A stretch of DNA of 48,146 nucleotides, taken from Gemmatimonadota bacterium (GTDB taxonomy: Bacteria; Gemmatimonadota; Gemmatimonadetes; Longimicrobiales; Gaopeijiaceae). The stretch's first letter is position 1. Each line of letters opens with the position of its first letter. The position numbers were made by a program, and so were the translations under genes. Shown here in pieces: positions 1 through 48,146 of the stretch. The DNA is taken from NCBI GenBank assembly GCA_021295815.1, contig JAGWBQ010000015.1, positions 1-48,146 of the forward strand. The letters are read 5' to 3'. The notes below the pieces were generated by a model that worked only from the letters and a program-made list of their open reading frames with translations, was not told the origin of the DNA and did no database searches.

Positions 1-698
1 CCGCGCACCATGTTCCACTCCTGTACTCCCATCTATCGGTACCTTCAGGTATCGGCCCCGGGTCGTGGCGGCTGTACAGGTCCATGACATAGTCCTTTCC
101 TCGACCCGTGGGCTCGGCCCAGAAGATATCATGCAAGATCTGGACCATCGTGCCCCCCACACGTCCCTTTGCCTCCTGAACCGGATCGTCCCCCTCGGCA
201 TCGGCAAGCGTCTGATCCCCCAGTCCCTCGTAGATCTGAACCAGGGCCTCGAAGGCGCCCGGTGCCTGCTTACCGTAGGACGAAAAACGGGAGTCCTTGG
301 CCGCCGCCGCCAGCACCGAAATCGCCTTCCCTCGGACCTCCTCCGGGGCGCTGAAGTCGAGTACGGTCTCCTTCAAGTCCCGTATCAGTCCGTCGAGCAC
401 GCTCCCCGGCAGATCCCGGTGAACCTGCCGGATGGTCACCCTCCCCCACCAGCATCTCCAGTTGCGGATCCGGCGCAAGCCGGAGCAACGCGAACGCCTC
501 CTCGACGGTCGCTTCCCGCCACCCTCCGCTCTCGTCCATGAGCATCCCCATGGATCCGGTAGGAGGATGCTGATGCTGCCGGTCCCGAATCGGCAGGACC
601 TCGGGGTCCTGAGCGGAGAGCGGTCCCAGGGCGAGCGTCAGCGCCGCCAGAACCGATACCGGGATCGTCGTCGTTCTCGTCGATGTCGTCTTGTTCAT
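1..698 (-). CDS. Exported alpha-helical (HEAT-like) protein, 3' end beyond window, one apparent frameshift
   Basis: I do not recognise the family. The ATG at 698 follows the stop of the upstream gene after a single base. Residues 1-28 form a Sec signal (polar Thr-rich start, then VLAALTLALG, cleavage likely after GPLSA), so the product is exported. The first frame reads to the G5 run at about 437-445, where the next frame takes over and stays open to the window edge. Removing one G gives a continuous reading through MLVGRVTIRQ. The downstream part is helical with repeated Ala/Leu patterns (KAISVLAAAAKD, FEALVQIYEGLG) resembling HEAT-type repeats. The exported protein starting at 47806 has a similar look. 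Either a sequencing indel, slippage or real decay would explain the break. Confidence 0.55.
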
Positions 699-699
699 T

Positions 700-1699
700 T
701 TAGGAGCACCCCCAGGTACCATTGTGGTTTGCGGCGGTCTGAGAGCTGAACGTCCACGGCCCGGAGTCCGCCCAGTAATTCCACACCTTGACGCCGCTGG
801 TCTCGTTCTTCATGTCGGTTTCTTCAGCATCCGCTAATTTTTCGGTAACCTCGTCCTTCCACAGCTCGGCAACATTTTCCTGAATCTTGCTCCACCCTTC
901 TGCTCCCCGGGCTGTAAGGCCTTCCATCCGGTCAAGCCAGTCTGGTGTCATCAGCGAGTTCAGACAGATGTTCAAGCTCTGCTCGTGGCGTCTCTCATGG
1001 GCTAGAACCTGGACCCAGTAGTACATCCTCCAAGGTCCGGTGCCCAGACCTAAGACAGGCGGTGTGAATTTTGATTCGTACGAACCCCACCGATAGGCGT
1101 CCCTCTCGTTGTACCCAACCATCGCATGATTTGTCGGACGTGACCAATTGAAGGAAGTACGGGGAGTCACCGTGACCGTTACCTCAGCCATCGTTTCTCG
1201 CTGGACCAAGTCGTGATCCACCCAACCGGAAATAGTGACGGTTTTTACGGCCGTGCCCTGCCATTCCGTCATACCCCATTTCCTCTCAAGTAGTTGTTCT
1301 CCTTCCATCCATCCATATTCGAGGCTGTCCAAGGGAATTTCAGTGCCGTCAACCACCATCGGTGAGCCCTTCACGGTACATCTTACCGTCTTACCCCTCT
1401 CCACCGTGCTCGGACTGCATGAAATCTTGAAAGTCCCTCGATCGTCCTCATCGTCCTCCTCCTCTCCCTCCTCTCCATCATCGTCATCGTCTCCACCACC
1501 ACCACCGCCCCCCTACGCCCTCCTCACCTTCCTCCTCCTCTTCCTCATCGTCATCGCCACCACCACCACCGCCGTCATCGTCGTCGTCCTCGTCAAGCAC
1601 GCACATGCCCTCCTCGTTCAAGGTCTCCCAGGAAGCGCAGTTGCATTCGCCGGTATCTTCGTCGTAGGTGCCACCGATGTAATCACATAGAGTCGACAA
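700..1699 (-). CDS. Unknown protein with Cys-rich N-terminus, acidic Gly/Asp/Glu linker and HExxH motif, one apparent frameshift
   Basis: The family is not recognised. The first frame begins at a TTG (1699), the only start after an in-frame stop that also ends the upstream gene. It encodes a short Cys-containing segment (GECNCASWE) and then a long D/E/G tract. That frame dies at about 1484, while the other frame carries the same tract on into RGTFKISCSP and stays open to the TAA at 700-702. Removing one G from the G6 run at 1508-1513 joins the two seamlessly, and the total length of 1000 bases fits one extra base. The C-terminal half contains HERRHEQ, an HExxH pattern typical of zinc metalloproteases, but with no second recognisable signature. 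The next gene starts one base downstream, so the two are probably co-transcribed. Confidence 0.5.
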
Positions 1700-1717
1700 C
1701 GAGAGGCGATCCGCAGG

Positions 1718-2248
1718 CTAGCCCAGCATCTCCAGAAGCTCCGCGATCGTCGTCGCGCCTCGATCCCTGGCGTACCAGCGCCGCAGGACCTTATAGCGGT
1801 CGTCGTACGACATGGCCTGCGCCTCGGCCGAGAGCGCCCATCGTTGCAGCTCTCCCGGTCTGGGGCCCCACCAGCCGATCTCGCTCCAGTCGGAGTCGTA
1901 GCCGATCACCACGGGAATCGAACGGCTCCGTCCGCCGGTGAGATGGCGGTCCATGATGTCGGGGTTTTCGTCGCGAGCGAGCACGCGCAGGTCCCAGCCA
2001 AGGGCCTCCGCGAAACCGGCGATCACGGGCAGGGTGTTGGCCGCGTCTCCGCACCAGTCCTCGGAGAGCGCCAGAAGGCGGGGTACGGGTCGGATGGCGG
2101 CGGCTGCCTCGATCTGCTCCTCCTGAAGCCGAACTCTCGAACGGATCCCTGTCCAGAGCTCGCGATGCTCCTCGACCAGCTCCAGGTACTCCTTGAATGT
2201 GGGCGCCCCGGCGAAGCGTCCGGGGTCGATGGCTGCGTAACCGGTCAT
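1718..2248 (-). CDS. Thioredoxin-fold family protein, single-cysteine WCGDA motif
   Basis: 176 residues with a thioredoxin-like fold of the Thioredoxin_9 type. An N-terminal helical region (EYLELVEEHRELW) precedes LLALSEDWCGDAANTLP, the active-site strand and helix, and then SIPVVIGYD, which contains the cis-proline strand expected of the fold. Only the first cysteine of the usual CxxC pair is present, so a classical dithiol reductase role is unlikely. Monothiol chemistry or a binding role is possible. The ATG at 2248 overlaps the TGA of the large upstream gene by 4 bases, so the two are translationally coupled. No signal peptide; cytoplasmic. The substrate is unknown. Confidence 0.75.
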   Translation of the reverse strand: MTGYAAIDPGRFAGAPTFKEYLELVEEHRELWTGIRSRVRLQEEQIEAAAAIRPVPRLLALSEDWCGDAANTLPVIAGFAEALGWDLRVLARDENPDIMDRHLTGGRSRSIPVVIGYDSDWSEIGWWGPRPGELQRWALSAEAQAMSYDDRYKVLRRWYARDRGATTIAELLEMLG

Positions 2249-4656
2249 TGGGTGATGTTCTCGACTGTTCGTTTTCCGTCCCTCCTGTAGCCGACGCGCA
2301 GTGTTCGCCTCACATCCTTCCAGGCCTTGCGGTCGGGCGCGATGAGATGCCTCACCAGCACGCCGAGGGCGCGAAGGTGATGAGATTGACTGACGACCGC
2401 GGAGAGCGAGGTGAACGCTTCCGTGAAATGGAGGTCGTCCGACGTGTCGTGGCGGAGCTGGAGGGACAGCGCGGCCGCGCCTCGACGGAGCTTCCGCCAC
2501 CGTTCGCGGGTCTTCGGGTTGAGCCTGACGAGGTCGACGAACGAGCCGGAGCGAGGCTCCGCCGCTTCGCCTTCGAAATCCGCCAGACTCCTGAGCCCGA
2601 CCCGCCGCAGGTGTGCTGCCGCGAGCCCCGCCAGCGGTCTCGCGTCGTCCGAGCCGCCGGCCTCGAGGTAGTGTCGCCAGAGATCGGCGTAGAGCTGCCT
2701 CCGGATCGAAGGCCAGTGGCGTTCCGGGTGGAGAGGATGCCAAGGCATGGCCTCCGCAAGCGCAGCCGCCAGGGCGGTGTCCGGGGCTTGCGCCAGGAGA
2801 GGCAGAGCGGCCGGCAGGGCGTGCTTGCCGAGCCGGAAGTGGAGAGAGAGATCGACCTCGTCGGCTCCTTCGACGAGGTCGACGAGGCGGGCCGCCTGCA
2901 AACGGACGGCATCGGCGTCGAGTATGCCCCAGCACGCTGCGGTGTCGAGACACGATAGCAGCTCCTCCACGCTCAGGGACGGTTCCTTGCGCTCCATGAG
3001 CAGGTAGAGCGAGGAGACGAGAGCGGTTCGTCCACGCTTCCGCTCGTTCGACGTCGGGCTGCGGACGCTCAGGGTCGCCTTCCACGAGAATCGGTCACGC
3101 GCCCACTTTCCCCGGTAGGAGCGCATCCCGCTGAAGGAGTACTCGCCGAGTCCGCCGCTTCGGTCCGTGCGAGACACTTCCCTGACCCGGGTGAGCTCCG
3201 TGCCTCCGAAATCGAAGGGGCCGATCGAGAGCGACGCCCCCCAGGAGCGTTCCACCCGAAAGCTCTTCTGATCGAGAAAACGGCGCACCGTTGCGAGGCG
3301 ATGTTCGGCCGCCTCTTCCAGTTTGCCTCGGACGAGCGCCGAATGGAGTTCCTCGAACGCGGTCCACTCGGAATTCGTCGACGGATCGGCAGTCGGAGGC
3401 GACTCGGAATCGGCGTCCGCAGGCGTCGTCAGTGCGGCTTCGAAGACGACCTCCTCCGATTCGATCCGGCTGTATTCGAACTCCAAAGCCGCCGCCACTC
3501 TGGTGTTCGCCGCCGCGGCCAGGAGCTTCCGGGCGCGTTCGGTCAGGGCGTCGAGCCGTTCTTCGACGGTGCGCAGGAGTCGGGCGACATCGAGATCGGT
3601 TTCGATACCGAATCTTCCGAGAATGCCTTTGAGGAGGGCTCGTTCGATCTCGTTGAGCGAGCCGGCCTTGCCTGCGGAGATCAAGGTGCGCAGCCAGGAG
3701 GGGGAGGCGCCAAGCAGGCCTTCGACGAGGTTTTCGGTGGCTTCGTCGAGTCCCTCGTCCTCGATCAGGGAGGCGGTGATTCTGGGCGAGACCCGCGCCC
3801 GAGTCTTCTCGCCGGCCGACCTGCGCACGATGCCTCGGAGGGCGGATTCGCTATCGGGCCGGACGAAGACGAGCTCGAAGGCGTCTTCGATCCGGGCGCT
3901 GAAGCTGGCATGCAGCGAGAGCCGGGAGCGGACGCCGAGGGGTGACGCGAGCTCGTCGTCGCTCTCCGTGGCGTCGTCCGGGTCGCTGTCCTCGCCGCTG
4001 GTGGTCCCGTCCCGGTCCGCAGGCTCGTCCGCCTCGGAATCGAGCTTGGAGAGCAGGGTGGCGAGACGTCCGATCTCGGCCGTCAGGATGTCGCTCCATC
4101 GGATGACGAGCTTGGCGCTCAGCTCCCGGCCGTGGTTCATGGACACGGCTTCGCCCGGGCCGAGCGCGAGCACGTCCGCCGCACGGGCGGCGAACCTCGG
4201 TCCGGCAAAGACGACGGCCATGGCCGCCTCAGGCTCGGGAGGCTCGTCGAAGCGCCGATACTCGGTCAGCTCGAGCACCCGCTGCGCGCCCGAGCTTCCC
4301 GAAACCGCTCCGTCCGGCTCGACCGCCAGCCCGCCCGAAAGAGCGAGCGACGAGGAGACCTTCACCCAGGCGTGCTCCGGCGCATACGGGATCACCGGCG
4401 TTCGGGCGAACTCGTCCTTCATCTTGCCGGATCGCTCCTCCGGCAGTCCCAGCATCGAATCGCTTTCCTTGCCGTCCTTGAGGGACTCCGGCGAATCGAA
4501 GAACTTGAAGGCGGTGGCCGCCGTTCCCTTGCCGACCAGAGAGAGGGCCTCGCCCAGGCCGGGCAGGCTGCGCTCGATCTCCTGCGCAAGCTCGACTCCT
4601 CCGGCCCGCTCCTCGTCGCCGGACCGGCGTTCGCCTTCCTCCTCGGAGCCGGTCAT
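2245..4656 (-). CDS. Large uncharacterised cytoplasmic protein (803 aa) coupled to typA
   Basis: Not recognised. 803 residues starting at the ATG 4656, which overlaps the typA stop by 4 bases. No signal peptide, no membrane segment and no nucleotide-binding motif is visible. An early globular part (about residues 30-210) includes KFFDSPESLKDG and VIPYAPEHAWVKV. A highly acidic linker follows at about 210-250 (SGEDSDPDDATESDDE). After it come a beta-rich region and long helices at about 300-430 (VARLLRTVEERLDALTERA). A C-terminal half with many Trp and Arg (MPWHPLHPERHW) ends in VENITQ. The reading frame is open further upstream (to 5088), but that stretch is antisense-style shadow of typA. 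Position between a ribosome-associated GTPase and a thioredoxin-fold protein suggests a stress or translation-linked role, but that is only context. Confidence 0.7.
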   Translation of the reverse strand: MTGSEEEGERRSGDEERAGGVELAQEIERSLPGLGEALSLVGKGTAATAFKFFDSPESLKDGKESDSMLGLPEERSGKMKDEFARTPVIPYAPEHAWVKVSSSLALSGGLAVEPDGAVSGSSGAQRVLELTEYRRFDEPPEPEAAMAVVFAGPRFAARAADVLALGPGEAVSMNHGRELSAKLVIRWSDILTAEIGRLATLLSKLDSEADEPADRDGTTSGEDSDPDDATESDDELASPLGVRSRLSLHASFSARIEDAFELVFVRPDSESALRGIVRRSAGEKTRARVSPRITASLIEDEGLDEATENLVEGLLGASPSWLRTLISAGKAGSLNEIERALLKGILGRFGIETDLDVARLLRTVEERLDALTERARKLLAAAANTRVAAALEFEYSRIESEEVVFEAALTTPADADSESPPTADPSTNSEWTAFEELHSALVRGKLEEAAEHRLATVRRFLDQKSFRVERSWGASLSIGPFDFGGTELTRVREVSRTDRSGGLGEYSFSGMRSYRGKWARDRFSWKATLSVRSPTSNERKRGRTALVSSLYLLMERKEPSLSVEELLSCLDTAACWGILDADAVRLQAARLVDLVEGADEVDLSLHFRLGKHALPAALPLLAQAPDTALAAALAEAMPWHPLHPERHWPSIRRQLYADLWRHYLEAGGSDDARPLAGLAAAHLRRVGLRSLADFEGEAAEPRSGSFVDLVRLNPKTRERWRKLRRGAAALSLQLRHDTSDDLHFTEAFTSLSAVVSQSHHLRALGVLVRHLIAPDRKAWKDVRRTLRVGYRRDGKRTVENITQ

Positions 4657-6497
4657 CGGCCGACCGTCGCTCTCGCGGCGCTCTCGGCCTTGGCCGCCTT
4701 CTTGGCCTTCCGGCGCCGGTTCGGGTCGAGCTGGCGTTTGCGGAGCCGGATCTCGTCGGGCGTGACCTCGATGAGTTCGTCGTCGGCAATGAATTCCAGG
4801 GCCAGTTCGAGCGTCATACGGCGAGGAGTCTCGAGCCGCAGGGCCTCGTCCGCAGCCGTGGTGCGCATGTTGGTGAGCTTCTTCTGACGGCTCACGTTCA
4901 CGTCCATGTCGCCGGAGCGCGAGCACTCGCCGACGATCATGCCGCCGTAGCACTCGATTCCCGGATCCACGAAGAGCTCCCCCCGTTCCTGCAGCCCGAA
5001 GAGCGCGAAGGCCACCGCCTTGCCCTGCCGATCCGCGACCAGCGCGCCACGACTGCGGCCTCGCACCGGTCCCGCCCACTCGTCCCACGAATGGAAACGA
5101 TGGTGGAGCGTTCCTTCACCCTTGGTGTCGGTGAGGAAATCGGTCCGGTATCCGAAGAGGCCGCGCGCGGGGACCCGAAACTCCAACCGAGTGACCCTGG
5201 AGTCTCCTACGGGCCTCATCGAGGTCATCTTGCCCCGCCGGCGACCGAGCTTCTCGATGACCGTGCCGGTCGCCTCGTTCGGAACCTCCGCCACCACCTC
5301 CTCGAACGGCTCCAGCGTCTGCCCGTTCTCCCCGGTCCGGGTCACGACCCGCGGTCTGGACACCATGAATTCGTAGCCCTCGCGTCTCATGGTCTCCATA
5401 AGCACGGTAAGGTGCAGCTCCCCGCGTCCGCTGACGGAGAAGGTGCCGGTGCGTTCGGTCGGAGCCACCCGCAGAGCCACGTTGCGTTCGAGCTCCCGGT
5501 CAAGCCTCTCGGAGAGCTGCCGGGTGGTCACGTACTTGCCCGATCGCCCCGCGAACGGAGAGTCGTTGACCGAAAAGTCCACCGTGATGGTCGGCTCCTC
5601 GACAGTGATGCCCGAGAGTCGGTCCGGGCTTGCCGGATCGGCGATGGTGTCGCCGATCTCGACCCTCGCGAGGCCCGCCAGCGCTACGATGTCGCCGGCT
5701 CGGACCTCGTCGACCGGAAGGCGTTCGAGTCCGCTGAATGTGAAGAGGCCGCCTGCGCGCGCGTTCTCGACGACCTCGCTTCCGATGCGTGCGACCGGGT
5801 CGCCCACCGCGAGCCGTCCCCGCTCCACCCGCCCTATGGCGATGCGGCCCAGGTAAGAGGAGTGATCCAGAGTGGAGACCAGCATTTGGAACGGACCGTC
5901 GGCGCTCACCTGCGGAGCGGGCACGTGTTCGAGGACCGCGTCGAAAAGAGGCGCGAGATCGGTGCCCGGCTCGTCCGCCGTGTCGGACGCCCATCCGTCG
6001 CGCCCGACCGCGTAGAGGAAGGGGGCGTCGAGCTGCTCGTCCGTGGCGTCGAGATCGATGAGCAGTTCGAGAACCTCGTCCTGGACCTCCTCGGGCCGGG
6101 CGTCGCCGCGATCCACCTTGTTGATGACGATCAACGGAGCCAGCCCGAGGTCGAGCGCCTTCCGGGTCACGAACCGGGTCTGCGGCATTGGTCCCTCTGC
6201 GGCGTCGACCAGAAGCAGGACCCCGTCGACCATGCGCAGGATACGCTCCACTTCTCCACCGAAATCGGCGTGCCCGGGGGTGTCGACGATGTTGAGCTTC
6301 ACCCCCCGCCACTCCACCGAAGTGTTCTTGGAGAGGATGGTGATGCCCCGTTCTCGCTCGAGCGGGTTCGAGTCCATGATCCTCTCGGCGACCTCCTGGC
6401 CGCGGCGAAAGACCCCGGACTGCCTGAACATCTGGTCGACGAGGGTGGTCTTGCCGTGATCGACGTGCGCGATGATCGCGACGTTGCGCAGTTCCAC
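4653..6497 (-). CDS. typA: Translational GTPase TypA/BipA
   Basis: 614 residues, the normal length for TypA (BipA), an EF-G-like GTPase that binds the 70S ribosome and helps ribosome assembly and stress or cold adaptation. The N-terminal GTPase domain shows G1 AHVDHGKTT, switch-region RERGITI, G3 DTPGHADFGGEV and G4 NKVDR. The EF-G-like beta-barrel and alpha/beta domains follow, then the TypA-specific C-terminal domain (FGLQERGELFVDPG, CSRSGDMDVNVSRQKKLTNMR) and a basic tail. The start is a GTG (ELRNVAIIAHVDHG follows it directly, as in homologues). The stop overlaps the next gene by 4 bases. It lies 57 bases after the purine permease gene and may share its promoter. Confidence 0.96.
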   Translation of the reverse strand: MELRNVAIIAHVDHGKTTLVDQMFRQSGVFRRGQEVAERIMDSNPLERERGITILSKNTSVEWRGVKLNIVDTPGHADFGGEVERILRMVDGVLLLVDAAEGPMPQTRFVTRKALDLGLAPLIVINKVDRGDARPEEVQDEVLELLIDLDATDEQLDAPFLYAVGRDGWASDTADEPGTDLAPLFDAVLEHVPAPQVSADGPFQMLVSTLDHSSYLGRIAIGRVERGRLAVGDPVARIGSEVVENARAGGLFTFSGLERLPVDEVRAGDIVALAGLARVEIGDTIADPASPDRLSGITVEEPTITVDFSVNDSPFAGRSGKYVTTRQLSERLDRELERNVALRVAPTERTGTFSVSGRGELHLTVLMETMRREGYEFMVSRPRVVTRTGENGQTLEPFEEVVAEVPNEATGTVIEKLGRRRGKMTSMRPVGDSRVTRLEFRVPARGLFGYRTDFLTDTKGEGTLHHRFHSWDEWAGPVRGRSRGALVADRQGKAVAFALFGLQERGELFVDPGIECYGGMIVGECSRSGDMDVNVSRQKKLTNMRTTAADEALRLETPRRMTLELALEFIADDELIEVTPDEIRLRKRQLDPNRRRKAKKAAKAESAARATVGR

Positions 6498-6554
6498 GGG
6501 GCTAGCGGTCCGCCGGCTGCCGGGAAGAACGAAGCTGTGGCGACACGTCCATCC

Positions 6555-7850
6555 CTAACCGAACGTGAATTTGAGTGCGAAGAGCCCGGCCACGATCCAC
6601 ATTCCCGCGCTCACCTCCCGAGCCCGGCCCGAACTCAGCTTGATGAGGACGTAGGCGATGAAGCCGAACCCAAGTCCGGTCGAAACCGAGTAGGTGAACG
6701 GCATGGCCAGAACCGTGACCATGGCCGGGACCGCTTCGGTGAGGTCCCGCCAATCGATCCGCGCGAGGGACCTCATCATGACGCAAGCCACGAAGAAGAT
6801 GGCCGGAGCGGTGGCGAAATTCGGTATGGCCTCGGCGATCGGCGCGATGAAGAGAGCGAGCAGGAAGAGGCAGGCGACCGTCACCGCGGTGAGCCCGGTC
6901 CTGCCGCCGACCCTCACTCCCGCCGCGCTCTCGACGTAGCTGGTGACGGTCGAGGTGCCCATGCACGCACCTACGACGGTCGCAGCCCCGTCGGCGACGA
7001 GAGCTCGACCCATGCGGGGCGTCTGTCCGGCCTCGTCGGTGAGACCGGCCTCCTGCATGACCGCGACGAGCGTGGGTGTGGTGTCGAAGACGTCGATCAT
7101 GAAGAAGGTGCCCACGACCGCGATGAGCCCGAGTTCGAGCGCACCGACCACGTCGAAGGCGAGGAAGCTCGATTCCACCGAGGGGGGCAGCGACACCAGC
7201 GAGCCTTCGGGGCCGTCCGCGATTCCCGACACCCAGGCGACGACGGTGACCCCGATTATCCCGATCAGGATGGCTCCGGTCACCTTGCGGTTGTCGAGAG
7301 TGGTGACGAGCACGAGTCCGACCGCTGCCAGGATCACTGGCCAGGATGTGAGATCGCCCACGCCCAGCAGGGTGGCGGGGTCGTCCACGCTCACGCCCGC
7401 CTGCTGCATGGCGATCAGGGCCAGGAAGGCTCCGATTCCCGCCGCCATGGCCGTCTTCTGCGAGGGCGGGATGGTGCGCACGATGGCCTTCCGGATCGGG
7501 AGCGCCGAGATGATCACCATCAGGACGCCCGACACGAAGACCGCGCCCAGCGCAACCTGCCACGAGTAGCCCATGCCGCCCACCACCGAGTAAGCGAAGT
7601 AGGCGTTGATTCCCATCCCCGGCGCCAGCGCCACGGGGTAGTTGGCATGGAGCCCCATGACGGCCGAGCCCACGGCGCCCGCCACGCACGTCGCCACCAT
7701 CGCCGCGCCGAAATCGATCCCGGCATCTTCGAGGATTCTCGCATTCACCACCACTATATAGCTCAGGGTGAGGAATGTGGTCAGGCCCGCGAGGAGCTCG
7801 GTACGAACGGTCGAGCCCCGGGCCTGGACCTGAAAGAACCGCTCGAGCAT
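6555..7850 (-). CDS. NCS2-family purine (adenine/guanine/hypoxanthine-type) permease
   Basis: 431 residues, very hydrophobic throughout, with about 12 to 14 membrane segments. The start LERFFQVQARGSTVRTE followed by LLAGLTTFLTLSYIVVVN is the hallmark of the AzgA/PbuG (COG2252) branch of NCS2 transporters, which import purine bases with protons. Other family segments visible are PGMGINAYFAYSVV (pseudo-symmetric half helix), FMIDVFDTTPTLV and the CMGTSTVTSYVESAAGV substrate-site helix. Exact purine specificity cannot be read. It is divergent from the amidohydrolase gene and may head the typA operon. Confidence 0.92.
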   Translation of the reverse strand: MLERFFQVQARGSTVRTELLAGLTTFLTLSYIVVVNARILEDAGIDFGAAMVATCVAGAVGSAVMGLHANYPVALAPGMGINAYFAYSVVGGMGYSWQVALGAVFVSGVLMVIISALPIRKAIVRTIPPSQKTAMAAGIGAFLALIAMQQAGVSVDDPATLLGVGDLTSWPVILAAVGLVLVTTLDNRKVTGAILIGIIGVTVVAWVSGIADGPEGSLVSLPPSVESSFLAFDVVGALELGLIAVVGTFFMIDVFDTTPTLVAVMQEAGLTDEAGQTPRMGRALVADGAATVVGACMGTSTVTSYVESAAGVRVGGRTGLTAVTVACLFLLALFIAPIAEAIPNFATAPAIFFVACVMMRSLARIDWRDLTEAVPAMVTVLAMPFTYSVSTGLGFGFIAYVLIKLSSGRAREVSAGMWIVAGLFALKFTFG

Positions 7851-7916
7851 GGGTGGCCTGCTGAATTGAATGGGTGGGCCTTCGACAGAGGGCCGCTGCG
7901 AGCTTCAACCCGATGG

Positions 7917-7927
7917 CATATAATAAC
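7917..7927. promoter_or_regulatory. Shared, nearly symmetric -10 element between divergent permease and amidohydrolase genes
   Basis: On the plus strand a perfect TATAAT lies at 7919-7924, only 6 bases before the ATG at 7931. Transcription would begin at or next to the ATG, giving a leaderless mRNA. The minus strand of the same bases reads TTATTATATG and can serve as a -10 for the permease gene, leaving a leader of about 60 bases. No convincing -35 box is seen on either side. Confidence 0.5.
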
Positions 7928-7930
7928 GCC

Positions 7931-9574
7931 ATGAAGAAAATCGACGGACACAGCCCGGTTTTCGGCGGGGGAGCGGGTGTCCAGAAAGCAGCCTTCCTCG
8001 GCATCGGAGCCGTGCTCGCGATGCTCGTCACAGGCCTCGGGCTCAGTTGCGCGCCTGCTCCGAACGGCGCCCAGGTGCTCATCGCCGGCGGTCGCCTCCT
8101 GGACGGTTCCGGAAATCCGTGGCTCCGCGCCGACGTGCTCATCGAGGGAGATCGCATCGCGGCCGTAGGCAGAGGGATCGACGCACCCGGTGCGGAGGTG
8201 ATCGACGCGACCGGACTCTACGTCGCGCCCGGTTTCATCGACACCCATTCGCACGCCGGACCCGGGCTCGCCAGGGAGGAACTATCGCACGGCGAACCGC
8301 TTCTTGCCATGGGCGTTACCACGATCTTCGCGAACCCCGACGGCGGCGGTCCCATCGAGATCGCCGAGCAGCGAACCGAGCTCCTGGCGGACGGCCTCGG
8401 GGTCAACGTCGCCCAGTTCATCGGCCACGGTTCCACGCGTGGACACGTGCTGGGTTCGGAGGACCGAGCCGCCACCGACGCCGAGCTCGACGAGATGCGG
8501 CGGATCGTGCGCGACGCGATGACGGAAGGAGCCTGGGGTCTCTCCTCGGGAACCTTCTACGTTCCGGGCAGCTACGCGCCCCCCGAGGAGATCGAGGAGC
8601 TGGCCAAGGAGGTCGCGCCCTTCGGCGGCGCCTACCAAAGCCACATTCGCGACGAGGCCTCTTACTCGGTCGGCCTCCTGGCGGCGGTCGAGGAGGTGAT
8701 AAACGTCGGTCGGGTCGCGGACGTTCCGGCAGTGCTCACGCACGTCAAGGCTCTGGGACCCACCGTCTGGGGTTTCGGCGACAGCATCGTCGCCCGGGTC
8801 GCGACGGCGAGGGCCGAAGGCGTCGCGGTTTTCGCGGACCAGTATCCGTATGCGGCCTCCGCCACGAGCCTGAGTGCCGCGCTACTGCCGCGTTGGTCGC
8901 AGGCAGGCGGTCGCGATTCCCTTCTGGCTCGAATGGATCGTCCGGAAGACATGGCCCGCATCCGCGAGGGCATGGTGGCGGGCCTGGCGCGCAGGGGCGG
9001 AGCGGAGCGGATACGGCTCCGACGCTACGTTCCCGACGAGAGCGTCGAGGGCAGGCTGCTTTCGGAGCTCGCCGAGGAGCGCGGCATCGACCGGCTCGAC
9101 CTCGCCTCCGATCTCATCCGAGGCGGGAGCGTGAGCATCGTTTCGCATAACATGAACGAGAACGACATCGCCGTGCTGATGGCGCAGCCCTGGACGATAA
9201 CCGCATCCGACGGTGGACTCGTTCCGCTGAACCAGGGCGTGCCACATCCCCGCTCGTACGGCGCCTTCTCGCGGCGGATCGCCCGCTATGCGATCGAGCA
9301 GGGGATTGACGGCCTCGCGAGCGCCGTGCGCAGCGCGACCTCCCTGCCTGCCTCGGTCTACGGAATGGAGGGTCGCGGCCGGCTCCAGGTCGGCATGGCG
9401 GCGGACATCGTGGTCTTCGACCTGGAAGCGATGGACGATCCGGCCACATACACCGAGCCTCACCAGTACTCCCAGGGCATGGTACACGTCTTCGTGAACG
9501 GAACGGCGGCCATGCGCGACGGCGAGTTCACGGGCGCCCTCGCCGGGCGCGTGCTCAGGAAGGGCGGGAGGTAG
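7931..9574 (+). CDS. N-acyl-D-amino-acid deacylase-like amidohydrolase, exported, probable lipoprotein
   Basis: 547 residues of the metal-dependent amidohydrolase superfamily, closest in layout to D-aminoacylases, which remove the acyl group from N-acyl-D-amino acids. The ATG at 7931 starts a basic segment, a hydrophobic signal (AVLAMLVTGLGLS) and a Cys that may be lipidated, though the lipobox is imperfect. Metal-site segments are DTHSHAG (HxH), YQSHIRDEA, LTHVKALGP and TITASDGG (Asp). The position that in characterised D-aminoacylases carries the metal-bridging Cys (usually in GNCG) reads ANPDGGG here, so the metal centre probably differs. The C-terminal beta-sandwich ends with MAADIVVFD. 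The gene looks monocistronic and converges on ilvE. Confidence 0.85.
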   Translation: MKKIDGHSPVFGGGAGVQKAAFLGIGAVLAMLVTGLGLSCAPAPNGAQVLIAGGRLLDGSGNPWLRADVLIEGDRIAAVGRGIDAPGAEVIDATGLYVAPGFIDTHSHAGPGLAREELSHGEPLLAMGVTTIFANPDGGGPIEIAEQRTELLADGLGVNVAQFIGHGSTRGHVLGSEDRAATDAELDEMRRIVRDAMTEGAWGLSSGTFYVPGSYAPPEEIEELAKEVAPFGGAYQSHIRDEASYSVGLLAAVEEVINVGRVADVPAVLTHVKALGPTVWGFGDSIVARVATARAEGVAVFADQYPYAASATSLSAALLPRWSQAGGRDSLLARMDRPEDMARIREGMVAGLARRGGAERIRLRRYVPDESVEGRLLSELAEERGIDRLDLASDLIRGGSVSIVSHNMNENDIAVLMAQPWTITASDGGLVPLNQGVPHPRSYGAFSRRIARYAIEQGIDGLASAVRSATSLPASVYGMEGRGRLQVGMAADIVVFDLEAMDDPATYTEPHQYSQGMVHVFVNGTAAMRDGEFTGALAGRVLRKGGR

Positions 9575-9591
9575 CCCGACCCAGCTCCGGC

Positions 9592-10524
9592 TCAGAGGTA
9601 GGTCAGGAAGCCGTGCGGGTCGTCGTTATCTCCGCGCACCGTCTCGATGAAGCGCTCCTGGATGGCTAGCGTGACAGGTCCGGCCTTGCCCTCGCCCACC
9701 GGAATGCGATCCACGCTCCGGATCGGCGTCACCTCGGCCGCGGTCCCGGTGAAGAAAAGCTCGTCGGCCATGTAGAGCGATTCCCGGGGAACGTCCTGCT
9801 CCCGAACCTCGAACCCAAGGTCGAGCGCAAGCCGGATGACCGAAAGCCGGGTGATGCCGTGGAGAGAAGTGCCGTCCAGGAAGGGGGTGAGAACTCTGCC
9901 GTCGCGCACGAGGAAGAGATTCATGCCGCTCCCCTCGCTCACGAGTCCGCCCGGTCCGACCGCGATAGCGTCGTCGTAGCCGTTGGCCGTCGACTCGAGC
10001 TTCATGAGCTGGGCGTTGGTGTAGTGGCCGCCGGCCTTCGAGGCGGTGGGATAGGTGTTGGGGTGCGCTCGCCACCATGACGACACGCACACGTCCACGC
10101 CCCGGCTCAGCGCCTCTTCGCCCAGGTAGGCGCCCCAAGGCCACGCCGCGATGTAGGTGTCGATCGGGGAGGCGTGGGGGTCGATGCCCGCCGCACCGTA
10201 GCCGCGCAGAATCATCGGGCGGACGTAGCACTCGACGAGGTCGTTCTTGCGCACGGTCTCGAGGATCGCGGTGCGCACGTCGTTCGGCGAGAGCTCCGGA
10301 GGCGTCATCCGATAGACCTTCGCGGAATCGAAGAGTCTGCGCACGTGCTCGTCGAGCCGGAAAAGCGCCGGGCCGCGCTCGGTTTCGTAGGCGCGGATCC
10401 CCTCGAAGACCGAGGTTCCGAACTGCACGGCCGTCGAGAGCAAGTGGAGGTTGGCCTCCTCCCAGCGTACGAACTCGCCGTCACGCCAGATCCAATCGGC
10501 CTCGTTGAACCCTACCGTTCCCAT
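9592..10524 (-). CDS. ilvE: Branched-chain amino acid aminotransferase
   Basis: 310 residues, the usual length of fold-type IV PLP transaminases of the IlvE group, which interconvert Leu/Ile/Val and their 2-oxo acids. The N-terminus has GTSVFEGIRAYETERGP, the family signature. ASKAGGHYTNAQLMKLE holds the predicted PLP lysine (the K of ASKAGG). VSEGSGMNLFLV and LTPFLDGTSLHGITR bind cofactor phosphate and substrate, and LFFTGTAAEVTPI is the conserved C-terminal strand. The ATG at 10524 shares one base with the stop of the SDR gene (TGATG), so both are translated together. D-amino acid transaminase or aminodeoxychorismate lyase are less likely given the IlvE-type signatures. Confidence 0.92.
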   Translation of the reverse strand: MGTVGFNEADWIWRDGEFVRWEEANLHLLSTAVQFGTSVFEGIRAYETERGPALFRLDEHVRRLFDSAKVYRMTPPELSPNDVRTAILETVRKNDLVECYVRPMILRGYGAAGIDPHASPIDTYIAAWPWGAYLGEEALSRGVDVCVSSWWRAHPNTYPTASKAGGHYTNAQLMKLESTANGYDDAIAVGPGGLVSEGSGMNLFLVRDGRVLTPFLDGTSLHGITRLSVIRLALDLGFEVREQDVPRESLYMADELFFTGTAAEVTPIRSVDRIPVGEGKAGPVTLAIQERFIETVRGDNDDPHGFLTYL

Positions 10525-11321
10525 CAGAAAATCCCCTTTGTCCAGCCGCCGTCGACCGCGACGGACTGGCCGGTAACGTAGGAAGCGGCTTCGGAGCAGA
10601 GGAAGGCCGCCACGCTTGCGATTTCCTCCGGCTCGCCCAGACGTCCCATCGGAGTCTCCAACTCCCATCTCCGGAAGGCGTCCGCTTCGGAAATGTCCTC
10701 CCGCGCCGCGATCGCCCGTGCCAGATAGCCGAGCCTTTCGGTACGTGTGAACCCGGGCAGGACGTTGTTCACGGTCACGTTGAACGAAGCCGCCTCGTTG
10801 GCAACGGTCTTGGCGAAGCCGGTGACTCCGGCGCGGATGGCGTTCGAGAGGATGAGCCCAGCCACCGGCTGCTTCACCGAGACCGAGGTGATGTTGACGA
10901 TGCGCCCCCAGCGCTGATCCTTCATCGCCGGGAGGGCGGCGCGCACCAGCCCGACGACGCTCTCCAGGTTCTGGGCGATCGCCTGGGACCAAGTCGCGGC
11001 GTCGTGATTCTCGAAGGGCCCCGAAGGGGGTCCGCCGGTGTTGGTGACCAGTATGTCCACCCCGCCCAGAAGCTCACGGGCCGCCGCCACCGCCCTTTCC
11101 GGTCCCCCGGGCACGCTCAGGTCGGCCTCGACGCACTCTATGCGGGCTTCGTCGCTCGCCTGCCTGCGTATCTCGGCCCTGGCCGCCTCGAGCCGTTCGA
11201 GCGAGCGCGAGTTGATGGCGGTGCGAACCCCCTCCGCGGTCAACGCGCCGGCGATGGCCTTGCCGAGTCCCGAGCTGGCTCCGCACACCAGGGCGCGGCG
11301 GCCTGAAATTCCCAGCACCAC
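10524..11321 (-). CDS. SDR-family protein lacking the usual YxxxK catalytic pair
   Basis: 265 residues of the short-chain dehydrogenase/reductase superfamily. The NAD(P)-binding motif GASSGLGKAI is near the N-terminus, VTNTGGPP replaces the usual NNAG, and the catalytic Ser segment is NITSVSVK. Where the Tyr-x-x-x-Lys pair should follow, the sequence reads LILSNAIRAG, so both residues are absent. The same arrangement occurs in a known SDR subgroup annotated only as short-chain dehydrogenase. NNVLPGFTRTERL and the C-terminal SYVTGQSVAVDGG are intact. Start is one of two consecutive GTG codons (11321 or 11318), with GGAGG 10 bases upstream. The gene begins six bases after the cupin stop and overlaps ilvE. 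Its substrate is unknown. Confidence 0.85.
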   Translation of the reverse strand: MVLGISGRRALVCGASSGLGKAIAGALTAEGVRTAINSRSLERLEAARAEIRRQASDEARIECVEADLSVPGGPERAVAAARELLGGVDILVTNTGGPPSGPFENHDAATWSQAIAQNLESVVGLVRAALPAMKDQRWGRIVNITSVSVKQPVAGLILSNAIRAGVTGFAKTVANEAASFNVTVNNVLPGFTRTERLGYLARAIAAREDISEADAFRRWELETPMGRLGEPEEIASVAAFLCSEAASYVTGQSVAVDGGWTKGIF

Positions 11322-11326
11322 GGCTT

Positions 11327-11707
11327 CTAGTCCTCCTCGTGAAAGTAGGCGTCGGTCCCGTCGAGCCAGTCCTGGCGCGGCGGAGAGAAGACATCCACGT
11401 CGAGAGTGTCCTGCAGGGCCACCGCCTTGTGGGGCACGTGAGAGGGCAGGAAGAGAACCTCGCCCGCCGAGACCACGCGTTCCTCGATGTCGTCGCCCTC
11501 TCCGATCCAGAAGTGAAGGGCTCCTTCGACGACCCAGGTGAGCTGCTCGTTGTCGTGCGAGTGGGTCGGAACCACGGCACCCTTCTTCAGATATACCTGC
11601 GCGAGCATCATGCGCTCGCCCGTGAAGAGACGTCGGGTGATGCCCTCCTTGACGTTCTCGAGAGGTATGTCGTCCCACTTGGTGTGGCTGATGGCGTATG
11701 CCGGCAT
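11327..11707 (-). CDS. Cupin-domain protein
   Basis: 126 residues forming a single double-stranded beta-helix (cupin) domain. Motif 1 is THSHDNEQLTWVVEGALHFW, giving metal ligands H, H and E. Motif 2, AGEVLFLPSHVPHKAVAL, gives the last His. The pattern is that of a small metal-binding cupin (isomerase, dioxygenase or sensor), with no clue to substrate. Start at the ATG 11707. It leads a compact three-gene set (cupin, SDR, ilvE), so a role in keto-acid or amino-acid metabolism is inferred from context only. The superficial similarity of cupin plus SDR to bacilysin genes is not supported by anything else here. Confidence 0.85.
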   Translation of the reverse strand: MPAYAISHTKWDDIPLENVKEGITRRLFTGERMMLAQVYLKKGAVVPTHSHDNEQLTWVVEGALHFWIGEGDDIEERVVSAGEVLFLPSHVPHKAVALQDTLDVDVFSPPRQDWLDGTDAYFHEED

Positions 11708-12025
11708 AGCGGTGATCGGGGTTCGCTCCCGGCCTCGGGCCCGGCGATCCGGGTACGTCGGCGTGGGGGACGTTGCTCGGGACGGGATGGAAGGACATAA
11801 TCTAACCAGCTTGGCTCGGACCCGGATCGCCTTTAGCCCGGAATGCCTTGAACCCGGAGATGAAATGTTGCGCCGAGAGACCTCTGACCGTAAGCGGATC
11901 TCTGCGGGAGAGGCGATGAGTCGAACTGTCGCGGGAGCGTGGATAGTTCGCGTCCGCAGGCCGCTTGAACGGGTCGTCCGACGATCGTCGGTAGCGGAAG
12001 TCGCGCCGGCACCGGATCGCCGCCT
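11708..12025. promoter_or_regulatory. 318-base divergent intergenic region with a 14-bp perfect palindrome
   Basis: This gap separates the cupin operon (minus) and the SulP gene (plus). The palindrome CCGACGATCGTCGG occupies 11978-11991. A TTGAAC at 11965-11970 could be a plus-strand -35 box, which would place the palindrome in the promoter spacer, a usual site for a repressor. On the minus strand TAGATT at 11799-11804 resembles a -10 box about 90 bases before the cupin start, without a clear -35. No gene is evident in the gap. Confidence 0.45.
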
Positions 12026-14269
12026 GTGACATCGTCGCTGCGCGATCTCGCTTCTGAGCTTCGGACGGATGCCGGCTCGGCGAAGGCCGTACCGGCTCTG
12101 GCGGCCGGGTTGACCTCCGGCCTGGCGCTGCTGGTCGCTCAGGTCGCCTACGGGAGCCTGATATTCTCGGGCCCCCTCGCTCCCTACTCGTCCCAAGGCG
12201 TCGGACTGGTGCTGTTCGGAAACTTCGCCGCCTGCCTGGTCATCGCGCTTGCCGGCGGCTTTCGCGGGGCCATCTCGGGACTGTCTCCGGCGCTCGTCCT
12301 GGTGATGGCGCATGTCGGCGCCACCATAGGCGGCTCGCGCGAGACGCTCTTCGTCACCACCGTTTGCGCACTCGCGATCGGTGCTGTCGCCGCAGGCGTT
12401 TGCTTTCTCGCGATATGGCGCTACGGACTGGCCAATCTGGTGCGCTTCGTCCCCTACTCCGTCGCGGCCGGCTTCATCGCCGGAATTGGGGGAGCGGTGT
12501 GCCTGGCGGCGATGTCGCTCATGGTGACGGAGCCGGATTGGCACACGGTTCCGGCTCTCCTCCAACCTCCTGAGCTTTGGAAATGGCTCCCGGGCGTGGT
12601 GTTCGGCGCAGCCCTTTACTTCGCGATGAAGCGGTGGGGCCGTCCACTCATCATGCCTGTCGGGGTCGGGCTGGCCGTGGGCGGGTACCACCTCGCACTG
12701 ATCCTGCTCGGAATCTCCGGCGACGAGGCGAGGGTGGCGGGTCTGCTGTTGACGAGCACGTCGGAGGCGAGCCTGTGGCCGTCCCTGGCGCCCGCCGACC
12801 TCGCGCACATAGACTGGTTCGCGATCGCGACGCACCTTCCCACCCTCCTCTTGCTGGTGTTCGTCGCCCTGATCGTGGTCATCATGAATTTCGCCGGGCT
12901 CGAGATGGCCTCGCACAGAGATCTGGACTGGAACCGAGAGTTCCGCGCGACGGGAATCGCGACCATCGTGGCAGGCCTTGGCGGCGGAACGACGGCCAGC
13001 CTGATCGTGCCGGCGTCGCTGCGCAGCATGCTCTTCGGAGCGGCCACCCGCCTTACCGGCATCGTCGCGGCCCTCGTCATCGCGGCAGCCGTGTTTCTGG
13101 GCGACGGGATGCTCGAACTTGTCCCCGTTCCGCTCGTCGGAGGCATTCTGGTCTTTGCAGGCTTCGGCATGCTGGACGAGGGACTCCTGAGGAGTCGCAA
13201 GCGCCTTCCATGGACGGAGTACGGAGTCATCGTGCTGATCGCTGTCGTCACGATGGTGTTCGGGCTCTTTGAGGGCGTGGGCGTCGGAATGCTGGCAGCC
13301 TTCGTCTTTTTCGCAGCGCGGCTGAGCCGCATCGACCCTGTGGGAGAGTGTTTCACGGTAAGCGAGCGCCGGAGCACCAGATCGCGTTCCGTCCCCGACT
13401 CCGTCATCCTTCACCACGGGGGCGACCGCGTACCGGCGTGGCGGCTGCGCGGCTATGTCTTCTTCGGAAGCGTCTACTCGCTCGCCGACCGCCTAAAGGA
13501 GTCGATCGACCGCCGTCCACCCCCCAACGCCGTGCTGTTGGACTTCACACACGTGTCCGGATTCGATTTTTCGGCCGTGAACGTGCTGGCGAGGTTCCTG
13601 CGATCAGCCATTTCCGGCGGATCGAAAGTGGTTCTGAGCGCGCCGTCGGAGCAGGTGAGGACCGGCCTGGGCAGGAATCTGTCCCCGTCGCATTTCGCGT
13701 CGGTGCAGGTCGAGCCCAGCCTGGACCGTGTGCTTGAACATTGCGAGGAGATCGTCATCGACGAGTGGAAGGTGAACGCGGAGAGGGATTTCGAGCGCCG
13801 GTCCTCGGTGCTGGCGGGCGCTGTCGGTGTTTTGGAGCGGCAGCTCGAACGGCAGGCCGGTTTTGAAGAGCTGATCGAGGAGCTCGGGGGCTGGTTGGAT
13901 CCTTGCCGGTACGCTTCAAGGGAGACTCTGACCGGTCCGGGCGTACCGAGCGACGGGCTGATATTGCTGGTCTCCGGCAAGGCATCCGCCCGTGACGCCG
14001 CGAACAGGCGGCTTCGTCAGTACGGTCCGGGAGACGCGATCTGGCCGCTCGACCCGAGCGACACGGCGTTGAGCGTAAGCGCCGACCCGACCTGCACCGC
14101 GATGGTTCTCTCGCATGTCGCCCGACGACGGCTGGAGGAGCGAGAGGAGCGGCTCGCCCTTAAGCTCTACCGGTATCTGATGGCCGAGCGTTTCGGGGAC
14201 GATCCGCTCGACCGGAATGATGATGACCTGGAACCGGAGTCCACTATTCAACCCAAGCAAGGCTCATGA
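12026..14269 (+). CDS. SulP-family anion transporter with STAS and Crp-like C-terminal domains
   Basis: 747 residues. The first about 430 form the SulP/SLC26 membrane domain, with PALAAGLTSGLALLVAQVAYGS at the start and PYSVAAGFIAGIGG and GGGTTASLIVPASLRS as core segments. SulP proteins move sulfate, bicarbonate or dicarboxylates. A STAS domain follows (about 475-570: RLRGYVFFGSVYSL, LLDFTHVSGFDFSAVNVLA). The last about 150 residues look like a cyclic-nucleotide-binding (Crp-type) domain (GLILLVSGKASA, YGPGDAIWPL), as in some bacterial SulP proteins. Start is a GTG at 12026 with only a weak ribosome site. The stop overlaps the start of the broken quinoprotein gene by 4 bases. The transported ion cannot be told from the sequence. 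Confidence 0.9.
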   Translation: MTSSLRDLASELRTDAGSAKAVPALAAGLTSGLALLVAQVAYGSLIFSGPLAPYSSQGVGLVLFGNFAACLVIALAGGFRGAISGLSPALVLVMAHVGATIGGSRETLFVTTVCALAIGAVAAGVCFLAIWRYGLANLVRFVPYSVAAGFIAGIGGAVCLAAMSLMVTEPDWHTVPALLQPPELWKWLPGVVFGAALYFAMKRWGRPLIMPVGVGLAVGGYHLALILLGISGDEARVAGLLLTSTSEASLWPSLAPADLAHIDWFAIATHLPTLLLLVFVALIVVIMNFAGLEMASHRDLDWNREFRATGIATIVAGLGGGTTASLIVPASLRSMLFGAATRLTGIVAALVIAAAVFLGDGMLELVPVPLVGGILVFAGFGMLDEGLLRSRKRLPWTEYGVIVLIAVVTMVFGLFEGVGVGMLAAFVFFAARLSRIDPVGECFTVSERRSTRSRSVPDSVILHHGGDRVPAWRLRGYVFFGSVYSLADRLKESIDRRPPPNAVLLDFTHVSGFDFSAVNVLARFLRSAISGGSKVVLSAPSEQVRTGLGRNLSPSHFASVQVEPSLDRVLEHCEEIVIDEWKVNAERDFERRSSVLAGAVGVLERQLERQAGFEELIEELGGWLDPCRYASRETLTGPGVPSDGLILLVSGKASARDAANRRLRQYGPGDAIWPLDPSDTALSVSADPTCTAMVLSHVARRRLEEREERLALKLYRYLMAERFGDDPLDRNDDDLEPESTIQPKQGS

Positions 14270-14745
14270 CACGTCTCGTTGTCGCAGTCGCCCTGGCATC
14301 AGCCGCCGCCGCGTGCGGCTCGGACCCTGGCCCTGGGGAGGGTTGGCCGCTTGTCGGTTCCGACCAGGCGCACACCAATTATTCCGCGGCCGAGGAGATC
14401 GCGGTCGCCAACGTCGACGAACTCGAGATCGACTGGCGTTAGGATCCGAACGAGACGCCTCTCGAGGAGTTCGGCACACGGCCCGGTCGACCTGCCGGAG
14501 AGGCTAGGCACGCTGGGCACGCCGGTCCGATGGTGACCAGGGGAGGACTGGTTTTCCTGGGCGGTGGCGACCCGTTCCTCTAACGCCTTCGACAAGGCCA
14601 CGGGCATGGAGCTTTGGCGTGGCGCGACGCTGTTCCCGACCAATGAGAACCTGATGACCTATCAGACAAGGTCCGGGCGACAGTTGGTCGTGATCGCCAC
14701 GGGCGGAGGTTCGGACTCGGCGCTCGTCGCCTTCGCCGGATTCTC
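14266..14745 (+). pseudogene. Remnant of a PQQ-dependent (glucose dehydrogenase-type) quinoprotein lipoprotein
   Basis: The ATG (14266) overlaps the SulP stop. A lipoprotein signal (VVAVALASAAAAC) and the typical opening of quinoprotein dehydrogenases follow (WPLVGSDQAHTNYS, ANVDELEIDWR), then a TAG. The same frame continues with DPNETPLEEFGTRPG and, after the loss of most of the protein, GPMVTRGGLVFLGGGDP, then TAA. One base out of frame comes AFDKATGMELWRG and LVVIATGGGSDSALVAFA, the known C-terminal propeller end. Normal members are about 600-700 residues; only about 50 N-terminal and 80 C-terminal residues remain. Two stops, a frameshift and a large internal deletion show a dead gene rather than a sequencing slip. 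Confidence 0.85.
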
Positions 14746-14889
14746 AGCGCTCTCGGGCTCGTCGCTGGCCGCCGCCCTGACCATGGGGCGGGTATCGCTG
14801 ACGGTGTGCGGCTCGAGTCCGACCCGTCCCGGAACGGTGCAGACGTGGTGGTGTAAGAAATTGCAGATCAGCCGGAGGTATTCCATACC

Positions 14890-16107
14890 ATGCGAAACGG
14901 AAACGAACTCGTCCTGCTGCTGGTGCCCGCGTTGGCGGTCGGTCTCAGCGGCTGCGGGGGCGTAGGCGAAGTCCGCGAGAACGGCGGTGTCCCGGTTCAG
15001 ATCGAGGACAGCGCAGGTGTGCGGGTCGTCGAGTATGACGGGATGCCGGAAGTCGAAGCGCCCTTCCAGTTTTCGGCGGAGCCACTCTACCGCCACGGCG
15101 CCAATCCGGGCGACTACACCTTCCAGGGCATACATCCCGGCAGCCTCTTCCCGGACGGCAGCGCCATAGTCTCAGACGTGTTCAACAAGGAGCTGATCGT
15201 GCTGAGTCCGGACGGCGCCTCGCACGAGGTGATTGCCGGGCCGGGGGAGGGACCGGGCGACGTCGACTACGTGGGGGCCACCTTCACGCTGGGGCAGGAC
15301 AGGTTTCTGGCGGTCGACGAGTTCCTGAACCGCCTGACCATTTTCGCCGGCGGTTCGGTCGAGCGCACGGTGGACATCCGGCACGCGGACGGCTTGGGTG
15401 TAAAGGGATTCGGCTCATCCGGAAAGTTGCTGATGACCACGAGTTCGCACATGCCCGGCTTTGAAGAGGAGTGGCTTCGGGGGCACATGGTCCGGCTCGA
15501 CATGGAGACCGGTGCCGTCGACACGGTCGCGTCCTACGACTACATCGAGCGACCTCCGCCAGAGCTGCGGTGGAACCCGATCGGAGCGGCCGGCTGGGTC
15601 ACGGTCTCGGACGGGCAGTTCGTCTACACCAGATCCGACAGGCCGGAGGTCACCTGGCGTCTGCCCGATGGCACCGTCACCCAGATCGTGCGCTGGCAGG
15701 CCGAGCCGGCTCCGCTGACCGAGGAGATGTTGGAGGGCATCGAGGACGGGTACAGGGCGGGCAATCAGATGGCCAACCCGGGTGCCACGGCTGCCGACAT
15801 CGATCGCATGACCGACGGCAACATGGCCACTTTTCGGGCCGTCATCGGCGGATCGATGCCCCTCTTCACCACGCCCTTCGCCGACGCTGAGAACCGGGTA
15901 TGGCTGCCTTCCTACCGGCCGGGCGTAAGGAGCGAGGGTGTGCCCGTCTACACCGTCATTGGCCCCAACGGGGAGTGGCTGGGCAAGGTGGAGTCGCCGC
16001 CGAGGCATCGGATCCTGGATGTGGCCCACGGGCTCGTGCTGGGGGTGCAGTTGGACGAAACGGATGTGGAGCACGTGGTCGTGTACGAGCTGGTGGTGGC
16101 TAGCTGA
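14890..16107 (+). CDS. Beta-propeller (6-bladed type) lipoprotein
   Basis: 405 residues. The signal LVLLLVPALAVGLSGC ends in a good lipobox (LSGC), so the protein is lipid-anchored in the outer or inner membrane. The mature part begins with IEDSAGVRVVEYD, an opening seen repeatedly in Gemmatimonadota proteins annotated as 6-bladed beta-propeller. It continues with propeller-like strands (SLFPDGSAIVSDVFNKELIV, GRFLAVDEF-like segments, VYTVIGPNGEWLGKV). GGAGG lies 10 bases before the ATG at 14890. No catalytic site can be named. The family is probably a ligand- or protein-binding scaffold. The gene stands alone, 129 bases before ggt. Confidence 0.8.
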   Translation: MRNGNELVLLLVPALAVGLSGCGGVGEVRENGGVPVQIEDSAGVRVVEYDGMPEVEAPFQFSAEPLYRHGANPGDYTFQGIHPGSLFPDGSAIVSDVFNKELIVLSPDGASHEVIAGPGEGPGDVDYVGATFTLGQDRFLAVDEFLNRLTIFAGGSVERTVDIRHADGLGVKGFGSSGKLLMTTSSHMPGFEEEWLRGHMVRLDMETGAVDTVASYDYIERPPPELRWNPIGAAGWVTVSDGQFVYTRSDRPEVTWRLPDGTVTQIVRWQAEPAPLTEEMLEGIEDGYRAGNQMANPGATAADIDRMTDGNMATFRAVIGGSMPLFTTPFADAENRVWLPSYRPGVRSEGVPVYTVIGPNGEWLGKVESPPRHRILDVAHGLVLGVQLDETDVEHVVVYELVVAS

Positions 16108-16235
16108 CGGAGCCTTGCCCGGTGGGCGCCGCTTGCCGGCGGAGAAGAGGCTGCTTGGTGCTCGCGGGGGATGTGCACGGGCTGTTAGATTCCATGTTCG
16201 CAGATCGCCAGCGCCCCTTCACCGAGGACCCGCTC

Positions 16236-17993
16236 GTGCGCCACCCGGCAACGAACTCCACACCCGTACTCAAGCCGCACCCGCTTCTCATCGCTCTCTG
16301 GCTCGCCGCCGCAGCGCTTTCGTGGCTCGATCCCGTTGGTGCGGCGGCCCTCCAGAACGGCCAGGTGGAACGCTCCGACGGGGGCATGGTCGTCAGCGAG
16401 GAGTGGCGAGCCAGCGAGGTGGGACGGGACGTTCTCGCGGCTGGCGGCAACGCGGTGGATGCGGCCATCGCGACCGGATTCGCCCTCGCGGTCACCCATC
16501 CGGCAGCCGGCAACATCGGCGGCGGCGGTTTCATGGTGATCCGATTCCCCGACGGCGCCACGACGGCGCTCGACTTCCGCGAGATGGCGCCGGCGGCGGC
16601 CCACCCGGAGATGTGGCTGGTGGACGGCGAGTACTCCTCCCAGCGCCATCACCTCAGCCACGCCGCGGTCGGGGTGCCCGGCACGGTCGCAGGATTCGAC
16701 AAGGCTCACCTGCTCTACGGGAGCGGCCTGCCCTGGGAACGGCTCGTCTACCCCTCCGTGGCTCTGGCCCAGGACGGCTTCGAGGTCAGCGAGGTGCTCG
16801 CGAGAGGTCTGGCCGGCTTGGTCGAGAGGGCTTCCCAGCACTGGGCCACGGTTGCCCAGTTCTCCAAGAACGGCGAGCACTACGAAGCGGGGGACACGCT
16901 TCGCCAGCCGGATCTCGGCGCCACCCTGCGCCGGATCATGCTGAACCGCCGGGACGGCTTCTACGAGGGCGAGACCGCTCGCCTTGTCGCCGCCGAGATG
17001 CGCCGCGAGGGAGGGCTCATCACCGAGGAGGATCTCGCCGCCTATCGCGTTCGCGAGCGGAGCCCGGTTCACGGTACCTACCGAGGATACGACGTCATCT
17101 CCATGCCCCCGCCCAGCTCCGGCGGCGTCGCGCTGGTCACCATGCTGAACATCCTGGAGGGCTACGACCTCGCCTCGTTCGGCCATAACACCGCTCCTTA
17201 CGTGCATCATCTGGCAGAGGCCATGCGCCGGGCCTTCAGGGACCGGGCCCACTACCTGGCCGATCCCGACTTCGTGGACGTCCCGCTCCACCGGCTGACC
17301 GGCAAGGAGCACGCGAGCGCCTTGCGCGAGACGATCGACTCCGAGGCCGCGACAGAATCCAGCCCGAGCGACGTCGAGCTCGGGTTCGAATCGCCGGAGA
17401 CCACCCACTACTCGGTGGTGGACGCAGACGGCATGGCGGTATCCGTGACCTACACGCTCGAGTTCGGATACGGCTCGGGCATAGTGGTCCCGGGCGGAGG
17501 CTTCCTCCTCAACAACGAAATGGGCGACTTCAACGCCGGACCCGGACTCACCAGCGAAACCGGACTCATTGGCACCGAGCCCAACCTGGCGCGGCCCGGC
17601 CAGCGCATGCTTTCCTCCATGACGCCTACGATCCTGGCGCGCGACGGCGAGCTCGTGGCCGTCATCGGGACTCCTGGCGGACGGACCATCATCAACACGG
17701 TCCTCCAGCTCGTTCTCAACCTCGTCGACTTCGGGATGCGGCCCGAAGAGGTGGTATCGGCGCGGCGGATACACCATCAGTGGCTCCCCGACCGGATCCG
17801 GATCGAGCGCGGCGGCGTGAGTGACCAGACCGTGGCGCTGCTCGAGGAGATGGGCCACACGGTCCAGACGATCGGATCTCAGGGTCGGGCGAACTCGATC
17901 GTGATCCACGGCCGCTCGGGTGAACGGGTGGGGGTGCCGGACGCTCGCAACCCTGACGCCGGGGCCCGGGGAATCGCTAGGGGCGGCCGATGA
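16236..17993 (+). CDS. ggt: Gamma-glutamyltransferase
   Basis: 585 residues from the GTG at 16236 (GAGG about 10 bases upstream), which gives a normal signal peptide (LLIALWLAAAALS). An ATG at 16194 would add a long polar leader and is less likely. GGT is an exported Ntn-hydrolase that cleaves the gamma-glutamyl bond of glutathione and related compounds after self-processing into two chains. The segments AAGGNAVDAAIATGFALAV and AGNIGGGGFMVIR mark the large subunit. ETTHYSVVDADG holds the nucleophile Thr (T389 with this start), which becomes the first residue of the small subunit. PGQRMLSSMTPTI and GTPGGRTIINTVLQ are conserved C-terminal substrate loops. The stop overlaps the ccmH-like start (ATGA). 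Confidence 0.95.
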   Translation: MRHPATNSTPVLKPHPLLIALWLAAAALSWLDPVGAAALQNGQVERSDGGMVVSEEWRASEVGRDVLAAGGNAVDAAIATGFALAVTHPAAGNIGGGGFMVIRFPDGATTALDFREMAPAAAHPEMWLVDGEYSSQRHHLSHAAVGVPGTVAGFDKAHLLYGSGLPWERLVYPSVALAQDGFEVSEVLARGLAGLVERASQHWATVAQFSKNGEHYEAGDTLRQPDLGATLRRIMLNRRDGFYEGETARLVAAEMRREGGLITEEDLAAYRVRERSPVHGTYRGYDVISMPPPSSGGVALVTMLNILEGYDLASFGHNTAPYVHHLAEAMRRAFRDRAHYLADPDFVDVPLHRLTGKEHASALRETIDSEAATESSPSDVELGFESPETTHYSVVDADGMAVSVTYTLEFGYGSGIVVPGGGFLLNNEMGDFNAGPGLTSETGLIGTEPNLARPGQRMLSSMTPTILARDGELVAVIGTPGGRTIINTVLQLVLNLVDFGMRPEEVVSARRIHHQWLPDRIRIERGGVSDQTVALLEEMGHTVQTIGSQGRANSIVIHGRSGERVGVPDARNPDAGARGIARGGR

Positions 17994-18538
17994 CCGCGTT
18001 ACCGCTCGCGCTCGCCCTCTCGCTTGCGGCGCCGCAGTCGGCGGGTCCCGCTCATTCGGGCTACGATCCAAGGGCCGCGCGTCTTTCCCCCGACGCCTAC
18101 GAGGGCGAGTTCGGTGAGCTTCTGCGCGCGATCGAAGGCGACATCCGCTGCAGTTGCGGATGCGGACTCGATCTGCACTCCTGCCAGTTCCAGATGCAGT
18201 GCGCCATCTCGCCGGGATGGTCGCGGCGAATCATGTCCGCGCTTCAACAGGGCGAGACCCCCGAGGCGATAAGGGCGGGATTCGTCGCCGACTTCGGACC
18301 CACGGTGCTCATGGCTCCGCCTCCCGAGGGCTTCAACCTCCTGGGATACCTTTTGCCGGGGCTGGCGATCCTCTTCACGGGAGCGCTGGTCAGCCGAAGG
18401 GTGCGAGGCTCAGCGCTTAGGGCCGGGGGTGCGGACGGCGCGAGCTCGTTCACCGTTCCGGAAGTCTCCGCGGCCGACGAGGACAGACTAGCGCGCGAGC
18501 TGCGAAGGATCGAGGAGATGGAGCGCCCGGACTGGTAG
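17990..18538 (+). CDS. ccmH: CcmH/CycL-like cytochrome c maturation protein with an unusual Cys cluster
   Basis: 182 residues: a signal segment (LPLALALSLAAP), a periplasmic helical domain and one C-terminal membrane helix (LLGYLLPGLAILFTGALV). The domain matches CcmH, which reduces apocytochrome c so haem can be attached: IEGDIRCSCGCG, ISPGWSRRIMSALQQGETPEAI and the closing FGPTVLMAPPPEGFNLLGYL are family features. CcmH normally has a single CxxC; here five cysteines occur at 54, 56, 58, 65 and 71. Overlap with ggt suggests joint translation, although no other cytochrome maturation gene is in the window. Confidence 0.8.
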   Translation: MTALPLALALSLAAPQSAGPAHSGYDPRAARLSPDAYEGEFGELLRAIEGDIRCSCGCGLDLHSCQFQMQCAISPGWSRRIMSALQQGETPEAIRAGFVADFGPTVLMAPPPEGFNLLGYLLPGLAILFTGALVSRRVRGSALRAGGADGASSFTVPEVSAADEDRLARELRRIEEMERPDW

Positions 18539-18587
18539 GGACCGCCCGCGTCGAGCCTCTCGGCTTGCGCATTCGGGAGAGACCGGC

Positions 18588-18616
18588 TTGCGACTTCGGG
18601 CGGGAAAGGTTAGATA
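18588..18616 (+). promoter_or_regulatory. Promoter of the TRAP binding protein gene
   Basis: TTGCGA (18588-18593) and TAGATA (18611-18616) are separated by 17 bases, a good sigma-70-like arrangement. Transcription would start near 18623, giving a leader of about 30 bases before the ATG at 18653. Confidence 0.55.
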
Positions 18617-18652
18617 GCAAGCCCGTCGCAGTTCCACAGCAACGAGACCGCC

Positions 18653-19783
18653 ATGCCCAGAGAGACCATTCGCCGCAAGGATTTCCTCAAGACCGCAGGA
18701 GCGGGCGCCGGTGCGATGGCTCTGGCCGGCTGCGGAGCGGGCGAGTCCGCGACCCTGAGCGCGACAGCCGCCTCTCGGCCGGACGTGCGCTGGAGGCTTA
18801 CCGGGAGCTTTCCGCCCACGCTCGACGTCCTTTACGGAGCGGGAGAGCGTCTCTCGGCCCGGGTCGCCGAGCTTACCGACGGCCACTTCGACATTCGGGT
18901 CTACGCGGCCGGCGAACTGGTTCCCGCTCTTCAGGTGATGGACGCGGTCCAGCAGGGCACCGTCCACTGCGGCATCTCTCCCGGCTACTATTACACCGGC
19001 AAGCATCCGGCCCTGGCCTTCGACGCCGCAGTTCCGTTCGGCTTCAACGCACGCCAGCAGATCGCCTGGCTCCAACATGCCGGCGGCCTCGATCTGATAA
19101 ACAGCGTCTATGCCGACTTCGGCCTCATCACCTTCCCGGTCTCCTGCACCGGCGGCCAGATGGGGGGATGGTTCCTGGAGCCCGTGGGATCGCTCGCCGA
19201 CCTGACCGGCCTGCGTATGCGCATACCCGGGATCGGCGGCGAGATCATGTCGAGGCTCGGTGTCACCGTCCAGGTCCTCGGTGCCGCCGAAATCTATCCG
19301 GCGCTCGAACGGGGCGCGATCGACGCTACCGAATGGGTCGGACCCCACGACGACGAGCGGCTCGGATTCCAACAGGTGGCCAAGAACTACTACTACCCGG
19401 GGTGGTGGGAGCCCGGGGTCACCATGTCGCTCCTCATCCAGCGCGAGGCCTACGACGAGCTACCCGCTTCGTACCAGTCGGCTCTCCAGGTCGCGTGCAG
19501 GGAATCCATCTCCGTCACGACCGCGATGTACGACGCGCTCAACCCCAGCGCCCTCCAGCGTCTCATCCGCGACGACGGGGTCACCGTGCACGCCTTCAGC
19601 GAGGACATCATGGCGGCCGCGATGAGCCATTCCATGGCTTACCTGGAGGAGCAGGCGGCCGACAACGCGGAATTCAAGATGGTCTACGACTCCTGGAAGT
19701 CATTCAGAGACACGGTGTTCCCGTACGCATCGGGTAACGAGCTGGCTTATGCCAACTTCACCTTCCCGCAGGTGGGGGGGTAG
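18653..19783 (+). CDS. TRAP transporter substrate-binding protein (DctP family), Tat-exported
   Basis: 376 residues. The start RRKDFLKTAG followed by AGAMALAGCGAG is a twin-arginine signal that also contains a possible lipobox Cys, so the protein is folded before export and perhaps lipid-anchored. The body has DctP features: FPPTLDVLYGAGERLSARV, ELTDGHFDIRVYAAGELVP, LTGLRMRIPGIGGEIMSRLG (the Arg that clamps the ligand carboxylate) and ALERGAIDATEWVGPHDDE. Layout resembles binding proteins for 2-oxo acids. The DctQ and DctM membrane subunits are not next to it, so it is an orphan here. No gene follows in the same direction. Confidence 0.9.
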   Translation: MPRETIRRKDFLKTAGAGAGAMALAGCGAGESATLSATAASRPDVRWRLTGSFPPTLDVLYGAGERLSARVAELTDGHFDIRVYAAGELVPALQVMDAVQQGTVHCGISPGYYYTGKHPALAFDAAVPFGFNARQQIAWLQHAGGLDLINSVYADFGLITFPVSCTGGQMGGWFLEPVGSLADLTGLRMRIPGIGGEIMSRLGVTVQVLGAAEIYPALERGAIDATEWVGPHDDERLGFQQVAKNYYYPGWWEPGVTMSLLIQREAYDELPASYQSALQVACRESISVTTAMYDALNPSALQRLIRDDGVTVHAFSEDIMAAAMSHSMAYLEEQAADNAEFKMVYDSWKSFRDTVFPYASGNELAYANFTFPQVGG

Positions 19784-19798
19784 CGCAGGCGGCCGAGG

Positions 19799-20170
19799 TC
19801 AGGAGGACGGCTTACTCTCAGGTAGGGCGGCGTCCTCGGCGGCGGTCCGGTAGCGGATGACGCCGAATGCGATTTCCCGGCACGCCTTCGAGCCCAGCCA
19901 GGTGCCCATGGCGACGACGCCGAACCAGGCGCCGAGCAGATCGGCGCTGGGTCGGATGCCGAGGGCGATGTAGAGCGCGAGCGCCGCACCGATGCCGATG
20001 CCGCCCAGCCATCCCCACCATCCCGCCCGTTCCCGGGCCCTCCGCATGCAGCCGGTGCACCAGAACATGCGGTCGAGCTCCATCTCAGGATAATCGTCGG
20101 CGCAGACGAGGCACGTGGCCGTCTCGGGCGTTTCGGCGAGGACCTTGAAACCGCGACTGTCTGCCCTCAT
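19799..20170 (-). CDS. Small zinc-ribbon-like membrane protein
   Basis: 123 residues, unknown. Cysteines in CLVCADDY and MFWCTGCMRRARE form a CxxC...CxxC pair likely to bind zinc near the N-terminus. Two membrane helices follow (WWGWLGGIGIGAALALYIAL and LLGAWFGVVAMGTWLG), with a short charged tail. The ATG at 20170 overlaps the stop of the dehydrogenase gene (ATGA). The longer open frame upstream is only a shadow of that gene. It may be a small housekeeping membrane protein; no function is assignable. Confidence 0.65.
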   Translation of the reverse strand: MRADSRGFKVLAETPETATCLVCADDYPEMELDRMFWCTGCMRRARERAGWWGWLGGIGIGAALALYIALGIRPSADLLGAWFGVVAMGTWLGSKACREIAFGVIRYRTAAEDAALPESKPSS

Positions 20171-21177
20171 CCCAGGGCCCGCACGATCGCCTCGGTGTAC
20201 TCGGCGGTGGAGGAGCGTCCGCCAATGTCGCGGGTGCGAGAGTGGGGATCGCGGATTATCTGCCCAATGGCCCCGCGGATCCGCTCCGCCTCGGGAGCCA
20301 TGCCGACGTGGTCGAGCATCATGCAAGCCGAAAGCAGAAGAGCGGTAGGGTTGGCGAGTCCCTTGCCCGCGATATCGGGAGCCGACCCGTGCACGGCTTC
20401 GAACATCGCCGCGTCCGCGCCGAGGTTGGCGGCCGGAGCGAAACCGAGTCCCCCCACCAGTCCCGCCATCAGGTCGGAAAGGATGTCGCCGAACATGTTC
20501 TCCATGACGAGAACGTCGAACCGATAGGGATCGAGCACCAGCAGCATGGCGGTGGCGTCGATGATCCTGTCTTCGAGCTCGACTTCGGGGTAATCGACGG
20601 CGACGTCGCGCGCGCAGTCCAGGAAGAGACCCTGAGTGCTCTTCAGAATGTTGGCCTTGTGTGCCACGGTGACCTTCCTGCGACCGTTCCGGCGGGCGAA
20701 ATCGAGCGCGAAGCGGCAGACTCGCTCCGACCCGAAGCGTGTCACGATCATCACGGACTCGGCAGCGGCCCTCGGGTCGCCGCGTATGCCGATGTGGTGC
20801 TCGACGCCCACGTAGAGCCCTTCCGTGTTCTCCCGGATGAGCACGAGGTCGATGTCGTCGTAGCGGCCCGGGATCAGGGTGCGCACGGGGCGGACGTTGG
20901 CGTAGAGATCGAACGCCTTGCGCAGCTCGACGTTTATGGAGCGGAACCCGGTCCCCGAGGGGGTGGTGATGGGTCCCTTGAGGATGACCCGGTTCCTTTC
21001 GGCGGACTCCATGGTCGTTGTGGGCAGCGCGACGTCGTGCTTTGCGATAGCGGTCAGCCCGGCATCGTGAAAGTCGTACTCCAGGTCGGCTCCGGATGCG
21101 CGCAGGACGGCGAGCACGGACGAGACCACCTCCGGCCCTATTCCGTCACCCGGGATGACGGTTACGGTCTTTGACAT
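20167..21177 (-). CDS. NAD-type isocitrate/isopropylmalate dehydrogenase family enzyme (probably isocitrate dehydrogenase)
   Basis: 336 residues, the short (NAD-dependent) class of beta-decarboxylating dehydrogenases. VTVIPGDGIGPEV is the N-terminal signature; GTGFRSINVELRKAFDLYANVRP contains the substrate-binding Ser and Arg residues in the pattern of isocitrate dehydrogenase rather than LeuB. RENTEGLYVGVEH, VAHKANILKSTQGLF (active-site Lys) and AMFEAVHGSAPDIAGKG (adenine pocket) are all present. The likely reaction is isocitrate plus NAD to 2-oxoglutarate; homoisocitrate or isopropylmalate dehydrogenase cannot be fully excluded. AAGGAAG lies upstream of the ATG at 21177. It follows msrB after 24 bases. 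Confidence 0.88.
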   Translation of the reverse strand: MSKTVTVIPGDGIGPEVVSSVLAVLRASGADLEYDFHDAGLTAIAKHDVALPTTTMESAERNRVILKGPITTPSGTGFRSINVELRKAFDLYANVRPVRTLIPGRYDDIDLVLIRENTEGLYVGVEHHIGIRGDPRAAAESVMIVTRFGSERVCRFALDFARRNGRRKVTVAHKANILKSTQGLFLDCARDVAVDYPEVELEDRIIDATAMLLVLDPYRFDVLVMENMFGDILSDLMAGLVGGLGFAPAANLGADAAMFEAVHGSAPDIAGKGLANPTALLLSACMMLDHVGMAPEAERIRGAIGQIIRDPHSRTRDIGGRSSTAEYTEAIVRALG

Positions 21178-21201
21178 TCGGACTTCCTTGAGGTCGAGCC
21201 C

Positions 21202-21585
21202 TCAGCGCTCGTCGAGATCGAGGGCGGCGGAGTTGATGCAGTAGCGGAGACCTCCGGGAGACGGGCCGTCCGGGAAGACGTGACCGAGGTGGCCGCCGCA
21301 AGCGGAACAGAGGATCTCCGTCCGCACCATGAAGTGGGAGGTGTCGCGAGCCTCCTCGACCGCGGACTCGACCACGGGATCGGTGAAGCTGGGCCAGCCG
21401 CAGCCGGAATGGTACTTGGAATCGGAATCGAAGAGCGGCGAACTGCAACCCATGCACTTGTAGGTGCCCGGTCGGGTCTCGTCGGTGTATTTTCCGGTGA
21501 AAGCTCGTTCCGTGCCCTTCTTCCGGAGCACGCGGTAGGCTTCGGGGTCGAGTTCGGCGCGCCACTCGGCGTCGCTCTTCTTCAC
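21202..21585 (-). CDS. msrB: Peptide-methionine (R)-S-oxide reductase MsrB
   Basis: MsrB repairs methionine-R-sulfoxide in proteins. 127 residues from the GTG at 21585. Both zinc CxxC pairs (CMGC and CSAC) are present, with [22 protein letters not shown] and the catalytic RYCINSAAL. No signal peptide, so cytoplasmic. The GTG has no ribosome site at a normal distance. Twelve bases upstream in frame an ATC (21597) sits 7 bases after GGAGG, and from there the protein would begin (I/M)[11 protein letters not shown], the usual MsrB N-terminus, so translation may begin at the ATC. Likely co-transcribed with the isocitrate dehydrogenase-like gene. Confidence 0.95.
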
Positions 21586-21689
21586 TTTTTCGCTGATGGT
21601 TTGCCCTCCGCGCGAAGGAGAATGTCGCTCCGGGAAGCGCCTCGGAAGGCGACGGCCCGGATTACCCCGGGGCGCGAGAGGTGCTCCTT

Positions 21690-21764
21690 CGAACCGTCGG
21701 TTCGCACCCGCGGAAAGCGGGCGGTCCGGTTCGCTTGCCTAACCGCCTTGCGGTCCGGTATCTT
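21690..21764 (+). promoter_or_regulatory. Promoter region of the lipoprotein hydrolase gene with hairpins and a 10-base direct repeat
   Basis: TTGCCT (21735-21740) and TATCTT (21759-21764) are 18 bases apart. Transcription would begin at or just before the ATG at 21772, giving a leaderless message. GCGGTCCGGT occurs twice (21721-21730 and 21750-21759), flanking the -35 box. Two small hairpins precede it: CGAACC-gtc-GGTTCG (21690-21704) and CCCGC-ggaaa-GCGGG (21707-21721). Confidence 0.45.
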
Positions 21765-21771
21765 CAAGCCC

Positions 21772-22908
21772 ATGACACTACGACGCTCACGCGGATCTCC
21801 GGCAACGCCCACGGTTCTCGGGCTTGGAGCGCCGATACTGGTGACCGCCGGTCTGACGCTGGCCTCATGCGGATCCGACCCTCCGCCCACCCAGCCGCCC
21901 CCGGTGGATACCACGGCGGTCCGTCCCGTCCCTTGCACGACCGGCACGGCGACCTGCGCCGAGCGCATCGAGATCGCCGGTGGCCTCTTTCTCCCCATCT
22001 TCTCGTCTCACGAACTCGCGACCGGCGACGCGAGCGTCACCCGGGCCGTGATCGCGGTTCACGGCATCGACCGGAACGCCGACGACTACTTCGTCACCGG
22101 CAACGTCGCCGCCGCCGCGGCCCGAGCCGGTGCGACCGCCGTCATCGTCGCCCCGCACTTCCAGACCTCGGACGACGCCCCCGAATCGGACGAACCCTTC
22201 TGGTCGAGCGCCGGCTGGCGCAAGGGGCATCTCTCCCGACCGGAAGGGCCGTCTCCCCGCGTGAGCTCCTATCTGGCGATGGATCGGTTGATCGAGACTC
22301 TGGCCAACCGCTCGCTCTTCCCGCAGATCGCGACGATAGTCTTGACCGGTCACTCGGCCGGGGGGCAGTTCGTACACAGGTTCGCGGCGACGAGTCCGGT
22401 GGAGGACGTCTCGGTGCCGTCGGCCAGGGTCCGCTACGTGGTCGCCAACCCGTCCACCTATCTCTACCTTCGCCCGGAACGCTGGCAGCGGACGGAGTTC
22501 GCGGTTCCGGACCGCACGCTCTGCTCCGACTACAACGAATGGCATTACGGGCTGGAGGAACGGCCGAGCCGGGTGGAGGGGCTGGAAATCGACACGGTTC
22601 AGGCTCGCACGCTGCGTCGCGACGTCACCATCCTCATCGGCAGCGCGGACTCTACCAGTTCCAACCTGGACGTGTCGTGCGGGGCCAACCTCCAGGGGCG
22701 GCACAGGTTCGAGAGGGGAGAGCTTCTGGTTCGCTTCATGAACGAATTCTTCGACGCACACAGCCACCGCGAACTCGTGGTTCCGGGTGTGGGACACTCT
22801 TCCAGGGACATGTGGACCTCTTCGGTCGGGCTCGGAGCGCTCTTCCAGGATCCGGCGGGATACGGTGCTTCGGCAGAATACCGCAAATCACTCGATACTC
22901 GCAACTGA
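21772..22908 (+). CDS. Alpha/beta-hydrolase lipoprotein
   Basis: 378 residues. The signal ILVTAGLTLASC ends in a lipobox (LASC), so the protein is a lipoprotein. A Pro-rich linker (PPPTQPPPVDTT) follows. The catalytic domain has the family oxyanion strand AVIAVHGIDRNADDYF and the nucleophile elbow LTGHSAGGQF (Ser195). A likely acid is in ILIGSADSTSS and the His is in VVPGVGHSSRDMW. Substrate unknown; esterase or polymer-hydrolase-like proteins have this layout. Cysteines in VPCTTGTATC may form a disulfide. The next gene starts 5 bases after the stop, so they are co-transcribed. Confidence 0.82.
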   Translation: MTLRRSRGSPATPTVLGLGAPILVTAGLTLASCGSDPPPTQPPPVDTTAVRPVPCTTGTATCAERIEIAGGLFLPIFSSHELATGDASVTRAVIAVHGIDRNADDYFVTGNVAAAAARAGATAVIVAPHFQTSDDAPESDEPFWSSAGWRKGHLSRPEGPSPRVSSYLAMDRLIETLANRSLFPQIATIVLTGHSAGGQFVHRFAATSPVEDVSVPSARVRYVVANPSTYLYLRPERWQRTEFAVPDRTLCSDYNEWHYGLEERPSRVEGLEIDTVQARTLRRDVTILIGSADSTSSNLDVSCGANLQGRHRFERGELLVRFMNEFFDAHSHRELVVPGVGHSSRDMWTSSVGLGALFQDPAGYGASAEYRKSLDTRN

Positions 22909-22913
22909 CAACC

Positions 22914-24422
22914 ATGGAATCGCTTCGAACCGCGTCCCAGCCGCGTCGGACCGCCCAGGTCCCTGGCGCGTTCGCAGTCTTCGTCCTGCTCTCGTCTACG
23001 GCCTGCGAGCCGGCGCTGAACGGGGAGAACGCGCCCGCCCGGGCGAGCGCTCAGCAACGGAGCTCGGAGTGGGACTACTGGGCGCCCCAGCGCGACATGA
23101 TCCAGAGGGGAGTGCAGGCCATCCTTCAGTGCAACGGACTCTTCACCTCCCACCGGCCCGTCGATCTCGTCTTCGAGCAGGAGCTGGCCTATCTGGCCAG
23201 TCCCGTGGGCTCCGCCGAAGGGGGCGACTACGAGGTGAACGAGGAGCTGCGCGCGGTCGCCATCGGCAAGGACGGAGCCGTGCCCACCATGCGCGCCGCC
23301 TTCAGAGAGGGGATCGGCTGCGTGACCATGGCCCCCGATCAGGACTTCGACGACATAGGTTCGCTTCCGGAGCACCCCATGGGAGCCCCCGTGCGCGACG
23401 CGTCCGACATTCCCTGGCCTGACGGCGATCTCGTGGAAGAGGTCGTCGTTCCGGACGGGGTCGACGCCGACGCGCTCCAGGCGGCTTCGCAATGGGCGTT
23501 CGAGCGGGAGTCGCCGGAGCAGGTCACGCTCTCCCTCCTCGTCGTCCACGACGGCGTCATCATCCACGAGCGCTACGCGGACGGTGTGAACATGGATACG
23601 CGCACCCGCACCTGGTCCACCGCCAAGAGCATCGCGGTCACGCTCATCGGGATGACGGTCGACGACGGTCTGCTCTCGTTGGACGATCCGCTTCCATTCG
23701 AGTGGCTGCCGCGACAGAATCCCGAAGATACCGATCCGCGGCGCGAAATCACCCTGCGCCACCTGCTCAACATGTCGAGCGGACTCGAGACGGTTGACAA
23801 TAGGGGGATGGAGTACGCCACCGGGTCCGGGCTCTCCTACTGGGCCGGCGCATCGTCGGTCACCGGTGCGCTCTCCAGGGCTCTCATCCGCGAACCCGGG
23901 AGCAGTTGGGACTACGAGAACTACGACACGCTGCTGGGAGTGCTGGCGATGAAACTGGCCCTGGGCGGGGGCGACGCCTATCTGGAGTTCCCGCGCCGCA
24001 GGCTTCTCGACGTCATCGGTATGCGAAACACGCTCCTCTCCACCGACCGGTTCGGCGACTTCATCTTGAGCAGCCAGGTGTACACCAACGCCCGCGACCT
24101 CGGACGTTTCGGCCTCCTGTACCTCAACGGAGGAGTCTGGAACGGCGAACGGCTGCTGTCGGAGGAATGGATCGAGTTCACCCGCACTCCCGCCCCGGCG
24201 ACCGCGGATCGCGGCAACATGTACGGCGGGCAGTGGTGGCTGGTGCCCGACGGTCGCGACGACGTTCCCAAGGACGCCTATTCCACGGCGGGAAACCGCG
24301 GGCAGTTCGTGCTCGTGGTGCCCTCGCACGACCTCGTGATCGTGCGCCGCGGTCTCGACTACGGACGCCAGGGCTTCAACCGTTGGGATCTCCTACGAGA
24401 GGTTCTGAAGGCGTTCGGATAG
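22914..24422 (+). CDS. Beta-lactamase-family serine hydrolase, exported
   Basis: 502 residues. A hydrophobic signal (AFAVFVLLSSTAC) with a possible lipobox Cys leads into an about 150-residue N-terminal extension of unknown function. The class C beta-lactamase/DD-peptidase-like domain then shows STAKS (Ser235, Lys238), the Tyr-x-Asn element YEN (334-336), and HLLNMSSGLE, a conserved family loop. YSTAGNRGQFVLVVP stands where the KTG-type strand lies in relatives such as 6-aminohexanoate-dimer hydrolases. It is therefore more likely an esterase or amidase than a true beta-lactamase. Overlaps nothing and is probably the second gene of a pair with the preceding hydrolase. Confidence 0.85.
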   Translation: MESLRTASQPRRTAQVPGAFAVFVLLSSTACEPALNGENAPARASAQQRSSEWDYWAPQRDMIQRGVQAILQCNGLFTSHRPVDLVFEQELAYLASPVGSAEGGDYEVNEELRAVAIGKDGAVPTMRAAFREGIGCVTMAPDQDFDDIGSLPEHPMGAPVRDASDIPWPDGDLVEEVVVPDGVDADALQAASQWAFERESPEQVTLSLLVVHDGVIIHERYADGVNMDTRTRTWSTAKSIAVTLIGMTVDDGLLSLDDPLPFEWLPRQNPEDTDPRREITLRHLLNMSSGLETVDNRGMEYATGSGLSYWAGASSVTGALSRALIREPGSSWDYENYDTLLGVLAMKLALGGGDAYLEFPRRRLLDVIGMRNTLLSTDRFGDFILSSQVYTNARDLGRFGLLYLNGGVWNGERLLSEEWIEFTRTPAPATADRGNMYGGQWWLVPDGRDDVPKDAYSTAGNRGQFVLVVPSHDLVIVRRGLDYGRQGFNRWDLLREVLKAFG

Positions 24423-24551
24423 AATCTAGCGGGGGAGCGGTCGGTTCCGCGTCTCCACCGCCGGCGCCGGGACCGGCCCGCATCCCGCCAATCGGAGCCG
24501 CCTGCCGACCGACGAACCGCGCAGCGGCACCGCTCCTGCCGATCTTTCCGC

Positions 24552-25133
24552 ATGCCATCCCTACCTTCCTCCTTTTTCTCTTCCGGACGGGAGCGCCGTC
24601 TCTGGACCTGTGCGTTCGTCGCCGTGGCGGCCATCTACTCGACCCTCGGATTTGCCGGCACCCTCGCGGCTCGGTTCGCAGGAACCGGCGTGGGCGAATG
24701 GATCTTTGCCGCAGCGTGCCTCCTGATTCTGATCGCCGTCGTCACGCAAGGCTTGAGCAGGCGCCCGACCGCAGCCGAGTGGGGGGTCGCCCTCGGGATC
24801 GCCGCTGTCTACGCGCTCGTCTTCGCGCGCATGGCGATTCCGACCGAACGTTCGCACTTGGTCGAGTACGGCGTCGTGGCCATCTGCATCCACGCCGCGC
24901 TCGTGGAGCGGGCCGCTCGCGGCGGAGAGGTTCCCGTACCGGCACTGCTGACCGTCGCGGCAACCGGATCGCTGGGCGCGCTGGACGAGTTCATCCAGAT
25001 CGTCGTACCGAACCGCACGTACGACCCCGTCGACATGCTCTTCAACGTGCTGGCCGGGGTGATGGCGGTCGGCGCATCCGTCGCGCTTGCCGCCGCGAGG
25101 AGGTGGGTCGCGGCCCGGAAGCGGACCTCGTGA
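24552..25133 (+). CDS. VanZ-like membrane protein
   Basis: 193 residues, about five membrane helices. SHLVEYGVVAICIHAAL and LGALDEFIQIVVPNRTYDPVDMLFNVLAG match the VanZ domain core (an H..EY..L segment, then DE..Q and R..D..D..N). VanZ proteins are membrane proteins of unclear mechanism, one of which gives low-level teicoplanin resistance. Nothing suggests a glycopeptide cluster here. The gene follows the serine hydrolase after 129 bases. A polar Arg-rich tail ends the protein. Confidence 0.8.
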   Translation: MPSLPSSFFSSGRERRLWTCAFVAVAAIYSTLGFAGTLAARFAGTGVGEWIFAAACLLILIAVVTQGLSRRPTAAEWGVALGIAAVYALVFARMAIPTERSHLVEYGVVAICIHAALVERAARGGEVPVPALLTVAATGSLGALDEFIQIVVPNRTYDPVDMLFNVLAGVMAVGASVALAAARRWVAARKRTS

Positions 25134-25222
25134 ACCGGGATTTCTCGACCAAGGACCCGAACGGTTCCGGGCCGCCGGCAGCCGACCGAAGAAAACCGCC
25201 CCATTCGGTGGAGGATGAAGCA

Positions 25223-25256
25223 TAGGCGCCTCCGTCCGGTTTCCGGGACGCGCCTA
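25223..25256. repeat. Inverted repeat upstream of the copper island
   Basis: TAGGCGC (25223-25229) and GCGCCTA (25250-25256) form perfect 7-base arms around a 20-base loop that itself contains CCGG-ttt-CCGG. It lies 20 bases before the candidate -35 of the metal-efflux operon, so it may be a regulator site or the end of the VanZ transcript. No T run follows. Confidence 0.4.
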
Positions 25257-25275
25257 GGTCACTAACCTCGCAAGA

Positions 25276-25305
25276 TAGACTTTCCTGGCCAAAACGGGCT
25301 ACCTT
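25276..25305 (+). promoter_or_regulatory. Candidate promoter of the metal-efflux operon
   Basis: TAGACT (25276-25281) and TACCTT (25300-25305) are 18 bases apart. Transcription would start within a few bases of the ATG at 25314, so the first message would be nearly leaderless. No clear MerR-type dyad is seen in the spacer. Confidence 0.4.
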
Positions 25306-25313
25306 TCACACTA

Positions 25314-25718
25314 ATGCGCCGCACCGTAGCTCTCATCGCTCTAGTGGGACTCTCATGGTCCCAACCGGTCGCTTCCCGTTGCGACATGGGGACCGGTGCG
25401 TCCCGAGGGACACAGGGCGGGTCGGAGCACCATGCCGCAGCGGCGTCGAGGGTGAGCGATCAGGACCCGGCCCGCGGCGTACCCGGGCATCGCGCCGCTC
25501 CGTCCGAAAGGCCGCCGGACTCGCACGGTCGGCACCACGACGCCGGGAACGGGTGCATGATGTTTCTGGGGTGCGGTTCGGCATCGGCGCGGCCGGGCCG
25601 GGCCGTGACGGTCGTTCACATTCCTGCCGTGTCGGAGCGTAACGCCTTCCATGCCGCTCCGATCCCCCGCGCTGTTAATCTCTCGGTCGAGACGCCGCCT
25701 CCACGCCACGTCGCCTGA
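25314..25718 (+). CDS. Small exported His/Met-rich protein heading the copper island
   Basis: 134 residues, not a named family. A short hydrophobic start (TVALIALVGLSW) probably acts as export signal. The rest is rich in His (SEHHAAAA, SHGRHHDAGN, HIPAVSERNAFHAAPIP) and has a CMMFLGCG motif in the middle. That composition suits metal binding in the periplasm, and position first in the efflux operon supports it. It might be a metallochaperone comparable in role, not in sequence, to CusF. It lacks a recognisable CusF or CopC fold. Start at the ATG 25314; a leaderless message is predicted. Confidence 0.6.
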   Translation: MRRTVALIALVGLSWSQPVASRCDMGTGASRGTQGGSEHHAAAASRVSDQDPARGVPGHRAAPSERPPDSHGRHHDAGNGCMMFLGCGSASARPGRAVTVVHIPAVSERNAFHAAPIPRAVNLSVETPPPRHVA

Positions 25719-25832
25719 TCCCCTTGCAGTCCGCGGCGAAACCCGCGGGCTGTTCGACACGCGTCAGGCTCGACGACGCGTCACGTCGGGCGTTTCCGCC
25801 CGGCGACCGACTATTCAGGCCGCGAGGAACCC

Positions 25833-27221
25833 ATGTCCACACCGCGAATCGTGGCGGTCGCACATGCGATCGCCGTTCTCCACAGCACCGCCGCCGCGTG
25901 CGCCGAAGCGCAAACGCTCACGTACAGTACGAACGGCGACACGGCGTTGGCCGCCCTCATCGAGGAAGCCGTCGAGCGCAACCCGCAGCTCCGAGCTGCA
26001 CGGCTGGAATGGGTGGCCGCCGAGGCGCGCATCCCCCAGGCATCGGTGCTGCCCAATCCCACCGTGTCCTTCACTCAACACGTGCTCGGCCCCCAGACGA
26101 GGGTCGGACCGCAGTTTTCCAACATCTCGCTGAGCCAGTCCATGCCCTGGTTCGGCACCCTCGCGGACCGCGCCGCCATGGCCGAGTCCGAGTCCGCGAT
26201 TCGCGGCGAGTCCTACCAGGCGTTGAGAGCCGAGATCGTGCGCCGGGTCAAACTGGCCTGGTACGATCTCATTTATCTCGACCGGGCGTTGCGGGTAACC
26301 GGTGAGGAGGAGGAGCTTCTGCGGCACTACGAGTCTCTCGCTCGGGCGCGCTACTCCCAGGGCTCGGGCCAGTTGCAGGAGGCGGTAAAGCTCCAAGCCG
26401 AGATTACACGGGTCCTGAACCGACGACAGGAGCTGCTGCAGCAACGGACGGATACCGAAGCCCTGCTGAACCATCTGACGGCCCGACAGATCGGGGCCGC
26501 TATTGCGCCGGTCCTCGACGTCGGATATCGTCCCCAGGACCCCATCGACGCCGAAACCTTGCAGGAGATCGGCCTCGCAGTCAGGCCGGAGATCGCCGCG
26601 GCCCGGATGGGTGTGGAGAGAAGCCGACACGCAGTAAGCTTGGCCAACCGACGTTCCCGGCCCGGTCTTACGGTCGGCATCGCCTGGGGTGCCGTGCTGC
26701 CCCGACGCGACGATCCGGGACTCGCCCTCCCTCCCGCAGGCAACGGCCGGGACCATTTCAGCCTGACTCTCGGTGCCAGCATTCCCTTCTCCAGAACCGC
26801 GAACCGAGCGGCCGTGGAGGAAGCTTCGGCCAAGCTGGCGGCGGCCGAAGAGACCTACCGGGACCTGACCGCCGGCGCGGCCATGGGCGTGCGCACCGCC
26901 GCGTTCCGCCTGGAGACCGTCGCCCGGCAACTCGATCTCTTCGAACGAGCGCTGATCCCGCAGGCCGAACACGCGCTCCGCACGACCGAAGAGGCGTATT
27001 CCACCGGGGTCACCGGCGTGGTCGAACTCCTTGACAGCGAACGACTGCTTCTCGATGTCCGGCTCGGCTTCGCGCGGCTGCAATCCGACTACATGAAGGC
27101 GTCGGCGGAGATGGAACGCGCGACCGGATCTCCGTTTCCGACCTCCGCCGGGAACGACGGGACGTCGGCGGGCGGCCCGACCTTCCTCGTCGACCCGGGC
27201 TCCAAGGAGGTGGGATCATGA
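25833..27221 (+). CDS. cusC: TolC-family outer membrane efflux protein (CusC-like)
   Basis: 462 residues. A signal peptide (AIAVLHSTAAACAEA) is followed by two repeated coiled-coil/beta units typical of outer membrane factors: LAALIEEAVERNPQLRAARLEW, ASVLPNPTVSFTQ and LSQSMPWFGTLADR in the first half, then IGLAVRPEIAAARMGVE and GASIPFSRTANRAAVEEA in the second. It forms the outer membrane channel of the tripartite pump with the next two gene products. GAGGAA lies before the ATG. The stop overlaps the start of the adaptor gene by 4 bases (ATGA at 27218). cusC is named by operon context; sequence alone says metal-RND-type outer membrane factor. Confidence 0.88.
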   Translation: MSTPRIVAVAHAIAVLHSTAAACAEAQTLTYSTNGDTALAALIEEAVERNPQLRAARLEWVAAEARIPQASVLPNPTVSFTQHVLGPQTRVGPQFSNISLSQSMPWFGTLADRAAMAESESAIRGESYQALRAEIVRRVKLAWYDLIYLDRALRVTGEEEELLRHYESLARARYSQGSGQLQEAVKLQAEITRVLNRRQELLQQRTDTEALLNHLTARQIGAAIAPVLDVGYRPQDPIDAETLQEIGLAVRPEIAAARMGVERSRHAVSLANRRSRPGLTVGIAWGAVLPRRDDPGLALPPAGNGRDHFSLTLGASIPFSRTANRAAVEEASAKLAAAEETYRDLTAGAAMGVRTAAFRLETVARQLDLFERALIPQAEHALRTTEEAYSTGVTGVVELLDSERLLLDVRLGFARLQSDYMKASAEMERATGSPFPTSAGNDGTSAGGPTFLVDPGSKEVGS

Positions 27222-28639
27222 CGGCGCCCCAGCGAATGCGCGGCACCTGGTTCGCGGCGTTCGGGATCGTGGTGGGTCTCGTGATCGGAGTGGGGGGAAC
27301 GGCCCTGCTGCTGTCGTCCCGGATCGGCGGAGAAGCGGAAGAGAACACGCGGCAGGGCACGACCGCCCGGGGTGACGACCTGGCCGCGAGCGACACGGAC
27401 GGTGCGCGACGGATCCTGTACTGGCGCGCACCCATGGATCCGAACTACACCTCGGACCGGCCCGGAAGGTCCCCCATGGGGATGGATCTCGTTCCCGTCT
27501 ACGAAGACGCACCTTTACCGCAGGCGGACACGGATTCGGATGCCGTCGGTGCAGAGAGCGGCATCCGCGTGAGCCGGTCCTTCCTCCAGAACTTCGCGGT
27601 GCGAACTGCGGAGGTCCGTCGGGGAGCGCTGCCGGTCACGATCCGAACCGTCGGAACCCTGGCCCACAACGAGGAACGGGTCGTGTCGGTGCAGACGAAG
27701 TACGAGGGGTGGATCGAACGCGCCAGCGTCAACAACGTGGGTGAGACCGTGGCCAGGGGTGACGCGCTCTTCGAGATTTATAGCCCGCAACTGGTCACGA
27801 CCCAGCGCGAGTTCCTGGGAGCGATGGACTACCTGCGACGCCTGCAAGCCCTGGGCGCTTCACCGGAGGCCGTGGGACGGGCGCAATCCCTCCTCGCGGC
27901 GGCACGGGAGCGGCTGCTCTACTGGGACATGACCGCAGCCCAGATCGAGGCGTTGGCGGAGTCGCAGACCATCGAACGAACGATCCAGGTCTTCTCGCCC
28001 GCCGACGGCTTCATAGTCGAGAAGATGGGCGATTCCATGGAGGGGATGAAGCTCGGCCCCGGAATGACGGTCCTGAAGATCGCCGACCACTCCGTTCTGT
28101 GGGCCGAAACCGAGTTCTACGAGGGCGATCTCCGCCATGTTCGCGAAGGCCAGACCGTGACCGTGGTGGCCGATGCGTTTCCCGGACAGGAATGGACGGG
28201 TCGCATCCTCTTCTTCCGCCCGGCCGTGGATACGCGCACGAGAACGCTGACCGCGTTCGTCGAAGTCGCAAATCCGTCGCTCCAGCTCAGGCCGATGATG
28301 TACGTCGATGTGACGGTGCGGGCGAGCGGGTCCGCAGACGCCCTGACCGTGCCTGCCGAAGCGATCCTGCACAGCGGGACGCGCGCGGTGGCGATAGTGG
28401 CGCGCGGCGAAGGGATGTTCGAGCCCCGCGAGGTCGTGCTCGGCGTGGAGAGCGACGGGAGGCAGGAGGTGACCGACGGACTTGCCGAGGGTGAATCCGT
28501 GGTTGTCTCGTCCCAGTTCCTCATCGACTCGGACGCGAACCTCAGAGGTGCGATCTCGCAACTGCTCAGCGAAGCGGAGCCGACGGCGTCCGAGGGCGCG
28601 GCGGCCGATACGGCCACCCCCGGCCACAACCACAACTGA
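27218..28639 (+). CDS. cusB: RND efflux periplasmic adaptor with heavy-metal-binding domain (CusB-like)
   Basis: 473 residues. One N-terminal membrane anchor (FGIVVGLVIGVGGTALLL) leads to a heavy-metal-binding domain at about 68-92 (LYWRAPMDPNYTS, SPMGMDLVPVYED), found in CusB-type adaptors. The membrane-fusion core has IRTVGTLAHNEERVVSVQTKYEGWIERASV (lipoyl-like and barrel), an alpha-hairpin, IFSPADGFIVEKMGDSMEGM-type lipoyl return, and TLTAFVEVANPSLQLRPMMYVDVTV. The tail TPGHNHN is His-rich. It links the inner membrane pump to the outer membrane channel and may hand Cu(I)/Ag(I) to CusA. Starts within the TolC stop codon and ends 12 bases before cusA. Confidence 0.93.
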   Translation: MTAPQRMRGTWFAAFGIVVGLVIGVGGTALLLSSRIGGEAEENTRQGTTARGDDLAASDTDGARRILYWRAPMDPNYTSDRPGRSPMGMDLVPVYEDAPLPQADTDSDAVGAESGIRVSRSFLQNFAVRTAEVRRGALPVTIRTVGTLAHNEERVVSVQTKYEGWIERASVNNVGETVARGDALFEIYSPQLVTTQREFLGAMDYLRRLQALGASPEAVGRAQSLLAAARERLLYWDMTAAQIEALAESQTIERTIQVFSPADGFIVEKMGDSMEGMKLGPGMTVLKIADHSVLWAETEFYEGDLRHVREGQTVTVVADAFPGQEWTGRILFFRPAVDTRTRTLTAFVEVANPSLQLRPMMYVDVTVRASGSADALTVPAEAILHSGTRAVAIVARGEGMFEPREVVLGVESDGRQEVTDGLAEGESVVVSSQFLIDSDANLRGAISQLLSEAEPTASEGAAADTATPGHNHN

Positions 28640-28651
28640 CGGAGAGGTCCG

Positions 28652-31600
28652 ATGTTGGAGCGAATTGTCGACTTTTCCATACGGAATCGGCTGCTGGTCG
28701 TGCTGGGAGCCGCGCTGGTCATCGGGTTGGGGGCGGTATCGCTCAACAGGTCTCCGGTCGATGCGATTCCCGACCTCTCCGACGTCCAGGTCATCATCCA
28801 GACCGATTACCCCGGGCAGGCGCCGCGCATCGTCGAGGACCAGGTCACCTATCCGCTCGCGACTCGGATGCTGGGTGCGCCCTTCGCACAGGTGGTCCGA
28901 GGATATTCGTACTTCGGCGTGTCTTTCGTTTATGTGATCTTCGAAGACGGCACCGATCCCTACTGGGCCAGAAGCCGTGTGCTGGAGTACCTCGATGCCG
29001 TCTCGGATCAGCTTCCGTCCGGTGCAAACCCGACCCTCGGTCCCGATGCCACGGGAGTCGGATGGGCGTTCGTCTACGCCCTGAAGTCCGAGCTCCAGGA
29101 TCTCGGCGAGCTGCGGTCGATCCAGGACTGGTACCTGAAACAGGAGCTGAGCGCGGTGCCGGGCGTCTCGGAAGTGGCCAGCGTGGGTGGCTTCGTGCGC
29201 CAGTATCAGGTCACGGTAGACCCCAATCGTCTCCGAGCGTTCGATCTCTCCATTTCGGAGATTCGCGAAGCGATTCGGGCGAGCAACAGCGACGTGGGTG
29301 GCGGGTTGATCGAAGTCGCCGAGAAGGAGTTCATGATCCGGGGTCTCGGCTACGTCCGGTCGGTCGAAGACATCCGGCGCATCGGTCTCGGAGCTGGCGT
29401 GGACGGCACGCCGATTCTGTTGGAGGACGTGGCGCGGGTGAGCGTGGGGCCGGAGAGCAGACGCGGGCTTGCCGAGTGGAACGGCGAGGGTGAGATCGTA
29501 GGCGGAATCGTGGTGGTGCGGCCGGGGACCGACGTCCGCAAGGTGATCGACGATGTGAAGGCCAAGCTTGCGGAGATCGGGCCCGGTCTGCCGGACGGCG
29601 TCGAGATCGAGGTCGCCTACGATCGCACATCCCTGATCGACCGCGCGGTCGCGAGCATCCGGGCGAGCCTCCTGCAACAGCTCCTGATCGTAGGCCTGGT
29701 GTGTCTGATCTTCCTCTCTCACATCCGAAGCGGGTTCGTCGCCGTCGTGGCGCTGCCCACCGGGATCCTGCTGGCGATGATCGCAGTGAAGCTTCAGGGG
29801 CTGACGCTCAACATCATGTCGCTGGGGGGCATCGCGGTCGCGATCGGAACCATGGTCGACGCCGGGATCGTGATGGTCGAGAACGCCCACAGGCATATCG
29901 CGCGGAGCGGGGGCCGACGGTCGCGCTGGGAGGTGGTCGCGGGTGCGGCTCGCGAGGTCGGCCCGTCCCTCTTCCTGGCCTTGCTGGTGATCACCGTGTC
30001 GTTCATGCCGGTCTTCGCGCTGGAAGCGCAGGAGGGACGTCTCTTCCGACCGCTCGCCTTCACCAAGACCTACGCGATGACGGCGGCGGCCCTGCTCTCG
30101 GTGACGCTCGTGCCGGTGCTGGTGGGCTACTGGGTGCGGGGAAGGATTCGTCGGCCGTCCGCAACGCCGGCAGGGCGGGTTCTTGCGGGCGCGTACAGGC
30201 CGGTCGTCGGGTTCGTGCTGCGTTTTCGCGGATGGGTGATCGGAGCAGCCGTGATCGCGCTTCTGGCGACCTGGCTGCCGTGGTCGCGCCTCGGTTCGGA
30301 GTTCATGCCGCCGTTGTGGGAGGGGGATCTGCTCTACATGCCCACGACCCTCCCGGGGGTGTCGATCACCGAGGCCCGAGAAATCCTCCAACAGACGGAT
30401 CGGGTCATCCGCACCTTCCCCGAGGTCCGGCACGTGTTCGGGAAGGTCGGCCGAGCGGAATCCGCTACCGATCCGGCACCGCTCTCAATGATCGAGACCA
30501 CCATCGCCCTCAAGCCGCGAAGCGAGTGGAGGCCCGGAATGACGCCTGACGCGCTGATCGCGGAGATGGACGCGGCTCTCACGATTCCCGGATTGACGAA
30601 CGCATGGACGATGCCGATCCGGGGCCGCATCGACATGCTGTCCACCGGCATCAGGACGCCGGTCGGGATCAAGGTGGCCGGACCCGATCTGGCCGAGCTC
30701 GACCGACTGGGTCGAGAGATTGAGGCGGTCGTGAGGGACGTGCCGGGCACGGCCAGCGTCTATGCCGACCGCCTCCTGGGCGGCAACTACCTCGATATCG
30801 AGATCGACCGGGTCGCGATCGCGCGCCACGGGTTGACCGTTCAGGACGTGCAGGACGTGATCCGGACCGCGATCGGCGGCATGAACATCACCACGACGGT
30901 GGAGGGGCTAGAGCGCTATCCGGTGAATCTGCGCTACGGTCGGGAACTGAGAGACGACCTTCCGGGGTTGCGTTCCGTGCTGGTCGCGACACCGGACGGG
31001 CACAACGTGCCGCTGGGAGAACTCGTCGGCATGGAGTACGCTTCGGGACCCCCCAGCATCAAGAGCGAGGGGGCGAGGCCGAACGCCTGGGTGTACGTCG
31101 ATGTCCGCGACACCGACCTTGGGAGCTACGTGAAAACGGCTCGCGAGGCGGTCACGAACGGCGTGTCTCTACCGGAAGGATACACGCTGGCCTGGAGCGG
31201 CCGGTACGAGTTCCTGGAGCGCGCGGAAGAACGCCTTGCTCTGCTCATTCCGCTCACGCTCTTCCTGATCTTCGTCCTCATCTACGTCGCCACGAAATCG
31301 GCGACCGAGACCCTGCTCGTGCTGGCGGGCGTCCCGTTCGCCGTGGCGGGATCCTTCTGGCTGCTCCATGCGCTCGACTACGATCTCAGCGTCGCCGCGT
31401 GGGTCGGCGTGATCGCGCTCGCCGGCCTCTATGCGGAAACCGCCATCGTCTTCCTTCTCTACCTCAACATCTCGTACCGGGACTACCGGGATCGCGGGCT
31501 GCTCACCGACCGGGGCGCACTCGTGCAGGCGATCCGAAAGGGTGCGGTGCGGCGGGTTCGCCCCGTCGTCATGACCATCGCGACCGACGTGTTCGGACTG

Positions 31601-31780
31601 CTGCCGATCATGTGGAGCGCGGGCGCCGGAGCCGACGTGATGAAGAGAATAGCGGCCCCGCTGGTGGGCGGGGTCGTCACGTCGGGAGCCGTCGTGCTGC
31701 TGCTCCTGCCGGTGGGCTTCCTACTGTTGAAGCAGAGAGGTCTGCCGAAGGCGACGGAGGTCGCGAAGGCGGACGGTTAG
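28652..31780 (+). CDS. cusA: Cu(I)/Ag(I) efflux RND transporter CusA
   Basis: 1042 residues, the standard length of heavy-metal-efflux RND pumps, which export metal with proton uptake. The membrane proton-relay helix reads GGIAVAIGTMVDAGIVMVEN, the Cus rather than Czc form. The three methionines that bind Cu(I)/Ag(I) in E. coli CusA are conserved: Met563 (LLYMPTT), Met613 (LSMIETT) and Met662 (RIDMLSTG). This supports monovalent copper or silver as substrate. The closing helix LLPVGFLLLKQRG is intact. GGAGAGG precedes the ATG. An inverted repeat follows the stop. No regulator such as CusRS or CueR is beside the operon. Confidence 0.97.
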   Translation: MLERIVDFSIRNRLLVVLGAALVIGLGAVSLNRSPVDAIPDLSDVQVIIQTDYPGQAPRIVEDQVTYPLATRMLGAPFAQVVRGYSYFGVSFVYVIFEDGTDPYWARSRVLEYLDAVSDQLPSGANPTLGPDATGVGWAFVYALKSELQDLGELRSIQDWYLKQELSAVPGVSEVASVGGFVRQYQVTVDPNRLRAFDLSISEIREAIRASNSDVGGGLIEVAEKEFMIRGLGYVRSVEDIRRIGLGAGVDGTPILLEDVARVSVGPESRRGLAEWNGEGEIVGGIVVVRPGTDVRKVIDDVKAKLAEIGPGLPDGVEIEVAYDRTSLIDRAVASIRASLLQQLLIVGLVCLIFLSHIRSGFVAVVALPTGILLAMIAVKLQGLTLNIMSLGGIAVAIGTMVDAGIVMVENAHRHIARSGGRRSRWEVVAGAAREVGPSLFLALLVITVSFMPVFALEAQEGRLFRPLAFTKTYAMTAAALLSVTLVPVLVGYWVRGRIRRPSATPAGRVLAGAYRPVVGFVLRFRGWVIGAAVIALLATWLPWSRLGSEFMPPLWEGDLLYMPTTLPGVSITEAREILQQTDRVIRTFPEVRHVFGKVGRAESATDPAPLSMIETTIALKPRSEWRPGMTPDALIAEMDAALTIPGLTNAWTMPIRGRIDMLSTGIRTPVGIKVAGPDLAELDRLGREIEAVVRDVPGTASVYADRLLGGNYLDIEIDRVAIARHGLTVQDVQDVIRTAIGGMNITTTVEGLERYPVNLRYGRELRDDLPGLRSVLVATPDGHNVPLGELVGMEYASGPPSIKSEGARPNAWVYVDVRDTDLGSYVKTAREAVTNGVSLPEGYTLAWSGRYEFLERAEERLALLIPLTLFLIFVLIYVATKSATETLLVLAGVPFAVAGSFWLLHALDYDLSVAAWVGVIALAGLYAETAIVFLLYLNISYRDYRDRGLLTDRGALVQAIRKGAVRRVRPVVMTIATDVFGLLPIMWSAGAGADVMKRIAAPLVGGVVTSGAVVLLLLPVGFLLLKQRGLPKATEVAKADG

Positions 31781-31787
31781 GTCATTG

Positions 31788-31824
31788 GTGTCGGCGTCAG
31801 CGCAGCCAAGCGGTCCGCCGACAC
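31788..31824 (+). terminator. Inverted repeat after cusA, possible terminator or processing hairpin
   Basis: GTGTCGGCG (31788-31796) pairs perfectly with CGCCGACAC (31816-31824) around a 19-base loop. A second small stem, CCGAAC/GTTCGG (31827-31832 with 31847-31852), follows. No T run is present, so termination would be partial at best. It could set lower expression of the two downstream genes. The rest of the 183-base gap shows nothing else. Confidence 0.4.
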
Positions 31825-31963
31825 TCCCGAACCGCCGAAACTTGCCGTTCGGAGAAGGACATGACAAATTGGGCGCGACGTTGGGAACGAGGCGCCATGG
31901 TCCCCACTTGAAGTGCCCCGACGATCCCGCGCTTCAGCGAGACTTTTCCATCTGTGAAGAGCG

Positions 31964-33190
31964 ATGACGAAGCGAATCCGGCCCATGACACCTCGAGCAA
32001 CTCCGTCCAACGCAGGCGAAGGGCCTGGCTCGGACGGGATTCCCTGGTACCTGGGCGCGGTGCTCTTCGCGTCGACGAGCGTTGTGGTGGGCGTGATCTG
32101 GGACATTTCCTGGCACCGAACCATCGGACGCGACTCGTTCTGGACGCCGGCCCACGTGGCGATCTACGCCGGAGGACTCGCCGCCGGTCTCTCCTGCGGA
32201 TGGCTGGCCCTGAAGACGACCTTTGGAGGCACCGGTCCGGAGGTGGGACGGTCGGTGCGGATCTGGGGACTGCGCGCACCGCTCGGAGCCTGGCTGGGGA
32301 TTTGGGGCGCGATAGCGATGCTCACCTCCGCACCGCTCGACGACTGGTGGCACAACGCGTACGGGCTCGACGTCGAAATCCTGAGTCCGCCCCACGTGGT
32401 CCTCGCCATGGGCATCGACGCGATCCAGCTCGGGGCGCTGCTCATGGCCCTGTCGTGGCAGAATCGCGCGTCGCGGGCGAGACGGCGGCGATTGTGCTTC
32501 GCCTACGCCTACGGGGCCGGGATGCTCCTGCTGGCGATGGCTGTGCTGACGATGGAGCGCTCGTTCCCCAACGACTGGCACGGAGCCGAATTTCACATGA
32601 TTTCGGCAGGCGTTTACCCGGTGGTCCTCTTCGCCGTCGGGCGGGCCGGACGCCTCCCGTGGCCGGCCACATGGGCGAGCCTGATCTATACGGCTGTGAC
32701 CTTGGCCATGATGTGGATCCTTCCACTCTTTCCAGCGGAGCCGATGCTGGCGCCCATAATGCGCAGCGTGGATGCGATGGTGCCGCCGCCGTTCCCATTG
32801 CTCCTGATCCTGCCTGCGGTCGGAATCGACATGCTTCTGCAAAGGACTTCGGGGTCCGACCGGGCTCCGCCGCGGCGTTCGAGGGACTGGGGGATCGCCG
32901 CGCTGGGTTCGATCGTGTTCGTGGGCGTCTTCGGTGTCGCGCACTGGTACTTCGGCGAGTTCATGCTGTCCGAGGGTGCGCGCAACTACTTCTTCCAAGG
33001 AGACCAATGGGGGTACTTCTCCGCTCCCGGTCCCTGGCAGTACGAGTTCTGGCACGGCGGCCGCTTCGCGGGCGGTGATTTTTCGGCCTCCCATTTCTGG
33101 GCGCGAGCGGTATGGGCGCTGCCGATAGGGTTCGTCTCGGCACGGGCCGGCCTTTCCATGGGCAACTGGATGCGGGAGGTGCGCAGATGA
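31964..33190 (+). CDS. Uncharacterised multi-pass membrane protein with duplicated DxxWH...H motif
   Basis: 408 residues with about nine or ten membrane helices. No named family is recognised. A motif occurs twice: Asp47-x-x-Trp50-His51 with His64 (WTPAH), and Asp126-x-x-Trp129-His130 with His144 (SPPH), each followed by a membrane helix. Related His pairs lie at 206 and 211 (NDWHGAEFH) and more His near the C-terminus (QYEFWHGG, SASHFWAR). This is the look of a membrane metal site. The gene sits after cusA and overlaps the next gene by ATGA, which supports a role in copper handling. It could be a permease, a chaperone receptor or an enzyme; the sequence does not decide. The start at 31964 has GAAGAG very close upstream; an in-frame ATG at 31985 is an alternative. 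Confidence 0.65.
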   Translation: MTKRIRPMTPRATPSNAGEGPGSDGIPWYLGAVLFASTSVVVGVIWDISWHRTIGRDSFWTPAHVAIYAGGLAAGLSCGWLALKTTFGGTGPEVGRSVRIWGLRAPLGAWLGIWGAIAMLTSAPLDDWWHNAYGLDVEILSPPHVVLAMGIDAIQLGALLMALSWQNRASRARRRRLCFAYAYGAGMLLLAMAVLTMERSFPNDWHGAEFHMISAGVYPVVLFAVGRAGRLPWPATWASLIYTAVTLAMMWILPLFPAEPMLAPIMRSVDAMVPPPFPLLLILPAVGIDMLLQRTSGSDRAPPRRSRDWGIAALGSIVFVGVFGVAHWYFGEFMLSEGARNYFFQGDQWGYFSAPGPWQYEFWHGGRFAGGDFSASHFWARAVWALPIGFVSARAGLSMGNWMREVRR

Positions 33191-34695
33191 AGCGCGCCGC
33201 CATCTTCGCCGCCGCCATTTATCTGGCGACTGCGGCGCACGTCGGCAGCAAGAACGTTTTCTTCTCGGGCGCGGCGGGTCCTTACGACGTTTCGGTCGTG
33301 GTTCGTCCGCCCGACGTCGTTCCGGGGCTGGCGGAGATTTCGGTGCGAGTTCCGGATGGCCGGAACGACGTCGAGCGCGTCACGGTTCGTCCCGTGCGCT
33401 GGGATGCGCAGGAGGGAGGTGCGCCCCCGCCCGATCCCGCCGTTCCCGTGCCGGGCGATTCAGAGCTCTACAGCGCCGAGCTGTGGCTGATGACCGTAGG
33501 TGCATACCGAATCGAGGTGACCGTGGACGGTACGCGCGGATCCGGAACCGCGTCGGTGCCCGTGACCTCGGTGATGCGAGGCGTGCGCGACCTGCCGCCC
33601 GCCCTGGGAGGGTTGCTCGTCGTATTGGGTGGTCTGCTGCTGTCCGGTGCGGTCGCGATCGCGGGCGCTGCGGTGCGAGAGAGCCGGCTGGCGGCCAACG
33701 AGGGGGTCCGAAACACCCATCGCCGTCGCGCCCGTTTCGCCATGGCTTTGGCGTCGGGCACGCTGCTGGCGGCCGCATACGGAGGGTACGCCTGGTGGAA
33801 CGCGGTCGATCGGGAGGCACGCAGCGGCATCTTCCAGCGCCTCTCCGTGGAGGGCGTGGTGACCCCGGCTGTCGGTGGGCCGGTGCTCGAAGTCCGGGTC
33901 ACGGATCGGTCGTGGCTCGGGCGGAACTGGAGCCCGCTCGTGCCCGACCACGGCAAGCTGATGCACATGTTCGTGATCGGCGCACCCGACATGCGACGCT
34001 TCGCGCATGTCCACCCCGTTCCGGTCGACTCGGCGACATTCCGCGCGCCCTGGCCGGACCTGCCTGCGGGCGAGTACCGGATCTACGGCGACATCGTGCA
34101 CGAATCCGGCTTCGCGCAGACCGTCGTCGACACCCTGTTCGTACTCGACGAGGCACTCACGCGAGCCGAGCCGGTAGCCGTCGGGGAGGGGGATCCGGAC
34201 GATTCCTCGTGGCGCGGGGCGCCGGTCCCTTTGACCGATTCAAACCCGTCGACCCCCCTCGCGGACGGATCTACCTTGGTGTGGATGGGCGAGACCGAGC
34301 TCCGCGTCGACGAAGAGGTCAAGCTGACCTTCGCGGTACGGGATCCGGTGGGAGACCCGGCGGCGCTCGAGCCGTACATGGGAATGTTAAGCCACGCCGC
34401 CCTGACTCGGACCGACGGTTCGGTCTTCGTGCATCTGCACCCGGCGGGCACGATCTCCATGGGCTCGCTCTCCGTGCTCGCGCCGGATGCGCGTCCGCCG
34501 ACGCAGGCTGGTGCGGTCGAGGAAGGCATGGGCGACGGCACGCGCGATCTGATGGTCGCCGGCTCGGACGACCCGGCCGCCCGGGTGGAGTTTCCCTACG
34601 CCTTTCCGCAGCCCGGCGAGTACGCCGTCTGGGTGCAGGTGAAGCGAGAGGGCCAGGTGCTGACCGGGGCGTTTCGGGTGAAGGTCGAGGAATAG
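33187..34695 (+). CDS. Membrane-anchored protein with two YtkA/FixH-like His-rich domains
   Basis: 502 residues. An N-terminal signal helix (AIFAAAIYLATAAHV) and an Ig-like beta region (about 30-135) lead to two membrane helices (LLVVLGGLLLSGAVAIAGAA and MALASGTLLAAAYGGYAWW). Two extracytoplasmic beta-domains follow, each with a His signature: HGKLMHMFVIGAPDM then FAHVHPVP, and YMGMLSHAALTR then FVHLHPAGTISM. These patterns match YtkA/FixH-like domains, often seen in copper trafficking and cytochrome oxidase assembly proteins. A metal-binding periplasmic role with the preceding membrane protein is inferred. The ATG is inside the previous stop (ATGA). It converges on the tryptophan operon 61 bases away; no terminator is visible between them. 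Confidence 0.72.
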   Translation: MKRAAIFAAAIYLATAAHVGSKNVFFSGAAGPYDVSVVVRPPDVVPGLAEISVRVPDGRNDVERVTVRPVRWDAQEGGAPPPDPAVPVPGDSELYSAELWLMTVGAYRIEVTVDGTRGSGTASVPVTSVMRGVRDLPPALGGLLVVLGGLLLSGAVAIAGAAVRESRLAANEGVRNTHRRRARFAMALASGTLLAAAYGGYAWWNAVDREARSGIFQRLSVEGVVTPAVGGPVLEVRVTDRSWLGRNWSPLVPDHGKLMHMFVIGAPDMRRFAHVHPVPVDSATFRAPWPDLPAGEYRIYGDIVHESGFAQTVVDTLFVLDEALTRAEPVAVGEGDPDDSSWRGAPVPLTDSNPSTPLADGSTLVWMGETELRVDEEVKLTFAVRDPVGDPAALEPYMGMLSHAALTRTDGSVFVHLHPAGTISMGSLSVLAPDARPPTQAGAVEEGMGDGTRDLMVAGSDDPAARVEFPYAFPQPGEYAVWVQVKREGQVLTGAFRVKVEE

Positions 34696-34756
34696 GGGGG
34701 CCACAGCGGTCCGCAGATGGTGTCGCGGGAACGCGAAGCGTCGCGCCGGAAACGGC

Positions 34757-35548
34757 TCACAAGGCCGACCTCATCTCCCACAGGTCGGGGAAGGCGGGCT
34801 TGACCGTGGTCGCCAGGTAGGCCGCGCCCGCGCTGTCGCCCGTACCCGGTTTGGTGCCGATCGTACGCTCCACAACCTTGACGTGCCTGTACCGCCACTC
34901 CTGGAATCCCTCGTCGAGATCCACGAGACGCTCGCACAGGTTGACCAGCGCCGGGTCGGAGCGGTAGGCCCCGGCCAGCATTTCCTGCACTCCGAGGTCC
35001 GGCGTGACGGGTTCGGTCAGGTCGCGATCGAGGGCGGACTCCGGAACGTGGTACCCTCCGCGGGCCAGAAACCGGAGGAACGCGTCCCAGAGCGACGGCT
35101 CCTCGAGCCTCCTCGCCAAGCGCTGCTGCTCGTCCAGGTCCGGAAAACCCTTGAGCAACGAAGCCCGTTTGATGCCGAGCGTGAACTCCAGCTCCCGGAA
35201 TTGGGCGGACTGGAACCCGCTGGCGGTTTCGAGCCGGTCGCGGAAGGACTCGAACTCCACGGGGGTCATCGTCTCCAGGACGTCCATCTGAGCCACCAGC
35301 ACCTTCATGATAGAGCGCACGCGCCTGAGAGTGGCGGCGACGCGGGCCCCGTCTCCTCCGATCAGGAGCTCGCAGCCGCGATCAAGCTCGTGGAGCGCGG
35401 CCTTGAACCACAGTTCGTGGACCTGGTGCACGATGACGAAGAGCATCTCGTCGTGCTCCGGAGGGTCGGAGAGGGGCCGCTGCAGCGACAGCAGCTCCGG
35501 CAGCGCTATGTACTGCGGGTAGTCCAACGGTTGCGGACTCTCACTCAT
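34757..35548 (-). CDS. kynA: Tryptophan 2,3-dioxygenase
   Basis: 263 residues, normal length. This haem enzyme opens the indole ring of L-tryptophan with O2 to give N-formylkynurenine, the first step of the kynurenine route. Family segments are DEMLFVIVHQVHELWFKAALHEL (with the active-site His), FESFRDRLETASGFQSAQFRELE, RYRHVKVVERTIGTKPGTG and FPDLWEMRSAL. Its ATG overlaps the end of the monooxygenase/reductase gene by 8 bases (ATGAGTGA), making it the last gene of the seven-gene operon. Cytoplasmic. Confidence 0.96.
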   Translation of the reverse strand: MSESPQPLDYPQYIALPELLSLQRPLSDPPEHDEMLFVIVHQVHELWFKAALHELDRGCELLIGGDGARVAATLRRVRSIMKVLVAQMDVLETMTPVEFESFRDRLETASGFQSAQFRELEFTLGIKRASLLKGFPDLDEQQRLARRLEEPSLWDAFLRFLARGGYHVPESALDRDLTEPVTPDLGVQEMLAGAYRSDPALVNLCERLVDLDEGFQEWRYRHVKVVERTIGTKPGTGDSAGAAYLATTVKPAFPDLWEMRSAL

Positions 35549-37895
35549 CTCCGGTATCCGGTCCGTAGGCGCCGCCGGTCGCCCCGAACCGCGGCGTGTA
35601 GTCTTTCAGCGTCTCGTATTGCGAAGGCCACGGAAGGGGATACCCGAGCGCGTGTGCTGCGTGCCTGGTCCAGTACGGGTCCCACAAGTGAGCGCGGGCC
35701 ATGAGGCAGAGATCGGCCCTTCCCGCCGCGATGATCCCGTTCACGTCCTCGAACGACGAGATGTTCCCGACGGCCATCGTGGCGATTCCGACCTCGTGGC
35801 GAATGCGGTCCGCGAAGGGCGTCTGGAACTGACGACCGTACCGGGGCCGCTGGTAGGGGACCGTCTGGCCGGCCGAGACGTCGACGATGTCGCAGCCGCA
35901 GGCCTTGAGCGCGCGCGAAATATCCACGGCGTCCTCGGGCTCGGTGCCCCCGGGCCACCAGTCGACCGCGGACAGGCGCACGGAGAGCGGGCGCTCGTCC
36001 GGCCACAAATCGCGCACGGCCCTCACCACGCGCAGCGGAAAGCGCATCCGGTTCTCTAGGGTTCCGCCGTAGCGGTCGGCCCGACGGTTGGTCAAGGGCG
36101 ACAGGAAACTGGCGAGGAGATACCCGTGCGCCATGTGTATCTCGACGATGTCGAAGCCGGCCTCGATGGCCATCTCGGTCGAGCGTTCGAAATCCGCGAC
36201 CAGCGCGTCCATACCCGCCTCGTCCAGCTCCGCAGGCACAGGGCTGTGCTCGAAGTACCCGACGGGTGATGCCGAAACGATCGGCCAGCCGCCCTCTTCC
36301 AGAGGCTCGTTCGGCCCCTCCCAGTCGAGCCGGGTCGCGCCCTTGCGCCCGGCGTGGCCGAGCTGGATCCCGATCCGCACGGGTGTGAAGCGCTTCACGA
36401 AATCGACGAGACGGCGCCACGCCCCGACGTGTTGGTCCAGATAGATGCCCGCGCATCCCGGCGAGATGCGTCCGTCGCGCCCGACGGCGGTCATCTCGGC
36501 CATGACGAGTCCGGCTCCGCCGACGGCGCGCGACCCGAGGTTGACGAGGTGCCAGTCGTTGACCGAGCCGTCCCGGGCCGAGTACTGGCACATGGCCGAC
36601 ACGCCCACCCGGTTGGGCAGCATGAGTTCCCGAATGCGAAACGGAGTGAATAGAGGGGGCGGAGGCGAGCGGTCTCCAGCGGCGCGCGCGATCCCCAGCG
36701 CAGCTTCGTGCTCAGCTATCGTCACCCCGGCCTGAATCTCCGACTCTCGCGCCACCCAGGCGTCCACCTTCCGGACGAAGGCGGGGTCGCGCTCGCGCAG
36801 GTTCTCGTGGGAGATGCGCAGGCTGCGGGTGAGCAGAGAGAAGCCGAATTGTTCGGGCTCCAGACGGATGTAGCGTTCGGTGTCCTCGAACCATTGGAGG
36901 CTTGCCTGGGCGGCGCGTTGGAGCGACTCCGCCGGGCGGCGACGCTCGGCCTCGTAGGCGGCGAGAGCTCGACCCAGCTCTTCCCGGCCGCGACCGTCCG
37001 GCCCGTTCTCTCGCAACGCCTCCGCAAGACTGATCGCGTCGAGCAAGGCCAGGCGGGTGCCGGACCCCACCGAGAAGTGGGCGGTGTGGGCCGCGTCTCC
37101 GACCAGCACGACGTTGCCTGCCGACCAGCGCACGTTCGTCACCGTCGTGAATCGCCGCCAAGTCGACCGGTTTCGGATCAGCGGGTGGCCGTTCAGCTCC
37201 TCGGCGAACAGGCGCGAGAGGAAGCGGACCGTTTCCTCCTCGCTCGCCGCGTCCATCCCCGCTCGCCGCCAGGTCTCCTCCGTGGCTTCCACGATGAAGG
37301 TCGAGCGGCCCCGGGCGTCGTACTGGTAAGCGTGGACACGCCAGAGTCCGTGCTCGTCTTCTCGGAACCAGAAGGTGAAGGCGGGAAAGGGCCGGGTCGT
37401 CCCCAGCCAGACGAAACGGTTGGGACGCAGGTCGACGGAGGGCTCGAAGGTGTCGGCGAAGCGGCTGCGCACCATGCTGTTGACCCCGTCGGCGCCGATT
37501 ACCAGGTCGGCGTCGAGGAGCGGCCCCAGGTCGTCCGCCTCAGCCTCGAAATTGAGCTCGATCCCGAGCTCGCGGCAGCGGCGGTGCAGCAGCAGAAGGA
37601 GTTCGCGGCGCGAGAGCCCTGCGAAGCCGTGGCCGGTGGACTTCAGTAGGTGGCCCCGATAGTGGATGTGGATGTCGTCCCAGTGGTGGAACCGTTTCTC
37701 GACGGCCCGAAGCGTGGCCGGGTCGGCGTCGGCGACCTCCTGCAGGGTCGCGTCCGAGAAGACGACGCCGAAGCCGAAGGTATCGTCCGGCCGGTTGCGC
37801 TCGAAGACCTCGACGGTTCGGCTCGGGTCGTCCTTCTTGAGGAGCAGCGCGGCGAAGAGTCCGCCGGGTCCGCCCCCGACGACGTTGACCTTCAA
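35541..37895 (-). CDS. 2-aminobenzoyl-CoA (anthraniloyl-CoA) monooxygenase/reductase, two-domain
   Basis: 784 residues in two fused flavin domains. Residues 1 to about 395 are an aromatic-hydroxylase-type FAD monooxygenase (VNVVGGGPGGLFAALLL, GADGVNSMVRSRF, VVLVGDAAHTAHFSVGSGTR). The remainder is an Old Yellow Enzyme-type FMN reductase (LFTPFRIRELMLPNRVGVS, MCQYSARDG, HMAHGYLLASFLSPLTNRR, NRMRFPLRVVRAVR). This fusion is the architecture of the enzyme known from Azoarcus evansii, which hydroxylates and reduces 2-aminobenzoyl-CoA and so removes aromaticity. Salicylyl-CoA 5-hydroxylase is a related possibility, but the neighbouring tryptophan dioxygenase favours aminobenzoyl-CoA. Start is TTG at 37895, overlapping the preceding stop as TTGA. 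The frame is open upstream but that part is shadow. Confidence 0.92.
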   Translation of the reverse strand: MKVNVVGGGPGGLFAALLLKKDDPSRTVEVFERNRPDDTFGFGVVFSDATLQEVADADPATLRAVEKRFHHWDDIHIHYRGHLLKSTGHGFAGLSRRELLLLLHRRCRELGIELNFEAEADDLGPLLDADLVIGADGVNSMVRSRFADTFEPSVDLRPNRFVWLGTTRPFPAFTFWFREDEHGLWRVHAYQYDARGRSTFIVEATEETWRRAGMDAASEEETVRFLSRLFAEELNGHPLIRNRSTWRRFTTVTNVRWSAGNVVLVGDAAHTAHFSVGSGTRLALLDAISLAEALRENGPDGRGREELGRALAAYEAERRRPAESLQRAAQASLQWFEDTERYIRLEPEQFGFSLLTRSLRISHENLRERDPAFVRKVDAWVARESEIQAGVTIAEHEAALGIARAAGDRSPPPPLFTPFRIRELMLPNRVGVSAMCQYSARDGSVNDWHLVNLGSRAVGGAGLVMAEMTAVGRDGRISPGCAGIYLDQHVGAWRRLVDFVKRFTPVRIGIQLGHAGRKGATRLDWEGPNEPLEEGGWPIVSASPVGYFEHSPVPAELDEAGMDALVADFERSTEMAIEAGFDIVEIHMAHGYLLASFLSPLTNRRADRYGGTLENRMRFPLRVVRAVRDLWPDERPLSVRLSAVDWWPGGTEPEDAVDISRALKACGCDIVDVSAGQTVPYQRPRYGRQFQTPFADRIRHEVGIATMAVGNISSFEDVNGIIAAGRADLCLMARAHLWDPYWTRHAAHALGYPLPWPSQYETLKDYTPRFGATGGAYGPDTGDE

Positions 37896-39052
37896 CCTTC
37901 GGAGTCCCGCACCAGGGCTCCCCCGACGATCAGTCGCTGGATCTCCGTCGTCCCTTCGTAGATGCGCAGCCCCCGCACGCTCCGGTAGAGGCGTTCGACC
38001 GGATGCGAGGCCAGCACGCCCCGCCCTCCTAGCACCTGCACCGCCCGGTCGACGATTCGCTGGGCGGCCTCGGTGCAGAAGGCCTTGGCCATCGCCGCCT
38101 CGAGCGTGATGCGCGCCGCGCCCCGGTCCTTCTCCCACCCTGCCCGGTAGGCCAGCAATCGCCCGGCGGTCAGCTCGACGGCCGAATCGGCGAGCTTGGC
38201 CTGGACGAGCTGGAAGGATCCGAGCGGCTTCCCGAACTGTTTGCGGCTCCGAGCATGCTCGATGGCCTCGAAGAGCGCCCGTCCCGCCATCCCGCACGCC
38301 GCAGCCGCCACGGTGGGACGAAGCCGGTCCAGCGTCGCCATCCCGGTCTTGAAGCCGGTTCCGGGCTCGCCCAGCATGGCCGAGGCCGACACGCGGCAGC
38401 CGTCGAGGCGGATCTCGCCGAGCGGATGCGGTGCGCTCATCACCTGCGCACCGACGAACTCCAGTCCCGGTGCGTCGGCGGGCACCACGAAGCACGAAAT
38501 GCCGCGCGTTCCCGCACTCGGATCGGTCGTCGCGAAGACCACGTAGAAGTCGGCGATGCCTGCGTTCGAAATGAAGGCCTTGCCGCCGTTGAGCACATAG
38601 CGGCCCGCGCCGTCGGGCACGGCCGCCGTTGCGAGCGCGGCCACGTCCGAACCCGCCTCCCGCTCGGTCATCGCGAATGCGCCGATCGCGTCGCCCGCGA
38701 GAGCCCGCGCCGTCCAACCCCCAGGGTCCTCGCCGCGAATCAGCCCCGGAGTAGCGCTCAGCCCCTGCAACGCGAAAACCGAATCGGCCAGCGGCGACCA
38801 CCACGCCAGCGCCTCGCGCGCGATCAGGCAGCCGCGAACGTCACCCGCGCGGATCGGCTCGAAGAGCCCCGCCGTTCCCATCCGCCCCACCAGCTCCTTC
38901 GCCCGTTTCCGCGCTGCGGAGTCGCTCTCCGGATCGCCCTCGTTCCCGATTTCCTCGCGGCAGAACGCCCGAACCCGCTCGACGTACCTGCGGTGCGACG
39001 GCTCCACGAACGCTGCCACGGCATCGAGCGAGAGCCCGCGCCGGTCAATCAA
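37892..39052 (-). CDS. Acyl-CoA dehydrogenase
   Basis: 386 residues from a TTG (39052) that overlaps the previous gene by 8 bases (TTGATTGA); a later in-frame GTG is an alternative. FAD-dependent enzyme oxidising an acyl-CoA at C2-C3. Visible are FAMTEREAGSDVAAL (flavin and substrate loop), VLNGGKAFISNAGIADFYVV, ARSRKQFGKPLGSFQLVQAK and AVQVLGGRGVL. RGLRIYEGTTEIQR holds the catalytic Glu (E of YEG). In this operon the substrate is probably a cyclohexane or cyclohexene carboxyl-CoA made after dearomatisation, or the opened C7 acyl-CoA. Cytoplasmic. Confidence 0.92.
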   Translation of the reverse strand: MIDRRGLSLDAVAAFVEPSHRRYVERVRAFCREEIGNEGDPESDSAARKRAKELVGRMGTAGLFEPIRAGDVRGCLIAREALAWWSPLADSVFALQGLSATPGLIRGEDPGGWTARALAGDAIGAFAMTEREAGSDVAALATAAVPDGAGRYVLNGGKAFISNAGIADFYVVFATTDPSAGTRGISCFVVPADAPGLEFVGAQVMSAPHPLGEIRLDGCRVSASAMLGEPGTGFKTGMATLDRLRPTVAAAACGMAGRALFEAIEHARSRKQFGKPLGSFQLVQAKLADSAVELTAGRLLAYRAGWEKDRGAARITLEAAMAKAFCTEAAQRIVDRAVQVLGGRGVLASHPVERLYRSVRGLRIYEGTTEIQRLIVGGALVRDSEG

Positions 39053-39866
39053 AGCGCGGCCTTCGCTTCTCGACGAACGCTTGGTAGGCCTCGAGAAAGT
39101 TCGGGTCCTGCATGCACTTCGCCTGGGCGCGCGCCTCGGCCTCGAGCGCAACCTCCATTTCCATGTGCGCCTCCCGGTTGAGAGCCTCCTTGGTGACCTT
39201 CAGCGCGAACGACGGACCTCGGGCCAGCTCCTCGGCAAGCTCCGTCGCCGCCGCCAACGCCTCGCCGTCCGGGACCACGCGGTTGTAGAGTCCGATGCGG
39301 TGGGCCTCGGTCGCGTCGATGAACGCGCCGGTCATCAGCAGCTCGGAGGCACGTCCGAAGCCCACGATCCGCGGCAGCAGCCACGCCGCTCCCATGTCCG
39401 CCCCGGAGAGTCCCACTCGGGTGAAGAGATACGCGATCCGCGCCGACTCCGCCGCCACGCGCACGTCGCAGGCCGTCGCGATTGCGGCGCCGGCCCCCGC
39501 CACCGTGCCGTTCAGTGCGCCGACCACCGGCTGTCGGCACGCCCGGATAGCCGCGATCAGGTCGCAGGTCATGCGCGTGAAATCGAGCAGTCCGTCGAAG
39601 TCGAGCTCGAACAACGCACCGATGATCTCTTCCACGTCGCCGCCGGTGCAGAATCCCCGCCCCGCTCCGGTGATCGCTATCGCCCGTACCTCGGGTGTAG
39701 CGTCCAGCCCCCGGAACGTGTTTCTCAGCTCGTCGTAGACCTCGAAGGTGAGTGCGTTCAGCCGCTCCGGGCGGTTCAGCGTGATGCGAGCGACCTTCGT
39801 GTTCGCGTCGAAGTCCAGCAGGAAGGAACTAGGCGGCTCGGTGAGAGGGGACTTGAGATCGGTCAC
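39045..39866 (-). CDS. Enoyl-CoA hydratase/isomerase-family protein without the usual Glu pair
   Basis: 273 residues of the crotonase fold. Oxyanion-hole segments GFCTGGDVEEI and NGTVAGAGAAIATACD are intact, so acyl-CoA thioester binding is expected. Aligned by eye to rat enoyl-CoA hydratase, the two catalytic glutamates fall on Ala (AGAGAAIA) and Thr (YLFTRVGL), while an Asp appears in LSGADMGAAWLLPR. True hydration of a double bond is therefore doubtful; isomerisation or hydrolytic C-C ring cleavage of a cyclic ketoacyl-CoA, as BadI does, is more plausible in this pathway. Starts inside the RidA stop (ATGA) and overlaps the acyl-CoA dehydrogenase. Confidence 0.88.
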   Translation of the reverse strand: MTDLKSPLTEPPSSFLLDFDANTKVARITLNRPERLNALTFEVYDELRNTFRGLDATPEVRAIAITGAGRGFCTGGDVEEIIGALFELDFDGLLDFTRMTCDLIAAIRACRQPVVGALNGTVAGAGAAIATACDVRVAAESARIAYLFTRVGLSGADMGAAWLLPRIVGFGRASELLMTGAFIDATEAHRIGLYNRVVPDGEALAAATELAEELARGPSFALKVTKEALNREAHMEMEVALEAEARAQAKCMQDPNFLEAYQAFVEKRRPRFD

Positions 39867-40318
39867 GGCTGCTCCTCGGCGGCCGCCCTTGCGGGCTCCA
39901 CCTCATCGGTTCGCTTACTCGGAACGACGGCCGTGGCCTCGATCTCGACCACCGCCTTCGGGTCGACGAGCTCGGTGACTGCGACGAGCGACATGGCGGG
40001 GAAGTGTTTCCCAAACACCGACCCGTAAGCGGTCCCGATTTCGGCCAGCGATTCGCGATAGACATCCATGTCGGTCACGTAAATGGTCAGCCGGCCGACA
40101 TCGGCTACCCGTCCCCCGGCCTCTTCCACCACCCGCGCCACGTTGACGAGGGCGGCGCCGAACTGTGCGGACATCCCGGATTCGCTTCCCGCGCCGACCG
40201 GTCCCACACCGATCTGCCCCGCCACGAAGAGCGTCCGCCCGCCCTCCGGTGCGAGCATGCCGTTGTTCCAGCCTCGGGGAGGCCCGAGAGCCTCCGGGTT
40301 GAAGATCTCGAAAGTCAT
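39863..40318 (-). CDS. RidA/YjgF/UK114-family protein lacking the signature arginine
   Basis: 151 residues. The Rid fold is seen from TLFVAGQIGVGPVG, FGAALVNVARVVEEAGGRVADVGRLTIYV and VVEIEATAVVP. RidA proteins hydrolyse reactive enamines/imines to ketones and ammonia. The Arg that binds the substrate carboxylate in archetypal RidA (in PARxxVEV) is Met here (FPAMSLVAV), placing it in a divergent Rid subgroup. In this operon the likely substrate is the enamine/imine formed after 2-aminobenzoyl-CoA is dearomatised, which would release the amino nitrogen. A CoA-bound carboxyl no longer needs that Arg, which fits. The tail is acidic and Ala-rich. Overlaps both neighbours (ATGA at each end). Confidence 0.9.
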   Translation of the reverse strand: MTFEIFNPEALGPPRGWNNGMLAPEGGRTLFVAGQIGVGPVGAGSESGMSAQFGAALVNVARVVEEAGGRVADVGRLTIYVTDMDVYRESLAEIGTAYGSVFGKHFPAMSLVAVTELVDPKAVVEIEATAVVPSKRTDEVEPARAAAEEQP

Positions 40319-41118
40319 CGCTCTCCGTCGGTCGCAGCGCGGCCGCCTCCTCCCCGCACCACGAGTTCGCTCCCCTGCAGCGCGCCTGCCGCTTCCGACA
40401 TGAAGGTCATCATTGTGTGCGCCACCTCCTCGGGTGTGATCATGCGCCCCCCCGGTTGCATGTTCTCGAGTCCCTTCCTGATTCCCGCCGCATCCCGCCC
40501 CGTGGTCGTGGCGATGCGTTCGATGTTCCGATCCGTCATCGGCGTGTCCACGTAGCTCGGGCAGACGGAGTTAACGGTGACGCCGGTGCCGCTCAGCTCC
40601 TCGGCGAGGCAGCGCACCATACCCAGGAGCGCATGTTTGGAGGCCGCATAGGAGGTGATGTAGCGCGACCCCGAGAGGCCCGCGATCGACCCGACGTTCA
40701 CGATCCGTCCCCAGCCGCGCCGGAGCATCTCGGGCAAGAACGCCTGGGTGACGAGGAGCGGCCCAGTCGCGTTCACGCGGTGGAGCTCCTCCCACTGCTC
40801 CATGGTCACCTTGAGGAAGGGCGCCGATCGGGACGCTCCCGCGTTGTTGACCACGATATCGACGCTGCCGACCAGTTCGCCCGCTCGGGCGGCCATCGCC
40901 GCCACCGAGTTCCGATCGGTCACGTCGCAGGCCACCGCGTGCACCGTCCGACCGTCGCGCCGCAATGCCTCGGCCACCGCTCCGATCTCGTGCAAGCTGC
41001 GGGCCGCGACCACCACCGCCGCCCCTTCCTCCGCGAGCGCGCGGGCTGCTGCGGCGCCGATGCCGCGCCCGCCGCCGGTCACCACGGCCTTCCGTCCGGC
41101 CAGCTCGCCGCGTGTCAC
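40315..41118 (-). CDS. SDR-family oxidoreductase (3-hydroxyacyl-CoA dehydrogenase type)
   Basis: 267 residues from the GTG at 41118, which overlaps the creatininase-family stop as GTGA. Classical SDR: VTGGGRGIGAAAARALAEEG (cofactor), VNNAGAS, NVGSIAGLSGS (catalytic Ser) and SYAASKHAL (Tyr and Lys both present). NSVCPSYVDTPMT follows. In context it probably acts on the oxo or hydroxy group introduced by the monooxygenase/reductase, or on a 3-hydroxyacyl-CoA after ring opening. Substrate specificity cannot be read from the sequence. Cofactor preference is unclear. Confidence 0.9.
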   Translation of the reverse strand: MTRGELAGRKAVVTGGGRGIGAAAARALAEEGAAVVVAARSLHEIGAVAEALRRDGRTVHAVACDVTDRNSVAAMAARAGELVGSVDIVVNNAGASRSAPFLKVTMEQWEELHRVNATGPLLVTQAFLPEMLRRGWGRIVNVGSIAGLSGSRYITSYAASKHALLGMVRCLAEELSGTGVTVNSVCPSYVDTPMTDRNIERIATTTGRDAAGIRKGLENMQPGGRMITPEEVAHTMMTFMSEAAGALQGSELVVRGGGGRAATDGER

Positions 41119-41918
41119 TCCGAACGCTGCCCAGGCGCCAGCGTTTCGGCGAGTGCGTCCACCATGATCCGCGCCAGCGCCTCGGTCGAAGCTTCGCCCT
41201 CTTCGGCGGTCGCCGCCGCGGGATCCCCGCAATACGCCTCCCCGACACCCGCCTCCTCGAAGGTGGTCGCGCCGGCCCGGATCGCGACCGAGAGCGATGC
41301 CGGGTTCGCGGACAGTCCGCGCCGGGTTTCGTCCCGCACCAGTTCCGGCGCCGCCGTCATCACGACCGAGGTCTCGAAGCTCCCCGCGTGGCACGCCCCG
41401 CTCCTGAATTCGGTGGTGAGTCGCGAGGCCCAGCGCCGCTCCGTGAGGTCGGGATGGATGACGGGCATCCGGCCGTCGCGCGCGCAGGCTGCCCGGATCG
41501 CGGCCAGGTGGGCGGGGTCGAGGTGAGCGTTGACCACGACGAGCGCGGCTGCGCCCTGGTGTTCGAGCGAGTCGGCCACATCGGCCAGCAGGGCGGAGAA
41601 GGTGGCCGGACGCACCGAAATCGTTCCCGCGAACCCGTCCGCGAAGGGGGCCGCCGTATAGGCGAGCGGCGGTAGGACCAGGGGATGGAGGTCCAGGGCC
41701 CGGAGCCCGGGCAGCGCGGCTTCAGCGACCGCGGACGAGATGATCACGTCGGTGGTGAGCGGGAGGTGGGGGCCGTGCGCCTCGACCGCGCCGACCGGGA
41801 GAAGTGCCACGACGCGGGAACTGCCAAGGCCCGCAGCCTCGTTCGTCGCTGGCGCTCGCCCCAGACCGAGCCCGTCGAGTTCGGTCCAGGTCGCGCTACC
41901 CCAGAGGTGGTTGTCCAT
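41115..41918 (-). CDS. Creatininase-family metal-dependent amidohydrolase, first gene of the tryptophan/anthraniloyl-CoA operon
   Basis: 267 residues. LLPVGAVEAHGPHLPLTTD gives Glu, His and Asp metal ligands of the creatininase family, and GACHAGSFETS the later conserved HAG.ETS. The third element reads VVNAHLDPAHL where most members have NGHGGN; the His is kept. The family hydrolyses small cyclic or formyl amides: creatininase itself, the ArfB deformylase, and the mycofactocin peptidase MftE. In this operon it may remove the formyl group of N-formylkynurenine, since no standard kynurenine formamidase is present; this is a hypothesis. Start at ATG 41918, preceded by an overlapping short ORF with a much stronger ribosome site. 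Confidence 0.85.
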   Translation of the reverse strand: MDNHLWGSATWTELDGLGLGRAPATNEAAGLGSSRVVALLPVGAVEAHGPHLPLTTDVIISSAVAEAALPGLRALDLHPLVLPPLAYTAAPFADGFAGTISVRPATFSALLADVADSLEHQGAAALVVVNAHLDPAHLAAIRAACARDGRMPVIHPDLTERRWASRLTTEFRSGACHAGSFETSVVMTAAPELVRDETRRGLSANPASLSVAIRAGATTFEEAGVGEAYCGDPAAATAEEGEASTEALARIMVDALAETLAPGQRSE

Positions 41919-41946
41919 TGACCATGACTTCCTTGTTCCCGAACAT
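41896..41946 (-). CDS. Possible 16-residue leader peptide overlapping the operon start
   Basis: ATG at 41946 is preceded by AAGGAGG at ideal distance (5 bases), the best ribosome site in this operon. The frame encodes MFGNKEVMVNGQPPLG and stops at 41896-41898, 20 bases inside the creatininase-family gene but out of frame. Ribosomes finishing it could re-initiate at 41918, so it may couple or control operon translation. It has no run of Trp codons. It may also be chance. Confidence 0.35.
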   Translation of the reverse strand: MFGNKEVMVNGQPPLG

Positions 41947-41979
41947 AAGTCCTCCTTCTCGCAGTCTCTGGAATCTAGC

Positions 41980-43518
41980 ATGTCCTTCGAGCCGCCCAAC
42001 CCGTTCAACATCGCCGACTACTTCCTGGACGACCGAGTCCGAGAAGGGAACGGCGGCCGCGTCGCGCTCCGCACGGCTGACGGAAACGTCACCTACGCGG
42101 AGTTGCAGGCGCGGGCCGACCGTTTCGCCAACGCGCTCGGCGGCCTCGGCGTGCGGCCCGAGCAGCGGGTTCTGATCGCGCTCCCCGACGTGCCCGATTT
42201 CGCTGCGGCGCTCTTCGGCACGCTCAAGGCGGGCGCCGTCGGGGTGATGGTTAATCGCTTCCTCGACGAGCGCCGGCTCCGCGACCTCTGCGACTACACG
42301 CGGGCCGCTGCGGTCGTCCTGCAAGCGGATCAGCGGGAGCCCTTCGACCGGGCCGCGGCCTCCGCCAGAGCCCGCCCCCGTCTCCTCGTGCTCGGAACCG
42401 AGGAAGGGGAACGGGTGGTGGGCGACTCCGACCCGCATTTCGACAACTTCCGTTCCCACTCCGACGATCCGGCGATCTGGCTCTTCTCGGGCGGAACGAC
42501 CGGGCTTCCGAAAGGCGTCGTTCAGAGCCACGCCTCGTTCGCCAACTCGACCGAACGCTACGCCCGCCGAGTGATCGGCTACGCGCCCGACGACGTCACC
42601 ATCTCGGTGCCGAAGCTCTTCTTCGGCTACGCCACCGGCTCCAACCTCCTCTTTCCGCTCGCCGCAGGAGGGTCCGCCGTGCTTTTCCCGGAGCGTTGCA
42701 CCGCCGACGAGCTCTTCGCTCAGATCGCCCGGCACCGCCCCACGATCCTCGTGAACGTGCCTACCATGGCGAACCAGATGGTGACGCACCCCCGCGCCCA
42801 CGAGCAGGACCTGAGCTGTCTTCGGCTCGCCACCACGGCAGGCGAGGCCCTTCCCGCTTCGCTTCATCGCCGGTGGAACGACACCTTCGGCGTTGAGCTG
42901 CTCGACGGTCTGGGCACGGCCGAAATGTGGCACGTGTTCATCTCGAACCGCCCCGGCGAGGTTCGGCCCGGCACCCTCGGCACCGCGGTTCCCGGCTTCG
43001 ACGTGCGGCTCTGCGACGACGACGGCCGCGAGGTGCCGCCCGGCGAGCTGGGCCGCATGCGCGTCCGGGGCGGCTCCCGGGCGCACGGCTACTGGCAGCG
43101 TCCTCGCGAGACGCGTCGCGCCTTCGCCCACGACTGGTACGTCTCCGGCGACATGATGACCCGTGACGAGGACGGGTACTTCACCTACCAGGGACGCTCC
43201 GACGACCTCCTCAAGGTCTCGGGCAAGTGGTTCTCTCCGGCGGAGGCCGAAGAGCGGCTGCTGGCCCACGTCGATGTCCGCGAGGCCGCGGTCGTGGGGG
43301 TCGAGGACGCCGACGGACTCGTGGTCCCGGTGGCGTTCGTTATCCTGGCGGATGGATCGCCTGCGGACGCGACGGACCTGCGTACTCACGCCCGCAACCG
43401 CATGGAATCCTACAAGATCCCGCGAGCGATCCACCTGCTCGACGACTTCCCACGTACTCACCTGGGCAAGGTGGACCGCAGGGCGCTCAAGTCGATGGCG
43501 GCGGGGTCATGCTTCTAA
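41980..43518 (+). CDS. Benzoate/2-aminobenzoate-CoA ligase-type acyl-CoA synthetase
   Basis: 512 residues of the AMP-forming ligase superfamily. LFSGGTTGLPKGVVQSH is the P-loop motif, DGLGTAEMWHVFISNRPGEV the A5-type motif in the form typical of benzoate-CoA ligases (TEM..IF.SNRPG), GDMMTRDEDGYFTYQGRSDD holds the Asp/Arg pair, and HLGKVDRRALK the C-terminal catalytic Lys. It activates an aromatic acid with ATP and CoA; anthranilate is the likely substrate given the divergent operon. Start at the ATG 41980 after a TAGATTC-type palindromic-looking CTAG stretch; no strong ribosome site. A 61-base gap separates it from the opposite operon start, so both may share regulation. Confidence 0.92.
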   Translation: MSFEPPNPFNIADYFLDDRVREGNGGRVALRTADGNVTYAELQARADRFANALGGLGVRPEQRVLIALPDVPDFAAALFGTLKAGAVGVMVNRFLDERRLRDLCDYTRAAAVVLQADQREPFDRAAASARARPRLLVLGTEEGERVVGDSDPHFDNFRSHSDDPAIWLFSGGTTGLPKGVVQSHASFANSTERYARRVIGYAPDDVTISVPKLFFGYATGSNLLFPLAAGGSAVLFPERCTADELFAQIARHRPTILVNVPTMANQMVTHPRAHEQDLSCLRLATTAGEALPASLHRRWNDTFGVELLDGLGTAEMWHVFISNRPGEVRPGTLGTAVPGFDVRLCDDDGREVPPGELGRMRVRGGSRAHGYWQRPRETRRAFAHDWYVSGDMMTRDEDGYFTYQGRSDDLLKVSGKWFSPAEAEERLLAHVDVREAAVVGVEDADGLVVPVAFVILADGSPADATDLRTHARNRMESYKIPRAIHLLDDFPRTHLGKVDRRALKSMAAGSCF

Positions 43519-43727
43519 GCAAGTCGCTGGTGGCAAAGCCCATCACGGCGCACATGAAAAGTGGCGGGAAGGGATCGCACCAAGTTCAGGAACCGAGCCG
43601 TCAGGCCGCCCGGGGTTGCTTCCGCGAGCGAAACGGGGCACCTTCGACGCCAGGCGGATGCGACCTGTGGCAGCAGCGATTCGCCATTCGATAGGGCAAA
43701 CCGGACGACACCACTCCCAGGAACCCC

Positions 43728-45569
43728 ATGACCGAACCCACCCGAAGCGGACGTCCCGCCGTCCACCCGGTCCGCGGCCCACGTCCTCGCGCCCTTTGTC
43801 GCAGCTACGGGGCTTCGCGTGGATCCGTTCACGTTCTTCTCGTCATCGCCACGCTGTCGGCCGCCTATCCTTCCCTCGCGTCCTCACAGGCGTCCAGCCT
43901 CGTCTCCCCCGACGGCGCCGTCGACTGGAACCGCTTCTACACCGCCGCCGAGACCGACCAGATCCTGCGCGAGTTTCACGCCCTCCATCCGGGACTCACC
44001 GAGCTGTACCGGATCGGCGAGAGCTTGCGAGGCCGACCCCTGATGACGATCGCCATCACCAACGAGGCGACCGGTCCCGCGCACGAGAAGCCCGCCCTCT
44101 ACGTCGACGGCGGCATCCACGCGGGCGAGCTCACCGGATCCGCCGTGGCCACCCACCTCGTCGGCCATCTCCTGAACGGGTACGGCGCCGATCCGCGCAT
44201 CACCGCCCTCCTCGACACACGCGCGTTCTACGTTCGCCCGAAGTTCAATCCCGACGGCTCGGACCTGGCCCTGATCGAGGACCAGTCGCTGCGCAGCACC
44301 ACCCGCCCGTTCGACGACGACGAGGACGGGACCGCGGACGAAGACCCGCCCGAGGACCTCGACGGCGACGGCTGGATCACGCGCATGCGCATCCCCGACC
44401 CGCGGGGCGTCTGGGTGGCCGACCCCACGGACGATCGCATCCTGGTGCGCGATCCCGAGATGAGCATGGCCGGGCCGCGTTACACGACCATGAGCGAGGG
44501 GATCGACAACGACGTCGACGGCGCGCTCAACGAGGACGGCGTCGGCGGGCTCGACATGAACCGCAACTTCCCGCGCAACTGGGAGCGCGAGCACCTTCAG
44601 CCCGGCGCCGGGGACTATCCGCTTTCGGAACCCGAGACCCGCGCGGCGGCGGAGTTCGTCAACGCCCATCGCAACATCGTCGGCATCGTCGCCGGCCACA
44701 CTTCGGGAGGATTCGTGTACCGGCTGCCCTCGGCGTCGGCCCCGTCCCTCTTCCCGCCGAACGATCTGGAGCTGATTCTGCACCTGGGCGAGGAGTACAC
44801 GCGTTCGACCGGACGCCCCGTGGTGCCCAGCTCCACGCACCCCACCGAGCATCGCTACGGGACGCTGATTTCTTGGGGATACTGGGATCACGGCGTAATC
44901 GGATGGGTCCCGGAGTTCTCGCCCGGGCCGGAGGCGTGGGTGACGGACTACGACGGGGACGGAGAGATCGTCGAGGCCGAGCAGCACCGCTTCAACGACG
45001 AGGAGCTCGGCGGCAGGTACTTTTCGGACTGGACGCCCTTCGAACATCCGGAGTTCGGCGCTGTCGAGATCGGGGGATGGCACGCCAAGTTCTGGGGGCA
45101 GAACCCGCCGCCCGAGTTTCTGGAGGAAGAGACATCCCGGCAACTGCACTGGATCGCGTATCTCGCTGAGCAGAGTCCGTTGATCGCGATGAGCGAACCG
45201 CAGGTTTCGACGGTTGAGGACGGCGTCTTTCGGGTGGAGGTGACGGTGTCCAACACGGGCTTCCTGCCGACGAGCGTGACGGACCGAGGCGTGGTGGGCC
45301 GCGAGCGCCCGGACGGAAGTGTTGACCGGCGCGTGGTGAGAGCCCCCGCGGTGACGCTCTCGCACCCAGGGCTGGATATCGTGGAGGGAGAGGCGCGCAC
45401 CGTGATTCCACATCTGAGGGGGTCGAACCCGTTCCTGCGCGCAGCGGCTTCGAACTCGCACACGGTGACGTGGACGGTGCGGGCAGCGGCAGGTGAGCGG
45501 GCGGTGCGCGTGGAGGCCGCGTCGGACAAGGGCGGCGTCGCTCGTTCGGGATGGGTGGTGGTCAGATGA
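43728..45569 (+). CDS. M14-family zinc carboxypeptidase, exported, with acidic Ca-loop-like inserts
   Basis: 613 residues. A long polar Arg-rich start precedes the hydrophobic export segment HVLLVIATLSAAYPSLASS. The peptidase domain shows GGIHAGELTG (zinc ligands His131 and Glu134), DMNRNFPRNWERE (substrate-binding Asn/Arg) and AGHTSGG (His324, third ligand). WVPEFSPGPE (Glu396) is the candidate for the catalytic Glu. DxDxDG-like acidic loops interrupt the domain at about 196-220 (EDLDGDGW), 260-275 and 405-415 (DYDGDGE), possible calcium sites. The last about 120 residues form a beta-domain. Probably releases C-terminal residues from peptides outside the cytoplasm. AGGA precedes the start. 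The stop overlaps the M24 gene (ATGA). Confidence 0.9.
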   Translation: MTEPTRSGRPAVHPVRGPRPRALCRSYGASRGSVHVLLVIATLSAAYPSLASSQASSLVSPDGAVDWNRFYTAAETDQILREFHALHPGLTELYRIGESLRGRPLMTIAITNEATGPAHEKPALYVDGGIHAGELTGSAVATHLVGHLLNGYGADPRITALLDTRAFYVRPKFNPDGSDLALIEDQSLRSTTRPFDDDEDGTADEDPPEDLDGDGWITRMRIPDPRGVWVADPTDDRILVRDPEMSMAGPRYTTMSEGIDNDVDGALNEDGVGGLDMNRNFPRNWEREHLQPGAGDYPLSEPETRAAAEFVNAHRNIVGIVAGHTSGGFVYRLPSASAPSLFPPNDLELILHLGEEYTRSTGRPVVPSSTHPTEHRYGTLISWGYWDHGVIGWVPEFSPGPEAWVTDYDGDGEIVEAEQHRFNDEELGGRYFSDWTPFEHPEFGAVEIGGWHAKFWGQNPPPEFLEEETSRQLHWIAYLAEQSPLIAMSEPQVSTVEDGVFRVEVTVSNTGFLPTSVTDRGVVGRERPDGSVDRRVVRAPAVTLSHPGLDIVEGEARTVIPHLRGSNPFLRAAASNSHTVTWTVRAAAGERAVRVEAASDKGGVARSGWVVVR

Positions 45570-46897
45570 GGTGGCGGCTCCGAGGATCCGCGAACGGACT
45601 GCTGACGGCTCTGGCCCTGGCCGGGGTCGTACTGTGGACTCAGCCGCTCGACGGGCAGGAGGCGCGGCGGCGCTGGGAGAGGATGTGCCAGATCAGAGCC
45701 GAGAAGTTCGATCTGGTGCTGCCGAGGGCGATGCAGGACAACGGCCTCGACATGTGGATCGTGGTCATGCGCGAGGGATTGCTCGACCCGATGTGGGAGG
45801 CGTTGGGTCGAGGCTACGTGGGCGACTGGGCCTACTACGTCTTCACCGATCGGGGCGAGCGCAGCGAACGCGCCGCGCTGGGGGTCGGCGGCTACAAGCT
45901 GGAGCAGTGCGGAGTGTACGACCATTTCGGGCCGGCTTCCTCGCTGGCCGCCTACGTGGCCGAGCGCGATCCCGAGCGGATCGGGGTCAACATGGCGACT
46001 TCGATCGGGGGCGCGGACGGCTTGTCCCACACCTCCTGGCTGCACCTGCGTGAAGAGCTGGGCGATCCCTACGCCGACCGGCTGGTCTCCGCCGAACGAT
46101 TCGTCTCGGATTTCCGAGCGACCCGTACCGCCTCCGAGATCGCCGCGTTCGCCGAAGCGGGTGAGATCAGCCGTGAAATCGCGGAGCGGGCATTCTCGAA
46201 CGAGGTCATCACCCCAGGCGTCACGAGCTTGGAAGACGTAGCCTGGTGGATGCTGGACCAGCTTCTCGCTCGCGGGCTCGACTCGTCCTTCGACATGCCG
46301 TCCGTCTACCTGACAGGTCCGAACGGTATCGAGGCCACCTCCACCGACCGGATCATCCAGCGCGGCGATCTTCTGATGATCGACTGGGGTGTCGGTTTCC
46401 TCGACTTCTATACCGACATGAAACGGGTGGCCTACGTTCTGCGCGACGGCGAAACCGAACCGCCGCCGGGAATCCGCAACGCCTTCGAACGCGCCATGGA
46501 GGTGCGCGACGTCATGAAGGCCGCGATCAAGCCCGCCCCCACCGCCCAGGATGCCCTCGACGCCACCTGGGCCGCCATCGAGACCGCCGGCTTCAACCGC
46601 ATCGAGTTCAACCGACCCACCGACGATCCGGCAGTGACCGACGTGGTGATCGGGCCGCACTCGGTCGGCAACTGGGGGCACGGCTTCGGCCCGTCGCTCG
46701 CCTTCTTCAACCCGACCCGGCTGACCTACGAGCTCCGCCCCGGCACGCTCATTTCGGTGGAACTCTTCGCTTACACGGCCAACCCGGAGTGGAACGACGC
46801 CAAGGTGCGCATCCCGCTGGAGGACGACGCGGTCGTCACCGAGCGGGGCGTGGAGTGGCTTTACCCTGTGACGCGGCGGATACTGGTGGTGAGATAG
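45566..46897 (+). CDS. M24-family Xaa-Pro aminopeptidase-like protein, exported
   Basis: 443 residues from the ATG at 45566, which lies in the M14 stop. An Arg-rich start and LLTALALAGVVLW give an export signal. The N-terminal creatinase-like domain (about 30-180) precedes the pita-bread peptidase domain. Metal ligands are all visible: Asp273 and Asp284 (MIDWGVGFLDFYTD), His372 (WGHGFGPS), Glu399 (ISVELFAYT) and Glu419 (IPLEDD). M24 enzymes of this type remove N-terminal residues before proline. With the coupled M14 enzyme it likely serves peptide scavenging in the periplasm. A terminator hairpin follows. Confidence 0.92.
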   Translation: MRWRLRGSANGLLTALALAGVVLWTQPLDGQEARRRWERMCQIRAEKFDLVLPRAMQDNGLDMWIVVMREGLLDPMWEALGRGYVGDWAYYVFTDRGERSERAALGVGGYKLEQCGVYDHFGPASSLAAYVAERDPERIGVNMATSIGGADGLSHTSWLHLREELGDPYADRLVSAERFVSDFRATRTASEIAAFAEAGEISREIAERAFSNEVITPGVTSLEDVAWWMLDQLLARGLDSSFDMPSVYLTGPNGIEATSTDRIIQRGDLLMIDWGVGFLDFYTDMKRVAYVLRDGETEPPPGIRNAFERAMEVRDVMKAAIKPAPTAQDALDATWAAIETAGFNRIEFNRPTDDPAVTDVVIGPHSVGNWGHGFGPSLAFFNPTRLTYELRPGTLISVELFAYTANPEWNDAKVRIPLEDDAVVTERGVEWLYPVTRRILVVR

Positions 46898-46917
46898 GGT
46901 CGGTCGGCACGTCTCGT

Positions 46918-46940
46918 CGGAGCTGGACGCGCTCCGTTTT
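46918..46940 (+). terminator. Intrinsic terminator after the peptidase pair
   Basis: CGGAGC (46918-46923) pairs with GCTCCG (46931-46936) around a 7-base loop, directly followed by TTTT (46937-46940). It lies 21 bases after the M24 stop. Confidence 0.6.
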
Positions 46941-46965
46941 CACCTCTGCGGCACGACGGGGTAGG

Positions 46966-46982
46966 ACCTGCCCGCGGCAGGT
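46966..46982. repeat. Perfect 7-base-arm hairpin
   Basis: ACCTGCC-cgc-GGCAGGT. It lies between the terminator and the small broken frame starting at 46993, and could be a protein-binding dyad or a second hairpin of the termination region. Confidence 0.4.
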
Positions 46983-46992
46983 ACTGCGAGCC

Positions 46993-47237
46993 ATGATCGG
47001 AGTGATGGATGACCGGTCCGTTCGGCTGGCGGCAGGTGACGCCATCGTCGGGGCGCTGCCGACGCACACAGGGCGGTTCTGTTCGAACTCGCGGCCGGAC
47101 CGCCGAAGCCCGAGTTCGAGCTGTCCACGAGGAATTACGTGCGGGAATTCCTCGAGTCCAAAGGTCGCGACGTGGAGGCGTTCGCCCGCGAATACGAGGA
47201 GCGCCTGATCGTGACCGGGCGCATCCGCCGCCGCTAG
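46993..47237 (+). pseudogene. Small unknown protein, apparently frameshifted
   Basis: Not recognised. One frame from ATG 46993 (or 47005) reads DDRSVRLAAGDAIVGALPTH and then loses sense; another frame from about 47080 reads VLFELAAGPPKPEFE and then STRNYVREFLESKG, FAREYEERLIVTGRIRRR, and stops at 47237. Adding one base at about 47080 (LPTHTGRVLFEL) joins them, and the total of 245 bases fits one missing base. The second frame alone has no usable start codon. The C-terminal helix is charged like small antitoxin or adaptor proteins, but this is not evidence of function. The break may be real or a sequencing indel. Confidence 0.4.
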
Positions 47238-47252
47238 CCTCTCGAGCTATTG

Positions 47253-47274
47253 GTACGTTGAATCCGAGACGTAC
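47253..47274. repeat. Inverted repeat in a promoter-like region
   Basis: GTACGT (47253-47258) and ACGTAC (47269-47274) are separated by 10 bases. TTGGTA (47250-47255) and TACGCT (47272-47277), 16 bases apart, could be promoter boxes for the small gene at 47296, placing the dyad over the promoter. Confidence 0.4.
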
Positions 47275-47295
47275 GCTGTTGACCGGAAGGAATAA

Positions 47296-47570
47296 GTGAA
47301 CATCCGCCTTACCCCAAACGGCCAGGTGGAGATACCGGTCGGCAGGGCAAAGGTGAACGCGTGGGCGTATTTGATCGGTCTGGGACTCAACCCTCAGCTG
47401 ACCCTTGACGGCGCCATGCGCCACGAGGGCCTGGGCGGCGCCCCGGGTCCCAACGGCAAGGGACACTCGGGGCAGATGAGAAAGGCGAACACCGCCATCG
47501 CCTGCGGAGACGCCGCCGCGCTCGTCGAGCCATCGTGTACGGAACCAAGTCCGACATCGAAAAAAGGTAA
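47296..47570 (+). CDS. Small unknown protein (about 90 aa), possible frameshift near the 3' end
   Basis: GTG start with a good GGAAGG site 7 bases upstream. The frame reads NIRLTPNGQVEIPVGRAKVN and AYLIGLGLNPQLTLDGAM, then GKGHSGQMRKANTAIACGDAAALVE. If continued in the same frame it overlaps the next gene completely (to 47715). Adding one base at about 47532 instead gives VE(A)IVYGTKSDIEKR and a stop at 47568-47570, five bases before the next start, which looks like the natural gene end. The family is not recognised. Confidence 0.45.
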
Positions 47571-47575
47571 GAGAA

Positions 47576-47779
47576 GTGGAGAGATACGCCGTAAGAACTT
47601 TTGCTTGGGCGACCAACCACCACTTCGTACACGGCAACTTTCAGCCGAAAACCGCGCCGATCGTGTATTTCGACCCCTCCGACACGACGATTGGCCCGCA
47701 AGCCTACTATGTTGAAGATCCCGCAGGAAACGACCCAGAGGCTTCGCGTCCGCCCGAGTGCGACTGGAGCAACTTCTAG
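47576..47779 (+). CDS. Small unknown protein (67 aa)
   Basis: GTG start with AAAGG about 8 bases upstream. The sequence starts ERYAVRTFAWATNHHFVHGN and continues with AYYVEDPAGNDPEAS to the end PPECDWSNF. It has no signal peptide or membrane helix, a single Cys and several aromatic residues. No family is recognised. It lies in tandem between the frameshifted small gene and the exported protein at 47806, so the three probably form one unit. Confidence 0.5.
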   Translation: MERYAVRTFAWATNHHFVHGNFQPKTAPIVYFDPSDTTIGPQAYYVEDPAGNDPEASRPPECDWSNF

Positions 47780-47805
47780 AGCTGATGGGAGCAAAGGAAC
47801 CGATC

Positions 47806-48146
47806 ATGAAGACCGACCGAACTTTGAAGAGCAATCGAAGCCCGCTTGCCGCAGCGGCCGCAGCCGCGCTGATCGGGCTGGCGCCGACCGGTGAGCCGGC
47901 CCAGGCGCAGAGGCCCGAGGACCCCCGCGAGTTCGCGCGCCTCCTGGCCACCGAGATGCGGGGTCCGTCCGGCACCATATTCACATCGCGCATCGGATGC
48001 CCTGCGGATGGCGCGTGGGAGCGCGCGGCGTTCGACGAGCTCTACCGCATGGCGGAGGAGTCCGACGTGGAGATGCGGCAGTCGATCTTGAGCGCGATCG
48101 GCAGCGCCCTATACCTTGATCCCTGCCCGGAGGTGGAGCCCTGGCT
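47806..48146 (+). CDS. Exported protein of unknown function, N-terminal part (runs off the window)
   Basis: ATG with AAAGGAA 6 to 7 bases upstream. Residues 1-35 form a Sec signal (PLAAAAAAALIGLA, cleavage probably after AQA). The mature part PEDPREFARLLATEM, IGCPADGAWERAAFDELYRM and ESDVEMRQSILSAIGSALY is helical and HEAT-like, and resembles in style the exported protein at the opposite end of the window. 113 codons are visible. Confidence 0.6.
   Translation, partial: MKTDRTLKSNRSPLAAAAAAALIGLAPTGEPAQAQRPEDPREFARLLATEMRGPSGTIFTSRIGCPADGAWERAAFDELYRMAEESDVEMRQSILSAIGSALYLDPCPEVEPW

Follow-up and report, generated by a model that had tools for sequence, protein, structure and literature searches.

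A duplicated Asp/His hairpin motif in a bacterial membrane protein family that looks like a remote relative of PmoC/AmoC

Genes and features at the locus

The window, that is, the whole stretch of DNA analysed here, comprises 48,146 nucleotides of a Gemmatimonadota bacterium (contig JAGWBQ010000015.1 of assembly GCA_021295815.1). Two overlapping genes are the subject of this work: gene C, which encodes a membrane protein with two similar Asp/His motifs, and gene B, which encodes an exported protein. Their features are collected in Table 1, together with the efflux genes that lie upstream.

Table 1. Features of gene C, gene B and the upstream efflux genes, with positions in the window.
Feature	Position	Strand	Basis
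OEP-CusB-CusA efflux genes (context only)	25833-27221, 27218-28639, 28652-31780	+	Pfam OEP, HlyD_D23/HMBD, ACR_tran
Gene C, 408-aa polytopic membrane protein	31964..33190	+	ATG start, TGA stop; ORF call
Gene C layout: PmoC-like core at residues 28-170, then about 5-6 further helices			AF2 and PDB profile matches
Motif 1, residues 47-64, D47-x3-H51-x4-R56-D57-x6-H64, CuC-like candidate site	32102..32155	+	Invariant in 105/105; PmoC alignment
Motif 2, residues 126-144, D126-x3-H130-x5-D136-x7-H144, CuD-like candidate site, Asp for Asn	32339..32395	+	Invariant in 106/106; MAFFT; repeat of motif 1
Gene B, 502-aa exported partner	33187..34695	+	ATGA overlap with gene C; signal peptide by sequence
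Gene B His18, predicted mature N-terminus (AA/HVGS cleavage point)	33238..33240	+	Invariant in gene B alignment A2; 79/80
Gene B metal-site candidate 1: D254, H255, H260, H274-x-H276	33946..34014	+	Invariant columns of alignment A2
Gene B metal-site candidate 2: M400, H403, H416-x-H418	34384..34440	+	Invariant columns of alignment A2

The OEP-CusB-CusA set is complete, lies on the same strand as gene C and ends 183 bp upstream of it, and its CusB has a heavy-metal-binding domain. CusCBA was considered as a functional partner of gene C and rejected, since a search with a working positive control did not find it in the flanks (up to 6 kb around gene C) of any of the 80 remaining loci. Besides gene B, no conserved neighbour was found across the 80 loci. 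A Pfam tally of 86 neighbours from about 30 non-actinobacterial loci was unremarkable and not copper-related, with no conserved catabolic or downstream oxidation genes. The gene neighbourhood was therefore dropped as a guide to function, gene B being the only conserved element.

The reverse strand of the window carries, at 34757-38804, a short gene for tryptophan 2,3-dioxygenase and, adjoining it, a long ORF that fuses an FAD monooxygenase with an old-yellow-enzyme-type part. The fusion resembles anthraniloyl-CoA monooxygenase, and the region is likely a tryptophan/kynurenine/anthranilate degradation cluster.

Fold and internal duplication of gene C

A sequence-only reading of the window had pointed to D47, W50, H51 and H64, to a second set of D126, W129, H130 and H144, and to H206 and H211. 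All of these residues were verified at their positions in the translation. The AF2 model of the protein, computed with 64 sequences, has a mean pLDDT of 90.7 and a pTM of 0.90, with helices at residues 28-53, 62-88, 107-133, 142-168, 171-195, 208-228, 234-255, 282-295, 305-334 and 385-404. Each motif spans a helical hairpin. The Asp and the first His are located at the C-terminal end of one helix (28-53 or 107-133), and the second His is among the first residues of the following helix (62-88 or 142-168); therefore both hairpin turns are placed on the same side of the membrane, and not on opposite faces. From the positive-inside rule, with a basic N-terminus and basic loops at 89-106 and 168-177, these turns probably face outside the cytoplasm.

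The internal duplication that had been claimed for the motif proved to be real. When the profile of residues 36-80 was compared with that of residues 114-160, HHalign gave an E-value of 7e-10 (probability 96.5%), whereas control segments taken from elsewhere in the protein gave 0.02-0.27. A family-only version of the comparison gave an E-value of 0.0023, and single-sequence shuffles gave z values of 2.7-6.6. The pattern common to both repeats is D-x2-W-H-x(3)-G-x-D-x(6-7)-H, and in most cases the last His follows closely on a Pro.

Conservation of the candidate ligands

The two motifs are conserved well above chance expectation. Their eleven residues D47, W50, H51, R56, D57, H64, D126, W129, H130, D136 and H144 do not vary in any of 81 sequences, namely the window protein and an alignment of 80 homologues from Gemmatimonadota, Acidobacteriota, Verrucomicrobiota and a few others. 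Two of the peptides that recruited these homologues themselves contained the motifs, so conservation was examined again on 20 homologues recruited with a whole-protein HMM and no motif pattern. In these, and in five actinobacterial relatives found by tblastn, all ligands were kept with the exception of L155, an N-terminally cut ORF without motif 1; a further exception, outside the ligands, is the replacement of W50 by Leu in two Streptomyces relatives. The homologue check thus found the Asp/His ligands strictly kept in 105/105 sequences for motif 1 and in 106/106 for motif 2.

Across the 106 sequences, invariance among the His residues of gene C is confined to H51, H64, H130 and H144. The other His residues are not conserved in the alignment of 80 homologues (H206 in 80%, H211 in 25%, H364 in 12% and H377 in 1%). 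H206/H211 and the C-terminal His residues were therefore ruled out as extra ligands, and the further His pairs that had been counted as part of the feature fall away from it. Of the duplicated metal or redox site that was suspected, a duplicated metal site in a membrane protein is strongly supported by the conservation, the repeat and the hairpins on one face, and a redox role is a tentative proposal.

Relationship to PmoC/AmoC

Single-sequence searches of Pfam, NCBIfam and the PDB with the window protein returned no useful match, and no Pfam or NCBIfam model covers the family when the models are searched with the window protein and its members. Nevertheless, the site does agree with one of a known kind, as motifs 1 and 2 correspond to the CuC and CuD motifs of PmoC/AmoC, the C subunit of the copper membrane monooxygenases, with the same spacings. 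In PmoC, CuC is bound by Asp156, His160 and His173 with Arg165 nearby, and CuD by Asn227, His231 and His245 (PMC12576850). The PmoC numbers run ahead of those of gene C by 109 throughout motif 1, also at R56, and by 101 throughout motif 2. Each set has exactly four invariant His residues, with spacings of 13/66/14 in the gene C family and 13/58/14 in PmoC.

The five best PDB matches of a 64-member profile were all AmoC/PmoC chains: 9leg_C (E-value 9.6e-5), 9pxf_G (3.3e-4), 9cl6_C (7.5e-4), 7s4l_C (0.051) and 6cxh_C (0.065). In this alignment, DisWHrtiGRDtfwtpaH is paired with DASWHQVIIRDTSFTPSH. The Pfam family that matched most members was PF04896 (AmoC), with 12 of 64 members and a best E-value of 6.5e-4. 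In the reciprocal search, a profile built from 12 verrucomicrobial PmoC sequences was run over 12 genomes, and it was found that the matches, in 7 of the 12, were each a member of the gene C family. A direct HHalign comparison of the family with PmoC gave an E-value of 8.8e-5 over 20 columns. With an HMM of the core, 8 of 9 PmoC sequences ranked directly under the family members and above 5,186 decoy ORFs, taken from the loci, and all shuffles (E-values 4e-6 to 6e-3).

An unsupervised MAFFT alignment of ten rows (the window protein, homologues, PmoC and actinobacterial relatives) showed D47, H51, R56, D57, H64, H130, P142 and H144 identical in all of them. In the same alignment D126 falls on the Asn of PmoC CuD, and this position is Asp in 106 of 106 gene C family sequences. 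The Foldseek search ranked AmoC 9pxf_G with the top probability in its list (0.91, over 157 columns, rmsd 5.1), although its E-value of 0.69 is not significant. The statistically significant PmoC alignment covers motif 1 only, and motif 2 rests on MAFFT, the spacing and the internal repeat. Judged from these comparisons, the proposed link to PmoC is well supported for motif 1, and for motif 2 the case is good but less formal.

None of the family members searched reached the curated cut-offs of PF04896, TIGR03078 or NF041641; for PF04896, the genome matches scored 11-18 bits and the actinobacterial members 12.5-14.7 bits, against a cut-off of 26.7 bits, and the window protein by itself had no Pfam match. 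Neither PmoA (PF02461) nor PmoB (PF04744) was found in the genome of the window, which is 96% complete, and this absence is weaker than it appears because the searches had no true positive control, no control genome carrying these families (PF04744 matched nowhere). Gene C is therefore not a canonical monooxygenase, given the AmoC score below the cut-off, PmoA and PmoB not found, and a common part confined to the four-helix core. That it has a PmoC-type metal core we consider very probable.

Partner gene B

Gene B lies directly downstream of gene C in 79 of 80 loci and in all 20 loci recruited with the HMM. The sole exception among the 80 is a Bryobacterales locus (L041, 5910-7116), where the gene C homologue has no detectable gene B. 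The encoded protein consists of a signal peptide, a beta domain, two transmembrane helices (138-165 and 176-213) and two further beta domains (AF2 pLDDT 88.9). Cleavage of the signal peptide is predicted to expose His18. Besides His18, seven His residues are invariant, namely H255, H260, H274, H276, H403, H416 and H418, and the sites that they outline in Table 1 may bind metal. The two C-terminal beta domains repeat the pattern His-x(12-13)-His-x-His at residues 254-276 and 400-418 (33946-34440 in the window), so gene B may itself have a duplicated metal-binding domain.

Gene B has weak YtkA/CopC-like matches, and its N-terminal domain matches a PDB copper-resistance protein with an E-value of 0.009. 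Profile search gave no PmoB match, and the fold search gave only generic Ig-like matches, with no PmoB among the 50 listed. The N-terminal domain has no conserved His beyond the N-terminal one, so the set of CuB ligands of PmoB is absent.

Distribution and the actinobacterial fused form

The gene C family is present in 78 of the 298 sampled genomes of Gemmatimonadota, the phylum of the window, and nearly always as a single copy. It also occurs in 17 of 297 Acidobacteriota genomes when fragments and one weak match are counted, in 2 of 246 Planctomycetota genomes and in some Verrucomicrobiota. Matches to PF04896 with an E-value of about 0.006 were seen in two other Verrucomicrobia genomes (L094 and L095). 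In the open-access literature, no description of such a PmoC-like family was found (subscription journals and preprints were outside the scope).

Relatives of 475-496 aa with both motifs are located on plasmids of Mycolicibacterium, Streptomyces and Leifsonia, and are labelled hypothetical proteins in the RefSeq plasmid records. Compared with the gene C family by HHalign (A1 against A6), they give an E-value of 4e-22. After a hydrophobic segment they run on into a beta domain that starts with AHDPGQG and is weakly similar to the N-terminal domain of gene B (E-value 0.018). Their neighbours are heavy-metal P-type ATPases, a multicopper oxidase, a four-helix copper-binding protein, metal-sensitive and CopY-type regulators, cupredoxins and YHS proteins. 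On plasmid pMYCCH.01 of Mycolicibacterium chubuense NBB4 (L139, 7360-9455), the fused relative adjoins a TetR regulator. The same arrangement in M. aubagnense (L119) suggests that the two are a conserved regulatory pair. An unannotated relative on a Rubrobacter marinus plasmid (L122, about 5990-7022) also has both motifs, and its reading frame is seemingly broken further downstream.

Discussion

The most likely reading of the two genes is a copper-site membrane complex. In our proposal, gene C would be remotely related to PmoC/AmoC and would have retained the core of four helices and two hairpins that holds CuC and CuD in those proteins. Hairpin 1 (D47, H51 and H64, with R56) would hold one copper and hairpin 2 (D126, H130 and H144) a second, and the two coppers would sit close together near the extracytoplasmic face. 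Gene B, anchored by its two helices, would present its mature N-terminal His and two His-x-His-type sites, and would either load the copper pair of gene C or pass electrons to it. The most likely activity would be redox chemistry carried out by copper at the surface of the membrane and probably requiring O2, with perhaps a small molecule or Cu(I) itself as the substrate. Copper is the likely metal of the gene C sites, and both sites may be occupied together. Taken as a whole, we hold this account of a redox complex built on a PmoC core to be rather more probable than not, while a redox or oxygenase-type activity, considered by itself, has a chance slightly short of even.

The main competitor is copper handling without catalysis. 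The membrane sites would then bind copper or pass it on, serving import, storage, sensing or detoxification much as CopC/CopD or YcnJ do, and gene B would be a periplasmic copper carrier; we regard this as a serious though tentative possibility. Its best argument is that the actinobacterial relatives lie among copper-resistance genes. It also agrees with CusCBA directly upstream of gene C in the window, with the predicted N-terminal His of gene B and its copper-resistance likenesses, and with the absence of conserved catabolic neighbours. However, CusCBA stands beside gene C in none of the other loci examined, and membership of gene C in CopD was rejected, as no CopD match appeared in the window protein, in the families listed for 64 members or in four actinobacterial relatives. 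The conserved CuC/CuD residues, including the Arg and the second acid, moreover exceed what a simple carrier would be expected to need. We lean slightly to redox because the CuD pair, which recent work takes as the active site of pMMO (PMC11194816), and its acid/Arg surroundings are strictly kept, beyond the needs of such a carrier.

In the strong form of the redox reading, the complex would be a genuine oxygenase like the copper membrane monooxygenases, with gene B in place of PmoB, the extra C-terminal helices of gene C in place of PmoA, and a small hydrophobic substrate. In favour of it, the two His residues of CuD, the active site of pMMO in that work, are kept in gene C; gene B, with its PmoB-like domain order, also has a predicted N-terminal His as PmoB does. 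We nevertheless consider this form unlikely, since a homologue of PmoA or PmoB was not found (for gene B, by profile or among the 50 listed fold matches), the CuD position has Asp for Asn, the HxH motifs of gene B are in its C-terminal domains and not in the N-terminal one, and conserved downstream oxidation genes are absent. Convergence, that is, an unrelated zinc or iron membrane protein with a coincidentally similar D-x3-H-x12-H, could draw on a sequence signal of only about 20-40 aligned columns and a weak overall fold match, but it is improbable when the likeness extends beyond the ligands (R56-D57, T-P-x-H and, in each repeat, the acid at +10), appears in both search directions and against decoys, and includes four invariant His residues that agree in order and spacing between the family and PmoC.

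The preferred reading, a copper-site membrane complex, bears on a long dispute, as the site of methane oxidation in particulate methane monooxygenase has been assigned to CuB, CuC or CuD. Gene C would offer a natural relative with CuC- and CuD-type sites but without PmoA and PmoB, and thus a smaller system in which to probe both, and its clear repeat suggests how the CuC/CuD pair arose. It is doubtful, but conceivable, that the family represents a second class of copper membrane oxygenase or oxidase, composed of the PmoC core alone and one exported partner, in phyla unknown for such enzymes. If so, gene C would retain the CuC/CuD pair in its ancestral, nearly symmetric state, and the two copper sites of methane and ammonia monooxygenases would have arisen by internal duplication of one helical hairpin. 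Since the family occurs in about a quarter of the sampled Gemmatimonadota genomes, in some Acidobacteriota and Verrucomicrobiota and on actinobacterial plasmids, and all of it is unannotated, it may have been overlooked in bacterial copper biology. In appearance it is a relative of the methane-oxidising machinery that has escaped notice.

Comparison with known systems

CopC is an exported beta-sandwich that begins with a His. The pair of genes is like CopC/CopD and YcnJ-type copper import in that a membrane protein is combined with a His-led exported beta-sandwich partner, and gene B has its weak YtkA/CopC likeness. Unlike these systems, gene C has no CopD match and its membrane ligands follow the PmoC pattern.

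The divergent CuMMO of Thermoplasmata has all three subunits in a C-A-X-B cluster, with the C site conserved and the D site absent (PMC9038741). Gene C resembles it as a remote relative of CuMMO in which the C site is conserved, but in the gene C family both sites are retained, and the search for A and B subunits gave none.

When compared to PmoB, gene B has the same order of signal peptide, mature N-terminal His (predicted), beta domain, two transmembrane helices and beta domain. The CuB ligands of PmoB are the N-terminal His and an HxH in the N-terminal cupredoxin domain, whereas gene B has three beta domains instead of two, with the HxH motifs in the C-terminal ones.

With PmoC/AmoC, gene C shares D-x3-H-x4-R-D-x6-H (CuC) followed in the same order by [N/D]-x3-H-x13-H (CuD), an acid that follows the first ligand by 10 residues in each motif, and a Pro slightly ahead of the last His. 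The differences are that the CuD position is Asp in gene C and Asn in PmoC, which could change the chemistry, and that the core is N-terminal in gene C, followed by 5-6 helices, and in the C-terminal part of PmoC. Only the four-helix core is common in a gene C protein of about ten helices, and the remaining 240 residues differ. The duplication is much clearer in gene C than in PmoC/AmoC.

Follow-up and report, generated by a model that had tools for sequence, protein, structure and literature searches.

The window, i.e. the whole stretch of 48,146 nucleotides that was analysed, contains a run of seven genes in the order CRN-SDR-RidA-ECH-ACAD-ACMR-TDO, with CRN being the first gene and TDO the last; the six junctions are overlaps of 4 or 8 bp each, and CRN is separated by 61 bp from a divergently oriented CoA ligase gene, which we refer to as LIG-A. 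The features are listed below:

41115..41918, minus strand: CRN, creatininase-family hydrolase of 267 aa (open reading frame, Pfam, NCBIfam, motif, AF2 model)
40315..41118, minus strand: SDR, short-chain dehydrogenase, overlapping CRN by 4 bp
39863..40318, minus strand: RidA-family imine/enamine deaminase, overlapping SDR by 4 bp
39045..39866, minus strand: ECH, enoyl-CoA hydratase family protein (NF006107, over the cut-off)
37892..39052, minus strand: ACAD, acyl-CoA dehydrogenase (Pfam, NCBIfam)
35541..37895, minus strand: ACMR (also MON), fused FAD monooxygenase and old-yellow-enzyme (OYE) reductase of the 2-aminobenzoyl-CoA monooxygenase/reductase type (NF006101, 1077.8 bits, cut-off 1078)
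34757..35548, minus strand: TDO, tryptophan 2,3-dioxygenase family (PF03301, 189 bits; TIGR03036, 262 bits, below the cut-off of 390.7)
41980..43518, plus strand: LIG-A, benzoate/anthranilate-type CoA ligase of the CRN-linked clade (TIGR02262, 467 bits, cut-off 375)

The earlier note, which had described the gene at 41115-41918 as the first of an operon that holds TDO and lacks the cyclase-type formamidase KynB, is thus borne out. The combination of a fused monooxygenase/OYE gene with a CoA ligase, RidA and beta-oxidation-type genes, seen in the window and in its relatives, is that of a 2-aminobenzoyl-CoA pathway cluster. In most loci CRN adjoins the ligase and is followed by SDR, RidA, ECH, ACAD and ACMR, with TDO often being last; CRN and the ligase are transcribed divergently in Gemmatimonadota and in the same direction in Sphingomonas. 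The operon as part of a route from tryptophan through anthranilate to 2-aminobenzoyl-CoA, with no recognisable KynB, is supported.

The coding region of CRN, called from codon usage and length, starts at the ATG at 41918; an upstream in-frame ATG at 42011 has no support from the relatives. The protein belongs to PF02633 (170.1 bits, gathering threshold 31.3), and no NCBIfam equivalog model is matched over its cut-off: the best match is MftE (TIGR03964, 100.3 bits over 230 residues, cut-off 172), while the models of true creatininase (TIGR04448, 76 bits, cut-off 235) and of IolN (NF041098, 36 bits, cut-off 245) are matched below theirs, and no ArfB/BrbF model is found among the NCBIfam matches. 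One scan of genome contigs has yielded 80 relatives, from Gemmatimonadota, Acidobacteriota, a few other phyla and Sphingomonas. Two further creatininase-type genes were encountered: a distant relative with 28% identity and a signal-peptide-like N-terminus (L108:9541-10479), in a genome without an anthranilate operon, and a member of a sister subfamily with the motif NNHFEP (L121:10296-11144, genome G108), which is flanked by a 969-aa LLM-ACMR fusion and by hydantoinase/ligase genes of a different degradation cluster. Genome G108 carries KynB-like genes and no strong match to KYU, the divergent kynureninase described below; its creatininase was considered as a counterexample to CRN and was rejected, as it belongs to this other subfamily.

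The metal site of CRN is contained in the motifs VEAHGPHLP..TD, NAHLDP and ACHAG..ETS. An alignment of 35 relatives has revealed that residues E46, H48, D57, H132, D134, H177 and E182 are invariant, and the pattern [NS]xH[LF]DP occurs in all 76 gene-called relatives; HGG is found at the same place in 8/8 other PF02633 proteins from plasmids, mostly as NGHGGN or SGHGGN. The claim that the metal ligands are kept while NAHLDP stands in place of NGHGGN has therefore been confirmed. Residues E46/H48/D57/H132/D134 align with E34/H36/D45/H120/E122 of creatininase, of which Glu122 is a metal ligand; the predicted metal-binding set of Glu, His, Asp, His and an acid is hence complete, and since D134 restores the acid at the position of Glu122, the NAHLDP motif gives no hint of a dead site. 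The substrate, on the other hand, is not readable from the motif. The AlphaFold (AF2) model of CRN (pLDDT 92.6) is closest to creatininase (Foldseek, 1e-13; VIA-align against 1q3k, Z of 23.4 with an rmsd of 2.7 across 236 residues), and it has the creatininase fold.

The second protein of interest, KYU, is a PLP protein of 400 residues, encoded directly after TDO in 31 loci (L001:17117-18370 and 30 others); in the window's own genome it lies on another contig (C4:83203-84357; L115:8114-9412). It scores only 28.7 bits against the kynureninase model TIGR01814 (cut-off 246.4), while the best Foldseek match of its predicted structure is the kynureninase of P. fluorescens (1qz9, E 2e-21), and the alignment with 1qz9 indicates that the PLP lysine in YK, the DxxH motif, the tryptophan of GWF and the C-terminal arginine are kept. 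In several genomes TDO and KYU form a pair of genes that is not accompanied by any recognisable formamidase. Kynureninase is able to cleave N-formylkynurenine, according to reaction databases and old literature; our search of the open literature found no paper on this direct cleavage, and nothing relevant on a creatininase acting as a kynurenine formamidase or with 2-aminobenzoyl-CoA.

No KynB is encoded in the window, and a search with the cyclase-type model TIGR03035 (arylformamidase, cut-off 223 bits) has found none over the cut-off in any of 74 genomes, with the reservation that weaker KynB-like proteins of 134-202 bits occur in 6/47 CRN genomes and in G020. In the latter genome, a KynB-like gene and a canonical kynureninase form a pair without a TDO of their own (L082:6366-8470), and the same genome also has TDO-KYU and CRN; elsewhere in Gemmatimonadota, TDO adjoins a KynB-like gene (L120, L131). 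The only PF04199 protein of the window's own genome (L081:9012-9839, contig C5), which has the KynB/cyclase fold in the form of a secreted lipoprotein and is conserved in close relatives, was rejected as KynB, being a lipoprotein with 68 bits.

In the first set of genomes with CRN, TDO is present in 38/38 and ACMR in 37/38, the exception being G032, which has CRN and TDO without ACMR. In the set of 200 Gemmatimonadota genomes, 48 have a strong CRN match and 61 a strong KYU match, with 47 genomes carrying both, one carrying CRN without KYU, 14 carrying KYU without CRN and 138 neither; TDO was found in 45 of the 48 genomes with CRN, and the operon genes of the other three are cut or partial. Among the KYU genomes, CRN occurs with ACMR in 45 and without it in two, while CRN is missing from two genomes with ACMR and from 12 without it (Fisher P=4.4e-9, a value that treats phylogenetically dependent genomes as separate and so overstates their independence); in the two genomes that have ACMR and lack CRN, the contig ends within ~1 kb of ACMR. 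The 12 genomes that lack both genes contain TDO and KYU, and no KynB over the cut-off, so that the expectation that CRN would occur wherever TDO and a kynureninase are found without KynB does not hold. We have likewise withdrawn the perfect co-occurrence with TDO as proof of an N-formylkynurenine formamidase, since in the wider set the TDO-KYU genomes without ACMR lack CRN; TDO as the closest partner of CRN is not supported.

Of 176 genomes of the order Sphingomonadales, 82 have ACMR, 26 have KYU and 12 have both, and it is only among these 12 that CRN is found (2/12 versus 0/164; P=0.004, with the same reservation on independence). Eight of the ten KYU+ACMR genomes without CRN hold a lone ACMR gene and are therefore no test of the need for CRN; the other two, G388 and G402, carry KYU and a full ACMR operon that ends in LIG-B, the other ligase type, and are real exceptions.

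The ligases of six ACMR clusters without CRN form one clade (support 100/100), while the CRN-linked ligases form a separate one (100/99), the rows of which were picked for their nearness to CRN, so that a constant association of LIG-A with CRN is not established by this tree; a very divergent, CRN-free Azospirillum ligase and the second ligase of locus L041 lie outside both clades, on long branches. The Rue61a ligase, for which anthranilate-CoA ligase activity has been measured (PMC3534580), falls in the CRN-free clade. Equivalent Sphingomonadales operons end either in LIG-B (L146, L149) or in LIG-A-CRN (L125): the gene order is ACMR-SDR-MarR-ECH-ACAD-TE-RidA-LIG-CRN in G284 and ACMR-SDR-ECH-ACAD-TE-RidA-LIG in G388 and G402, and in other Sphingomonas genomes there is no ligase beside the ACMR operon, with LIG-A-CRN being located elsewhere. 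The unit that is exchanged is thus an entry module, i.e. LIG-B alone, or LIG-A together with CRN, so that CRN and the ligase probably work side by side in the entry step. In Sphingomonas leidyi, a cyclase-fold gene adjoins genes that resemble indolepyruvate ferredoxin oxidoreductase, at a distance of ~11 kb from ACMR (L098:2584-6927); these genes resemble those that adjoin the Azospirillum ACMR cluster (L093).

Taken together, the pattern is that CRN requires the KYU type of kynureninase as well as the anthranilate-CoA branch, and that it is found with one type of ligase, which places it between the product of KYU and 2-aminobenzoyl-CoA. In the reading that we prefer, to which we would give close to an even chance, CRN and LIG-A act together where the aerobic 2-aminobenzoyl-CoA pathway begins, and CRN, as a dinuclear-metal amidohydrolase, would remove the formyl group of an aromatic formylamine, most likely N-formylanthranilate or N-formylanthraniloyl-CoA; the tie to the ligase type fits these compounds better than it fits N-formylkynurenine. 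More tentatively, we propose that the steps of the kynurenine route are re-ordered in Gemmatimonadota, Acidobacteriota and Sphingomonas: TDO would convert tryptophan to N-formylkynurenine, which KYU would cleave directly to N-formylanthranilate and alanine, and the formyl group would be removed only later, from N-formylanthranilate or its CoA ester, by CRN, a new creatininase-family deformylase of the [NS]xH[LF]DP type, which would make up a module together with a CoA-ligase clade specific to it. The deformylation by CRN and the activation with CoA by LIG-A may occur in either order, the substrate of LIG-A being presumably anthranilate or the formyl derivative accordingly, and the downstream steps would be those of ACMR, RidA, SDR, ECH and ACAD. 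Several observations count against the preferred reading: the absence of CRN from G388 and G402, the weak KynB-like proteins, the presence of CRN without ACMR in G032, and the NNHFEP sister subfamily, whose neighbours are an ACMR-LLM fusion and a ligase, in a genome that bears KynB-like genes and has no strong KYU.

The role proposed by the earlier note, that of a non-orthologous kynurenine formamidase which hydrolyses N-formylkynurenine before KYU acts, is ranked second, and we regard it as unlikely. The part of that proposal which has stood is the setting: TDO is present nearly wherever CRN is, in the same operon, genomes that have CRN without TDO and the divergent kynureninase are rare, KynB over the cut-off is absent from these genomes, and there is a formamidase precedent of the PF02633 type in BrbF (PMC9478397). 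The part which is less well supported is the substrate, since the 12 TDO-KYU genomes described above manage without CRN as well as without KynB over the cut-off and ACMR, and the ligase to whose clade CRN is linked acts after kynurenine. An operon remnant in G230 (L114:7196-10335) is instructive in this respect: a shortened ECH, TDO and KYU have been kept, while CRN, the ligase and ACMR are gone; if CRN were a formamidase required for the passage from TDO to KYU, one would expect it to have persisted there, so its loss with the anthranilate branch speaks against N-formylkynurenine as the substrate.

A role after ACMR, in which CRN would open the ring of a cyclic beta-keto thioester or hydrolyse a later intermediate, has also been weakened, and we consider it improbable, even though CRN tracks ACMR within the TDO/KYU genomes, the NNHFEP sister subfamily also lies beside an ACMR-type gene, and the weak match to IolN, a 3-dehydro-scyllo-inosose hydrolase of the creatininase family, offers the analogy of a cyclic diketone. 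The ring pathway can do without CRN, which is missing from many ACMR operons: clusters with SDR, ECH, ACAD, a ligase and, mostly, RidA that lack CRN are found in Azospirillum, Comamonas, G144, G388, G402 and elsewhere, and the swap described above sits at the position of the ligase. The possibility that CRN stands in for the hot-dog thioesterase of the proteobacterial, CRN-free operons was rejected, as the operon of G284 has both genes. That CRN is linked with the ligase module, and not with the steps of ring breakdown, would also suit the hydrolysis of some other amide or lactam that feeds anthranilate to LIG-A, e.g. an N-acylanthranilate or an indole-derived lactam, and bacterial indole-acetate breakdown, which also ends in anthranilate, uses a cyclase-fold amidase (PMC12633357); the near-complete co-occurrence with TDO and KYU, which would not be expected from other amide sources, makes this the least probable of the readings. 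Our best guess for CRN is hence a formamidase that would act at the ligase step, with N-formylanthranilate and not N-formylkynurenine as its substrate; ring opening is less likely.

If the preferred reading is correct, a missing step in the tryptophan catabolism of lineages without KynB would be filled, an unnamed creatininase subfamily that is conserved across several phyla would gain a function, and the removal of the formyl group would be seen to be able to shift behind the kynureninase step. KYU, LIG-A and CRN are three directly testable enzymes, some of them from culturable Sphingomonas species.

With regard to known systems, MftE, the mycofactocin peptidase, is the best NCBIfam match of CRN, but a match below the cut-off, and no mycofactocin genes were recognised among the genes of the operon. 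The creatininase of P. putida (1j2t/1q3k) shares with CRN the fold (Z 23, 25% identity), the aligned residues E34, H36, D45 and H120, and an acid at the position of Glu122; CRN differs from it in the score of 76 bits against the cut-off of 235, in having Asp for Glu122 with a Pro after it, and in its gene context. The aerobic 2-aminobenzoate CoA clusters of the type of Azoarcus evansii and of pAL1 of Arthrobacter Rue61a (PMC3534580) have in common with the operon the CoA ligase, ACMR, RidA and, in several of them, beta-oxidation-type enzymes, whereas the CRN-free clusters that were examined (that of Azoarcus evansii is not among them) have no CRN, TDO or KYU nearby, and their ligases belong to the other clade. 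KynB (PF04199, TIGR03035) is unrelated to CRN in fold, but its reaction, in which a formylated aminoaryl compound loses its formyl group during the breakdown of tryptophan, is analogous to the one that is proposed for CRN. The riboflavin formamidases BrbF and ArfB also carry out the type of reaction that CRN may catalyse: BrbF, an enzyme annotated as creatininase, is a proven formamidase that frees formate from a formylamino-pyrimidine and is, according to its own paper, without sequence similarity to ArfB (PMC9478397); unlike these enzymes, the genes of the [NS]xH[LF]DP subfamily are located not among riboflavin genes but in the anthranilate-CoA cluster.
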